The position numbers and the translations under genes were made by a program. This document shows positions 1 through 64,000 of a DNA stretch of 64,000 bases, in pieces (within the stretch, counting starts at the first letter, position 1; every line of letters starts with the position of its first letter). Source of the stretch: Xanthostigma xanthostigma (Eukaryota > Arthropoda > Insecta > Raphidioptera > Raphidiidae). Below the pieces are notes generated by a model, which saw only the letters and a list, made by a program, of their open reading frames with translations, was not told the DNA's origin and ran no database searches. The stretch is from positions 45,994,192 through 46,058,191 of the forward strand of contig OY754464.1 in NCBI GenBank assembly GCA_963575645.1, in the 5' to 3' direction.

Positions 1-588
1 TCAAAAATGAATTTTGAATACCTTACAGTGGAAAATAAAAATAAAACAAAATGAATCGCAGAATTGTTCATATACCTACGTAAGAAGTTTCACTTTGCTC
101 TTGTACGCTTTAACAAATGCCTTTTTAAGTTTAAGGCTATTTATTTATTTATATAATTGCAAAGTTTATCTGAGCCTAAAACAAAAACGCATAATTGAAG
201 TGAAACTTCTTTAGACGCGAGTTGTTTCAAATGGATATGGACAAAACATGAGAGAAGAAGTGGTAGAAGTAAGAAAAAATAAATTATAACAGCGGTACTA
301 ATATAGAGTAATTAGAAAACTCGCTAACAGGTGGCAGTAAAAATTAAGTGAAAAGACTATTTCTCTATTTCATTAAAATGCCCTAATGGCGCTTACAAAT
401 CAACAATGTTTTTAGTGTATCGTCGTTGGGTCTATAATACCTCTTATGTGCAAAAAGTAAAATTTGCAGGAAAGGCCAAAAAGTGGTTATATCAGCAATG
501 GATGGTAAGAACTAGCTATTTCAGAGGTATATTACTAATTCATACTTATTTTCACTATACATGTTTAATTACGACGAAGTATTTTCTT
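1..588. other. AT-rich intronic DNA, nothing recognised
   Basis: No conserved protein, RNA or repeat structure was recognised. Open frames here are short and composed of low-complexity AT-rich codons, so they are not called as genes. Confidence 0.6.
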
Positions 589-1088
589 AATAAAAACTTT
601 TTAACAAAAAAATTAAACCGCCGAAAAACTGAAAAGCAAAAAATAATAAATTTTTTTATTTAACTAAGTTCTATTTAAGTAGTTGAACGTATGTGACAGT
701 CTAGTATATCTAAGTTATTTTGAGTCGGCGTCAACAATCCTTCGCCGGAAATCTCTGAGCGTTCACGAAGTTAATGTCAGCGACAGAGCAACCCGAACGG
801 GCACACACTGAGGGCACACGTCTTTGCGAGTGGTCGTGTGGAGAGCGCATGTTTGGAATGTAATGTTTATCGCTGGAGATTTCACGTATCATTGTTAATT
901 TGATTTGGTTATTTCTTTTAGTGATCTTTGTTCATTGATTGTTTGACGCCGACTCAAAATTACTTAGATATACTAGACTGTCACATACGTTCAACTACTT
1001 AAATAGAACTTAGTTAAATAAAAAAATTTATTATTTTTTGCTTTTCAGTTTTTCGGCGGTTTAATTTTTTTGTTAAAAAGTTTTTATT
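589..1088. mobile_element. MITE-like element with ~147-bp terminal inverted repeats
   Basis: The left arm (589-735) is the reverse complement of the right arm (942-1088) with almost no mismatches. The arms enclose a ~206-bp unique centre that is more GC-rich than the surroundings. The innermost arm sequence contains GAGTCGGCGTCAA on the left and TTGACGCCGACTC on the right. There is no coding capacity. Long, nearly identical inverted arms around a short centre indicate a non-autonomous DNA transposon or foldback element. A target-site duplication was not convincingly seen, so the exact ends and the superfamily are undetermined. Confidence 0.7.
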
Positions 1089-1147
1089 TTATAATTTTTT
1101 GTGGCTATATAATTTATAATTGTAATACACTCAGCATGAAAATCTGT

Positions 1148-1556
1148 GAGTGAACAATAAATCACCGCTATTTTCCCATCCTTAGGGTAGGAATTTTTTT
1201 TCCAAATTTACATGAGACCAACCTCGAGGTGTACCCTATCCAACAAAAAAATAATTATCGAAATCGGACTACTCTGTAAAAAGTTATGTGTGGTCACTGG
1301 TCATACATTACAATCACTGAGTGAACAATCAATCATCCCCTGTTTTCCTACCCTTAGGGTTGGAATTTTTTTACCAAATTTATATGGGACCAACTTCGGG
1401 GTATACCCTTTTAAACAAAAAAATAATTATCAAAATCGGACTACTCTGTAAAAAGTTATGAGTGGTCATACATAAATAAAAAAAAAATAAAAAAAATAAA
1501 AAAAAAAAATATACGCGTCGACTTGAGAACCTGGCTTTTGTTTTTCGTCGGTTAAA
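1148..1556 (+). repeat. two-unit direct repeat, tail of a dispersed insect repeat
   Basis: A unit starting GAGTGAACAAT occurs at 1148 and again at 1319 (period 171 bp). Both contain a CCTTAGGGT block, a GGGACCAAC-like block and the sequence AAATCGGACTACTCTGTAAA. The second unit runs into an A-rich tract (about 1476-1510) and a GTCGACTTGAGAACCTGGCT block. Similar tails are common at the 3' ends of dispersed arthropod repeats. It is probably a fragment of a non-autonomous or retrotransposon tail duplicated in tandem; the family is not identified. Confidence 0.6.
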
Positions 1557-2289
1557 AAATATTTAACGTTAATTTCGGATTTATTGGCACATGGGAGGAA
1601 TTATTTGACACAACTTTTCATATTAGAGTTACTTCCCCTTGTTGGTTACTGTCAAATTAATTTGGAGGTATTACTAGTGTATAGAGCTCCGTTTCCTGAA
1701 TCTTTTCATCTAAAAAAACGTAAAATCTGCCAACTATGCACATAAGAGCTATTACAGAACCAACGACGGTATGTTAACGAGAAAGTTTCAATAAAGCTAT
1801 ATTGTACGGAAATTGTCCGAAACAATTAAACACGCGCTTATGCAAATATGGCAGAGAAGCATGCATATAGAAGCCGCATACGTCCTTAATTAAAAGTACT
1901 ATTGAATTGTTACTTGATTATTCTTTACAGTTCTTTTAAACACGTTTATATTTTACGGTTTAATCATAATGCTAAATAAAATACGTCATAATATGAAATA
2001 AAATATTTAATTATTATTATTATTTTAAATTAGATATTAAAATATGTGATTACATCATAAATGGTTGATACATAGAATGACACCATATGTTGGGTTTACA
2101 AAATCTTTGCTACGAGAGGAGACCCGACTGCAAACATTTTTTTTTTTTTTTAATGTTTTACCAAACGAGTAACGTAACAATGGATCATTCAAAAGGTAAC
2201 AGATTCACATCCCGATGGAGGAGTTTTCTTTCTCTTGTGCTGAAGAACAGTCATTCTAACCAAACGTCGACATAGTTCATTTTACAAGG
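1557..2289. other. AT-rich intronic DNA, nothing recognised
   Basis: No gene or repeat structure seen beyond short homopolymer and ATT-rich runs (for example about 2005-2030). Confidence 0.55.
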
Positions 2290-2800
2290 TCATCTTCGAT
2301 AACTCGTCTTTAATCTTATGCTGACAAAATAATTTTCTATAATTCCTTTAATACAGACATTTCTTCCTACTATTTTCGCCGAGGAACAGTAGTTCTTGTA
2401 CCGATCGTCTTTTCGGAGTTTTTCAAAGAAACATTGCGATAGTTTCTTTTATAAATCCATCTTGATAATACATACCTCCTCCTAATTTTCTGTAATTCCT
2501 GCAACATAGAAAGGTTTTTCTATTTCATTCCGCCAAGGTAGAATCATTTCTGTACTACTACAAGTCATCATGAGATTTTCCAGATAAGATCTTTTGCTCG
2601 TGAAGTGTCCTACCTTATGCTGATTTCCTATACCTAATTCCTCTAACAAAGAAGTTTGTGTTCTGTTTCTTCCGCCGAGGAAGAATAATTTCTGTACTAG
2701 CTATTGTGACATTTTTCGAATAAGGTTCATGTCTCTCATATCCTCCTATGCTCATGAAGTAGCGTACTTTATCCTGATTTCCAATAATTCCTCCATTCAC
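2290..2800 (-). repeat. degenerate tandem array, unit about 145-160 bp
   Basis: A block containing CGCCGAGGAA or CGCCAAGGTA, followed by a TTTCTGTACT-type block, occurs near 2370, 2530 and 2673. A second block (GCTCRTGAAGT then TGATTTCC) occurs near 2595 and 2750, and a related TTATGCTGA block near 2315. Spacing of about 145-160 bp indicates roughly three diverged tandem units. On the minus strand part of a unit is open (2615-2800), but the frame is not kept from unit to unit, so it is treated as a minisatellite-like array rather than a gene. Confidence 0.5.
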
Positions 2801-3235
2801 GCTTTAATTGAAGTACCTACACGTAGAAAATAACTGAGAATGTGATCCGAGTGGCATCTGTTTCAGAAAGAGATTTTATTACGATTTCTAGAATATCCAT
2901 TTAATAAATGGTATGCACGAAATAAAATTTATTAAAAAATTAATCTTCCTGATTAAAATAGCCAGTAGCGACATTTTCTTTCTAGCTGTCAGTTGAGGTT
3001 GAACAATTATTATTCCATTAGACTTCGTACACACACGCATTTATCTTTTGTTTTAATAATAATTAATAAAAAAATTAATTGTAGCACCAATATGTAATTA
3101 TAAAGTTGTAATTTTTTTGTATTGTGTCAAATGCAGAGTTCAGGGCTGGGCTAAGCAGCGATTTTTAATCGTACACTGGGCATAGTCGGTCTCGTACAGG
3201 ACTATACTCTGTAATAATTTAAAGTTTTTTTTGTA
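2801..3235. other. AT-rich intronic DNA, nothing recognised
   Basis: No gene or element recognised. Confidence 0.55.
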
Positions 3236-3680
3236 ATTAATAAGAATCGACTTGTCACCGCAGACACTGAAGCCTCTAGGCCTTATTGTGCTATCTCCCA
3301 ATCTCATATATCACCCGATCCAGTATCCTTGTTCCTTGTACAAGCTTGTACAGTCCATGGACTGGGTGGTTAATATAATCTTTTGGACTTATTCTAGATT
3401 GTCCATAGATTATTATCTGCTTTCTACTATCCAAAGCCTCGCGCTTTTGCACAGAATATGATACGCTGTTCTGTTCCGTCTCCTTACTGCATTGTCGGGT
3501 TAAATAAGCCCCCGCTAAACAGTCCGATTCTTTCGAGGTTTGTCCTTTCAGGGTACACTGTCCTGTCAGGAGGGCTACCACGAGACGAAGATTGTTTCTA
3601 CTAAATCGTAGCAGTTCTTCAGTTATCTTTCGGGATGACCCTTTAATAAAAGCCTTACCATGTTGCTGCCTAGAAATTTA
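3236..3680 (-). pseudogene. 5'-truncated non-LTR retrotransposon 3' end (RNase H-region relic)
   Basis: On the minus strand an open frame from about 3679 to a stop at 3291 reads through ITEELLRFSRNNLRL, LLTGQCTLKG, a stretch with scattered Cys, and REALDSRKQIIIYGQSRIS. The LLTGHC-like motif followed by a CEALxxRR-like block resembles the C-terminal end of the RNase H/reverse-transcriptase polyprotein of Jockey/R1/I-type LINEs. Expected zinc-knuckle cysteines are partly lost. The roughly 50 bp after the stop match the 3' untranslated end of a second copy at 54166-54274 in the opposite orientation, which supports a retrotransposon 3' end. It is a dead, 5'-truncated copy. The clade is not certain. 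Confidence 0.55.
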
Positions 3681-4223
3681 ATTCCAGTATGTCTTATGCG
3701 GATTTTTTATTTATTCCCTTATTTATTTAAAGTTTAGAGAAAGATCTTTTGATTTTTTTAACTTAAAAATCCTTAACTTATAGAATTGAAGAATCTTGGA
3801 ATAATCTTTCAGCACGTGCCATTTTGTTTTTCGCTACGAAAACTGATGCAAAAATACTAGTTATTATAATAAATTACATTATTTTAATATTATTGCGTTT
3901 AAATAAATTATGCATGTCGTATATCTGTGGCCAAAATGCTAAACTACTTATGTCTAATTTTCTTCATTTTTTGCTTACAACTTAAAAATAATCATAAATT
4001 GTGCTATCTTTCTCACGTAGGTAATTTTTTTTTCGAAAAAATAATCAGAGCGATATGTATTCTGGTTCTTTATCTTCCATTTACTGTCCGCCCGAACCTC
4101 CTAGCTAGCTTAAAAAATACGATCGGGACTTCCATAACGCCGAATCTCTATTTCTGAAAAATGTACAATTACTAACGCACTGTTTGTCTCTGTCTGTTTC
4201 ACTGACGACGAATGTGATTTTCC
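3681..4223. other. AT-rich intronic DNA, nothing recognised
   Basis: No gene or element recognised. Confidence 0.55.

Positions 4224-4286
<63 letters not shown>
4224..4286. repeat. (AAT)n microsatellite
   Basis: About 21 uninterrupted AAT/ATA triplets. Read on the minus strand it gives a run of tyrosines, which is not a real protein. Confidence 0.97.
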
Positions 4287-4287
<1 letters not shown>

Positions 4288-4420
4288 AAATTATTTATTG
4301 AGCCATCATAAAAATGAATACAAGACGTCAAGCCGCTGATTTTCGGTTTTTAACATTCCTTTCTGTCGAAACTTACTCAATCTTTGATGGTACTGCTTTC
4401 CTAAATTATGACTTTGAGCC

Positions 4421-4565
4421 AGATTTTTAAAGATGATCTAAATAAATGATTTAAAATCAAGTGAAAAAATGACAAAAATATACAGAAAAAAATAATTTTC
4501 CCAAAAAATTAGTGTACAAGCTAAATTTATCAGTATTTTTAATATACATTTGTAAATAAAAGAGT
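4421..4565 (+). repeat. dispersed repeat, empty counterpart of the locus split by the 7296-8070 foldback
   Basis: TTTAAAATCAAGT, TGACAAAAATA, an A-rich stretch, ACAAGCTAAA and finally ATACATTTGTAAATA occur here without interruption. The same order of blocks is seen at 7200-7293 and 8080-8112, where the foldback element sits between CTAAA and the ATACATTTGTAAATA block. This copy therefore represents the uninterrupted repeat. Confidence 0.45.
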
Positions 4566-5154
4566 TCTAAATGTTAATTAGACATCCCGCAATTTGAAAT
4601 CTCTTGTCGTGCTGTAAAGAAATACTGACAAATATCACTTTTTTTGTGATACAATATTTAGAACAAATAAATATGTTTATGAAGATCATTTTTTACAAAC
4701 TGAGTGAACAGTGACCTTAAGCAGTTTTGCCTTTTCACCATAGATATGTATGCTAGATTATTGAGTTGAGAGAATCGCTTCGGGCAGACCTGTGGAGAAC
4801 ACTCTCCTCGGTCGGACGGTCGAACTAAAGTAACTTGTAAAGATAGATGGCTCTAGCAGACAGATTAGTTAACCAGGGTTATTAATGACCGTGTTTAACC
4901 TTTAGCCAACCCCGCGCGCTCACAACAATGGCCCCGTGTTTTAACACCACATTACAACCGTTTACTGCTGTGTTTTCTATTCTATTCTATCTTCTTATCG
5001 TGCATAATACACACGTACAATGTGCGCCAAAAGTGTCACGTTCGTAATTTTTTTTCATTTTTTTAACTTCTAATTTCATATTTTCGTCTGAATTAGCCAG
5101 GGGTAGGAAAACATCTTTACTACCCTGTAATTTCTGCTAGAGTGAATCGGCGAA
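4566..5154. other. intronic DNA, nothing recognised
   Basis: No gene or element recognised. The stretch 4880-4990 is somewhat more GC-rich but has no identifiable feature. Confidence 0.5.
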
Positions 5155-5408
5155 ATAGTGGTCCGGTCCGGCTTCACCCGAATTTGTAGATAGCCACCGT
5201 TTTCTCGTCGACTTACGTTGCAAAATTGGTTTTCACGAAAAGCACTTTTATTTTACGCTATAATATAAAGCGTATTGTGATCCTGAAGATCCATTCTAAA
5301 TATTGGTGAAAAAATGTTTCAAATCGAATGTGTAGTTTCGGGGATTACCTCCTACATCCAAGCTTACAATACAAACTTGACTTCTTTACAAAATTAGTAT
5401 AGATATGG
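5155..5408 (+). repeat. dispersed repeat family A, near-complete copy
   Basis: It starts TAGTGGTCCGGTCCGGCTTC. It continues through a GTCGACTTACGTTGCAAAAT block, a CTGAAGATCCATTCTAAATA block and a TAGTTTCGGGGATTAC block, and ends TTAGTATAGATATGG. The same block order recurs at 51517-52846 (interrupted by mariner), 53612-53820 (reverse) and in diverged form at 28243-28440 and 37279-37540. It has no coding capacity. It is probably a non-autonomous interspersed element or the 3' part of one; the class is unknown. Confidence 0.65.
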
Positions 5409-5673
5409 CTTCTATAGATGTAAGTTTATGCAGATTTTTTTTTCCGAATTATGCAAAACTATGAGGTCTTATACGGGCGTTAAAATCAGCGCAATTTGTT
5501 TTATAAATCTCAATTTTAAAAATATTTGAAAAAACACGAAATTTTGATGAAAATCGAAATCTCTCAGAAGTTTTCAGACTGGCGATTCTTGTAACAAAAG
5601 ACATTCCATATAGAATTATGTTGCCCTGCCCAACTTTGCCCGAGTGTACTCGATTCGCTCGTATTTATAACTA

Positions 5674-6609
5674 TTGGGTGTTTTTTAGAGTGATAGAAAT
5701 TTAAATTGAAAATTAATTAAAGTAAGATTGAAGCCAATTTTTTTTTATTTGAAAGATAATGTTATGACATTTAAGTTTTAAAAATATTTCCGATGTATGT
5801 CCACCACGACTAGCTTAAAGCTTTAAGGTACCGCATTCGATCAGATCAATTTTGGACCACTTTTTAGAGTAATTCAGGCCTTATTTCACCAATAACACGA
5901 GTTATGTTGACTTCCAAAGCGTCTATTGTTTTTGGTTTATATCAGCATAAACCAATGACTTCATATAACCCCGAAGAAAATAATCCGTATACGGCAATTT
6001 TGCTTGTTTACGTAGCCATTCAACCAGAAATGAGCTTTATCACTAAACACAATTTTTCGAGAAAAAAGTGGATCAACTTCGAGCTGTTCTAGGGCCCAAT
6101 CAGCAAACAAACGACGCTTATTATGGTCAAGTGGCTTTAGTTCTTGAACCAGTTGGATCTTGTATGGATGTAGACCCAGATCTTTACGCAACATTTTCCA
6201 TGTTGTGGGTGCACATATTCCAACTTGTTGTGAACGTCGACGAATCGACAAATTTCGATCTTCATTAACACTAGTACATACAGCGCCGATATTTTCTTCT
6301 GTACGTATAGTTCTTTGTCTTGTTGTAGTTTTTGCATCGAGTAGAGAAAATATTGCCTGAAATCTATCGATAGTTCAACGAATAAGCTGCTCTGATGGAC
6401 GATTATGTAAAGCATAAATACGAAGTGCTCTGTAAGTTTGGCAAATAGAACCCTGATTTTGAAAATAAATTCAACACTTGCGGCGTGAGTCTTTCCACGA
6501 TAATTTGTCAATGCTTACTGAAGAGAAATGTCAAAACAAGATGGCTTCTACCTTCTATCAAATCACAGTTCTCCCATCGAAAGTTCTAACACTCTAAAAA
6601 AATACCCGA
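5674..6609 (-). mobile_element. mariner-like element, internally deleted
   Basis: Terminal inverted repeats are present: the left end TTGGGTGTTTTTTAGAGTG pairs with the right end, which in reverse complement reads TCGGGTATTTTTTTAGAGTG. Both ends abut a TA dinucleotide (5672-5673 and 6610-6611), the expected Tc1/mariner target duplication. The 936-bp body holds a broken transposase on the minus strand (see the separate entry). It is short for a mariner (usually about 1.3 kb) because the middle of the gene is missing. Confidence 0.8.
5705..6510 (-). pseudogene. mariner transposase, broken and internally deleted
   Basis: The minus-strand fragments are out of frame with one another. An N-terminal part lies at about 6250-6510. 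The segment ending at 5961 contains SIRRRSQQVGI, DLGLHPYKIQLVQELKP, WALEQLEVDPLFSRKI and FSDKAHFWLNGYVNKQN. These match the helix-turn-helix and the first catalytic block of mariner transposases, where a DEAHF-type motif is usual; here the Glu after the first catalytic Asp reads as Lys. Further downstream (about 5790-5925), in another frame, VNITRVIGEIRPEL and ASRGGHTSEI match the usual C-terminus. The central part with the other two catalytic acidic residues is missing, so the gene cannot be active. Confidence 0.75.
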
Positions 6610-6611
6610 TA

Positions 6612-7199
6612 GTTAATTTTTGCTTAAACTTTATTTATGTAGAGACAATAGTGTCTCAATTTAGTTTAAAGAATCACTTTTGACACACACCGTATAAGCA
6701 CAACTAATGTTTGTGTGCAAAGGTGATGTGATCTATTTTTGTATGAATACGGGTTCTTGTCAAAAAAATCCTATCTAATCATTATTTACGTTAACAAATA
6801 GTTGTAAGAATTACAGACCAGTAAATGAGACTACTCGTTGATTGTGTGACTTGGGCTTTAGTAGATTTGTTCTGTCGCACCGCTTGGTGAGTTTTATCAA
6901 TATAGTGAAACGATAACGCTGTTCCGAACGCGAGATTGAAAAATACGGGAGTATCGCCGGTACTTCGATACTCGGTAATAAAACGTATGTGCGTTTTCAA
7001 CGCCGTCACGGATGTCCAAGTCGATACTCGTATATCACACACTCTCCTTCATGTTTTCACTTCCGTCAGTCACTTCTGCGGCAGGCAGGCGTCCAGAACC
7101 AATCCGTGGACCAGTTCTACTTAAAATGTTTACGCTCTTCGCTTTTGGACGGTCGGCTGATATGTGGGTTTTTTCAATCGTGTTGTCAAAAGTATTTTG
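6612..7199. other. intronic DNA, nothing recognised
   Basis: Several overlapping open frames on both strands around 6790-7220 have no recognisable domain and look like chance frames in a locally GC-richer stretch. Confidence 0.5.
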
Positions 7200-7295
7200 A
7201 AGATAATAAATTAATTATTTAAAATCAAGTAAACTGACAAAAATACAATAAGTTTATGTAGAAAAAAAAAATAAAATTATCGAACAAACTAAAGG

Positions 7296-8070
7296 AGGTG
7301 GGTTGTTAAGGACCATTTTCCGCCCATCACACACTCGAAAAAAAGTTTCGGTTTCTGATTATTATTGAATGTATTTGTATATTTAAAGATGTGTATTTTT
7401 TATTAGGTATATGAAATTTACGCCAAACATAATAAAGTAAGTTATAGAAATTATTGCCAAAAAGCGAGTGTGTACATTTTTGTAGTTTTTTTAATCTTTG
7501 AATTATTTATTTTTTTTACGAAACAGTTCCATGAACCATATTAACTTTGACTAGCAATGATTCTTTTCATTGTAGGCTTGAATTTGAGTACTATTTTATT
7601 TTGTTAGATAAATCGTAGGAAGTTGGAAAGGTTGATAAATTTGAATTAAATTTAATAAATTGGACGTTTCGTCATTTAATTATGCTTCATCAGCAACTTA
7701 CGTCATAATTAAATGACGAAACGTTCAATTTATTAAAATTAAATCCAAATTTATCAACTTTTCCAACTTCCTACGATTTATCTAACTAATATTATACTAT
7801 GGAAACGAATAATGAAACTATTTTATTTTGGTACATGGAACGCTCCGTAAAAAATAATTCAAATATTAAAAAAATGACAAAAATGTACAAAAAGAGCTAA
7901 AGACTCGTTTATTCGGCAATAATTTCTATAACTTACTTTATTATGTTTGGCGTAAATTTCATATAATAAAAAAATACACATCTTTAAGTATACAAATACA
8001 TTCAATAATAATCGGAAACAGACTTTTTTTCTAGTGTGGTGGGTGGAAAATGGCCCTTATCAACCCACCT
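7296..8070. mobile_element. foldback element with long imperfect inverted arms
   Basis: The left end AGGTGGGTTGTTAAGG and the right end (reverse complement AGGTGGGTTGATAAGG) begin arms of about 380 and 365 bp with frequent small differences. The innermost part (about 7600-7684 against 7704-7790) is almost perfect, and the loop is about 20 bp. There is no coding sequence. The surrounding blocks at 7200-7293 and 8080-8112 form one repeat that is uninterrupted at 4421-4565, which supports insertion. No clear target duplication was found. On the minus strand the loop region carries CTGATGA followed by CGAAACG, which recalls a hammerhead ribozyme core. Confidence 0.75.
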
Positions 8071-8112
8071 TCTTTCTTAGTACTTTAAACTTATATACAT
8101 TTGTAAATACTC

Positions 8113-9582
8113 AGTACTCGCTCATACGTACACTTATATATTATGTATTGCTGTCTAACAAATTGCACTGAAACAGAAGATTTGGTACAATTTGATAATG
8201 ATCATCTATTATTATATGCGATTATGGAAATACTTTTGTTTAGACGGTTACCATGGTGACGGAGTCAACTTGAAATTAAGACTAAACAGTTTTTTGATTA
8301 CAACATTGACTCAATATAGTCGTAATTCACTACATGTGAGAAAACTTGTGTTAATTTAATACTTTGTTATTAAATTTTCATATAACTGTCAATTTGCAAT
8401 TTGAAAGAGAGTGTCCGAATACAATGGTTGCGACAAGAACAAGTAATGTGGGACCATTCTTCAAACGATTTTGTGTTTTCCAGTTGTCAGCCCGGGATAT
8501 TATTTCCACTTTGAACGTTTTTAGAGAGAGAAACCTGCCCTATGCAATATTTCTGCGATGGGTAGAAGTACAATTGGACCACGATTTACAAACCTAGAGA
8601 CCAAGAAGATTTGGAACAATGCCAGCCGCGTTAAAGCTTGCACACGTACCTAATTTTTGTTTCTTTCTTTTGACTAGCTACATGTATACTTACCATCGTT
8701 TACGAACCTCTGGCATTTTGTATCTTGAAGTGCCATTTACAGTTTGCAATATCATTTTTCACACTACGCTTTTGGTGGCTTGGTTTATGACTGTCGTGTT
8801 ATATTTTGTATTTTAATTTAAAAATCTTAATTATTTTCCTTTAATATTTGACTGGGCCGTATTTTCTTCCGGTACACTGCGCAATTTAAAATTTACCAAA
8901 AATCGATCCCACTTCCAAAACAACTTAAATTTTGTTCGAATAAAGTAAGACTCACCTGCGGTTTCCATATCAATATTTTGATTTTTTTATAATAAATTGA
9001 TTGATATTTTCACCAATTCTTAGATTACAATTGGCAATATAAGGGAATCTATTTTAAAGCAGAAAATATGAAACACGCTTTTTGCACATACCGTTAAACT
9101 AGCGGTATGTGCTCTATTATCACTTTGCGCTTCAGAGCTGACTTTCGTTCATACAAGAAGTTATATCTAGGTTAATTTGCACGAAATCCATTCAAATTGT
9201 AGCTTTTTAAAAAGAGGAGATTCTTTTATAAAACGAAACCATTTTTGATTCAGGTTCATAATTAGTCCTAGAATTGTAATTGAAAATCTAGAATAGCAGT
9301 TGTCGGTTGGTCTGTACGTATGTACATACGTATGTACGTACGTCCGAGCTCTACAGATCGCAATTTTGGTCGGATCGCCTTGGTTTATATTTTATTCACT
9401 TTGTTTACTATCAGAACCCTATTTCAATTCAATGAAATATGCGTTCAATAGGTTAATTTTTATAAACAGTTTTTATTTTATGACAGCTAATGGTTTGAAA
9501 AAACAATGTAATAATTAGGTGCTGTATAAATTACCTTAAAATAAGTGCTACACTACTATACTATAATAACACCGGCACACCC
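8113..9582. other. intronic DNA, nothing recognised
   Basis: No gene or element recognised. A short alternating GTATGTAC simple tract lies at about 9312-9342. Confidence 0.5.
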
Positions 9583-9650
9583 AGCAAGCTTCGTGGCGTA
9601 GTTGTGATCAGTAAGGGCAAGGTCCTGGGTTCGATTCCTGGCAATATTTT
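9583..9650 (+). mobile_element. tRNA-derived SINE head (or tRNA-like relic)
   Basis: A-box-like TGGCGTAGTTG at 9594 and a perfect B-box GGTTCGATTCC at 9628-9638 are spaced 34 bp apart, as in RNA polymerase III internal promoters. The flanks do not pair to form an acceptor stem, so this is not a functional tRNA. It is followed by T-rich sequence. It is best read as a SINE 5' region whose body was not delimited. Confidence 0.55.
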
Positions 9651-10589
9651 TGATTTTTATTTTTTTTTCTATTCGATTTTATTCCACTTGATTACACTTA
9701 AATTTTTTAGTCTACATAAATTTTTTTAAAATTTTTACAATTTTTTTAAAATTTTTATTATACAGTGGAAAACTTGCGGGATGTGCACTTTTGGTTTTGC
9801 CAATTATTGTATGGTATTAAATACTCACTTGTATGCGCGGAAAATATTATTTATGCAAATACACTAAAAAACTATTTGAGTTTTTTTAAAGAGATACCTA
9901 ATCTAATCTCAATAATATAATTAAAAGCGTTTTTATTAATGCACACCTGGCATTATGGGACACCTTGTTTAATATAATTAATTTATGTATCATTTACCTT
10001 TTTTACTGGTTTATCATTTAGATACGCAAGATTCCCTTATTTCAAATCAGGGGTGTAATACGCTGTTTTCTCACTGGTGAAGGCTTCACCAGTTCACAGA
10101 AAGCCTATATAATATAATAACCTATCAAAATTTCAAGAGCACCAAAGTAATGAAACAATGTAAAGCATACCCGACCTATGCATAAAAAAATTCCGCTTAT
10201 TTGTGAAGTATAAGTATATGACACAACTTCAATTTTGAATTTATAGTAAGTGTAGTAAAGTTATAGGATTTTACTTCGGAAAAATTTTTACCATGATGTA
10301 CTTTTGTACATACCTTTATTTAGGCTTTATAAGTAACGTGCAAAAATATTTATTTACTTTTTAATGTTGTTTTTTCAAAGCACTTATTACAAAAAATATA
10401 TTATGTGTAACTCGGGCAAAATTGGCGATTGCAATTCATGTGATTGCCACCCTTGCTCTGTGCTCTGACATTTTTTCGCCCTAGTTGCGAAATGCGTTTT
10501 ATTTCGTTTGTTTAATTTAAATGTGAATGTTTTTAAAAGTCAAGTTATGAAATTTGTTCCCAGTTATTCAGGTTTTGTTAACATTCAAG
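9651..10589. other. AT-rich intronic DNA, nothing recognised
   Basis: No gene recognised. A 22-codon Cys-rich open frame at 10403-10468 is too short to support. Confidence 0.5.
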
Positions 10590-10900
10590 CAAAAAGAGTC
10601 TACCAAAAGATTGTGTATAGAATCCCTTATTTATAAAATTTATGAAAACAAAGGAAGTAACGAGCAACTTGTAATTAATATAACATACCTACAAATCGTT
10701 CTTGTCAAATTGTGTCAATTCTGAAAGCCATATTTGAGGCGTAAGTCTTATACAATATTAAGCTGTGTCAATGTTGGGTGTTGACTCATTGATGCATAAG
10801 CGAAGTGCCTGTGTGTTACGGCGCATGAGTAATTAATCATTGACTGAACTAATTGTAGTTAACAAGATTTGTGTAATTTTGTTTATGAGAGAACACCTTC
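10590..10900 (+). repeat. dispersed repeat family E, copy 1
   Basis: Blocks AGGGTCCCTTATTT-like (10620), GTCAATGTTGGGTGTTGACTC (split by small changes), AAGTGCC, TACGGCGCATGAGTAATTA and TTGTAGTTAACAAG occur in the same order at 26545-26945. The two copies are strongly diverged. No coding role was found. Confidence 0.45.
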
Positions 10901-11444
10901 ACCTATATGGTACTCCCCTTCCGCACATACGTTCTTTGGTTGAACACACAGTATATTATGTTAATTCTTTTGTCTGGGAAAATGATTGTGTTTTTTTTTT
11001 TCATTTTATTGTTACTAAGTCGAATATAAAATGGTTGATGCATACATTTAGTTGATAAGAAATTAATTGTCGTCTAGAGTCAGCCATGCATGGACATAAT
11101 ACGTTCTACATAAATACAATTTATTTTATTATCGAATAAAATGTTCTGTGTACATTATACTTAGCAATAATTATTATAATAGTACATAATACATCGTTTT
11201 TAAATTAAAAACCTTGAGGTTTACAGAGTACCACCGTCACACGTATGTGTTCGTTGTTTTTCTGAATATTTTGTGTCATTTGTTTATCTTATTCGTCGAA
11301 TTGATGTTGGTATCACAGTAACAAAGTATTTTTGTAGAACGTTTTTTGTTCGCTTCTGAACTAATACCTTTGAGTAAATTCTAACAGATGTCGTTACATG
11401 TTACTAAAACAGTTTTTTTTGAGAAAACACCGTAATTTTGTACA
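10901..11444. other. AT-rich intronic DNA, nothing recognised
   Basis: No gene or element recognised. Confidence 0.5.
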
Positions 11445-11575
11445 AAATATTTAATAAAAACTATCCTATAGCGTAAGTTGCATCAATCAAGACACATTTA
11501 CAAAATTTCAATCGGTTCAGTGATTTCGGAGATTAACACGAAAATTTTATACAATATATAGATTAAGTACTTATT
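11445..11575 (+). repeat. tail of a family A-like dispersed repeat
   Basis: TTTCAATCGGTTCAGTGATT, TCGGAGATTAAC and ACAATATATAGATTAAG form the typical closing part of the dispersed repeats in this window. The head is missing. Confidence 0.4.
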
Positions 11576-12487
11576 TACAATAAAAAACAATTTTTAAATA
11601 CCTAAGGCTTTTACTTACTGTTTACGATCGAGCGGTTCTAAAAAGCATTTGCTCTCCTGACTCCATCATCAGGTTAGAGACACGAAAATATCTTGTATTG
11701 TCATCGGAATTGCATAACTAGCAAATGAAAAGCTTATAAAAACATTATATTTCGATCTTTACTGACATTTCTTAAACAGTTCCAGAACTGCCATGAGTTT
11801 TAAGAATATTCAGTGCTATAGTGATACTTGGGCATAACCATGAACAATGTGTTTGCAACATTGATACCAACTGAAACTGGATAAGTGTTATCACGTATAA
11901 AATATTCTTTTGTACTTAGTGTATCTATTAATATTAACATTATCAACATGTGTTTTATATGTAAAATTTAAACGACCTCTATTATGTGTATTCTACATTT
12001 TATTTGTATTTGCATATTAATATGCGCTTTGAAAAATTATAAACAGCGAAATTGCCGTGTTTCTGACTTTATATCGTTTATTGTCAATAATATATACGGA
12101 TTATACAGGTATTACTCCCTACGCCTATATCTTGCTTATTTTTGAAGATAACCCTATCAACACCTATATATTCGTAAATGGGACGAAATTCTCTACAAGG
12201 TGGCTGCAAATCATTGAGGGTATCTCTGCGTGGGCCAGTGAGGAGATATTCAATTTTTTTCTGAATAACACAATAGGTATATTTTTTTCGATTTTCTGAT
12301 TGAGCTTTTGATTCTCTTTTCATCCGTGTAATTTAATACCAGTATTGCAATATAAATTTTTCGAGATAAATGTAATTAAAATTTACATACAATACTCGTA
12401 ATGACACTCAAGTATAGATACATTATTATATTGCATTATATTATGTGAAGTTTAATTGTGTATATCTCGAAAATTTTTATAATGTAC
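11576..12487. other. AT-rich intronic DNA, nothing recognised
   Basis: No gene or element recognised. Overlapping open frames at 12057-12323 on both strands have no domain. Confidence 0.5.
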
Positions 12488-12785
12488 TAGTGGCCCCCCG
12501 TTCGGCTTCGCCCTAATTTGTAGATGGCCTATAAAAGATAGACATATTATGCATCTGCATCAGACTTTCTTATAAAATAATAGCCGCATTTGCGTTGTCA
12601 TATATTTATTAATAATAGCCGTTACCCGCGGCTTTGCAAGAGATTGAAACGAAACACGGCAGCGATAACAGTAGTGGAGCCTTCGGCTCTACCGTACTGC
12701 AATCTTGCCTCACGGGGGTACGGTTCTCTCTACAGCGACAACAGTAGTGGAGCCTTTGGTTCCACCGTATTCCAATTTTTCTTTC
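12488..12785 (+). repeat. dispersed repeat head followed by family C hairpin repeat
   Basis: 12488-12540 is a short head (ACTAGTGGCCCCCCGTTCGG, then AATTTGTAGATGGCC). From 12610 family C begins with GCCGTTACCCGCGGCTTTGC. It then has two ~70-bp subunits, each with a palindromic GTGGAGCCTTCGGCTCTAC or GTGGAGCCTTTGGTTCCAC hairpin followed by CGTA-TTCC/CTGC. The same two-hairpin arrangement occurs at 24585-24760, and a one-unit reverse copy at 61725-61795. The open frames through it on both strands are by-products. Confidence 0.6.
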
Positions 12786-14429
12786 CTTTAAAGACCTTAC
12801 TCGAATTATCACGAATATGTGAAAAAAAAATTAGCCAATTCGGTCTAGCCGCGCTTTTAATTTTTGATTTATATAGATTACACTGATATTTTTGCATGAT
12901 TGAAAAGAGATTAAAAAGCTTTATCAGACTAGTTAAAAACATATCTGTGTTCCCATTTACGAATACTACACATAAATGTCGAGAATACAATTTCGTCTAC
13001 GAATCTATCGTGGTTTGATACGACTATTGAACCGATTTAAAAAACTCTTTTACTGTTAAGTCTACTCCTTCCCTATTCACATATGAATTATTACGCTAAG
13101 ACAAAAAGGGAATGAGTAATGAGCGAAAATGTTAATGCGATTTATGAACTAAATTGGCTAAACTATATAAAAGATCTACAAAAGTGAAATACGAGAGATT
13201 AGGTGTTCATGATTATTTCGTTGCCAAAACATAATCTACCGGGATGAAACCGGACCGGAAAATAAAAATTTACAATTACGGACAAAATTAAATTAATATC
13301 TTTATTTGTATTGATGTAAACATAATTGTCTACATTGTTCGACATAACAATTTCGCTATAATACTGCCATAAAAGATGATGATACATGAATTCTTGAAGA
13401 AACGTTGGATGATAATGGCAGCTTTATTAGTACTTTAATTACTGCCTTGTAGTAAATTATAAAGCAAATTATAATTATAGTGATACTGCTAAAACAATTT
13501 TATGGTTTCACGTTTTGAGTAGCTATTTAAAATAATTTCTCCGCGGTAGATACAAAAGAGACTAGCGGAGAGAAATTAAAAATAAGGATTCTTGATTTTC
13601 TGACAGGTAATTTTTTCCCTGTAATTTTTTATTAAATGCATTTTTCTTTAAATTTCTTTTATTTCCAAGAGATTTTTTCAAATATCCTCACTTCGTCAAA
13701 TTCTGCTGAGGTATATGTTAATAATTATTATAAATAAATAAGAGTCTGTATTTATTTTATCGTCGAAAAATCGATGATACTAAATGGCGTAGTACATATA
13801 GATATATCTGACACTTCTAAAAAAAGGTACAATGAAGCATTTAACTTCTTTCAAAGTCATCACGCTTACATTATATAGTATAAACTAATTTTAATCATTA
13901 ATTTTCCAGTGTTGCTTTTGGAAAAAATTAATGAGTGCCAATCAAACAACTGCCTAGAATATGAAAAAAATTATTATATCTTATATAAGAACCTAATTTG
14001 TATAAGAGGCTATAATTTACAATCTTTGTCTAAAAATTGGCCCGGAGTAAAGCGTAACAAAGTTCTCATTTACTTCCTGTCTCTAGGAACCTATTCTGTA
14101 ATTTTTTTTTAATGTTTAAACATCGCTAGTGGTGCCTCCACCTTCTCAATTATTGTTAGAGTGATTCGGAACAGACATATTGACGCTTTGCGAATGCTAT
14201 CAGCCACAATCTATTGGAATTTTCCTTGAAGGCGTAGGAACTACATTTTGAGATACTTTAATTTTCTACTATCTAAAACGTCATAATCAAAGGAATTTGA
14301 AATGGATGCGCGGCAATCATTCAATCCCCAATTCAATAATCAGTGAACCATATTTGGTTATATCAAATCCATAAAAAAGACTATGTCGATCGTTCAATCC
14401 TTTTAAGGGATTTTACATGAAGATCTAAT
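12786..14429. other. AT-rich intronic DNA, nothing recognised
   Basis: No gene or element recognised. The stretch around 13000-13090 loosely resembles a dispersed-repeat body (TTGAACCGATTTAAAAAACT). Confidence 0.5.
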
Positions 14430-14595
14430 GATCTCTAATCCGCATTAATCACATTTTGCTACACTTTCATTTTCCGCCACCGTATGTCACAGCGTAAAAT
14501 CCCTATTAAAGGTTTGAAATGAAGGCCTGACCTGTCAGACACATTTAATTATACTTTCTTTTTCTGCCACCGGATGTCATACCGTCAAAATTGCA
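14430..14595 (+). repeat. diverged two-unit tandem repeat
   Basis: A block ACTTTCATTTTCCGCCACCG with a following TATGTCACAGCGTAAAAT recurs about 87 bp later as ACTTTCTTTTTCTGCCACCG with GATGTCATACCGTCAAAAT. Two units only; function unknown. Confidence 0.5.
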
Positions 14596-14679
14596 GTACG
14601 ACTCATCCGTAATGCTATCCTAGGCAATCTGAATGGTCTGTAAACCGTCCCAATATTTTGACCAACGGTGTATACAAAT

Positions 14680-17332
14680 GAGGAGCATTTTTTCAAAATG
14701 GCTTTTATCACATTTGTGTAAATTCCCAGGAGAGCATCAGATTATATAACAGCTTTATATATATAAAAAAAAGAGACTTTGCACTACGTAGCCGGCTGCG
14801 TTCTATATTTGTATCTATTTAATCAAGATTACCGAAATCATTTATACTAATTACCCTAGTAATTTATGTGGTAACCTTGGATATAAGCCGTTTTGATATA
14901 TCACTGCTGATAAAAGCTGTTTTGAATCAAAAGTTATGGATACAAGTCTGAAGACCAAGATCCAGGATAATAGGTAAAAAAACACCAATTTCAAGTTGAT
15001 TATCAAATAAAGGAATTACATTTTATTTTATTTTTATTAAAAAAGAACGTTCTTAACAAAAATAAGTGTTGGTTTTCTTCTCTTAAAAAAACTCAAAAAC
15101 AAAAAATTAAAAGAAACACAAAGAACAAAATAATTTTTCAGCCATAAACGTTTTAAACACATAAGCCGCAATCGTCTTCATTGCAATCGCATTCTTCACC
15201 TTCACTATAACTGTTTTTTTCTTCACCTTCATTTTCTGTATTCTCTAACAGTAATTTATCGTAAAATTTCATTTCAGGTATATTACGCCAGTTTTCATCA
15301 TATAGGTTCAACAAAGTTTTCACATCTTTTAATTTTTCTTTTTTTATTGGGTTGTGCAAATCCATCTCCTCTGGTAAAGCCATGATAACCTTCTTCCCTC
15401 TTTTGAATACACTTGCATACTTTCCTTCTGAATCATTTCTGTAAAATTGTTCCATTTTAATTTTTATTTCATTCATTTTTGAACCTTTTTCTATTTTAAT
15501 TCGCTTCATATTTTGAATTCCATTTAGTTTTCGCATTGATTTCAATGAAAGTTTTCTATAATCCAATAAACGCCAGTCATCTCCCAATTTTCTCACTACA
15601 CCAACCTGTTGATACAACTCACAGTACTCTTCTTGCAGTAAAATTGTAGGATTTTTCCGTAATTTTTTTTCGACACGACCGAACACTCTATCTGCTGGCA
15701 AATACGAATGGCCTCTCACCGGGAATACAACCAGAATATTTTCTAAAGTTGCAGGGGCTTGTCTATGCAGCCACAGGGCTAAACTGTTCATAACAATGTG
15801 GTTTTTGTTTTGCCCTCCGCAACCATCTGCGAAGAGCCGTAATGTTTTGCAATTTTTCGAAAAATCATAGTTATTCAAAAAATGATTCAGAGCAGAGGCT
15901 ACCTCATTTGCTCCACGGCCAGCGAGGTTTTCCGTCCAGGTATAAAAAACTGGATTTTCGGTTTTTATGTCGGTTATACAAAAGCAGTAAAAAGAAAGTT
16001 GTCGCAAATAAAACGCTTCTCCAATTGGAATTTTGGGTAAACTTTGAACTTGCTGCATATCAAAGCAAAGCGATAAAGATTCATCGCTAGTTTTGTTCAT
16101 TAAGAGATGAAATTGTTTGGAGCGCAATTTATGCACTCTCATCTCAGTTATGATTTTTGTTTTCAAAGATTGATCTGTGCAACGTTTAAATTCATTTTTC
16201 TTTCTAAAACAAAAACTGCACACATCGGATGCCGGAGAACCAAACCCGATATTAAAATCGTTGGAAAATATCTTTTGGAAAAATCCAAATTTTACCTTTA
16301 AATTTTCGTCAGTCTGTGAATTATAGATTTTAAACAACTTAGAGATGCTCATCTCTGCCGGAAGATATAATCTTTTTGATTTGTTTCTATTATAATGGCT
16401 CTCATGGGCCTTTAAACGACTTATAAATTTTCTTACATTTTCGCGCTTTTCAGCATTTTTTTCAGATCTACGATCTCCACCTCTATTTTCCTTAATTTCT
16501 TTCCCTTGCATCTTTGTATTTGCAATTTTTTGAACACGTTTTTGAGTAACGCTTAAGCTAACCAAAAACATATTTTGACACACTCTATAAAAACGATTTT
16601 CTTTTGTTTTCAACTTATATTTTACAACAACTTTCGTATTTTTATCCCTGCAATTTGGTTTGTACTTTTCCCTTCTTCTCTTAGGCTTATTTACCTCTAA
16701 ATAATAGGACAGTTTAATGTCTTGAGCAATTTTATCATGTCTATTGTATAAATCCTGTCGACATGAAATTACATCAGTTTTAGAAATTTTGAGGCAAAAA
16801 TACGTTTTTCCGTTGTGTGTGCAAGGACGTTCAAAGTTTTCCCCATCAGGAAAATGATCTTGATACCTTCAAAATCAAAAAAAAAACTTAAAATACTTGT
16901 ATACATAACCTTAAAATCTAGTCTTACCTCATAGCTTTTTGTTTTTCTCTTGTACTCAAATGTTTCTTCCTTTTTCGGCTACCTGTCGTGTTGTCACCAA
17001 CAATAACATCACTAGATACATTCAGGACACTGTCCATTTTGTTTAAAAACAAGCAACAAACAGAACACGAATCATAATATAATTACAATCAACTTTTCAC
17101 GCTGCATTAATTTGACAATTGGATTGAAGCTGCTTTGAAACATTCAGTTTGATGGATAAAAGCTGTTTTGAAAAAATCACTATTATTTACAATAGAATTA
17201 CTATACAATAAAAGACATTTTGAACAGAACTAACCGTTCTATAACATGTATTTATAGTAATAGAACACGATGACATCTATATCTTAATAGCAAAAGTTTT
17301 TGGATAAAAGCCGGTTTGAAAAAATGCTCCTC
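14680..17332 (-). mobile_element. Sola-like DNA transposon, copy 1
   Basis: The left end GAGGAGCATTTTTTCAAA-ATGGCTTTTATC and the reverse complement of the right end GAGGAGCATTTTTTCAAA-CCGGCTTTTATC agree at 28 of 30 positions. A motif close to GGATAAAAGCYGTTTTGAAA, matching the inner part of the terminal repeat, is iterated just inside both ends (14879, 14909, 17121, 17154), suggesting transposase-binding sites. A two-exon transposase gene fills the minus strand, and several AATAAA signals lie in the 3' flank of the gene (about 15020-15040). 4-bp target duplications and this type of protein are known for the Sola superfamily; that assignment is from memory and tentative. Confidence 0.8.
15153..17037 (-). 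CDS. two-exon DDE transposase, 607 aa, copy 1
   Basis: Exon 1 runs 17037-16928 (start MDSVLNVSSD, then a basic RKRKKH stretch), with donor GAG/GTAAGA. Exon 2 runs 16866-15153, with acceptor TTTTGAAG/GT. The 61-bp intron splits an Arg codon, and joining gives 607 residues. Around residues 150-230 is a predicted DNA-binding region (VTQKRVQKI, GGDRRS, and HYNRNKSKRLYLPAEMS). Cys253, Cys256 and Cys266 may bind zinc. Candidate catalytic triad: Asp306 in LCFDMQQ, Asp384 in FADGCGGQNKN, and Glu436 in VFGRVEKKLRK. The C-terminus is acidic and Cys-rich (CDCNEDDCGLC). The motifs GRGANEV and PVRGHSYLPADRVFGR place it in a family common in insect genomes, possibly Sola. The frame at 16613 begins with TTG inside exon 2 and is not the start. 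All motifs are intact, so it may be functional. Confidence 0.85.
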
Positions 17333-17333
17333 T

Positions 17334-19986
17334 GAGGAGCATTTTTTCAAAATGGCTTTTATCACATTTGTGTAAATTCCCAGGAGAGCATCAGATTATA
17401 TAACAGCTTTATATATATAAAAAAAAGAGACTTTGCACTACGTAGCCGGCTGCGTTCTATATTTGTATCTATTTAATCAAGATTACCGAAATCATTTATA
17501 CTAATTACCCTAGTAATTTATGTGGTAACCTTGGATATAAGCCGTTTTGATATATCACTGCTGATAAAAGCTGTTTTGAATCAAAAGTTATGGATACAAG
17601 TCTGAAGACCAAGATCCAGGATAATAGGTAAAAAAACACCAATTTCAAGTTGATTATCAAATAAAGGAATTACATTTTATTTTATTTTTATTAAAAAAGA
17701 ACGTTCTTAACAAAAATAAGTGTTGGTTTTCTTCTCTTAAAAAAACTCAAAAACAAAAAATTAAAAGAAACACAAAGAACAAAATAATTTTTCAGCCATA
17801 AACGTTTTAAACACATAAGCCGCAATCGTCTTCATTGCAATCGCATTCTTCACCTTCACTATAACTGTTTTTTTCTTCACCTTCATTTTCTGTATTCTCT
17901 AACAGTAATTTATCGTAAAATTTCATTTCAGGTATATTACGCCAGTTTTCATCATATAGGTTCAACAAAGTTTTCACATCTTTTAATTTTTCTTTTTTTA
18001 TTGGGTTGTGCAAATCCATCTCCTCTGGTAAAGCCATGATAACCTTCTTCCCTCTTTTGAATACACTTGCATACTTTCCTTCTGAATCATTTCTGTAAAA
18101 TTGTTCCATTTTAATTTTTATTTCATTCATTTTTGAACCTTTTTCTATTTTAATTCGCTTCATATTTTGAATTCCATTTAGTTTTCGCATTGATTTCAAT
18201 GAAAGTTTTCTATAATCCAATAAACGCCAGTCATCTCCCAATTTTCTCACTACACCAACCTGTTGATACAACTCACAGTACTCTTCTTGCAGTAAAATTG
18301 TAGGATTTTTCCGTAATTTTTTTTCGACACGACCGAACACTCTATCTGCTGGCAAATACGAATGGCCTCTCACCGGGAATACAACCAGAATATTTTCTAA
18401 AGTTGCAGGGGCTTGTCTATGCAGCCACAGGGCTAAACTGTTCATAACAATGTGGTTTTTGTTTTGCCCTCCGCAACCATCTGCGAAGAGCCGTAATGTT
18501 TTGCAATTTTTCGAAAAATCATAGTTATTCAAAAAATGATTCAGAGCAGAGGCTACCTCATTTGCTCCACGGCCAGCGAGGTTTTCCGTCCAGGTATAAA
18601 AAACTGGATTTTCGGTTTTTATGTCGGTTATACAAAAGCAGTAAAAAGAAAGTTGTCGCAAATAAAACGCTTCTCCAATTGGAATTTTGGGTAAACTTTG
18701 AACTTGCTGCATATCAAAGCAAAGCGATAAAGATTCATCGCTAGTTTTGTTCATTAAGAGATGAAATTGTTTGGAGCGCAATTTATGCACTCTCATCTCA
18801 GTTATGATTTTTGTTTTCAAAGATTGATCTGTGCAACGTTTAAATTCATTTTTCTTTCTAAAACAAAAACTGCACACATCGGATGCCGGAGAACCAAACC
18901 CGATATTAAAATCGTTGGAAAATATCTTTTGGAAAAATCCAAATTTTACCTTTAAATTTTCGTCAGTCTGTGAATTATAGATTTTAAACAACTTAGAGAT
19001 GCTCATCTCTGCCGGAAGATATAATCTTTTTGATTTGTTTCTATTATAATGGCTCTCATGGGCCTTTAAACGACTTATAAATTTTCTTACATTTTCGCGC
19101 TTTTCAGCATTTTTTTCAGATCTACGATCTCCACCTCTATTTTCCTTAATTTCTTTCCCTTGCATCTTTGTATTTGCAATTTTTTGAACACGTTTTTGAG
19201 TAACGCTTAAGCTAACCAAAAACATATTTTGACACACTCTATAAAAACGATTTTCTTTTGTTTTCAACTTATATTTTACAACAACTTTCGTATTTTTATC
19301 CCTGCAATTTGGTTTGTACTTTTCCCTTCTTCTCTTAGGCTTATTTACCTCTAAATAATAGGACAGTTTAATGTCTTGAGCAATTTTATCATGTCTATTG
19401 TATAAATCCTGTCGACATGAAATTACATCAGTTTTAGAAATTTTGAGGCAAAAATACGTTTTTCCGTTGTGTGTGCAAGGACGTTCAAAGTTTTCCCCAT
19501 CAGGAAAATGATCTTGATACCTTCAAAATCAAAAAAAAAACTTAAAATACTTGTATACATAACCTTAAAATCTAGTCTTACCTCATAGCTTTTTGTTTTT
19601 CTCTTGTACTCAAATGTTTCTTCCTTTTTCGGCTACCTGTCGTGTTGTCACCAACAATAACATCACTAGATACATTCAGGACACTGTCCATTTTGTTTAA
19701 AAACAAGCAACAAACAGAACACGAATCATAATATAATTACAATCAACTTTTCACGCTGCATTAATTTGACAATTGGATTGAAGCTGCTTTGAAACATTCA
19801 GTTTGATGGATAAAAGCTGTTTTGAAAAAATCACTATTATTTACAATAGAATTACTATACAATAAAAGACATTTTGAACAGAACTAACCGTTCTATAACA
19901 TGTATTTATAGTAATAGAACACGATGACATCTATATCTTAATAGCAAAAGTTTTTGGATAAAAGCCGGTTTGAAAAAATGCTCCTC
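17334..19986 (-). mobile_element. Sola-like DNA transposon, copy 2
   Basis: Second copy of the element at 14680-17332, same orientation, with the same terminal repeats (right end CTCCTC at 19981-19986), subterminal motifs and gene. Its right flank carries the AAAT that matches the left flank of copy 1. Confidence 0.8.
17807..19691 (-). CDS. two-exon DDE transposase, 607 aa, copy 2
   Basis: Exon 1 is 19691-19582 and exon 2 is 19520-17807. The predicted protein is identical to that of copy 1, including the candidate Asp306-Asp384-Glu436 triad, and the splice sites are the same. Lack of any divergence implies very recent duplication, gene conversion or an assembly artefact. Because it sits on the strand opposite to the host exon, it would be antisense to the retn transcript. 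Confidence 0.83.
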
Positions 19987-19990
19987 AAAT

Positions 19991-21278
19991 ATAAATTCAT
20001 AATAATAAACAGGTAGGTAGGTATAGGTAGGGGTCATAATCGATGTGTACACATACAATGTATGAAAGGACTGTTAATGTTTGTTGAGTCGATGGCACGG
20101 GATCGGACGAAACGTCGGAGGCGGGGCGCTTGCGTAGATCAATCAAAACGATCTGTTAACGAGCATTTCGTCTCTGCATGTATATAATACATAATATTCT
20201 TCTGATATTTTCGTGTATATTATGTTTATATAACAGAAGGACACAGCTCAGATGAACTATTAAGAAATGATAGGGGTGCAAGAACAATGGTCTGCTTCAA
20301 TTATTGTTATCCTCGTAAATCTATTATTACAAACTCCCAGTTCCCAAGTTCTGATGATCTGAGAACTGGTAAACGTGTCGATTGGATTTCCTGTTTAAAA
20401 AAAATATCTAGACTGACCCTGTCAAAATCCAACGGAGTGAAGATGTTTGGAAACGTATATTGGAAATAAAAGACATAATTGTAATTGTTTATATTCTTAT
20501 AAAGAAACAATTTTGAATGCTTCTTTTTAACATATTAACTGTTTGCTTTCGGTTTTGCCGAACGGTTAGTTGAGACCGGTTGTTCACTCTGAACTTCTTC
20601 GAGCAATTCCAATGAAATTGATTCATGTTCGTAATTACTTTTTTACGATATTATAAACGAAAAATAATAGCGGCACATCTACAAACACGAAACTTAAAAA
20701 AAAATCTCAATCGGTTGAGTAGGGATCGTAGAAAACCACTTGTGTTAAATATAATATATAGTATAGTTATAATAAATAAAAAAATGTAAATCCTTGATAG
20801 TTAATGGTATTTGAGACATTTCGGCCGTTAGAACAACTTAAGAGATTATTAGAAACTTATGCAAGTTTCCTTTCATCATAAAGCCAAAACTGAGATGATT
20901 TCGAGACACGGTGTACCTACATTAATCGCTGGCAATCAATATGTTGTGTATTTAATTGATGCTATCATTCATTTAGTTGTTTGAGTGTCTTCTCTATCGG
21001 AGGAACTAACTTGCAAAATTGATGTGAACCCATTTTAAGTTAGCAAAAAATAATATCGAAAAGCATTAATAACTTGTTGAAATGTTACATTTAATATAAT
21101 TTGACGTGTTTGTGGAATGCATTTTATATAAATATGAATTATTTTTAAAGATTTTTTTTGCCTTTTTGTCGTGCATGGATGGCCGAAATCATCTTGGGAA
21201 CTGCTGGACCGATTTAAAACATTCTTTCACTATTTAAAAACCTATTTCTGTTCGATTCACATCCTAACTATAATATTA
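19991..21278. other. intronic DNA, nothing recognised
   Basis: No gene or element recognised. A CpG-richer patch (20090-20170, GGAGGCGGGGCGCTTGCG) stands out against the AT-rich background but has no identified role. Confidence 0.5.
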
Positions 21279-21575
21279 TAAAATGCGCATGTGAGTGTGT
21301 TTGATTGTTGTTTGTTGGTTTGTTACGCTTTCACGCATTAACCGCTGAACAGATTTCGATAAAATTTGGTAAGGAAATAGATTGCTTCCCGAGGAAGCAC
21401 ATAGGGTACCTTTTGTCTCAAAAAAACCTAAAGGGAGTGAAATAGGAGATGAAAGTTTTTATAGGGTAAAATAGGGGATGATTTTAAAATTCACACGTAT
21501 TAATATAATATATAGCACGCAAAAACTGCTGGCCAAAACCTCAAAGTGTATAAACATTGTTTTTTAAATTATCAT
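21279..21575 (+). repeat. dispersed repeat family F, copy 1
   Basis: It contains ATAATATTATAAAATGCG, a TTACGCTTTCACGCATTAA block, GAACAGATTTCGATAAAAT, ATAGGGTACCTTTTGTCTCA, CCTAAAGGGAGTGAAA, GGATGATTTTAAAATTCACA and AAGTGTATAAACATTGT. The same blocks in the same order occur at 61328-61715. It is a typical insect interspersed repeat of unassigned class. Confidence 0.65.
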
Positions 21576-21658
21576 ACTAACGCTATACAAAAGACGTGTG
21601 TCGCGGCACACACGACCGAAGTGACACTTCTTATGTATGAATAATATAATTTTATTCA

Positions 21659-22016
21659 ACACGCGTGAGTAATATGTAATTTCGGGGCCCTGCTAAATTC
21701 GGGAGAAATAATAAATTACTTCATGTTGATGCGTAGAGTGCTAATAATGAGCCCTACAGTGTGATAATGAATTTTCTGGACCAATAGAAACTCAGTAGCA
21801 AGCCCAAGCGTGCAATAATGAAAAAAAAACTGCACGCAGCTACTGGACCAATAGGAACGTGGTAGGCGGTATTGTATATATGAAAACAGCATCGCAATTC
21901 AGCGAAAGTCATGGCCATCTTGTGTGTATCGAGGGCGCTGGGTACGTCAATCAATGAAGTGATTTATTATTTTTCCCTCTTTTGTCAGGGCCCCGATTAC
22001 ATATTACTCGTGCTAG
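21659..22016. mobile_element. MITE with ~60-bp terminal inverted repeats
   Basis: The left end (GAGTAATATGTAAT, CGGGGCCCTG, ... AATAATAAATTACTTCA) is the reverse complement of the right end (TGAAGTGATTTATTATT ... CAGGGCCCCG ATTACATATTACTC). A non-coding ~230-bp centre contains two related GGACCAATAG blocks. The target duplication is not clear. The superfamily is undetermined. Confidence 0.7.
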
Positions 22017-22040
22017 ATGAATAAAATATTATGTGCGACC

Positions 22041-22132
22041 ATTGATCGAAGGAGAATATTCCACTCGCGTGCGTTTTACCGCACTCGCTACGCTCGTGCG
22101 GCAAATTTCACGCTCATGGAATCATCTCCTTC
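22041..22132. repeat. nested hairpin
   Basis: A compact palindrome CCGCACTCG-CTACG-CTCGTGCGG lies at about 22079-22102, inside a weaker outer inverted repeat (GAAGGAGAATATTCCA against TGGAATCATCTCCTTC). It could fold into a long stem in RNA or cruciform DNA. Origin unknown, possibly a short inverted-repeat element. Confidence 0.55.
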
Positions 22133-23934
22133 TCTCACTAGTCGCACAATATACTATTATGTTTATTTTCCATTTTATTTGTCTTTAATATTAATTTTTG
22201 ACAGTAGATAATAAACTATATTATTGTGTGTCTTCGGCTTCGACGTCATTTATTTGTGGCAGTGTTTTCCGTTTCATTTATTTTATTCCCCAAATCGACG
22301 AAATGCCGCCTAAGAAGTTTTACTTCAAAAATAAAAATTGAAAAATGCAAAGAGTGATGAAGTGCAGATATAGTAATAGTACGAGTATTTATTGTGATAT
22401 AAAATTCAAGATTAATGTCAATTTATCGAGTAACAATATTGTTCCTTCAAAATATTATCGTTAAAATTCTTTCGGCTTTGATAACTTCCGATGACCACAT
22501 TTCCGTTTCATATAGGTAATTGTTTTGTATCATTTTATTTATTTGCGGAAATTCCATAGAAACCCTTTTCGATCGCTTATTTAACCGTCGGCAGACCTTT
22601 TATTTAATCGCAATAAAACAAAGGCAACAAAGGTATGTCGTGAATCATTAAATTTGTGGTTTTTATATCAACCACTGCAGACCCCTGAGTTAACACGTAA
22701 ATCTATCTAAACTCTTGGTCACAATTATTGCACCGCGCGTCTTTTCTGCTATATGTCTAGTATTGAAGGAAAAATTGAACTGGAAGCAAATTTTTCTTTC
22801 TGGTAAAACCAGAATAAGTTTGAAATCATGCGAATAATGTCAATGACCTAGAGAAAGATTTCCTGCCTGAAATATATCTACAAATCTGTGCGGGAGTTGA
22901 AATGCAAGGCATTTAGTGTTCTGCGGAAGAACTTCGACGCCCGTGTGATTAGCATTCATTATTATCCACAAGCTAGTGAATTTTTTTATTTGATTAATTA
23001 TCAATAATATACAAATGAATAGAACAATAATAGAATTGAGCAGTTGAAGATTTGTGAACATAACTAATTTGTCGGGGACCCTTCGTGTGAGGCATCGTCG
23101 AAGGCGTGCAGAATGCGCCAGGACTAAATTCTCTTCAGCACCTTTTAATTTAACCTTCAGAAGACAGAATGAAAAATTAATAAAAACTGACACGCCTATT
23201 CGATTAGTTGTATTTTATGTTCTTCAATTAATTAAAAACTCTACGTTTTATATATTTACAATCTCACTGAAGCATCGCTGTTTATTAGACATTTGAATTT
23301 TTTACTTACTTTTCTGGCGTTTCAAAAGCAATCCATTTTATGTTTTCCTTAAAGCGATTTTATAATTATGACCATCCACAATAGCAGCTTCAAAAACAAT
23401 ATCAATATAGTACCAAATTGAATAAAAATGTTAATATTTTTGTTTCAACATCCATCATTCCAAAACAATAACAATTAAGAACCTAGAATATAAGATATAC
23501 TCAGTAATCATATTTGTAGGATACATAAACCAAATTGACAATTTTTAGAATTTTCTTGTGTCTGTTTGTGTGTTCCGGATTAACTTAAAAAGCATTGAGT
23601 CGATTTTGATCGGATTTTCACTGTAGTTTTATATTATTGCTCTTCTACTTAAGGGGATGGTAATGATCTCAGTCGTCGAGTGTCTCTAAGTCAAAAAATG
23701 GGCATTAACGTGAGCGAAGTCTCCTATTGTAGGAGAATATATATTGAAAGTATGATTGAACAATTGCTAGATATATAAAGAAATCGTCAATAATCCAAAA
23801 CATGTCTTTATTAGTGTATTTGCCATAAGGCACTTACACTATTGGCGTCGGTCGGATGGCGGGACCTAGGGGTCGGACCAAAATTTCTCGACGTTTCATA
23901 AGTTTCTAAGAAGTTTGGCACCATTTTTGGAAAT
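22133..23934. other. AT-rich intronic DNA, nothing recognised
   Basis: No gene recognised. Overlapping frames on both strands at 22840-23296 have no domain. 23560-23660 resembles the body of a dispersed repeat (TTGAGTCGATTTTGATCGG-like wording). Confidence 0.5.
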
Positions 23935-23935
23935 G

Positions 23936-23969
23936 TTTATATATATATGTATATATATATATATTTATA

Positions 23970-24024
<55 letters not shown>
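23936..24024. repeat. (TA)n microsatellite
   Basis: About 89 bp of nearly pure TA dinucleotides with a few interruptions, ending TGTGTGTG. The Ile/Tyr open frame through it is an artefact. Confidence 0.95.
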
Positions 24025-24031
<7 letters not shown>

Positions 24032-24584
24032 ACCACGATAACTCTCGACAGACTTAATCGATTTAAACGAAATTTGGTCCACATGTTGGAATCCATCATC
24101 GCAAGAAGCCTATTTAAAATGGGCCCGATCGGGCCATTTTAAGGGGGGTATTTAGGGGTTGAAACATGTTTTTGGGCCCAAAAATACGGAAAAAATTCTC
24201 AGAATCACTTCAAATTTGAAATTTAACCCTTTAGTAATTATTGAAATGTGCTGCTAAAATTTAAATAAAATCGGCCCGACAGGACCGGACTTACAAGTTT
24301 TATGAAAACGCAAGTTTACTGATATGGATTTACATACTGAAGGGTGTATATAATTTGGTACAGATGTTGAATTGGTATGTAGTATTGAAATTAAGTAAAA
24401 AAATGTTGTTTTAAGGGGTGTATTAGAGGGTAATTTTTTTTATTTTGTCCAAAAACAAAGTTAAGTTCATACAATAGAGCCACACTGCTTATAAAAGCAA
24501 ATACACTATATTGTCGGCAGGGTTTCGCACTGCGACCCGAGTTTTTATTAATTTAATGACATTGATTAACAAATTTTATTTTCA
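24025..24584 (+). repeat. diverged dispersed-repeat body
   Basis: ACGATAACTCTCGACAGAC, TTAATCGATTTAAACGAAAT and TTGGTCCACATGTTGGAAT have the wording of an insect repeat adjoining the TA tract. A near-palindrome around GGGCCCGATCGGGCC lies at 24128-24142. No coding role. Confidence 0.4.
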
Positions 24585-24765
24585 ACTAGCCACTACCTGC
24601 GACCACGCACACAAGCTGATAATGTTTTATACAACTATAGCGGAGTCTTCGGCTTCACTGTATTACAATCTTGCCTCGCGAGGCTGCGCCCCGCTCGGCA
24701 ACGACATCAATAATGGAACCTTTGACTCCACCGTATTACAGTATTATTTGTTGGCTATTTATTGG
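24585..24765 (+). repeat. family C hairpin repeat, copy 2
   Basis: ACTAGCCACTACCTGCGACC head, then two hairpin subunits: GCGGAGTCTTCGGCTTCACTG and TGGAACCTTTGACTCCACCG. Between them TCTTGCCTCGCGAGGCTGCG matches the spacing and wording of the copy at 12610-12785. Confidence 0.6.
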
Positions 24766-25331
24766 ATGTCTGCAATTTTTACTATCATCTAAAATGTGTT
24801 GACATTTGACATTTTTTTTATTTACAGATTAAATATTCAACCTTCTCAGGGAATTAATTTTTAAAAAGCCTTTGTAGTGCTCACCTGCGTTATATAAGAA
24901 ACTCCTGTATAAAATTCCATGCTCCTAGACTCGCAGTTTTAAGCTGTGTGTTGTCTGACAGTCAGTCAGTATTAGAGTTTTATGAAGTAGAAGATTTATT
25001 TTTATTAATTTCATGGTCTCTACGAAAATGTATTGAATAAGTAAATAATAAATTATATAACGTCTTAAAAAAACATGTTTTATTTATTCGTTTTTGGAAT
25101 CAGTTAAAAAAGAGACACGATATTAAGTAACGATCCTTTTTATTAAATTTTACCAAAATGGAGGACGAAGAGGTAGTAGAGTAGAAGAGTAAACATAGGG
25201 TTAGATTCTCATTGTACTAATCTAAAAACGTAAACAAAAATCACTGGTTTTGTGTTTGTCCCTGATTTTTTTTTCGCTCGGAATAACTTCTGCCAAAATA
25301 CAGTAAAAATAATATTTTTTTTTCTTTTCAG
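24766..25331 (+). other. end of upstream retn intron with acceptor site
   Basis: Non-coding. It ends in a long T/C-rich tract (about 25313-25329) and an AG at 25330-25331, a strong 3' splice site for the following exon. Nothing else recognised. Confidence 0.7.
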
Positions 25332-25404
25332 CTGTACGAGATTAGTGACGATCCAAAAAGGAAAGAATTCCTGGACGACCTGTTTTCATTTATGCAGAAA
25401 AGAG
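25332..25404 (+). CDS. retn: internal exon of retained/dead ringer (ARID3-type transcription factor)
   Basis: The exon reads LYEISDDPKRKEFLDD, then LFSFMQKR and the first base of a Gly codon. This is the nearly invariant beginning of the extended ARID DNA-binding domain in the insect Retained/Dead ringer and vertebrate ARID3 proteins. The protein is a nuclear, AT-rich-DNA-binding transcription factor acting in embryonic patterning and neurons. The exon is bounded by a polypyrimidine-AG acceptor and an AG/GTGAGT donor. It enters in phase 0 and exits in phase 1, so the next exon must continue the Gly codon into the TPINRLPIM-type part of the domain. Neither that part nor the preceding WSFEEQFKQ-type sequence was found in the window, which means both flanking introns are very long. 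No stop or frameshift is present. Confidence 0.88.
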
Positions 25405-25750
25405 GTGAGTGATTTTTTATTGTTTGTATAAATACATAGATATTATTTTAAAAGATATTTGATAATCTGTCAAAAAACTAACGTAGAGTATAGGTATCGT
25501 TTAGAGAAGATAGCGGAGTCATTTCTGCGCACAAACAAGCTTCGGGTCAACTGGTCTTTGTTTTCGAACAAGGAGTGATAGGTACACATTTGCCTTTAAA
25601 ATTACAAATTAGTGAATTTTTAAGATTTGAAATATTTCCAAGCAATCGATTTTCATTAACACGTAGCGCCTTTCGAAAAAGAAAACTATACTGGAAAAAA
25701 GATTATTAATTTCACAAATCACTTTTGAATGATCAATAATAATAATTTTT
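25405..25750 (+). other. start of downstream retn intron
   Basis: It begins GTGAGT, a consensus 5' splice site. The rest is AT-rich and featureless up to the inverted repeat at 25751. Confidence 0.7.
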
Positions 25751-26120
25751 TACAAAAAGTAATGATATCCCATCAAAAACATAAATGTGAAAAAAAGGAA
25801 GCCAAGTTCAATATTAAGAATATTATTTTCATACCGCGAAAAATGGGTCCATACCTCAATACAAAAAGGATTGAGATCTAAACGGGTGCCAAGTTTTCAC
25901 TTGGCAAGTTTTCACACATATAAACATGAATTTTAGGTATAAATTATAATATAAAACACGAAAACTTGCCAGTTGAAAACGTGGCCCCCTTTTAGATCTC
26001 AATTCTTTTTCTATTGATGAATGAACCAATTTTTCGCGGTATGAAAATAATATTCTTAATATTAATATTGAACTTGGCTCCCTTTTTTCACATTTATGTT
26101 TTTGATGGGATATTCTTGTA
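25751..26120. mobile_element. foldback/MITE element close to the retn exon
   Basis: Arms of about 170 bp (25751-25920 and 25948-26120) are reverse complements with roughly 90 percent agreement by eye. Outer ends are TACAAAAAGTAATGATATCCCATC and the complement of GATGGGATATTCTTGTA. Inner landmarks CATACCGCGAAAAAT and GAGATCTAAA occur in both arms. It is non-coding. In the pre-mRNA it would form a long hairpin starting ~350 nt after the 5' splice site. Confidence 0.75.
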
Positions 26121-26544
26121 CAGGGAATAAATGAATTAATTAAAATCAGTTTTACGATCTCAAAGCATTAAAAAACTCTTGACGACGACGCTTAAATCTC
26201 TTGGCTCTCGCAATGCATAAATTACCTATATAGAGACAGAAGACGCAGACGCGATCCGTCGATGCTCTATAAAACATATCGTGTTTGATTTATTACGTAA
26301 CAGCGCTGTTATTAATCATGTGAAAATTTTTAATTACATAACCTCCAGATTGGTAGCGTTAATGAGATGTGTAAACGAGATATACATATATATACATAGG
26401 TTCCATCTACCTCTAAATATAGGAACCAACACATATGGTGTGTGCCGTTTGTTCGTTTAACTAAATGCGCTTAGAGTACGATATGAAAATAATTGGCAGT
26501 GTTGTCATACATACATATAGTCTGACTGAAGAAAGTACACTCAC
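26121..26544. other. AT-rich intronic DNA, nothing recognised
   Basis: No gene or element recognised. Confidence 0.5.
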
Positions 26545-26945
26545 CAAAAGAATGTGCATAGGGTCCCTTATTTCGGTCTGAAAACATCCGAATGATTCAT
26601 AGCTAACATACTGTTGCGCGCTTCTTCTTGATGTAAATAAAAAATTTCCACCACGAACTAGAACAGTTTTGTTACAATATGTTAAGATGTACAAAACGCT
26701 CTCGTCGCAATGTGGCATTCCAGTAAACCAAACGTATTTGAATGGTTACCTGAGGCTTTTCTTAATGCAATATCCAGCTATGTCAATGTAAGGTGTCGGT
26801 TCTTTGATGGACCTTTTAAGCAAAGTGCCAGCAACATTACGGCATACGAGTAATTAGCCGAACTTGTAGTTGACGAGAGGTGTCATGGAGATTTTTGTGA
26901 TTTTATGTAAGAATAAAATATAGTAAACGAGTACGCTGTACAAAC
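26545..26945 (+). repeat. dispersed repeat family E, copy 2
   Basis: Blocks AGGGTCCCTTATTT, GTCAATGTAAGGTGTCGGTT, AAAGTGCCAG, TTACGGCATACGAGTAATTA and TTGTAGTTGACGAG match the order seen at 10590-10900. The 85-codon minus-strand frame within it has no recognisable domain. Confidence 0.45.
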
Positions 26946-27235
26946 TGTACGAAGTGAGGCGCGTAAAAGTATGGCTCACGTGACAGAAATGTGTGATGAA
27001 AAGTCAGTAAATAATGCACCTCCACCAGATTTACAAAAGAGGGATGAGCAGTGAGTTAAAACGCAAATCCATACCACTTATATTATAGTCTGAACTCTGA
27101 AATATAAATGTGTCTCACTTCTTAAATTTTTAACACAGACTACCTAATATGACATGGGGAATTTGTTACTTTTGATTATTTGTTTTGCCAAATCTAAATT
27201 TCTCCGGATAAAGCCAAACCGTACGCCTAGTGTTA
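26946..27235. other. intronic DNA, nothing recognised
   Basis: No gene or element recognised. Confidence 0.5.
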
Positions 27236-27800
27236 ATGTATAAGATGTATAGTTTCAAAAAAATCAAAAAAGGCTCTGTATCATCGCGCTAATAAGTAGA
27301 AAATAAATTTATTTCTCTTTCATAACATTTAGAAGCGTGAGGCACTTGATGAATTAAATGAAAAGTGAGTGTTCAGTCCATTTTTCTAAACGTTACAAAT
27401 TTTCTTTTCTACTTTCTAGTGCGTGGATTTTTAGATCTTTTTGAAACTTTAAACGGTGTATATTATAATACGATATTGTATTCTAAATTTTAAACTACTG
27501 GAGACACGTTTTCCCACCATCGACACCGTCACTCCCACCACTTGTTTTTTTCTTTCCATTTTTTAATTTGTTATATAAATTTTATTATCTAGCCAAACTA
27601 TTAGACCTAGTTTATATGAGAGGCGTTCAACGCGCCACCAACGCGCGTTATCATGTAAACAGTTATATACAACTGTATAGAAATTATTGTAAACGCGCGT
27701 TGAACGCTCTTCATGTGTGCTAGGTCTTAGAATATTGTTCTGTCATCAAAATCACATTCACTTGCAAAGTGTCACATCATTACCGGACAAGTCAACAAAC
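27236..27800 (+). repeat. dispersed repeat family D, copy 1, carrying a MITE insertion
   Basis: Blocks ATAGTTTCAAAAAAATC, AGTAGAAAATAAATTTATTTC, ACGTTTTCCCACCATCGAC, CACCGTCACTCCCACCACTTG and GAATATTGTTCTGTCATCAAA match 55880-56300 in order. Between GCCAAACTA and GAATATTG it is interrupted by the 123-bp MITE at 27604-27726. Family class unknown. Confidence 0.65.
27604..27726. mobile_element. PIF/Harbinger-like MITE, 123 bp
   Basis: Terminal repeats GACCTAGTTTATATGAGAGG and, from the other end, GACCTAGCACACATGAAGAG continue into a shared GCGTTCAACGCG. TTA flanks both sides (27601-27603 and 27727-27729). The related uninterrupted sequence at 56213-56230 reads GCCAAAATATCAGAATATTG, which is the empty site with one trinucleotide. 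A 3-bp TWA target and GGC/GAC-type ends suit PIF/Harbinger. Confidence 0.7.
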
Positions 27801-28180
27801 TTATTAAGTTAAGTTTATAGGTATTTGTCGCTCGTTTTCTCGTACATCCTGTAGACGGGCTGCAATATTTGTATGGATCAGCTCATTTAGTCGCTTCTTG
27901 ACACGTCTATTAATAATATATACATTGTTATGATTAGTACCTACTACTCATATATATATATAATATGGCTACATCAGTCCGAGATCCTTATATCATATTA
28001 TATTGTCATAGACTGTAATGATTGATTATCGATTATTTTACATCAAAATTAATTGTCGTAATTAATAAATTAAATGTCTGAAGCACAGCACGTTGAGAAA
28101 GTACAATAACCCTTCACAATTACTTTTGAATTGGTTTATTTATAATTTATATAGATATACCTATATATTTTGTATTTATA
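27801..28180. other. AT-rich intronic DNA, nothing recognised
   Basis: No gene or element recognised. Confidence 0.5.
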
Positions 28181-28219
28181 GACGCCGATCACCTTAGATG
28201 TTGAGCGTCTATAATCTAC
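28181..28219. repeat. short hairpin, TATAGACGC motif
   Basis: TATAGACGCC and GAGCGTCTATA are inverted around an 18-bp loop. Related sequences occur at 33197-33232 and 34203-34243. Confidence 0.5.
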
Positions 28220-28242
28220 AATCTCTCTATATTTTAATTTTT

Positions 28243-28440
28243 ACTAGCGGCCCGGCCCGGTTTTACCCGGGTGCGATAGATATATTTTGTGTCTGAACTA
28301 ATAGCTTTGAGCTGATAATTGCCGCTTGGTGTGCTCCCTGAAGGTCCATTCTAAATATTGGTGAAAAAAATTCTGAAATTGGATGAGTAGTTTCTTACAT
28401 CCAAACTTAAAAACTTTACCTCTTTATTAGTACCCATAGA
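28243..28440 (+). repeat. dispersed repeat, family A variant
   Basis: ACTAGCGGCCCGGCCCGGTT head with CACCCGGG-type continuation, then CTGAAGGTCCATTCTAAATA, TGGATGAGTAGTTTC, and a TTAGTACCCATAGAT end. It is shorter than the copy at 5155 because part of the middle differs. Confidence 0.6.
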
Positions 28441-28825
28441 TTTTCACATTTTGCATCTTTTCATTTTTTATGCTATATCAGTAGTTAATTGGTTTAAGAT
28501 CTCGTTTAAAATATTAGCACTAGACCGAAATCTATATTATTCTCGTTTGAAGTTATCTGTGAGCTATTAATAAACACCTGTTAAAAATATAGCTCCTAAT
28601 ACTATACATAAAATAAAATACTACATAAAACAAACCTATAGTACGGTTCTAAAATAATTGGTAGTGACGTCACACTACTTTACAATGTTAGCCGGTATAA
28701 TTTTTATGCTCTATGCACAAAAACGGTACCGCTTATAATTGCATAGTGAAGTATAAGTGTGACGTCACTGCCTATTATTTTGAAACCGTATATATAGTGG
28801 GGGTAAAATTTCTTTATATTCGTAC
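28441..28825. other. AT-rich intronic DNA, nothing recognised
   Basis: Contains a weak inverted pair of GTGACGTCAC blocks (28664-28673 and 28759-28768) around an ATTTTTATGC centre. No gene recognised. Confidence 0.5.
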
Positions 28826-28833
28826 ATTTGTAC

Positions 28834-29363
28834 TAGTGATGTGCCGGATATCCGTATCCGTATCCGCGGATATCCGAGGGAGAAGAAAGATCCGTATCCG
28901 TTAGTTTTTGGCGGATCTTGTACCTTATTAATTTTCAATTCATTGATGAAATTTTACATATAGGTGATTAGGTAATAATGAAAAACTGTTAAATTCCATT
29001 TAGACTATTTTTTATTTTTTAAAATCGTATTTGACACCTTTATATTGCAAACATTTATCGTAGTGAGTACCATACCAATAGTACCTACATAACTCGAAGG
29101 TACTAAAAAACTATCTTTATAATGAGATATAGCACATCGATCTTTGGAAAGAGACAATCTGTTATGAGAATTAACTCTTAAAGAGGTCAATAACTTTTTC
29201 CCATAACAGATAGTCTCTTTCTAAAGGTCGATGTGCAATATTTACCGTTGCGTACTCTAAGAAAGTTAAGATCCGTATCCGTATCCGCGGATCTTGAAAC
29301 CAAATATTCGTATTCAGATCTGTATCCGCGGATATACATTTTTAACGATCCGGCACATCACTA
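28834..29363. mobile_element. hAT-like MITE with 8-bp target duplication, 530 bp
   Basis: The 17-bp terminal repeat TAGTGATGTGCCGGATC (left end has an A at the last position) is present at both ends. The 8-bp ATTTGTAC flanks it at 28826-28833 and 29364-29371. Repeats of ATCCGTATCCG and CCGCGGAT are clustered just inside both ends (28848-28915 and 29270-29335), as expected for hAT transposase-binding sites. An internal inverted repeat (about 29133-29172 against 29199-29243) forms a second hairpin. It is non-coding; a hAT transposase elsewhere would have moved it. Confidence 0.88.
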
Positions 29364-29371
29364 ATTTGTAC

Positions 29372-30689
29372 TAATGTCTATATACCTAAAATATAATAAA
29401 GAGGAAAAGTTTTTTTGCGACTGATTATTTCGGGAACTACTGAATGGATTTTTTAAAATAATATTTCATTGGTTAATATCCTATACTTTCTTCCTGAGTG
29501 GTATATAAACTTAGTTATTACGCTACGACAAATGAGAGATTCACAGAGAGCGAAGCTGGTCTTAAAATTAAAAAAATAAAAAAGTATTATTTGCAAAAAC
29601 TAAACGTTAGTATTCATAGTGTAAATATCAATTAAAGACACATTTGATGTAACAGTGATTTTAGGATCTTTAATTGATAGTCACGACATCCATGATACTT
29701 ATATTATGTACTATGATGATACCTTGTAATTTTCGGTTAAATATTCTGTGCGGTGTATTTCTAGATTTTCCATAACGTGTTGTTGAATGAAAGTGCATTT
29801 CTAAATAAAACAAAATCTTTTAATATAATGTAAGTATACAAATCCTAATGGTGTATTCTCGGATGGCTATTATAAGTAGCATACAATCTTCTTTTTTTCT
29901 ATATAAATATGAGTTTAAAGTGGGTTCCCCGTGGTGATAGAGCGTTAAGAATATTGTTTGAATTCGCGGAAAACACGAGAACCCCTATTTGGCAGTTTTA
30001 CAACCGACCGATCACCGTTAACACGAATCTACCCCCGGACACGTCATAAAAATGCAGTTGCCGATGTCAGTTGAAAAAGGATGCAGTCGGTGAAGACAGA
30101 GATATGTTAGATCAAAGGCGGCGGTCATTTAATAACAAAAGAAATATACATAGGTTCCTGTTTGACCAGTTGTCGCGTAATAATTCTGTTCTTTCACTAA
30201 AAATATAATTCAAAACGCGCGTACATCTAGTTTAATACAATCTCTTATATTTAGCAATAATGTGCTAATAAACATTTAAATGGCAATTTTGTCTTTCAGT
30301 AATCTATAATTATATATCCCTTTATACAGAAACTACCCTTGTTTAAACGAACTTCAAAGCCCACTAAAGACCACCCTGTTTGTTACCCTATAATTAAATT
30401 AGGTTATATCAACTTACCGAACGTTGAAGTATTTGTTTTCTATGTACTACGAATAAACGCATAGTCATATAGTTTTGTACAGTTCGAAACGGTGCTTGGA
30501 AGTGATATTATGTCATGGCTACTTGCCTTTACTACCTGTTTTAATAGTTTATGAACGTTTCGTTCGTTTTCTGAACGTGTGTCATTACTCATCACTGATT
30601 TCTAGTTTATTTTGAAATACATAGTAATTTTAGATTTTAACAAATTATCTCACTGTTATGTTTTGTAATGCGACATTAATTAATGGTGC
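29372..30689. other. intronic DNA, mostly unrecognised
   Basis: 29400-29570 resembles the body of a dispersed repeat (TTTCGGGAACTACTGAATGG, ACGCTACGACAAATGAGAG). Nothing else recognised. Confidence 0.45.
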
Positions 30690-30775
30690 TAATTTACTGT
30701 TAAATTTTTGTCTCACTTTAACACATTGTAACGCTGAAATTGTTAGAAAGTGACAAAAGTTTAACAGTGTTGTAA
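30690..30775. mobile_element. short inverted-repeat element (MITE relic), copy 1
   Basis: TGTTAAATTTTTGTCTCACTTT and AAAGTGACAAAAGTTTAACA are inverted around a short centre. A related sequence at 62724-62811 has GTTAAATTTCTGTGTCACTT and AAGTGACAACAAATTAAC. Confidence 0.5.
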
Positions 30776-31002
30776 ATTCCAAAATTGATCAACAAAGTAG
30801 CAGTATTAAGGGGCTCCCTCATTGACGGCTAAATAAATACGCATAAATACCGATAAGAGGAAGTCCATTACTTACGTGAGCTTAAAGTTATGGAAGGGGT
30901 TTTGCAAAATCTCGCCACATCTCATTTAAAGAGAGGGGGCCGTCAATGAAATGTCACGTCAACATTTTAATTCAGAGTATATGGTATATACACTTATAAC
31001 AG

Positions 31003-31349
31003 ACTAGCGATCCCGTCCGGTTTCACCCGGGTGCAAAAGAACGAATGGGGGGGGAGGTACATGAGTACGTACATTCATCTTAGTTTAACGAGATTAATGT
31101 GGTGTCCAAATTTCATGATGATCAGAGTTACCGTTCAAAAGTTTTTGTCAGACGGACTTTTGAGTTTACATTTTGCAACATTTTTCATCGCTGGTCCGCT
31201 TCTATTGATCGTAGCGTGATATTATATAGCCTATAGCATTCCTCGATAAATAGGCTATCCAACAAAAAAAAATTCAATTCGAACCAGTAGTTTCTGAGAT
31301 TAGCGCGTTCAACCAAACAAACTCTTCAGCTTTATATATTAGTATAGAT
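31003..31349 (+). repeat. dispersed repeat family B, copy 1
   Basis: It starts ACTAGCGATCCCGTCCGGTT. Then come AAAAGAACGAATGGG, a GTGTCCAAATTTCATGATGA block, CGTAGCGTGATATTATATAG and AGTAGTTTCTGAGATTAGCG. It ends CTTCAGCTTTATATATTAGT. The copy at 37540-37856 has the same order. It shares its first and last blocks with family A, so the two families are probably related elements with different middles. Confidence 0.7.
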
Positions 31350-32239
31350 AACATTTTGAATCATTTTTCTCCTCTTACCTATGTCACAAGAAAAATGTAG
31401 TACTTACATGAAGACATTAATAGTATTTAGTGATATGAAGAAAAATACATGAACATATTAAATGCATTTAATTATTTAAAAATTATTGGGTAAATCTCAC
31501 CAAGGGAGAGAGTTTTTTTTTTTATTTGGCGCTCATTAACTTTTATGTGACGCAAAACAATCTATCCTTGGGAACGTGTAATAAAATTTTGAGCATATTT
31601 ACTGCCCCATAGAATTTGACATTGATCAGTCCTTTTAAATAAGTGTTCATCTATGGGAAGTGATTTGTTCTTTTTCAAGGAAATAACTGTCCTCCTACTA
31701 ACTTGGTCGGTAACTACGATGAACACAGTACGTTTTTCAGTCATCGTGACTTGTACATTTTGCAGTTAGCCTAAGTGATCAAATAGGTAGAACTAAACGG
31801 TAGCTGACGGAAGAACAAAATATAAAAAAAACGAATTATTTACGCCGGTTGTTTTATAAAATTACAAATTAAATATTAGTTTTTTTCTGCTTGAATCTTG
31901 CAGGCAAATGTATGTTGTGATTTCTCATCAAAAACAATAAAATTTGCAAAAAAATAACTTTGCCTTAATAGATTACAACCACTTTGTACATATTTAATTT
32001 AAATTTATTAGTGAAATAAATTAAACTTTTAATATTAAAATTGCTTTTCAAAAAATATAAAAGAATAGAACACATGTTGTCTGTTTATTTATTGGAATCT
32101 TTTATCGCGTTGCCAAATTATTATAGATATGTACAACATGAAGCAGCCATCTGCATTTTATTAATGGAATTTTACTCATCCAATTTTAATTTAAAAAAAT
32201 CGCCGTCATATCGAATTACTTGATGTGACAGGCCACGAC
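31350..32239. other. AT-rich intronic DNA, nothing recognised
   Basis: A 60-codon minus-strand frame (31562-31744) has non-biased composition, but no family was recognised. Confidence 0.5.
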
Positions 32240-32425
32240 ATGCTGTGCTCGTGCGCGCATGCGTCACAATGCCAACATAAACAGCGCCGGAAGTGGTTCC
32301 CTAATTATAAATCTCAGTTCATCAATCATACGCACTGCGTGCGTCTTTTTCTTCTCGACCTCGGTATATTAAAATGACGTGACAACCCTGCACGAGCAAA
32401 TCTGACGAGTGCGGAGGACTTGCGG
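32240..32425. promoter_or_regulatory. cluster of promoter-type motifs in a GC-richer patch
   Basis: Within 180 bp are an NRF1/Ewg-like GCGCGCATGCGTCA (32253-32266), an ETS-type CCGGAAGTG (32287-32295) and a CRE-type TGACGTGA (32375-32382), in a stretch with more CpG than the flanks. It could be an intronic promoter or enhancer. Individual matches of this length occur by chance, so this is a weak call. Confidence 0.25.
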
Positions 32426-33196
32426 GTTTTTATGTGTCAACGTCTTTACCTAAAATAAGCGACTGGATATAATCTTCTTTGGTTGCAATTATTTAGTTTG
32501 AGTCTTCTCTTAGAGATGGCACCGTGGTAGAAAAGTATTATGTTGGCTGCACTAATCACTTGAGTCCTGGCGACTTGCGTCTTATGTAAAATTACGAAGT
32601 CACTTATCCTGATTTAAATATAAATGCACACAATGAAAGAGAATAAAGAAGAAAATTGCGTATCAAGCATCCGAGACCTCTGCCTTCTACTAAATTTTTA
32701 TGGTGATTAAATGAAAATTATAAAACTCATTAAAAAATTATTAATATTTTTTTTGAGTAAACCTATAATTATACTATATATTATTAATTCTCCATTGATA
32801 GAATTTTCCTATTTAAATGTCACTTTTTGCAATTATACTTCCAAAGATGAACTCAAAAATGGTGGTAAAAACATTGACTCTTATTGGAGCATGGAGCCTC
32901 CTCTTCACATAACAAATCGCATGAAGAACGAATCTAATTAAATCGGGAAATGCTTTATAGCTCAAGGAAGTCATGGAAATGTCTAGGAATAATAGTCAGG
33001 GAACATTATAAATTGCTGTAAAGAGTTTAACAGGTATAATCGGCCATGGCTTTGTATAAAGAATCACCTCGATATTTATTTGAAATTATTCAGGGAAACT
33101 ATGGAAAACCAGCAATTATCTCGGCAAGAGGTAGTATAGGAAAACCTCTTAGAGGTCGTAGAAAAAAGTTCTAATTGTTTCTGCATTAGATTGCAA
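32426..33196. other. AT-rich intronic DNA, nothing recognised
   Basis: No gene or element recognised. Confidence 0.5.
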
Positions 33197-33232
33197 ATTA
33201 TAGACGCTCGATAACTGAGGTCATAATCTACT
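33197..33232. repeat. TATAGACGCTC motif copy
   Basis: AATTATAGACGCTCGATAAC followed by GAGGTCATAATC resembles 34203-34243 (ATTATAGACGCTCCATAGC, GGGATCATGAGCG). Confidence 0.4.
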
Positions 33233-34170
33233 TCCGCTGGATTTACAACCCAATGATGTGACTCTACTCACTTGGTATTTGTCAATGTTAAAATAGACAG
33301 TTTTCATTTTGAAATAAAATATTATAAAGACAAAAATGATTTCTATAATATAGTTTTGGCATTGGTAATAAATTAGTTTGTATTTTGGCAGACATTAAAA
33401 TATATAGTGAGTTGTTTTGTGTGTGAATTCAGACAGATCAGACATCACTTATATATGATGCGACGTAAATAGATCCATCCCGATGGTGTTGATGATGAAG
33501 ATGAATCTGTTAATATTGTCCTCTGTCCCCGCGTGCCCCTTCTTCATCTATCCGTACATCGCCGACGCCACGCGTCACGTCTGAACAAATGTCATTATGA
33601 TGCTTCATAATATTATCTTGGCCGATATTCATAATTACAATTCAACTATATCTAAAATATCATAATATGCTACTCGGGACGCGATTTATATATATAAAGT
33701 AACAGGCGCTATCAAAATGTTGACAAAGATTTTTGTTACCTATGTATTTTTGTAATATATTTGAATGATTAAATTCAAATAGTTCTCGTACATTTAGTTA
33801 TATTTTTATACATTTTGAATCCACCAATCACTAAATTAGTAGGTATTCAAATTTTATATCGAGACCCTAGTGTACTTTTTATTTGGCTTGAAGCTATTTG
33901 TATCAAAATCGATATTGACGCGAGCGACACCGCGAGTAAAGGTTCGATTACAAAAGAGATTCAGTGTTTGAACTATGAAGACGAACATTTTCAATATTTC
34001 AGTTGCAATGTGTTTCTGATCACTGCTTTTCTATTTGCTGCGACGCTCTGCTGAGTTCCAAATGCTTGTCTTGAGAATGTTTCATTTCCGCTAAGATTTT
34101 ATTCGTTTTGTCTATCTTAAATGCGTATGCGTTTTTTATCAATTTTAAAACGCATTACTATCTACCATAT
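33233..34170. other. AT-rich intronic DNA, nothing recognised
   Basis: No gene recognised. 33525-33585 is GC-richer (CCGACGCCACGCGTCACGTC) without identified function. Confidence 0.5.
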
Positions 34171-34176
34171 GATTAA

Positions 34177-34198
34177 GGAGAGAGAGAGAGAGAGAGAG
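34177..34198. repeat. (GA)n microsatellite
   Basis: About ten GA units, immediately followed by the TATAGACGCTC hairpin (34203-34243). Confidence 0.9.
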
Positions 34199-34378
34199 TT
34201 TATAGATTATAGACGCTCCATAGCTGGGATCATGAGCGTCTCTTGTTTGCATATTATGGCTAAATAACTCAAATGCTACTACTACTTAGATAAGATAAGC
34301 TTTCAATTATTTTTTTTAAAATAAGCTAGTTTTCGCAAACATGACAATATTATATTGTCAGGAGAACTCTTGACCGTT

Positions 34379-34605
34379 GGGGGGGGGGGGGTAGGATTAA
34401 GTAGAAAATAATGGGTATCGTCATCGTGTTCAGCATCCTCGAAAACGGCGGGGAAAACATATTTTGTTGGTGCAAGACGCAGAATTCGCTATTTTCTCAT
34501 TTTGGGGGTGGTTTTTGGCCGTTTGGGGGGTGGAGTCAACTCCAAAAGAATTTTAACCACCGCCATCGTGTTCAGCATCCTCGAAAACGGGGGGTTTGGT
34601 AGCTG
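34379..34605 (+). repeat. G-run plus dispersed repeat with internal duplication
   Basis: A 12-base G run (34380-34391) precedes a block TCGTGTTCAGCATCCTCGAA that occurs twice (34424 and 34566), separated by TTTTGGCCGTTTGGGGGGTG. The reverse complement of 42870-42965 has the same wording (GCATCCTCGAAAATGGGGG and GCCGTTTTGGGGGGTT), so it is a dispersed repeat. Confidence 0.55.
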
Positions 34606-34786
34606 CTTAAAATATTTGTATTTTTCGAGCTTTTTTCCGACTCACAGAATTCATTATTTATGTAGACATGATGCGCAAGCTAGCCGTTAGGAGACGTCGA
34701 AGTAGTCAGTGAATAAGAACTTGTGACCCTATTTAACAAACGAAATTAATAAAAAGTTTATAAAAAAATCAATCGTTTAAAAAAAA

Positions 34787-35000
34787 GACAAGAAACCCGA
34801 CTGAATAAAAATGAAATTAATAACTAAAAAGAGAAAAACAAGTGGGAAAATCGCAACATGTCGCAGGTGGAAACCTATTAGTTCTCTTTCTTTTGTTTTT
34901 GAATGGGCTGCAGCATGTTGAAATGTTCCCACTTGTTTTTATCTTTTTATAGTTATTAATTTCATTTTTATGCATTTTTTATGATTCTTGTTTTCGTCCT
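34787..35000. mobile_element. small inverted-repeat element
   Basis: Left arm 34804-34866 (ATAAAAATGAAATTAATAAC ... ACAAGTGGGAA) and right arm 34909-34972 are reverse complements with few differences, enclosing about 40 bp. Outer flanks (AAGACAAGAAAC and GATTCTTGTTTTCGTC) continue the pairing weakly. Confidence 0.6.
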
Positions 35001-35735
35001 TTTAGTTAGTCATTTCTACACAACTTTTGGGTTGTGTAATTCTTAAACGGATCTTATGGCTAAGTAATATAGTTTAAAAACATCATCTTGATTTTGAAGA
35101 TCTATTCTATAATATGCCACTCAATATGGTACGCATGTACGCATTTTTTTTTCGTTTCTACCGCCATTTTGTATTTTACGGCTGCCATTTTGGTTCCATA
35201 AAAACAAAATCTAATCTATAACCATCGGACTCCTCAGAGAAATCGATAGACACCTCATTTATTAAAATCCATTCACTCGTTGGGATGCTTCGAACTAAAG
35301 AATATCGTACGTATAAAATATAGTAAACATACGCGTGAAAAACATCACCCTGTCTTTGCTGTCGCGCAGTCGGGTAATAAATGCAAAATGAACAATTTGC
35401 TAATTGTGTTTATATATTTTTTTTAACGTTGAAACGTTTATGTATATAATATATACTTTAGGATTTTTGATTTATTCGAATGTCGCCGATTGTTACCATT
35501 CCAACTCATATTTTTGGGAAAAGTCTGGGCGTCTGTTTATCTGTTTGTCTGTGAGCATGTTACAGGTTAAACAGATGAATGAATTGAAATAAAATTTTAG
35601 GAGGATGTTTCGTATGCAAATATGAAGAGCTCTATTGTTTTTGGGAGAAATCGGCGCATGCGCAGTCGCGCAGAAGAAATATATGCTATAACGTTGTTGT
35701 TTATATAATAATGGTTTTCTTTTCATAACGGTTTA
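35001..35735. other. intronic DNA, nothing recognised
   Basis: No gene recognised. A perfect NRF1-type palindrome GCGCATGCGC lies at 35654-35663. Confidence 0.5.
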
Positions 35736-36075
35736 TTGTTCTACTTATTTTCTCAAGAAAGTTTTGTTAAAATAATTTTTCCAAAACTTTATAGTTTCGG
35801 AAATATTTTTAAAATTACCAAAAATCAGCTGTTCTTTGTAGAATAAATTAGTTAAGCATGCTTTGATTAATTTTTACATGAGTTGGGACATATTATGTAG
35901 GTAACCATGCCAACGAATAGAAAATATAATCATATTTAACACTAGCTGTTACCCGCGCCTTCGCACGCGTTAACATAAATTTTATTCTTTTTATTATATA
36001 CCTATACACTATTTGATAATACCTATTTTTGAAGTCGCCAATTGACTGGAATTTTTGTGTACTTCTAGCAGTACA
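35736..36075 (+). repeat. dispersed repeat family G, single copy
   Basis: TATAGTTTCGGAAATATTT, AAAAATCAGCTG, TTAGTTAAGCATGCTTTGAT, ACATATTATGTAGGTAACC and ACTAGCTGTTACCCGCGCC match in order the inner part of each arm of the large palindrome at 39378-40847. Here only one orientation is present. Confidence 0.6.
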
Positions 36076-36236
36076 AGAAATATGAAATTTGACCTGTGTG
36101 TAGGTTTTCACGTGTAGAGGGAAAAATCGAAAATTGATAAAAACTTTTTTTGTTAATAAATTATAATTGTAGGTAACTACACATTATATATAGTTACTTA
36201 TAATTAATTTGGGAATCAGGTAAGGTTATACAGACC

Positions 36237-36350
36237 GGGACTTAATTATCAATTCGGCAACGTTTCGTAAGTATTATTCCGACTTCTTCGGGCATCTTGA
36301 TGTTATAAATGCATAAAAATTAACATCAAGACGAAACTTTGCGGAATGAT
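36237..36350 (-). repeat. Penelope-type terminal motif relic
   Basis: On the minus strand CCCGAAGAAGTCGG is followed by CTTACGAAACGTTGCC, wording seen at the ends of Penelope-like elements that carry hammerhead-type motifs. TTGATGTTA and TAACATCAAG form a hairpin alongside. No coding part is present. Confidence 0.3.
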
Positions 36351-36880
36351 GACTAAAAGTAACACAAAATAATTAATACCTGGTCTTTGCACAACCTCAT
36401 TTTATCACCACATATCTTTTTTTTTGTGAAAACGGACTTTTTTTCACAGCCATCCGTCAAATTATTTAAAACTTTTACCGAACCCTGGTATCACTGCATA
36501 CTTTGAAATTATATCGTTTTATAATTTATCTCTCGTATTTACTGCCAACTGTAATACTCATGTTTTTATGTTTTTCTTCAATGCAGTAAATTTATTGTGT
36601 GTAAAGAGATCGAAGAGAATTACTTCTTCGCCTGTTATAGACGGATAGTCGATGATCGTGATAGCATAATATTATGCTGGTTTGTCTCAAACATGTAATT
36701 ATTTAGATTTCATTTCTTGGAAATATTTGATTATAAACTAGAACATTGTTCATGAGAATTTATTTAAACATATTTGTATAAATATGTGTATGTAGCTATA
36801 CAATCAGGGATGTAGTTTATAGAGAGTGTACTTTGATCATCAGCAGCCTTTTCACCCTCAATTGTCAATAAGTATGACTC
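36351..36880. other. AT-rich intronic DNA, nothing recognised
   Basis: No gene or element recognised. Confidence 0.5.
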
Positions 36881-36883
36881 GTG

Positions 36884-37245
36884 TACTTTAAACACCACCT
36901 ATTTTCATCTAATTTTTACTCACATATTTTCAAGCTTTTAGTTCCTAGTTCCTACTTCTCCCGCAAGTGTCTCCTCCTCTGCTGCTCAGTCAATGGAAAA
37001 ATACGTTTAATTACGTTTAACCTCAAATTAATAAAAACATTTTCTGATTGGCCTATGCAGACTACCACGAACTGAAAATGAAGGAGAAGTTGAAAATACA
37101 GGAGTCGATAAGTCCAGACAGGTTTAACATACATGAGCTCTATTGTACTGTTGTTTTGGTGTAATACAGTAACGCACATGTATTTTCAACCTGTTGGAAT
37201 TAATTAAATAATGTATTTTCAACTTCTTCTCATTCGTCACTTCGT
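36884..37245. repeat. dispersed repeat family H, with inverted halves
   Basis: The part at 36884-37110, read on the minus strand (GTATTTTCAACTTCTCCTTC, CATAGGCCAATCAG, CTTGAAAATATGTGAG), matches 51115-51300. The part at 37175-37245 on the plus strand (CATGTATTTTCAACCTGTTG, then TGTATTTTCAACTTCTTCTC) matches 51088-51150. The element is therefore rearranged as partly inverted halves here. Confidence 0.5.
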
Positions 37246-37278
37246 GTCAGTCACAATACGATAAAACGTTTATTAAAT

Positions 37279-37540
37279 ACTAGCGGCCCAGCCCGGTTTC
37301 ACCCGGGTGCGATAGATATAGTTTGTGTTAATGGGAAATCTGCAAAATATATTTCATTAAGAAACGACTACAGCGTCAAAATGTGCGAATTAATAACTTT
37401 GAGCTGCTGTCGCTTGGTGACAGTGCCCGCTAGCTCATGTCGCTAGTTCTCGCCTGGTGCGCTGCAGATAAACTCAAAAACTATAGTTTTTGAGTTTATC
37501 GCGTTCAGACAGACAGACGTCGCTGGGGTTTTATAATATA
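37279..37540 (+). repeat. dispersed repeat, family A/B hybrid
   Basis: ACTAGCGGCCCAGCCCGGTT head, GATAGATATAGTTTGTGT, then GAGCTGCTGTCGCTTGGTG. It ends with a TTTTTGAGTTTATCGCGTTC and CAGACAGACAGACG tail. It contains the short palindrome ACTCAAAAACTATAGTTTTTGAGT (with one spacer change). It is followed directly by a family B copy. Confidence 0.6.
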
Positions 37541-37856
37541 TAGCGCGGTCCCGCCCGATTTCACCCGGGTTCAAAAGAACGAATGGGAGAGGAGGTACGC
37601 CCGTTCATCTTAGTTTACCGAGATGAATAATGTGTCCAAATTTCATGATGATCGAAGTTACCGTGGACAAATTTTGAGTTATATTTTGCGACATTTTTCA
37701 TTGATGCTCCGCTCCTATTGGTCGTAGCGTGGTATTATATAGCTCGATAAATAGACTATCATTAAAAAAAAAATCAATTCCAACCAGTAGTTCCTGAGAT
37801 TAGCGCGTTCAACCAACCAAACAAACAAACTCTTCAGCTTTATATATTAGTATAAG
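37540..37856 (+). repeat. dispersed repeat family B, copy 2
   Basis: TAGCGCGGTCCCGCCCGATT head. Block order is as at 31003-31349, with a short internal deletion, and it ends ACTCTTCAGCTTTATATATT. Confidence 0.7.
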
Positions 37857-38745
37857 ATCAAAATTAAAAAAATAATAGTAATTTTTCCTACTACGGCTCT
37901 GTAGTGCATTATAAACAAATATAATAAGTATATTATAATATTTCAATGATACTATGAAGTCTGTTACAGCTATAACAACTGATTTAATAAGTTAATAAAT
38001 AATTGTCTCTTATTATAACGCCTTACTTGCTCAGTTTCTGGTACGACTTTCAACGCTAAAATTTACAGCGGAAACCACTAAACATCCGTAAACATCGATA
38101 ATAAAAGTACTTTTATATTATTATTAAATCAATATTCAAATTAGAAATAGAAACCAAATGTTATAGTCTAATTAACTACGACATTATTTCTAAAAAAATA
38201 TTTCTTTCCTCAATTTCACATTATTTTCATAAGCCGTTTTTATTTCGATCAGGTTCTATACTTTGAGATGAACTTCTCAGAAACATATTTCCTGATATTT
38301 TATTTAACAAAGAAAGTATCTCAAACCTTTACTGTACAATTAAGCCACAATAAAACTGCTACGTGAGAAAATATATTTTATCTTTTATTAGAACTATTTT
38401 AGACTATTTTATAGATTTATTAGTAATGCCTAAGAATCTTTGAACAAATCACAGAGGCCCCGTTAGTTTATTAGCATCTAATTGATACTATGCTCTGCTA
38501 CCAATAGGAGTGTGCATTGACAATGCATATTTTCTATGTATTTAAACCCCAAGTTAAATCTTTGAACAAACCTTTTCAGTTTTCTTATTTCTGCAAACTG
38601 ACAATTAACTATGTGAATTAGTGTCGAGCCAAACTGCTACATTTCAATTACAACGTGATTCGTGGTTGTTACTTTCAAATATCGATGTTTATAAACTGTG
38701 ACTGCGATTACAGTTTGTGTTATCACGTCATTCATATTTTATTAT
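37857..38745. other. AT-rich intronic DNA, nothing recognised
   Basis: No gene or element recognised. Confidence 0.5.
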
Positions 38746-38900
38746 ACTAGTGGTCCGTCCCGGTTTCACCCGGGTGCAAAACTGTTCTGGAAATATTATA
38801 TTGACCTTCCCATCTACACAGCAGAACTATCAAATTGTTTTGATGTACATCTAAAGATAAAAATAATTATTATCAAAATTAAACTATATAAATAGCAATA
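38746..38900 (+). repeat. dispersed repeat head, family A/B
   Basis: ACTAGTGGTCCGTCCCGGTT followed by TCACCCGGGTGC. The rest is diverged or unrelated. Confidence 0.45.
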
Positions 38901-39377
38901 CATAACAATATAATATGTTTAGAGTACGATAACTCGATGTGCAAAATTTCGTCTGGAAATACACAATTATTATTTTATATAACATATAACCTAGTGTTAT
39001 TAGCCATTTTAAGTGCGGAAAATTGATTTTTATAATTTATTTTTTTTTTTTGCGCAGTCAAAGGGGAAGGCGTTTGAGAGGAGTTCTTTAAAAAACAATC
39101 ACGGAGTCATGTATACCAAGTGAGATAGTAATACAGTAATTCTACATCAGTTGATATGACGTGTATATGTGATTTTTGATTGGTTAGATTCATAAAATGA
39201 CAGTGAAAGATAAGTAGTTCCATTTTGTTCATGTATTTTTGCAATAAAAGCTAATTATTATTATTTCTTTAACATAAACTGAAATACAATTTATATGATG
39301 TGAAAGCGTCGACCAAAGGGCGCCTAACGACAATCTCGCTCTATCCTGATTAAGGGCTAGGGCCGGCGCTGAATGTT
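38901..39377. other. AT-rich intronic DNA, nothing recognised
   Basis: No gene or element recognised. Confidence 0.5.
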
Positions 39378-40847
39378 TAGTATAAGAGCCAGTGATCGGC
39401 TACCAGTATGTATTTGACCAGACCTGAATTTTTACACAGTGAGTCTCCTATACCTACCATACATGGAATGGGGACTCACTAAGTCCGGAGTGGCCGCCGC
39501 GGCCCGTACTCAGGTGCGACAGGTACAAAATTTGACTAATTTTCAAAGTATTTGACCACGTCTGCCATTTGGAAATTTAATAATATATTATTATTGCTAT
39601 TGAAAAATAACAATGGCAGACCATTATCGCGCGACAATCATCGTGGCAGCCAATTTTTTAAGTACTAAAAAATATGAAATTTTGAAAGGTATATTTTTCA
39701 TCACGGATTATTATTCTATTTATTATTTCAAGCGAGTTTTGTAAATAAAATTTTTTTCTAAACTCTATAGTTCCGGAAATATTTAGAAAATAAAAAAAAA
39801 ATCAGCTGCTCTTTTGTCTTGTAGATCTGTCAGAAATAAACTAGTTAAGCATGCTTTGATTGATTTTTACATGACGTGGAACATATTATGTAGGTGACCA
39901 AGACGACGAATAGCAAATATCATATTGAATACTAGCCATTACCCGCGTCACCTCACGCGATATCAAAAATGTTATTTTCTTTATTTTACTATATCAAATG
40001 TCAATATTTTTGAAGTTGGAATGGTCCCGTCGCTTAATTGGTTGGAATTTTTTTTTGTTCCAAAACAAAAATAAAAAATGTCAAGAGAATATAAAAAATT
40101 ATTTATACCTATACCTATTAACAATATTTTTATTCTCACTTGACACTTTTTAATTTTGTTTTGGAACAAATAAAAAATTCCAACCAATTGGGCGACGGGA
40201 CCATTCCAACTTCAAAAATATTGACATTTGATATAGTAAAATAAAGAAAATAACATTTTTGATATCGCGTGAGGTGACGCGGGTAATGGCTAGTATTCAA
40301 TATGATATTTGCTATTCGTCGTCTTGGTCACCTACATAATATGTTCCACGTCATGTAAAAATCAATCAAAGCATGCTTAACTAGTTTATTTCTGACAGAT
40401 CTACAAGACAAAAGAGCAGCTGATTTTTTTTTTATTTTCTAAATATTTCCGGAACTATAAAGTTTAGAAAAAAATTTTATTTACAAAACTCGCTTGAAAT
40501 AATAAATAGAATAATAATCCGTGATGAAAAATATACCTTTGAAAATTTCATATTTTTTAGTACCTAAAAAATTGGCTGCCACGATGATTGTCGCGCGATA
40601 ATGGTCTGCCATTGTTATTTTTCAATAGCAATAATAATATATTATTAAATTTCCAAATGGCAGACGTGGTCAAATACTTTGAAAATTAGTCAAATTTTGT
40701 ACCTGTCGCACCTGAGTACGGGCCGCGGCGGCCACTCCGGACTTAGTGAGTCCCCATTCCATGTATGGTAGGTATAGGAGACTCACTGTGTAAAAATTCA
40801 GGTCTGGTCAAATACATACTGGTAGCCGATCACTGGCTCTTATACTA
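39378..40847. mobile_element. 1.47-kb near-perfect palindrome (giant foldback element)
   Basis: Arms of about 720 bp (39378-40097 and 40129-40847) are reverse complements with only isolated differences, around a ~30-bp loop. The outer ends read TAGTATAAGAGCCAGTGATC. The dinucleotide TA at each end would fit a TA target duplication, but it is also part of the palindrome. Each arm carries GC-rich GGCCGCCGCGGCC, its own smaller hairpin (AGTGAGTC ... GACTCACT, 39438-39480), and an inner family G segment. It is non-coding. It may be a foldback transposon or a recent inverted duplication of a ~720-bp sequence. Confidence 0.85.
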
Positions 40848-42195
40848 GTTGATAAAGAATGCTAATTTGGTCTTATAGTATTGTCAAGTAGCAATCACAG
40901 ATATTTGTATCAACAAGTAGCAGTAACAACCTGTGATTTTAAAGTACCAGTGATTGAATCGCAGGCATGTGAAAATATCGCTCATCACTAATGTGATTGA
41001 ACCGCTGATTGCCGTGAGCCACTGGGCCCATTCATTTTTGCTGTATGGACAACGCAATCGTCGTAACGATAGACGAATGCGGTGCATCAGACATAATCAG
41101 TCGCGCGTCATTCCGTGCAAAAAGTAACGCGTCTGATCGACCGAAGGCAAGTTTCAGGTCTCAGTGTTGCCATAGATATACTTATTCTGTCAACACCTAG
41201 ATTTAGATAGAAAGATAGATAATTTGAGAGCAGAAAACATTCCCCGTTGCACACTGGCCTACGAGAGCTCATTGTGGGTCTCTCACATCTATAACTAGTT
41301 CTTGAACCGTTTTGGTTCTAGACAATTCTGAGGGCAGAAAAAGGACCCACTACCGGCTAAACTCATGCTTAGAAAGACCCATTGTGCCTATTCGACATTT
41401 AAATAAGTCCCGAGTAGAGTTGGGTTCTTCTGAAAGTATACGCATCTTAATCAATTCGTGGTCAACCTAACGAATCTCTTGGTGCCCAAATATGAGAACT
41501 CAAGACTAAACCATAAAAAAAACAAAGAAATTAGCTAATAATGCTGGTACAAACAGACAGAGAAAACTTATAAGAGACAGAGAGCCTATGAAAAAACTTT
41601 TAGAACCACCTTTCCATCTATATGAAAACCAAATTGTGTAGCAATTGGTTCCGTTACCAATTTATATATTTACTATTAATTGAAATAAAATCGATAAAAA
41701 TCGCTAGATTTGGTAAGTTTATTAGCTGTCTGGCAACACTGCCTGGACCCTTGTTTTGTTGTTTAATGTATGGTGCACGCTATCAACAATTCACAACATA
41801 TGTCCAATGTCTGGGCAACATGACTAAAGGGAGACGAGTCTTTTTAATTCAGTTATAGCAATATTCATTAACAACAATTATTTCTGACCATAAACGACCA
41901 AACATTAAAACTAGTCAATTGTCGTCTATTCCTGTCATGGAATAAACTGGCCTGCACTAGCAGCCGTTTAAACTGAATTCAGTAAGTGGTTGCTAGATGC
42001 CAGGGATAATTTAACGATTTGATTACAATAAAAGTCGGTCGTGACCTACGCAACTACTGCGACGAATAAGTAACATGCGTTTTATTTATTCGAATAATCA
42101 ATTAGTTTTCCGGCTCGGGTGGCTTTTGATTTGAGAGCGAAATAGTCAAAGAATCTTTCACATATATCACATTATAGTCCAGTGCATTTAGAAAT
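40848..42195. other. intronic DNA, nothing recognised
   Basis: Locally less AT-rich (41030-41450). No frame with a recognisable domain was found on either strand. Confidence 0.5.
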
Positions 42196-42865
42196 AAGGT
42201 GTGACCCAAAAATTTCAGATACATTTTTTCTTTTGTTGCTCATTCGAAAGGGTCTTCGATGGAGACCTTAACCCTGAATTTGCGCATTCTCCAAATTGCG
42301 CCGTCCGCCGCCACCTTGAATTCTGTTTTTTTTCTTCAATTGCTCATATCTCGCGTTCTAATAATCCCACAGCAATGGTTCCGGGGTCGTTAGACTCGTC
42401 CGGATTTACTCTTTAATTGAATGCCTATCAAGTAAAACTCTCCAATGTACTGGAAGACAGTTATTAGCGTACAAGTTCTTTGCCAAAAGTTTTTGCGCCC
42501 GGTTTTACGCGCGCATCTCTTTCCAGTGCATCTGAGACCCCCACCGACAATTAAATATTTTAAAGTAGATTAAATTTCCAGTAATTAAAAAAAATTCATC
42601 CCGATCGGTTGATTTTTCGCCCGCCAATCCACACTCGAAGTTGCGCTATTCATTTCGTGCTATTTTGAAGCCTCTACTACTCGCGCTTCGCGCTGCATTT
42701 CTCGCTTTTGTAATTAATATAACGCAAATTAATTAAGCTTAACGACATATTCGTTAAATCTGTGTTAAGAACACGCGTTTTACATTAATTTTTTACTTTT
42801 TATAACTCAGATCAATAGTGGCGTGTGTCAGTCGGACGAACATGTAAATATTTTGAGCCGGAACG
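42196..42865. other. unassigned GC-richer stretch, possibly repeat-derived
   Basis: Wording such as CTCATATCTCGCGTTCTAAT and GCTCGCGCTTCGCGCTGC-like hairpins (42680-42700) suggests old interspersed repeats, but no element ends could be set. Confidence 0.3.
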
Positions 42866-42869
42866 AGAT

Positions 42870-42965
42870 TACCCCTCCCCCCCATTTTCGAGGATGCGGA
42901 ACACGGTGGTGATATTAAAATTTCTCTTTGGGGTTGCGCAACCCCCCAAAACGGCCATTACTGCA
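42870..42965 (-). repeat. dispersed repeat, reverse copy of the one at 34400-34605
   Basis: In reverse complement it reads GCCGTTTTGGGGGGTTGCGC, then ATATCACCACCGTGTTCCGC and ATCCTCGAAAATGGGGGG, matching 34505-34595. Confidence 0.5.
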
Positions 42966-43735
42966 ATCTCATATACTACACTACAGCCAGCGTACACAAA
43001 TTTATCTCAGTGCTGGACAGTGATGAGCTAACTGAAATTTATATTATGACAAAAAAACAAGGTTGTTTTTTCACTGTTAATGTTATTATCTCAGTCGTTG
43101 ACTTAAATCCAGACTTTTACTATTTTTTTCTCCTATAAATTACATCGTGACAGACAGATAGATAGATAGATAGTGAGAAATTCTTTTCTTTGGTAGCGAC
43201 CCTTAAAACGCCTCGTTTGTAACGTGAAGCTCTGTGTTCCTTCCATAATGATCAGGAAACAGGAAAAGAACAAAACGTAGTATCGCGTTGTGGGTACACC
43301 TTCTCCCAGTACAAAATTAAGATGCAGTTAGTTCCCTTTATAAACGTTAAATTATTACAGGGCTCTACCAGTTGCATGACACAATTTTGCTACAAATATT
43401 TGTATAATTTATCAGTTTTATTTTATAAATATTTTATTTTTTTCATTTTGATCGGTTGTACCAAAAATTAGTGTATTATTATCGTAATTAGAGGTACCAC
43501 GGGGCACATCGTGTGCATTTAAAGGCATCTGTACGTATGCAATTTTGTGCACTGCGCTTTTTATTTAAATTAGGTTTCGAGTAAAAATTAAGATAATTAT
43601 TGAATTTTTGTGTAAAGATATCAGACCGTTAAATAAACAGGTATTTAATGCAGACAACAGCCGGTTATAGATTTAATAATTTTAGCTGGAAGATAAAATG
43701 TTTGCTAGCAGTCATAGACGGGAAAATGTTTATTT
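42966..43735. other. intronic DNA, nothing recognised
   Basis: Only a short (GATA)n tract at about 43152-43172. Confidence 0.5.
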
Positions 43736-44096
43736 TCGAATAATAATAATTCGAATATCCATTTGACCGCCACCCGCTTGCCACCTTAAAGAAAAATCCT
43801 TGGTGCCTGATGTTGACTCTCCAGCAAAGATAGTGCTCCAATCTCTCTTAGGCGCTACCAACTGTTAAAATGAGAAAACTGGAGTGTAGTCCCATCAAGA
43901 ATTTAATCATCCACCTGTGTATTATAGAACTTCTTTTATTAAATGAATGTCAGTGTTAATTCAATCTGATTGATTATTATTCAAAATTTATTTTAATAAT
44001 AGGTATACCTACATAATTGACTAATTATTTAAATATTCGAATGAATATGGTTTGAAAACATTCGACAATTCGAATATTCAATTATTCGAATAACCA
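43736..44096. mobile_element. possible MITE with TTCGAATA-rich ends
   Basis: Both ends are rich in the self-complementary motif TTCGAATA (43737-43760 and 44036-44092), the outermost reading TTTTCGAATAATAATAATTC and (complement) GGTTATTCGAATAATTGAAT. No target duplication was found, so this is tentative. Confidence 0.35.
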
Positions 44097-46048
44097 AAGA
44101 AATATAATTTCAACAAAGTTGACATAGAATTAAAAAAAAATGAGAGTTTGAGAATAGCCGAGCCGTAGGGACGATACTCTTCTGTTCAACACAGAGAGAG
44201 GTTTACAGTCAAGTTTACAATTTTTGCTATTTTACTTCACAATGAAATTCATATCTTGTAACATTTATCTATGACAAATAGAAATTAGAATACAAAATTA
44301 CATTTTAACCGTCAAGTTAGGCAGTTGTAAATTAACCCACACAACATTTTTGATTGACAGAAACGACACCTGTTATTTGATTTTTATTGAGATTTAATCG
44401 GCAGGTGTGCCAACTATATGCAAAATATAATTTAAACCTAATGTACCGTTTCTCAGCTTTATAATAATTATAATAATGCGCATGCGTGCATTATATACGT
44501 GTCGATTTATGTCAGATACGTTATTATTATATGAACCCACGTAATATTATTTGTTTATATGCATATATATTCTTTTAGAATGCAAATGTAATAAGACGAC
44601 TTTGTTTCGTTGTTTTTTTTAATATTATTTACACAACATTCATACTTAATAATAATATCTACATTCTACATCTTTTTCTTCTTCTTTTTTGGAACGCCAA
44701 CTGCCACGACTGTCTGGGACTAGTACTAAGTATACTCATACTTGTAGGAAAATGAACTAAGAAACCCTTGTAAGATTAGAAAAGGCAAATAGAACGCTTC
44801 TGATTTTAATTATTATATTTAAAAATTATTTTATGATTATTTACATCAAAATTATTTTAAAATCGCGAGTGGAATACACGACTCGATTTGCATGTTTGCG
44901 CTCTGTGTAGGTTTTTAAATAGGGATTTTTTTAAAATCGGTTTAGTAGTATTTCCCTCTTTATAATAATGATAATAATAATATATAGGTAGATAAAATAT
45001 TCGAAAACTAAATAAGAAATTTTAGACAGAGATACGAGTTAGGTAATAAAAATAATCGTAGTTATTTTGTTTTTTCGGTGTAGGTAAGTACTAGTGATGT
45101 AACGATCAATGTCAATTTTCAAACAGAAATGTGAATGCGAATATTCAGTTTTCAGACGACGTCATTTGTCCTAGGTTAAAATTTGACAGCTGATTGGCCG
45201 CGCAAGTCGCACGCACACATTTATAATGTGTACTTAGTTCTGGATACTATTAATACTAAGTCTACAGCTTTCTTACCCAATATTAAGGCAAAGGTTAAGA
45301 AATCAATAATTTTTGTCTTATTCATTAAAAAATTTCTAATATTAATATTCGTAAAATATCTGCTTGAATTTTGCAATACGGATGTCAAAAAATATGCGAA
45401 TACCAATATTTGTAATACTCCGATAGTATAAGTATACTTACACTACATATTATTATTGTGACATCAAAAGTGGCTACAATTTGTCTAGAAGTCTTCTAAA
45501 AATAGTTAGTATTATTTATGTCGTAAAGTTTGTAAATTTAGTTTTAATATTTGAAAAATGTTTGAAACAATTTCCTGCTGGCAAAATGACCGTTGGCATA
45601 TTTCCGCAATAATATAATCTATTAGTTTTATTGCGCTCCTATTATATATCTCTGACGCAACAATATCTAATTTTAATAATCCATATGTACAACTCATTAT
45701 TATTATTATATTATCAATCATTGTTCACGGTTTGGTTTGAAGTTATGTGATTTTGAGCATGCACAAATATTACACTTAGCGCAGTATCTTTGTATTTGTG
45801 ATTATTGTTTATATTCTCACTAATAAACTTATGTTAAATTTTACAACATGTTTTACAACAATGTTGACACATCTACGATTGTTGTGAATGCACATGAGCT
45901 GCTATACTGCATTCAGGTTGTCTCAAAAATCAGTACTTACTCATAACGGGTGACATTACGAACTTTAAACTCTAGTGTATAAATTGAACGTGACATCTAG
46001 CGTGAATTCACTGAAGTACGTAACAACCTAATTTATATATTATCACTA
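44097..46048. other. AT-rich intronic DNA, nothing recognised
   Basis: No gene recognised. An NRF1-like TGCGCATGCGTG lies at about 44477-44488. ACTAGTGATGTAACGATC at 45092 resembles a hAT end, but no partner end was found. Confidence 0.45.
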
Positions 46049-48236
46049 TATAGCTATTCTCCCCAGCTTCGCCTGAGTGAAATTTATGCTAATTTTCAAC
46101 GCTTCGGTTTATCTACAAGTTGATTTTCTTTTTCCGGACAAATTAAGACTGTGCGCACTGAAGTTAGTTAGGCTTCACAACCAAAACAAAAATGGTGCCT
46201 GCCACTCCTATCAAAGCGCATATCGTGACGAAAATACTGAAAAAACGCTGACGATACTATATAATTGAAAACCGTCTTATAAACGAAAATCGGTAAGCGG
46301 AACCCTACTGTAAAAAGTTCGTCGCCAGTTCCACAAATTCGAAGCTCACTATTGTGCATCATCCCTTTTGATATAAGTTAAAACACCGCGAAGAACTTGG
46401 CGTATTTGTGTCTACAATTTCCTTATTTAAATTATATATTTGTTCACTTCCATTATTGTGTTTGCAATTACTGTATATACATTCCTCCTACATCTTTTCA
46501 AGTTTAAGAAGATTTTGCGCCTTTCTATTTACTTTAATCTGGTTTGTGTGCGTATACAAAGTTTCATTAAAATAGTAAAGAACTTGCATGAATCTTATTT
46601 TTTCAAATTCATTAGTTCTTTAAACCGGTGGGTGTATAATGAATGAAGAACATTTTCAAAAACCAATCGTACATGTTTAGTTTGTTGTGTAAAAATATGC
46701 AGTTAAATTTGTAATAAGTTAATAACTAATGACTATTTTCCAAATAAACTCACTAAATATATAACCGGTTTTTTAATAAATATTTGATTATATTTATAGA
46801 TAATATTTTTTTGTAATTTGAACTTAGAGGCGTCATATTTTTCGCTATGTTCCATAGGTAAAAATATACCTAACGTAAATTTGTCCCTGCATCTTTTTGT
46901 TTTTAGGGGGTGGGACTAAAAAGGGAGCTTTTCTCAATTTGCAAGAGATTTGAATTTGACTTTTTGCACATCCCCTATAGAATAGCAACTTTTCATGCGT
47001 GTTAAAAGCGGTCGTAAAATGACCCATTTAACACTTAAGTGCGTGAAGTAATTTTGATAAACTACCTATAAGTCTATACCATTAGATGTATATGATAAAC
47101 AAAAGTAAGCGCAAACAGAAATATTCATAAACAACCTAATAGAAGTGAAGTTTGTTACACAAGTATCGTAAATGTTTCTGAAATTGAAATGAAAATCTGT
47201 GGCTATTTTAAAGGGGTTGCGTGCAAAAAATATAACATCTATACTAGGTATATCTCGTATGTAATGATATTATTACTCAAAAAACTCGCTGACGATCGTT
47301 TTCACATATTTTGTAACACCTCGAACATGACAAACGTCATTACATTCTAAATAGATAAATTACAATTCAATAATGATTTAAAAATCCAATTGATACCTTT
47401 GCCAGTTCTAGAACCTGGAAAATGGAGGTTTGTAATAGACGAACTATATAAACGACATCATCTCGACGATCTATGGCTATACCTCAAGTTGCATGTGTTG
47501 TGTTGATTGTTGTTCGGTTGCATCAACAATACTAATAGTCAACAGAACAACAGTGTATGCACTATGAACGAACCCGTTCGCCATGAACGTGACTTTTGCC
47601 ACTTTACGCCTCGTCTAATTGAAAACTGCCTGAACAATTGTGTTTGGTGATTGACTTAGCCGATAGCTGTAAAATCACACACAATGTTGCAGCCTAACAC
47701 ATTACTGTATGCGGTATGTTCAGAATCGTTTCGAAATTTGCATGCGTTCTGAGAAAAAAGACGGATCGCTGAGGGTTCGTACCATTATGAATTTAATTGA
47801 GGCTGAAGAAATTGTTAAACTTAATAAAAATTTAATTTGTCACGCAATCATTTCACATAGAATTAAAAAATTAGCGATTTTCGGATTTTTTCCTTTACTT
47901 GTGCTATGAGACATACCTTAGTGCCCAAAGTTCTAGTTTATCAATATTCAAGAACTACCCTGTATGTTATCTTATTGACGTTAAAACGTTTCGATTGGCA
48001 CCATAATGGAGTCGATACCGTTTCTTTTTTAGCGAGATTTCGTGTAAAATCCACTTTGTACAGTCTTTTCGTTTTAACAAAAAAAAAAACGGGTTGGCGA
48101 TTTTGATAAAAAAATGTGAGCCGTCGCGGGACGCCTGGCAGATGTGAAACATAATTTATTCTACCAAGAGAGTAGATTTTACATTTACTGGCGCTTCAAA
48201 CACACCAAATTTACGCGTGCTTAATGCACAGATGAA
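46049..48236. other. intronic DNA, nothing recognised
   Basis: 46050-46085 resembles a dispersed-repeat head (TAGCTATTCTCCCCAGCTTC, GCCTGAGTGAAATTTATGC). No gene recognised in the rest. Confidence 0.45.
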
Positions 48237-48237
48237 T

Positions 48238-48371
48238 GCACACTTTAATTATAATAGTCAACAACACTGTATACCTTGTGGATATACACTATAGGTATCC
48301 GATCTCATGCACACTTTAATTATAATAGTGAACAACACTGTATACCCTGTGGAGTATACACTATAGGTATC
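48238..48371 (+). repeat. two-copy tandem duplication, ~70-bp unit
   Basis: GCACACTTTAATTATAATAG, then AACAACACTGTATACC and TATACACTATAGGTATC, occur at 48238 and again at 48308 with only a few differences. Confidence 0.85.
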
Positions 48372-49299
48372 GCACAGTCGATTGCGTGGCGACGCGTCGC
48401 CACGTCAGAAATCTGTTTTACGTGTGGCTATAGATGTTTCACATCAAAAAATGCATTGAGTGACGTTAACACGCTTTGATTGTCACCCTAATGAAGTCGA
48501 GAGATATTGGCTTAAATTTACTGTTTTGGAGTCTTTCTGGTAAAAGAAGAGAACGACTAGACCGATTTCAAGAAATAACCACGTACGTACGTACATGCAT
48601 ACTTACATATACGTGCACAGTACACACCACATAGAGACATATTTTCAAAAATAATGTAGTGACTTTGAAACATAAACATTTGTTAAAATTTTGAATTCAA
48701 TTTTTGAACCATTACAATAACTTCCCAATGTAAGTACTGGGACGTAAACAAAAAAATAATATTGTCACTGACCGGCGGGATCGAATCTACGTTACGAAGC
48801 AGCTTGCACTATACACTTTTCACCTACTATGGCACAACTAACGTCGTACGGTCGGTTTTTATAGTATACGGTATAGATAATAGATACGTGCATTGCAACG
48901 TTTCGTTACACTTCCATTCTCATGAATTTATTTTACCCTACCGTGCCAAAAGAAGAGTTACTTTAAAAATGACTGCCAAATGTTACGGAAAAATTACAGC
49001 GAATTGTGTACGTGCGTGAGATAAAGCGAGTTAAAAATTAAAGGGTGTGCGTGTGCTTTTAAAGCTAAAAGTTTTTACTGATTTCGAGTTGAACGCAGCG
49101 CTTGGACTTCTATAGATAAGAAAGTACTTTATAAACACGGATTACTTACTAGCTAATAAAAATATCACGTGTGATAACTAATAATTGTGAAAAATGACTC
49201 TAATAATTTAGAGTTATGATAATCCTGTTTAAATATTAGAAGATTAAAGGATGAAACCTGGTGGCATAGGATCAATGAACTTTATAAATACTGAATGTT
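48372..49299. other. intronic DNA, nothing recognised
   Basis: Contains a short ACGT-rich simple tract (48582-48598). An 85-codon open frame (48762-49019) has no recognisable domain. Confidence 0.5.
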
Positions 49300-49375
49300 T
49301 TTTTTTTTTATTGCATTCTATTGTCTGACGTTTCGGTAATCTTTATGCCATCTTCGGAGAATCAATGCTGTCTTT
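49300..49375 (-). repeat. Penelope-type terminal motif relic
   Basis: On the minus strand CTCCGAAGATGGCATAAAG is followed by ATTACCGAAACGTCAGAC, the conserved wording found near the ends of Penelope-like or similar elements. No coding part nearby. Confidence 0.3.
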
Positions 49376-51087
49376 TTTTCTCAGTATTGTTGTTATGCAA
49401 AAAATAAATTAAAATAAAAAATGTCATCAACGGGTATTAAAATTACTATTTTTCTTGAAAAAACGACTGATTTTTACTGAAAATTGTGTAAACGTGTCAA
49501 ATGTAACTTGTTTAAAATTATACCAGGTTTTTTAATCTTTTAATAATTAATACTTAATACTGTATATAATAGGTAATTGTGCATTAGTGAGGCTCCACCC
49601 CAATTTCCATAAAAATAATCAACTATTTGTAACTTTTTAACTATACTTAAAAATAGTTAATTTACGGTAAGATCAGCTGTTTTCAATAATTTTTTAACAT
49701 AAAAAGTTCGATTTTTTGATAGTTTTAATTAATATACAAAAAAAAATTTATAATTATTCCAAATTTGAAGACAATTGCAGTAAAATGGTCTCATTGCGAT
49801 TTGCATGATAATATTTCTATTGAACTATTATTATGAGGAACGGAAAATTGTCAATTAATATTATTGTAAAATATATTTTTTCAAGTTTATCTTTTAACAA
49901 TGAATTAACCTACTTCTACTTTGGAATTAGGTGCCAAATCCGGTCATTGGAAGTTAAACATCCTGACTTTTCAAAGAAAGTCTGGCCTTTGGTATTTATG
50001 TAAAATGAAACACAAATAATAATAGTTTGTATTGTTTTTTTTACAATTAAGAAATCTATTTGTATTTTTGACCACTTGAAATCGCTTTCAAAAACGCTTC
50101 GTAAACTGCATTATAAAAGTTCTCACATGTCATCGGAAGGTACTTGGTGCGAGTCTCAATATCGTCAAATCCAATTTTTTCTTAAATTTCCTGTAATTAA
50201 TATCGAGATGTCCTTACCTGTGCTGTTGGTGCTCTTTAAAAAAATGATGAGTGCAAAGCACTCGTGAGTTTTAACGGCCATTTGTAGTTCATATTAATTA
50301 TCACATCAGATGGCAGCACATATCGCTATTCTATATTATACTCCTGATGTCTCACGTGTAGGAACTTATGAATTCAACCCTATCCTGTAATATTATGTAT
50401 AAAGACGCACACATAAAAAATAAATAAATTTTACAATGTACGTCCGAGTCGAAATTTCGTAAAAATGAAATTAAAACTTACAATCACAGACAAAGTTACG
50501 ATTTGATTTATTTATATTTTGATTTATAAATATTTAACGAAATCAAGCGTGCGTCGCAGGGACTTGAAACGTGCATTTTCAATGAAATCTCCCAGGCTGT
50601 GCTTTTTGTGAAATGCGGTACAGAAATGTATTAAAAGCATATTTATATGCCGTCGTAAGTTTGTAAATAATGCGTTTTTTACTACCGTAACTTGAATCGT
50701 GGCTAATAATGCATAACAACCTTACATATATATACAATAAATATGCAGATATCCATACAGTATGTTGAATTGAAATTGACAGCGATTTTTACCCGCGCCT
50801 CCGCTCGTGTGAACAGGAATGGAATCCATTTTTGTCGTATAAAAATATATATTTTTATTTATGTACGCCTATATTTTAAACACAGCCGTTTTCATCCGGC
50901 AGTTTGGCAGATAATTTATATAATTATTTTTTAAAGTTTATTGTCCATAGATGTCATCAATGTTTTTTTTTTATTATTGGTTTATATTACTATAAAGAAA
51001 TAATTCTGTACGCTCTTTTTTAATATATTTTATGTGTATGAGTCGGGTGCATCGGAACTGCTACGGAAAATTAAAGGTACAGTAGAA
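49376..51087. other. AT-rich intronic DNA, mostly unrecognised
   Basis: 50786-50830 has a TTTTTACCCGCGCCTCCGCT repeat head. The remainder shows no gene or element. Confidence 0.45.
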
Positions 51088-51300
51088 CTCATGTATTTTC
51101 AACCTGTCGGGACTATTCGATTAATGTATTTTCAAATTTTCTCCTTCATCCCCACTACGTGACATAGGCCAATCGGACTTTTTTTACATTTTTGACACTA
51201 TTAATGTTTTCTATTGATTGGGAGACATAAGAGTAGACACTGAAGTAAGGACTAAACACTTGAAAATACCTGAGTAAAACCAGCTGGAAATATGTACGAC
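51088..51300 (+). repeat. dispersed repeat family H, copy 2
   Basis: CATGTATTTTCAACCTGTCG, TGTATTTTCAAATTTTCTCC, ACATAGGCCAATCGGACTT and CACTTGAAAATACCTGAG match the rearranged copy at 36884-37245. Confidence 0.5.
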
Positions 51301-51713
51301 TATACCTACTTTAATCTTCGACCAAATAAAACTTTCCCATCTTTCGTACACCATCAGAAGAGCTAAAGTTTTTAGTGGCAGTTTGTTGTTATTATTCTAT
51401 AAACGAATTTTATATTTGGATGAGATAGGTACTACTGTTATTATTTTTAATACAAAGTTTTAAACCATTTTATACTAGTTGTATTTAATGTTTTTTCTAG
51501 ACTCTATTTATATCTAACTAGTGATCTGGTCCGGCTTCGCCCGAATTTGTAGATTGCCACCGTTTTTTCGTCGACGTACGTTGCAAAATTGATCTCCACG
51601 AAGAGCACTTTTATTTTAACGCGATAATATGTAGCTTATGCCCATCCTGAAGGTTTGTTCTAATTAATATTGGTGATTTTTTTTTGAAACTGGAGGAGTA
51701 GTTTCGGAGATTA

Positions 51714-52792
51714 CATGTGCGTCCCAGAAGTTTTAAGACTGTGGATATAAAATCGGTACTACTAGCACTATCTTCATGAAATTTTTAAAACCAGTTACTA
51801 CAACCTTCCTCTCCCCGCATACGAAGTTTCAAGTCCATCGGATCATATGTAGCGGTTCAGTAGGAATTCGCGTGGTTGCGGTTATCATTTCACGATGAAT
51901 AAACATAACGAACAACGTGTTGCGTTTAAATTTTGCTTTAAAGCCAGTAAAAGTGCGACGGAAACGTTCGAAATGTTAAAGTTGGCTTATGGTGAATCTG
52001 TTATGTCTAGTGCTACTGTCTCCAAAAAATCGCCGCGACCAAAAAATTGCATTTTCTAAAAGAAAAATCAAGACAATGTTGATCATTTTCATTTAATCCA
52101 AAGGCATCGTCCACAAATAATTTGTTCCTCAAGGTACTACTGTGTATGCTTTATTCTACTAACAAGTGCTGAATCGCCTTTGTAAAAGAATTGGGCGTGT
52201 TAGATCCGAGTTGTGGAGAGATCGTTCTTTTTCCCTCTTGTGCATACCGTGGCGATTAACACTCAATTTTTGGCCAAAAAAAGAGTTCTTGTGCTCAGCC
52301 ACCTACCGCACTCGCCTTATTTGAGCCCCCCTGACTACTTTCCTGTTCCCCAAATTAAAGATGGATTTGAAAGGGAACCATTTTGCATCGATAGACGAGA
52401 TATAAAAAGCCGTGACAAGTGACAACGAAGTTAAACAGTATTTCAAGAGGAGTTTCCAAAGGCATGAAAAGGCAGAAAGATCGTGCCAACATGTGTATTA
52501 CTTCTAATTGTTGTATTATCCTAATTGTATTGTATATAGAATTATTATTATGTAATTAGCTTTAAGCTATGAAACTGCTTTTTGTAGACAATTTATTTCA
52601 GTATTTATAATAGTTAATAAATACATGAAATTCAAACTGATCACATCTATTTATTCAAACCAATAAAAAGGAAGCGATCCTGCAAAGATATTACACTAAT
52701 GGAGACTATTTTGAATAAAAAATTTGTTGAATTATTTTTGTAATTTTTTGCGGCTTTTATAGCCACAGTCTTCAAACTTATGGGACGCACTG
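51714..52792 (+). mobile_element. mariner element (irritans-type relic)
   Basis: Terminal repeats GTGCGTCCCAGAAGTTTTAA and, in reverse complement from the other end, GTGCGTCCCATAAGTTTGAA extend to GACTGTGG. TA duplications are at 51712-51713 and 52793-52794. Length 1079 bp against about 1.3 kb for intact elements. It encodes a broken transposase. Confidence 0.85.
51895..52507 (+). pseudogene. mariner transposase, decayed
   Basis: The N-terminal 40 residues (MNKHNEQRVAFKFCFKASKS, then TETFEMLKLAYGES) match the helix-turn-helix of mariner transposases. The frame then breaks, with a large deletion up to about 52100. The C-terminal third is open (QFLAKKRVLVLSHLPHSPYL, then PPDYFPVPQIKDGF), equivalent to the YSPDLAPCDYF block with the third catalytic Asp. 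The first two catalytic acidic residues are lost, so it is inactive. Confidence 0.8.
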
Positions 52793-52846
52793 TATTCATC
52801 CAAACTACAGACACACTACCTTTTTATAATATTAGTATAGATATGG

Positions 52847-53611
52847 TTACTAATAAAGGTTGTATTGTATTGTAACTAAGTGATCTGTCATGTAGATATA
52901 ATTTAACCAGAGATATAATATCTCTGAATTTAACCCTGTCAATTTTTCAACCAATGCAAAATTCAGGAGAGCAGGAGATTGAAAATGTATGATTTTATCT
53001 ATAGAATCTCTATTTGCACATAAACAATTCACCACCTTGTATAGTAAATACATATGATTTGCTCCAAGCGTACATCGATCACTAACTTTATTCCTGCAAG
53101 CTATGTGTTACAGTTCTTTGTTTTATATGACACAAGGTTATAAATTATATAATTTTTATTACTTAATATAAATAAGGTTCTCTTGGCAACTAGCCCTTAC
53201 GTCTTGACTACTATCTTTAAATTAACCAGTCCTTGGTAAAGCTTTAAAGCAACTCGTCGATCGAGATTGGCCGATCGAAACTCATATTCGCTTGCATAAA
53301 TATCGGTTTTGCAGAGAAGCCTAGCTTAAACAGTATGCTATACTAGGTACCCTTTGAACATATAGATTAATTAGGCGAGCGAAGCAAGCCTACTTCTATG
53401 CAACAATTTGCACATTTTTGTGGTGAAAATTACAAAAAAAAAAAAAAAAAAAACTACTGGACTTCTAAACTTCAAATTCATGTTCAGATGTGTCATGAAT
53501 CTTTATTTTTATGAAAAAATATTGCTGATAAAAAATAATTGCAATATTTTTTTCAATTTATTTATACGTGTATCGAAGAATCTCGTTAGAGATTCTTTAC
53601 AATATACACCG
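52847..53611. other. AT-rich intronic DNA, nothing recognised
   Basis: Contains an A homopolymer of about 19 bases (53434-53453). No gene recognised. Confidence 0.5.
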
Positions 53612-53820
53612 ATCTAGATACTAATATTATAAAGAGCTAAAGTTTGTAAGTTTGGATTTACGAGATATAATATAAAATTTAGAATGGACCTTAGGGATGA
53701 ATATAGGCTATAATTTATTATCGCGTAAAAATGAAAGCACTTTTCATGGAGACTAATTTTGCAACGTAAGTCGACGAAAAACGATATCAAACCATTAAAA
53801 CGAACCATTGTCACTAGTGG
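53612..53820 (-). repeat. dispersed repeat family A, reverse copy
   Basis: In reverse complement it reads CTAGTGACAATGG at the head, GTCGACTTACGTTGCAAAAT, AAAAGTGCTTTCATTTTTAC and AAGGTCCATTCTAAAT, and ends AATATTAGTATCTAGA. Confidence 0.65.
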
Positions 53821-54165
53821 TATTTGATCAGGTGGACCATGATTTTCTTCACACTATTTGTACTAAGCAAAAAGAGACTCAAATGAGAAATTGTGTATTT
53901 GATTAAAGTCATATTTAATTATTTCGAGAAATTCCAATATAAATATTTTGGTGATTATTTATTTAAACGTAATATTTGTAATTAATCTTTAAAGTCATCA
54001 TATAGCTGGTCATTATATTACTTTCAAATTTCAATTCATCTTACAATATTTCATTTGGAATCGACTGGAAATGTTAATGAATCAGATCAGAGTGTATATA
54101 AAGCTCTATGGTTTGAGTAATATGGAAGCCTTATAATACATGTACCGAATTTTTCCTGAAAATCA
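53821..54165. other. AT-rich intronic DNA, nothing recognised
   Basis: No gene or element recognised. Confidence 0.5.
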
Positions 54166-54274
54166 GAACAAGGATACTGGATCGACTGATATAAGAGATT
54201 GGGAGATAGCACAATAAGCCCTAGAGGCTGCGGTGTTCCCGGTGACAAGCCGACCCCCGTTAATTAAAAAAAAG
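54166..54274 (+). mobile_element. non-LTR retrotransposon 3' end (second copy)
   Basis: AACAAGGATACTGGATCG, GAGATTGGGAGATAGCACAA and a CCTAGAGGCTGCGGTG block, followed by GGTGACAAGCCGA and an A-rich end, match the 3' untranslated part of the copy on the minus strand at 3236-3340. Only about 110 bp are retained, typical of strong 5' truncation. Confidence 0.6.
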
Positions 54275-54399
54275 CCCTAATTCAAAGTGAGCGAAGTCTA
54301 TTCTTTGAGTTGACACGTGTGACGAAACAATCAGACACGACACATGACTTTAGGCATAGTGTCAAAGCTTTATTAGGATATAAAATTCCGATGTCCATG

Positions 54400-54634
54400 T
54401 GTTAGTAATTATTCTCCTCCTAAACGTCTTGTCCGATTTCGATGAGATTTTTTTGTACTTATGGAGTCACCTGGATGGATATAGTTGAACCCGGTAGCTG
54501 GAGCTGTTTTCGCGATCCAGATTTTTTCGACAATTTTTTTTCATATAAAACAAAAACATATAATCCCAAATTTCCAGCCTCCTAGCACCTCTCAATATTC
54601 TACAAATCTGGGGTAGCCGGACCGGGCCACTAGT
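54400..54634 (-). repeat. dispersed repeat, family A/B-type head, reverse
   Basis: In reverse complement it starts ACTAGTGGCCCGGTCCGGCT, then CCCCAGATTTGTAGAATATT. It ends near CATCGAAATCGGACAAGACG and GGAGGAGAATAATTAC. The middle differs from the other copies. Confidence 0.5.
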
Positions 54635-55879
54635 TTTTCTATAAAAACACACCATAAATGAAAATATACAGTTGGGTTTGAGTATTGTTTGTCATTTTGA
54701 GGTACATTGTATGGTTGGCTGGACTGCTTATTAAAGTTGGCTACACTGCGCACTGCCAACACAATTTATATATAATATTTGTGGTATTTCTTCAATTGAT
54801 ATCACGCTATATATTAATAATTTTATAATGATCCGAACGTCACGACTTCACTTATGCTTTGCCTTAAACTATTCATGCTTTTCTGTGTATAAATAATTTA
54901 ATATTATTATGGATATATTTATACATTTTACCATTACCATTATGTAACATATGTGATGACTGATGGGTGTGATGGAAACAAAAGAACAAACTATTTTATT
55001 TTCTCGTAGAAACGTGTGTTATTAGTGTATACTGTATAGCTTATTATTTACAAGAATTATATATGTTTTTGTAGGTAGATGAGTGCTTCTAGCATATTTA
55101 TCAATAAATTAATTGTTAAAATGTATAGAATAGAATTTATTTAAAGCGACCGAAAAACGTATGCAATAAGTTAAATAAGTTTTTCTCGATCAATTAATAG
55201 ACCTCCGTAGGTACTTAGTACCTTACGTGACAAGAAGTTAAGTTTGTTCTATGACTCTGAATTCAATGTCTCTTCTCTAACAGATAAAAAAAGTGAGTTC
55301 CCGTTTCATTTTCAAGAAATTATTCATCTGGAGGTTTCCAACGTCGGTAAATACGATTCCATGATTGTTTTTTTTTATATTTAAATCAAAATTTCGAACA
55401 CTGAGGCTACATTTTAATTTCAAATGAACATTCCATAGCAAAGGCAGGCCTAGACATAACAAAGCGAGTGTATATAGGCGCCTCCGTCTATGCTTGAGTC
55501 GCGCCTAAAAAATCAGAAACCAAAAATATCGAAGAAAGTTTCTCTCGAAATTTGAGAAAAAACGGCACATATGGTGCTTATAAGTCACTCAAAGAGTTAT
55601 ATTAAGAGAATAAGAGTTTTCTGCCAAGCCGGCACGTCATCCTATGTTAGCGATAGAGTCAATGGTTACGGCGACAACTTGGTTCCATGGCGACGCCACG
55701 TCTTGAGAAATGTCGTTCGAGACGATTTGCAGAAGGCACAAGAGTCATCGGAACAATCGCTTGTATTTCTATCATAGAAGTACCTTTAAGCAGAAACTGT
55801 TACGGCTGTTGCCCTATAAATACAGGTTGCTTTCGTTTAGCAAACAGTAGGTACTACAAAAATAATAGAAACGGTTCTT
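54635..55879. other. intronic DNA, nothing recognised
   Basis: Overlapping frames around 55571-55887 have balanced composition but no recognised domain. Confidence 0.5.
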
Positions 55880-56300
55880 TATATTAGATTTATAGTTTCA
55901 AAGAAATCTAAAAAACACGCTTATATCAACCCAATAAAAAGTAGAAAAAATTCTTTTTCTTCTATAACGTTAAGAAGTGTGGGGCACTCACTTTATATTT
56001 AATTTAATTCATTGACTGCCCCGTACCTCTAAACCTTATAGAGGGAAAAAAATGTATTTTCTACTTTTAAGAAACTATAAAATTTTATTCATTACATTAT
56101 TGTAAATTTGAAACGACTGGAGAAAATTTTTCCTACCATACCACCATAGACACCACCGTCACTCCCACCACTTGACACCATTTTTTAACTTGTATATAAA
56201 TATTATTGAAGCCAAAATATCAGAATATTGTATTGTCATCAAAACTAAATACGACTGTAAAGTTTCACGACAATTGGACATTTCGGAGAGGGTAAAAATC
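55880..56300 (+). repeat. dispersed repeat family D, copy 2 (without MITE)
   Basis: ATAGTTTCAAAGAAATC, AAGTAGAAAAAATTC, a CACCGTCACTCCCACCACTT block and CAGAATATTGTATTGTCATC correspond to 27236-27800. It lacks the 123-bp MITE and so serves as the empty site. Confidence 0.65.
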
Positions 56301-57063
56301 GAAATACAAAATTTTTTTACATACAACATACAAACGTGTTAAAACTGTGTACTTTTTTGTACTTTTTTTTAGTTCACTGAACACCCAGCCAAGTTTATCG
56401 AAGCTTGTTGATTAAAGGGTGGATCTGTTTAGAAACAATGCCTTTGCTTAGAATGCAGAGACAGTAGTTGAAGCCTTGACACCAACTGTGACATTATACT
56501 AATTCTGATCTTATTAGCATATTTATAAAAAAAACTAGAGAGATGCAAAGTCATTCACCAATTTAAATAACCAGCTTCTTGGTTCAGTAGAAAAACATAC
56601 ATACTTACAATATTATTCGTATACAGAACGTCTAAACTCTAAATCAAGTATTCAAATCCATTGCACCCTAGAACTAGGGTTGCCATTTGTAAAGTCAATA
56701 GACTAGGCCAAGAAGCTCAAAAAACATGCATTTTTGAGTTCAAAATCCGAATATAATTGCCAGTTTTTTTAAATTATTTTACTAATGAAAATAAATAATA
56801 CCTTGATTGATTGTTTATTTCATTACAACCAAAATTTGACTATAGAAGAGCCAAAGTGGGGGCCGATGGCACGGAACACTAATTGTGCAAGTATAGCTCG
56901 CACTTGACCGATTTTTGTTTCCAGTTAACTGCCCATCTGCAGCTTGAGTTTGCCATCTGCGTGCATAGCCTGCGTTAAGAAGCATATAGCTTCGGTAATT
57001 TTTCACTTCGGTTTTTCTTCCCGGCCTGGCAGATATTAAATAGGAGTAAATATTTTGCAATTA
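56301..57063. other. AT-rich intronic DNA, nothing recognised
   Basis: No gene or element recognised. Confidence 0.5.
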
Positions 57064-57071
57064 CTATAGAC

Positions 57072-57332
57072 CAGGCCTGGACAAATGGCGGCCCGCGGGC
57101 CGGATCCGGCCCGCAGCGCACTTTAATCTGGCCCGCGAAGCATTTTAGACAATTTTCGAAAAAGCGGAAATAGAATGTGAGGACCTTTTTTTTGCTCTTC
57201 GAATATGGAAATAGAACGTGAGAATTTTTGTCAGCCATCCGGCCCGCGGTCAAATTTTCATCACCTATGTGGCCCGCGGTCAAATTTTCATCACCTATGT
57301 GGCCCGCCGATCAAAAGATTTGCCCACCCCTG
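57072..57332. mobile_element. hAT-like MITE, GC-rich, 261 bp
   Basis: Ends CAGGCCTGGACAAATG and (complement of the other end) CAGGGGTGGGCAAATC form imperfect terminal repeats of the CAGGGGTGGGCAA type known from animal hAT elements. The 8-bp CTATAGAC is duplicated at 57064-57071 and 57333-57340. Inside, GGCCCGCG-type motifs occur repeatedly, and a 30-bp unit is duplicated in tandem without difference (57241-57270 and 57271-57300). It is non-coding. Confidence 0.9.
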
Positions 57333-57340
57333 CTATAGAC

Positions 57341-59974
57341 AAATAATTGTATAGATTTCTAGTTAAATGCGGGTTGGAACGGTAAAATTTTTTAATTCCC
57401 TTTTGTAATCTGTACATCTTTTTTAAATTGATTTGACCCTTACAAGTGCATCACCTTGTATATAATTTCATATATGTACCTATATATTATAAGGGCATTT
57501 GATAAGGTGACAATGCCGAATAGTTGAGAATAAATTAAATTCTGTTTATACATTTCTACATACATAATTATCCTATGTGTACAACATTATAATATAGTAG
57601 TGTACAGTAATTTCATTATAGTAGCTTTTTCTTTGAACATAGCTGATTATAAAAGTTTGTGTTTTTGCCAGGAGTATTTCTTCACTGATTTGTTCCTACT
57701 CCGGGCGTACAAATCGAATTCCGAAAAAATGTGAATGTTTGGAAATATATCTTAGAATTAAAAGAAGTAATGCTTCTTATTATATATACCGAAACAATTC
57801 AGAAGGCTTCTCTTTAACATACTTCATTGCTTGCAATTATTGGCTTAGCTTCGGATAGATAGAATCATAGAACCCGATTCATAAATTGTCTTTGAACTTA
57901 TTCGAGTAGTGACGAACGGCAAACACGTCCGATGAAACTTGATTGTTTAGCTCATCGATTCTCTATGCCGCTATGCGTAAGAGTGTGTGTAAAAGCAAGG
58001 TCAGTCAGTTTTAACAGTCACACGCGTCAAAATATCATTACGCCCGAGATATGTATCTACCCAATTTTTTGCGCGTACTACTCCTTACTAAATAGCTGAT
58101 TTTCACTTCATATACTGAAAATGAATTGGAAAACAGCTATTTTCAACATCTTTGACAGTAACAACCTTCACTAATATTAGGTTGTTCATGGAAATTACTA
58201 TTCGCCGCTATTTGATAAAGGGTGTGCAAAAACATAATTTAACATCGGGATTTTTTTAAAATGCTAAAACATCAATACGTTATAATATAAAGATCGTCTA
58301 TAGATTTTAAAATCGGTGGGTTGTCCAGTGAACATAGTAAATGTATGTTTTGAAGTTATGTGCAGTATGATATGTACGATGTTTGAACGAATAATCATGA
58401 TCAAAATTTAAATACTTTTTTTATCCCACATTGTCATTGAATAAAAAAGTACTGTAACACCGTGACACTCCCTTATTCACAGTATATGAAAAAGGACGAG
58501 ACGAGTCTCGCATTATTCATTATATATAAAGAATGTTTCTAAAAAATAAACCCGAAAACAATGACAGATATCTTCAGAAAAATATTTTTATCCCCTTTTC
58601 GATGTATAAAAAGGGCATGTGTTGCGAAACACGCGGTTGAAGTAAAGCTTATAAATTCTTTTATTTGAAACATAATAGAGTGAGCCCTTACCACAATAAT
58701 ATTTTTTTTGTTTTATTTAAGGTTATTCTGGTAATTCGCGTCAACAATTTTTATTTCTCAAAGAAGTCACAATTTTTTTGACGAATTTCGTTCCATCCCA
58801 GTATTTTACCCTTCAAATTGTCTAAGAAGTTCTACCTCAAAAAGTGAGTGCTTCCGATCACACTGAAAACAATGCAAACTTTTAAGACAATTCATTATTT
58901 TTTTTCTGCCATCTATTAGCAAGTTAACTAATTTCTCTACTCTAGTACCGCGGCTATATTCCACCTCTACTTCCACCACGCTTGTTTCTTACAATGGAAT
59001 CACTTCTACGTATACCAAGTCAAAAACGAAACAGTCAGTATAACCTTGTATTTTTAGAGGTCACCCATTTTCCAGAATTATTTGGATTTAGTACCAATTC
59101 ATATTTTCAGTTTGTTACTAATCGAAGTAGAATCTGGATTCTGGGAACGGGGGCTTGTAATAGAGGAGTCCCATTGCAACGGCATTGCCACACGCTCAGC
59201 TATTCTCAAATAAAATGCTTATCAAGATGTTAAGCCAAGTAAGAATGTTTGGGTTATATGATTACGCAACCCGGCTTCAAGTTCCGTGCGGATACAATCT
59301 TTAAAATGCAGTTGGAGTGTGAATATTGGCTTGTTATCGTAATAAGGTGAAATTTCGAATTTTCCGGATACATGTTGTTGATTCGAAATTAATATTTTTT
59401 TATGCTTAACATTTTTTGATAGATTTCTATCAAGTTGGCCGTACGCCTAGACGAAATTATTTATAATATAGAGATTTCAGAGACAACTCTTTATTCTAGC
59501 GGGAGACCCCAATCATCGGTATATTCCTGTATAATTTTTCGGTGCCATTCTGTATATTCTTCTTCATTTAGTACACAATAACACCTATGAGGCTATGATC
59601 TACTGTTGCAGTGACTAAGTCCGCGTGTTATTTATTTTATATACATAGAGATCTGCATAATAAAAGACTGCGGTCATACTCTAGAGTCTACACATTGAAG
59701 AGAAATTTATAAGAGTGTGCGTATGTATGTACCTACACTTTAGAATTGAAAGATATGTGGAATAGATCGTAATTAATAATATGCTTACTTAATTAAAAAA
59801 CGTGTGGATAGGTGCGTTCCACCGATATTAACAATTTAACGTGACGTCGCTGTATTATGTTTTATTCTATTTCAATTGAATTATTTATTCCAATTGTAAT
59901 GCAGATATTCTGTTGGCTTTTTATATACAAATGTAGGTACGGAATAAATGGATAAGATTATCATTTCCTAGCAG
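57341..59974. other. AT-rich intronic DNA, nothing recognised
   Basis: A stretch at 58800-58985 vaguely resembles family D (AAAAAGTGAGTGCTTCC, CTTCCACCACGCTTG). No gene recognised elsewhere. Confidence 0.45.
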
Positions 59975-60020
59975 TTCGGGTCCGGCTTCGCCCGAGTTTG
60001 TTACTTAACCCGTCGGAGAT
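59975..60020 (+). repeat. dispersed repeat head fragment
   Basis: GCAGTTCGGGTCCGGCTTCG followed by CCCGAGTTTGTTACTTAACC resembles the family A head only. Confidence 0.4.
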
Positions 60021-61327
60021 GGAGAATTTTTTTTTGTAGAATGTTTTATACTCAACAAAGTTTCCATACATTAAAACGATTTAGACATACCAAGAAAACC
60101 TTCAATTTAGTCTGTTTTTTGTCAGCTTGCTCCAGTAAAATTGTCCCAAAATCTAGGCCAAACCTAATTATTAAATAATAATTTAAAAATTTAAAAAAAT
60201 CAGACTGTTTAAATATATTCACAGTTGGTTTACTACTACACGTAGCGAATGAAAAAGAAAACAATGGACATCTTGCGCGTTGTTTCTGAACGATTCTAGG
60301 CATTCGCTTTACGTCATTTCCCTAGCCAACTTCCGCGATAGAAAATTTTCCGTTGCTTGCGAGCCAAGAATTTTCGAAAATTGGCTAGTGGTTTTCGAAA
60401 AAAAAGAATTAATTATAGATTTTATGGAAGAACAAGAGACTAGTAAGTAGTATTATAGACAGACAGAAGTCTCATCATAAGACTTCCATTTGTACCTTTT
60501 GTCATTTGTGGTACTGAATCCTAAAAACAGTGACACAATCTTCTGTTAGCGTTCGATTTAAATGGAAACGTATAGATACGTGTTGTGAATGAAAACATAA
60601 ATTAGTCTGGTAAATATGTTTAGTTGATTTCTGTTTTTCCGTGTGCAAGGTGACTAATTCGACTCTGAACACCTTTTTTCAATGTGCCACATAAAACATC
60701 ATAATGTGTCATGTTTTTGTACTGACTTATTACCTTATACATTGACATTATATCTCGTCACCTGTTTACTTTTCTTGCACTGCATTTTGTATACTGAGTG
60801 GTTCATAAGCTTTAGAACTGGTAACCTGTTTTTTTCGGACTCTATACCCAACTACCCAAGAGTGGCTGCATGAAGGATAGGGAGAAAGGAGACTAATTTT
60901 GGCAGGCAATGCAAAGCACGTTTCCCAAAAAAAGGGTTTGTAAAAAAAAAACTGATCAGCATACCTCTGGAAAATTTGGGGAAAATCTGCTCAAAATTGA
61001 AAATGTTAAACTTAGAAGGCTGAAAACGTCTGAATCGCTAGATTAATACGTCTCAAATAAGCATACAAAGTCAGGATCGAATGATTAATTATATTTATTT
61101 ATAAAACGGCAAATATATGTGACGGGAACGTATAAGAAAATTCGGAGGAAAATAGTGTTAAGAAGTAAATTTTCATTACGTGGACTGGAATGTTTTCGAT
61201 TTTAAATAATGTAATATAACAAACATCTAAAATAAAAACCATCAAAATCGGAACTGTTCTTCAAGATTGTGAAGTAAAAACCTTCATTGATTCGACTGTT
61301 AGTATTGATAGAGCTTATACAATATCC
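60021..61327. other. intronic DNA, nothing recognised
   Basis: An 83-codon minus-strand frame at 60052-60303 shows no known domain. No element ends seen. Confidence 0.5.
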
Positions 61328-61715
61328 ATACTAATATTATAATTTATGCGAAAGTAACTCTGTCTGTCTGTTACCTTTTCACGCCTAAATCACTAAACAG
61401 ATTTCGATAATACTGGCATGGAGATAGGTTGCATCCTGGAGAAGGATATAGGTTACCTTTTTTCTAAAAAAAAAATCCTAAAGGAGGTGAAACAGGGGAA
61501 TCCATCATTTTTTAAATTGGGGTTATGAAAATGCATATTTAGGCTTTTGATAAGAAATAAAGAATAATTTACGTGTTTCAGCATTTTTGCAAAATCATCC
61601 CTCCGAGGGGTAAAATAGAGGATGATTTCAAAATTCACATGTAATATATATGTATAATATATACATATATACTTGTGGCAAAAAATCGAAGTGTATATAA
61701 ACATTGTGTTTTAAG
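61328..61715 (+). repeat. dispersed repeat family F, copy 2
   Basis: CATACTAATATTATAATTTA, CTTTTCACGCCTAAATCACT, AACAGATTTCGATAATACTG, ATAGGTTACCTTTTTTC, CCTAAAGGAGGTGAAACAGG and AAGTGTATATAAACATTGTG follow the order seen at 21279-21575. Confidence 0.65.
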
Positions 61716-61724
61716 GTGGTACTG

Positions 61725-61795
61725 TAATACGATGGAGCTGAAGACTCCACTACTGTTGTAGCTGCCGTATTTCACCTCAATCGCTTGACCGGCTA
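61725..61795 (-). repeat. family C hairpin repeat, reverse single unit
   Basis: In reverse complement: GCCGGTCAAGCGATTGAGGT, GAAATACGGCAGCTACAACA, then GTAGTGGAGTCTTCAGCTCC, matching the units at 12610-12785 and 24585-24765. Confidence 0.55.
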
Positions 61796-62087
61796 GTAAT
61801 AAATATAATGTCAAAAATTAATACAGAATCAAACCTTAAGTTTAATATATTTTAGAGTTAACCTGTATACCAAAGTTAAAAAGATTTTTGTTTGTGTGGG
61901 CAATTTATTAATGTGATGGAAGATGAGTGATGTCAGTATTCTCATTGTGCTGATGATACATATTAATAGCGGAACAATTTTTATTAATGTTCTGAAAATT
62001 ACACCTTATAGAATTAATAATCTATTCCGTCTTTAATTTCACGTATTAACTTGTGTTTAAATATACATTCGTTTATATGCGGCTGTA

Positions 62088-62290
62088 CAACAGAGCAAGT
62101 AACCTTGTGGTGAAAGCTTTAGACTCTTTCATTTGGAAGGTACTGGATTCGAATCTCGGCGAGTGCAGATGTGACCGACATTTTCCTTACTGTTTTCTCG
62201 CCAAGAAAAGGTATATCTTCCACTGGATCATCGTGTTGAGGATTTCCAAGTTCTCCTTTAATAATTCCACTTAAATATCGAGATGGTTTC
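62088..62290 (+). mobile_element. tRNA-derived SINE candidate 1
   Basis: A-box-like TGGTGAAAGCT at 62108 and B-box-like GATTCGAATCT at 62146-62156 lie 38 bp apart, followed by a GC-richer body (GGCGAGTGCAGATGTGACCG). The pol III promoter arrangement suits a tRNA-derived SINE; the tail was not delimited. Confidence 0.45.
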
Positions 62291-62319
62291 TTAAGACCGC
62301 TCCAAAAGAGGCTGGTTTT

Positions 62320-62480
62320 GTCGCTAGAATCAATGCTGGGACTTGTGCTGGTTAGTGCGCGGGCTTCGAGGATGCAAATGACGTCACTGTGGGCTCGAGT
62401 GCGAGGTCACAAGATGGATTTCAAAATTAGAACCGAGGCTATTTTTCTTACTTGTTTGAGCAAGAACCAATCAGGAAACA
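62320..62480 (+). mobile_element. tRNA-derived SINE candidate 2
   Basis: A-box-like TGGTTAGTGCGCG at 62349 and B-box-like GGGCTCGAGTGCG at 62391 are 42 bp apart in a GC-richer patch. The 3' limit is uncertain. The 110-codon open frame overlapping it is treated as chance. Confidence 0.35.
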
Positions 62481-62723
62481 GTATCTTGTTACGTGAACGA
62501 CATGGACAAACACCCACAAACAAACACGATGTCATAGCGTGTGTTCTGTTCAGAGACAATAAACGTCCACTTTTATTTACATTTGATCTATCACTGTGCA
62601 GTATGCACGCACTAAATCCATCTACAAAGCATATTCAAGCGAACACATGAAAGCCATCACCAAAACCAAGCAGTCAAATCTAGCAAGGAATCTAGCGGCA
62701 AAAGCAGACTCGTGTGCAGCGTC
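62481..62723. other. intronic DNA, nothing recognised
   Basis: No gene or element recognised. Confidence 0.5.
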
Positions 62724-62811
62724 GTTAAATTTCTGTGTCACTTTAGTTGATGTAATTTTAAAATTCGCTAGAAAGTGACAACAAATTAACACCGCTCTGC
62801 AAATTTAAAAT
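62724..62811. mobile_element. short inverted-repeat element (MITE relic), copy 2
   Basis: GTTAAATTTCTGTGTCACTT and AAGTGACAACAAATTAAC are inverted around TAGTTGATGTAATTTTAAAA. It is the diverged partner of 30690-30775. Confidence 0.5.
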
Positions 62812-63756
62812 CGTGCTATAAAAGTTCGCTTACCTTCGTATACTAAGTTAAAATTGAAAAAAAAAATGTATAAAATAACAGGAATATAGTAGGTACGAGT
62901 GGCATCTGTGAATCTGTTCCTTTGTCTGTAGCTGCTTCTAGAGCCTAAACCACCGAATCGATTTTCCTAAACTGCTGCATCTGTATTCAGGACAGTCGTA
63001 CCTCGCTAGGCGAAATCGGTTATTGTCAAATGAGGGAAAAGTGGACCTTTAAAACCCTGTAAAAACAGTTAAAAAATTAGAAAATATTTTTTTCGAAATC
63101 ATTTAATACAGTTTATAAAAGACAATAATAGATGGCTTCAGCTGTCAAGCGTCTATATCCTAAAAATGTCTCGAATTTCTTGTGTACAGTTCTTGGTAAA
63201 TTTTCCCCCGTGTGGGTATTTTTTTCTATTTATTCTATTTTTATTTTTATATAGGTAAGTATTACTTAGCAGATATATTTATTGTCATTTAAATAATACG
63301 AGAAGAATAGGTGTGTTAATAATTCATACACAAGGCTGAAGAAATCACAATTCAATTCTTATAATAGAAACGAAATAGATTTGACTATTGAGCACATTAA
63401 ATTTATTGATAAACGATTTGAAAATAAATAAATTTATTGTTACTAAAATAATTTACATATTAAATACACGAATGAAAATGTAATTTCGATCATTATCATT
63501 GAAAATGATTAAATAGTCATGAAATAAATCAACCAACTCCTATAAACATTAAACTAATCTAAAAACTTCAAGTTGAATGAAACACTTACCTATATTATAC
63601 ATTGTGTACGCGTAAATTGGCACCGTAAAATTTACGTAAGATTTTGTCTATAAAATCTAATTGCGATATACAATTTTTTATTAGAATTTCTCTACTAGAT
63701 TTCGCCGCTGTCTTTTCGGTTCGCTCACGTGACTGTCGATTTCGGCGGAAACCTCA
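62812..63756. other. AT-rich intronic DNA, nothing recognised
   Basis: No gene or element recognised. Confidence 0.5.
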
Positions 63757-63758
63757 TA

Positions 63759-64000
63759 CAGGGTGCGGCAGCTTAACTTAATAAAACCCATTGTATGAAT
63801 CAGAATTTTTCTAAAGTATTGTTTTACTTAGTTTTTAAAGATCAAATCAGGTAGGTGACGTCCCCCATTCTCCGTACACTGAGTAAACCGATTTCTGGCG
63901 TTTGTCATGACTCTTGCCAGCATATCAGGTATTATCCTGGTAATTTTTTCCTGGATGTTGGTCTTCAAATCTTGTAGGGTCATGAGACGGTTCACATAAA
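63759..64000 (-). mobile_element. Tc1/mariner-type element, cut by the window edge
   Basis: The terminal sequence CAGGGTGCGGCAGCTTAACT starts next to a TA (63757-63758), and the transposase C-terminus follows on the minus strand. The other end lies beyond 64000. Confidence 0.7.
63828..63999 (-). CDS. partial transposase, C-terminal ~56 residues
   Basis: An open frame enters from the right edge and ends with TAA at 63828-63830. It contains VNRLMTLQDLKTNIQEKI, IIPDMLARVMTNARNRF and TENGGRHLPDLIFKN. The LQxLKxxI and RxxxCxxxxGxHL-type pattern is that of the C-terminal tail of Tc1/mariner (DDE_3) transposases in insects. No stop or frameshift is visible in this part, so the element may be fairly young. 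The catalytic domain lies outside the window. Confidence 0.7.
   Translation of the reverse strand, partial: YVNRLMTLQDLKTNIQEKITRIIPDMLARVMTNARNRFTQCTENGGRHLPDLIFKN

Follow-up and report, generated by a model that had tools for sequence, protein, structure and literature searches.

Two identical copies of a Sola2-like DNA transposon joined head to tail through a single T in Xanthostigma xanthostigma

The window analysed was a stretch of 64,000 nucleotides from Xanthostigma xanthostigma (GenBank assembly GCA_963575645.1, contig OY754464.1, positions 45,994,192 to 46,058,191 of the forward strand), containing no N. It carries a head-to-tail dimer of a eukaryotic cut-and-paste transposon, in which two copies of 2653 bp with 0 differences between them are separated by one T, and AAAT is found outside the dimer only (Table 1). 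The initial annotation had described the identical 2653-bp copies, the one-T spacer and the outer AAAT within 14676-19990, exactly to the base. The inverted ends of the transposon are 30 nt long (28/30 pairing, GAG...CTC) and complete in each copy, with breakpoints at most 1 nt from the ends and a gain of 1 nt at the junction. Following extension in both directions, the period-2654 match ended before 14679 (A versus C) and past the unit end (T versus A), and the repeated unit is therefore T plus the element. Setting the element ends one base outward (T...A) was rejected, because the flanks then carry no matching duplication and the relatives end at GAG.

Table 1. Features of the dimer and its flanks (window positions).
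Feature	Position	Strand	Basis or remark
Outer target-site duplication AAAT, left	14676-14679		sequence
Transposon copy 1, 2653 bp	14680-17332	-	transposase on minus strand
Copy 1 left inverted end	14680-14709	+	inverted-repeat analysis
Two internal end-motif repeats, copy 1	14878-14931 (14878-14902, 14907-14931)		copy 2 equivalents 17532-17585
Transposase exon 2, copy 1	15153-16866	-	with exon 1, 607 aa; Pfam DUF7869
Transposase exon 1, copy 1	16928-17037	-	ATG at 17037; splice sites inferred
Two further internal end-motif repeats, copy 1	17120-17177 (17120-17144, 17153-17177)		copy 2 equivalents 19774-19831
Copy 1 right inverted end	17303-17332	-	inverted-repeat analysis
End-to-end junction, near-perfect 61-bp palindrome centred on T	17303-17363		only genomic match of the two junction patterns used
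Lone T separating the copies	17333		copy comparison
Transposon copy 2, identical to copy 1	17334-19986	-	copy comparison
Copy 2 left inverted end	17334-17363	+	inverted-repeat analysis
Transposase exon 2, copy 2	17807-19520	-	copy 1 + 2654
Transposase exon 1, copy 2	19582-19691	-	copy 1 + 2654
Copy 2 right inverted end	19957-19986	-	inverted-repeat analysis
Outer target-site duplication AAAT, right	19987-19990		sequence

The transposase was predicted as a protein of 607 aa encoded by two exons, with splice sites deduced from the sequence. It matched DUF7869 in Pfam (E 1.3e-9); exon 1 and two other window frames gave no Pfam match at E 0.1, and a literature search for DUF7869 returned no paper. 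The best match among solved structures had E 0.91, and the predicted structure of P0001 alone had a mean pLDDT of 33.7, too low for a usable model. Acidic residues D270, D348 and D393 of P0001 were conserved in 11/11 proteins and E400 in 10/11, a count from which the twelfth row (L030) is left out, as this supposed protein relative was a spurious frame and was dropped. Judged from the alignment, the conserved acidic residues could be a DDD/E triad; in DDD/E transposases the three catalytic acidic residues sit on an RNase H fold. RNA families and tRNAs within the window numbered 0.

Other copies were sought in the assembly (28 contigs, 623 Mb). Among the 76 scored of 582 candidates, only the window copies scored 100% to the transposase, and within the assembly its subfamily may have no intact source of transposase besides the window pair. 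The nearest other near-full-length copy differed at 9/2645 sites, contained an in-frame stop and lacked the last 8 bp. Set against this, 0/2653 differences mark the pair as sister copies of a single element and not as two separate family members. The 76 scored protein matches included 6 pairs with starts at most 6 kb apart, namely the dimer and 5 others; the latter were set aside as fragments of a single element or as copies that are unequal, judged by identity and matched query part. Pattern matches in viral contigs yielded 0 confirmed relatives out of 11. The insertion site occurs once in the assembly, where the 601-bp left flank gave 1 full match and 7 short partial matches; no second full copy of this left flank, as an empty site would show, was found. 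Identical tandem copies are a classic risk in assembly, and the organism might have one copy where the assembly has two. Such an error would have to add the T and land exactly on the element ends, within a tract of just 5.3 kb in an assembly of so few contigs, and was considered improbable.

Compared by its ends and target duplications, the element appears most like Sola2. Sola2 termini are GRG with inverted repeats, and the inverted ends of this element, starting with GAG, fit that form. The A+T-rich 4-bp target duplication is likewise shared, being AAAT here, with A...T at most flanks of the relatives. Sola2 elements of amoebozoa have 4-bp target duplications AWWT, and ATAT, AAAT and ATTT have been reported (PMC3627910). 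The transposase is a point of difference, in that Pfam gave DUF7869 only. No dimer of a Sola element was found in the literature search, as far as the retrieved texts extend.

Among the relatives, four-base duplications were found at L031 (AGTT) and L035 (ACAT, an equal 4-mer having been a search condition), whereas the flanks of L032 agreed at 3/4 bases and those of L029 at 1/4; two further flank rows, with 7 end mismatches each, were discarded as chance pairs. Taken one side at a time, T adjoins the element at 10/12 ends bearing the motif GAGGAGCANNTTTTCAAA and A lies four bases out at 11/12, the 12 ends being drawn from 10 fetched loci, two of which contribute two ends each. L030 and L034 showed a single end each at the strict motif. 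Convincing ends were present in 1/7 extra loci (L035), and in L036, another of these seven, no ends were found. Weak, low-complexity end pairs of L037, L039 and L040 were dropped, as were the 'duplications' of L038 and L041, mostly palindromic 4-mers within long inverted repeats.

Because the relatives carry 4-base duplications, the absence of one between the two copies is meaningful. The initial annotation had rightly argued that independent insertions would each leave a duplication, and two independent ordinary insertions were rejected since no inner duplication is present. Two successive arrivals at one target, after which AAA was lost from between the copies, would be a variant of this, and class II elements reportedly often show head-to-tail double insertions (PMC12368964 citing McGurk and Barbash 2018). 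This variant predicts an inner AAAT where only T is present, and requires an exact 3-bp loss as well as two identical arrivals from a visibly divergent family (9/2645); it was judged very unlikely.

At the junction, a single-strand DNA fold of 17295-17371 gave -28.6 kcal/mol (z -10). The joined-end pattern TGCTCCTC/GAGGAGCA with a spacer of 0-24 nt matched 1 place in the 623,323,696-bp assembly, the window site, and the control (the pattern read backwards) gave 0 matches. A second pattern with looser ends and a spacer of 0-3 nt matched the same single place (control 0). The genome search for other dimers that had been suggested thus returned the window dimer and no other, within the reach of two patterns that do not extend to relatives whose ends differ in sequence and whose spacers are longer. 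A hairpin foldable from the joined ends might stall replication, and the repeated unit is exactly T plus element; both would suit a duplication formed independently of transposase, by unequal exchange, slippage or a microhomology-mediated event. Exchange or slippage at the 4-bp homology of the outer target duplications is disfavoured because AAAT rather than T would remain between the copies, and this also weighs against the local amplification offered in the initial annotation, when understood as plain exchange or slippage. It is also unlikely that a 1-bp microhomology would meet both element ends by accident, and this route as a whole was regarded as highly improbable.

Tentatively, and with somewhat less than even confidence, we favour an origin by end joining between two sister copies, comparable to a V(D)J signal joint. 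A single transposon with AAAT on both sides would have been the starting point. Replication would give two sister chromatids, and the transposase would bring together and cleave the right element end of one and the left element end of the other. The two cut ends would be ligated together with no insertion elsewhere, one flank base, T, being retained at the left end. One chromatid would then carry AAAT-element-T-element-AAAT, the reciprocal product being an empty site. Identity, complete ends, the single T and the single outer duplication are read directly from the DNA; transposase cutting, sister pairing, end joining and the left-flank origin of the T are what we infer. Transposase cutting is favoured because the breakpoints fall at the element ends. 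In a signal joint the ligated ends lose or gain few bases or none, and complete ends with a 1-nt gain were found here. Maize Ac/Ds is known to transpose by using directly oriented ends that lie on sister chromatids (PMC3744419), and RAG signal ends are known to be ligated head to head (PMC8355894).

Several observations touch on this end joining. The spacer T equals the base adjoining the left end at this site, and T likewise adjoins 10/12 motif ends in the fetched loci, which supports it, as do the confinement of the joined junction to this place by two patterns and of 100% scores to the window copies. A single T is nevertheless weak evidence for a flank origin, about two thirds of window bases being A or T. 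Neither a monomer nor an empty allele is visible, the site appearing once in the assembly.

A ready-made dimer or circle inserted whole would look identical. The initial annotation was right to infer joined ends and a recent event, given 0 differences, and the sequence fits its proposal of a dimer integrating as one unit; the same sequence is also expected from end joining between sisters of one resident insertion, or from circle recombination into the resident copy, so no inserted dimer is needed. In the inserted form, a dimeric circle, or linear copies already joined end to end, with a spacer of 1 nt from the flank, would enter by the outer ends and make one AAAT duplication, predicting exactly AAAT-element-T-element-AAAT, and concatemers generated on a circular transposon have been proposed as the origin of Drosophila Bari1 arrays (PMC8834629). 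An additional intermediate is required, however, the two patterns gave no other joined junction in the assembly, no intact source monomer was present among the 76 scored candidates, and the inner abutting ends would probably compete for cutting; we regard this route as possible but rather doubtful. Homologous recombination of a monomer circle, excised from a sister copy, into the resident copy would also yield identity, a single outer duplication and a spacer set by the circle junction. As circle formation and recombination are both demanded, the chance of this was rated as low. If a monomer allele exists at the site, the dimer would have arisen by local end joining or by circle recombination; if none exists, it would have arrived ready-made. 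With the junction, both outer duplications and both copies intact, the usual explanations make distinct, testable predictions.

Head-to-tail dimers of such transposons are already known, and the window dimer is a clean new example. Double insertions, as McGurk and Barbash reportedly understood them in 2018, are two insertions at one place with a target duplication between; the window dimer shares the head-to-tail order of these class II cases but has no duplication between its copies. Bari1 of Drosophila melanogaster is likewise a cut-and-paste transposon in precise head-to-tail order. Its arrays comprise roughly 80 and 6 copies, are heterochromatic, with the first two nucleotides missing from every copy, and aberrant transposase activity and a circular transposon have been proposed; the review states that it is aware of no similar case among transposable elements (PMC8834629). 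In contrast, the window dimer comprises two copies whose ends are complete, plus one extra base.

Joined-end dimers or circles with abutted inverted ends, and with a few flank bases (usually 2-4 bp) as spacer, are formed by bacterial IS911, IS30 and IS21, for which the joined-end intermediate is a regular step. Abutted ends, a flank-base spacer and head-to-tail order are shared with the window dimer, whereas those elements are bacterial and one case was seen here. That this family regularly uses such an intermediate (circle or dimer) with one flank base, like IS911 or IS30, the dimer being its inserted form, was thought quite unlikely; if true, the intact abutting end pair would be a hot donor. 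Ends of two elements are also used in Ac/Ds sister chromatid transposition (on sister chromatids) and in P hybrid element insertion. For both Ac/Ds and P, the ends once paired enter a target (PMC3744419), whereas the window ends would be joined to each other, with no target insertion. In Arabidopsis, alternative transposition has been reported at two transposons placed head to head, a related but different arrangement (PMC12312487).

Base-by-base comparison across window positions 14676-19990 bore out the initial annotation, both in its order AAAT-element-T-element-AAAT and in the identity of the two head-to-tail copies (2653 bp each, no differences). The period-2654 match spans precisely T plus element and ends on either side. 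The 30-nt inverted ends match at 28 of 30 positions, and around the spacer T the junction is a 61-bp near-palindrome. As a single strand, positions 17295-17371 gave a strong predicted fold (-28.6 kcal/mol, z -10), with none of 200 shuffles equally good.

Coordinates of the dimer and of the transposase exons in the window
Feature	Position	Strand	Remark
Left target duplication	14676-14679		AAAT
First copy	14680-17332		
Spacer	17333		T
Second copy	17334-19986		
Right target duplication	19987-19990		AAAT
Transposase exon 1	17037-16928	minus	splice sites inferred
Transposase exon 2	16866-15153	minus	splice sites inferred

The element's predicted 607-aa transposase is encoded by two exons with a 61-nt intron (splice sites inferred). 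Its 571-aa main frame matched Pfam DUF7869 with 38.3 bits against a cut-off of 26 (E 1.3e-9); two other Pfam matches were under their own cut-offs, and solved structures yielded no convincing match to this frame (best E 0.91). Following exclusion of one spurious row, the window protein was compared with ten relatives from the same genome. Residues D270, D348 and D393 were conserved in all 11 proteins and E400 in 10, which suggests a DDD/E transposase. Single-sequence fold prediction gave a mean pLDDT of only 33.7 and no usable model.

Target duplications were compared among relatives. Locus L031, with perfect ends, is flanked on both sides by AGTT; the more distant relative L035, with GAGG ends, is flanked by ACAT, an equal 4-mer at both flanks having been required by the search. 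Flank 4-mers agree at three of four positions at L032 and one of four at L029. Of 12 ends carrying motif GAGGAGCANNTTTTCAAA (10 loci, L031 and L032 contributing two ends apiece), 10 have T directly adjoining and 11 have A at the fourth position outward. Duplications of 4 bp with the form A..T are thus likely the rule for the family, resembling the AWWT, ATAT, AAAT and ATTT duplications reported for Sola2 elements (PMC3627910). By its ends and target duplications, the element appears most like Sola2.

The host assembly comprises 623,323,696 bp in 28 contigs, the window lying within C1. The pattern scan also reaches contigs beyond those bearing the family, since a control 13-mer gave 17 matches on C1 to C9. 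End motif GAGGAGCATTTTTTCAAA occurs 10 times, four in the dimer and six on contig C10. A near-full-length copy (C10:9974353-9976997) differs from the window element at 9 of 2645 sites and carries an in-frame stop. Its right end (L020 5998, C10:9976997) is without the last 8 bp, with A-rich DNA beyond, and may be read as a lost or mis-repaired end. A second C10 copy retains the first 969 bp alone, with 3 mismatches and one gap. Only the two window copies scored 100% to the transposase among 76 scored of 582 candidates; hence no intact source monomer was found in this set.

Because the 4-bp A..T duplication is likely the rule in relatives, the missing inner AAAT carries weight. It argues against both a pair of ordinary insertions and an exchange at the target duplications. 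Breakpoints exactly at the element ends favour cutting by the transposase with subsequent end joining. At all 9 sites divergent in the near-full-length C10 copy, both dimer copies share one state. Since about 9 differences would be expected if they were mutually as divergent as from that copy, and none was observed, both derive from a single element. The most economical route, which we favour tentatively and at somewhat less than an even chance, is end joining between sister copies. A single insertion would have been resident at the site, ligation would have linked one sister copy by its right end to its partner's left end, and the spacer T would be a left-flank base retained at the cut. The same sequence would result from a dimer made beforehand and inserted ready-made, which we consider rather unlikely, and from recombination of a circle into a resident copy, which seems quite improbable.

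For sister-end joining, known systems offer partial parallels. Maize Ac/Ds termini on sister chromatids are described as participating in sister chromatid transposition (PMC3744419); those termini insert into a target, whereas here the ends would be joined to each other. RAG-cut signal ends, reported to join head-to-head (PMC8355894), can be likened to the proposed joining. The cut-and-paste transposon Bari1 is described in head-to-tail arrays of roughly 80 and 6 copies, each copy without two end bases; a circle model was offered, and that review states awareness of no comparable example (PMC8834629). Class II double insertions are called common in a text giving McGurk and Barbash as source (PMC12368964). 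Titles and abstract starts yielded no literature on Sola transposons in head-to-tail or tandem arrangement. The dimer is a clean new example of an arrangement already known.

The search for further dimers, proposed in the initial annotation, was run over the whole assembly with two junction patterns and returned this place only. Motif GAGGAGCANNTTTTCAAAA marks 14 ends including the dimer, in 11 loci by position, the dimer's right ends being left out of the count (last base different). With so small a denominator, one dimer in 11 loci says little about frequency.

Contig C10 bears 56 of the 76 scored transposase relatives (of 582 candidates) though it makes up 6.6% of the genome, and 55 of these 56 fall in 8.5-18.5 Mb. 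This block, at about 8.7-18.4 Mb, may be transposon-rich and heterochromatic or sex-linked. L031 (C10:12294966-12297691) and L032 (C10:12238840-12241565) are 2726-bp copies of a related family, in opposite orientation about 56 kb apart, alike at 2723 of 2726 sites. Elsewhere in the window, an open frame (5964-6374, minus) resembles by eye a piece of Tc1/mariner transposase and had no Pfam match at E 0.1. A 172-bp unit is repeated 1.9 times at 1147-1468 (88%), and GGCCCGC-bearing short tandem repeats lie at 57104-57315, the rest of the window being A+T-rich.
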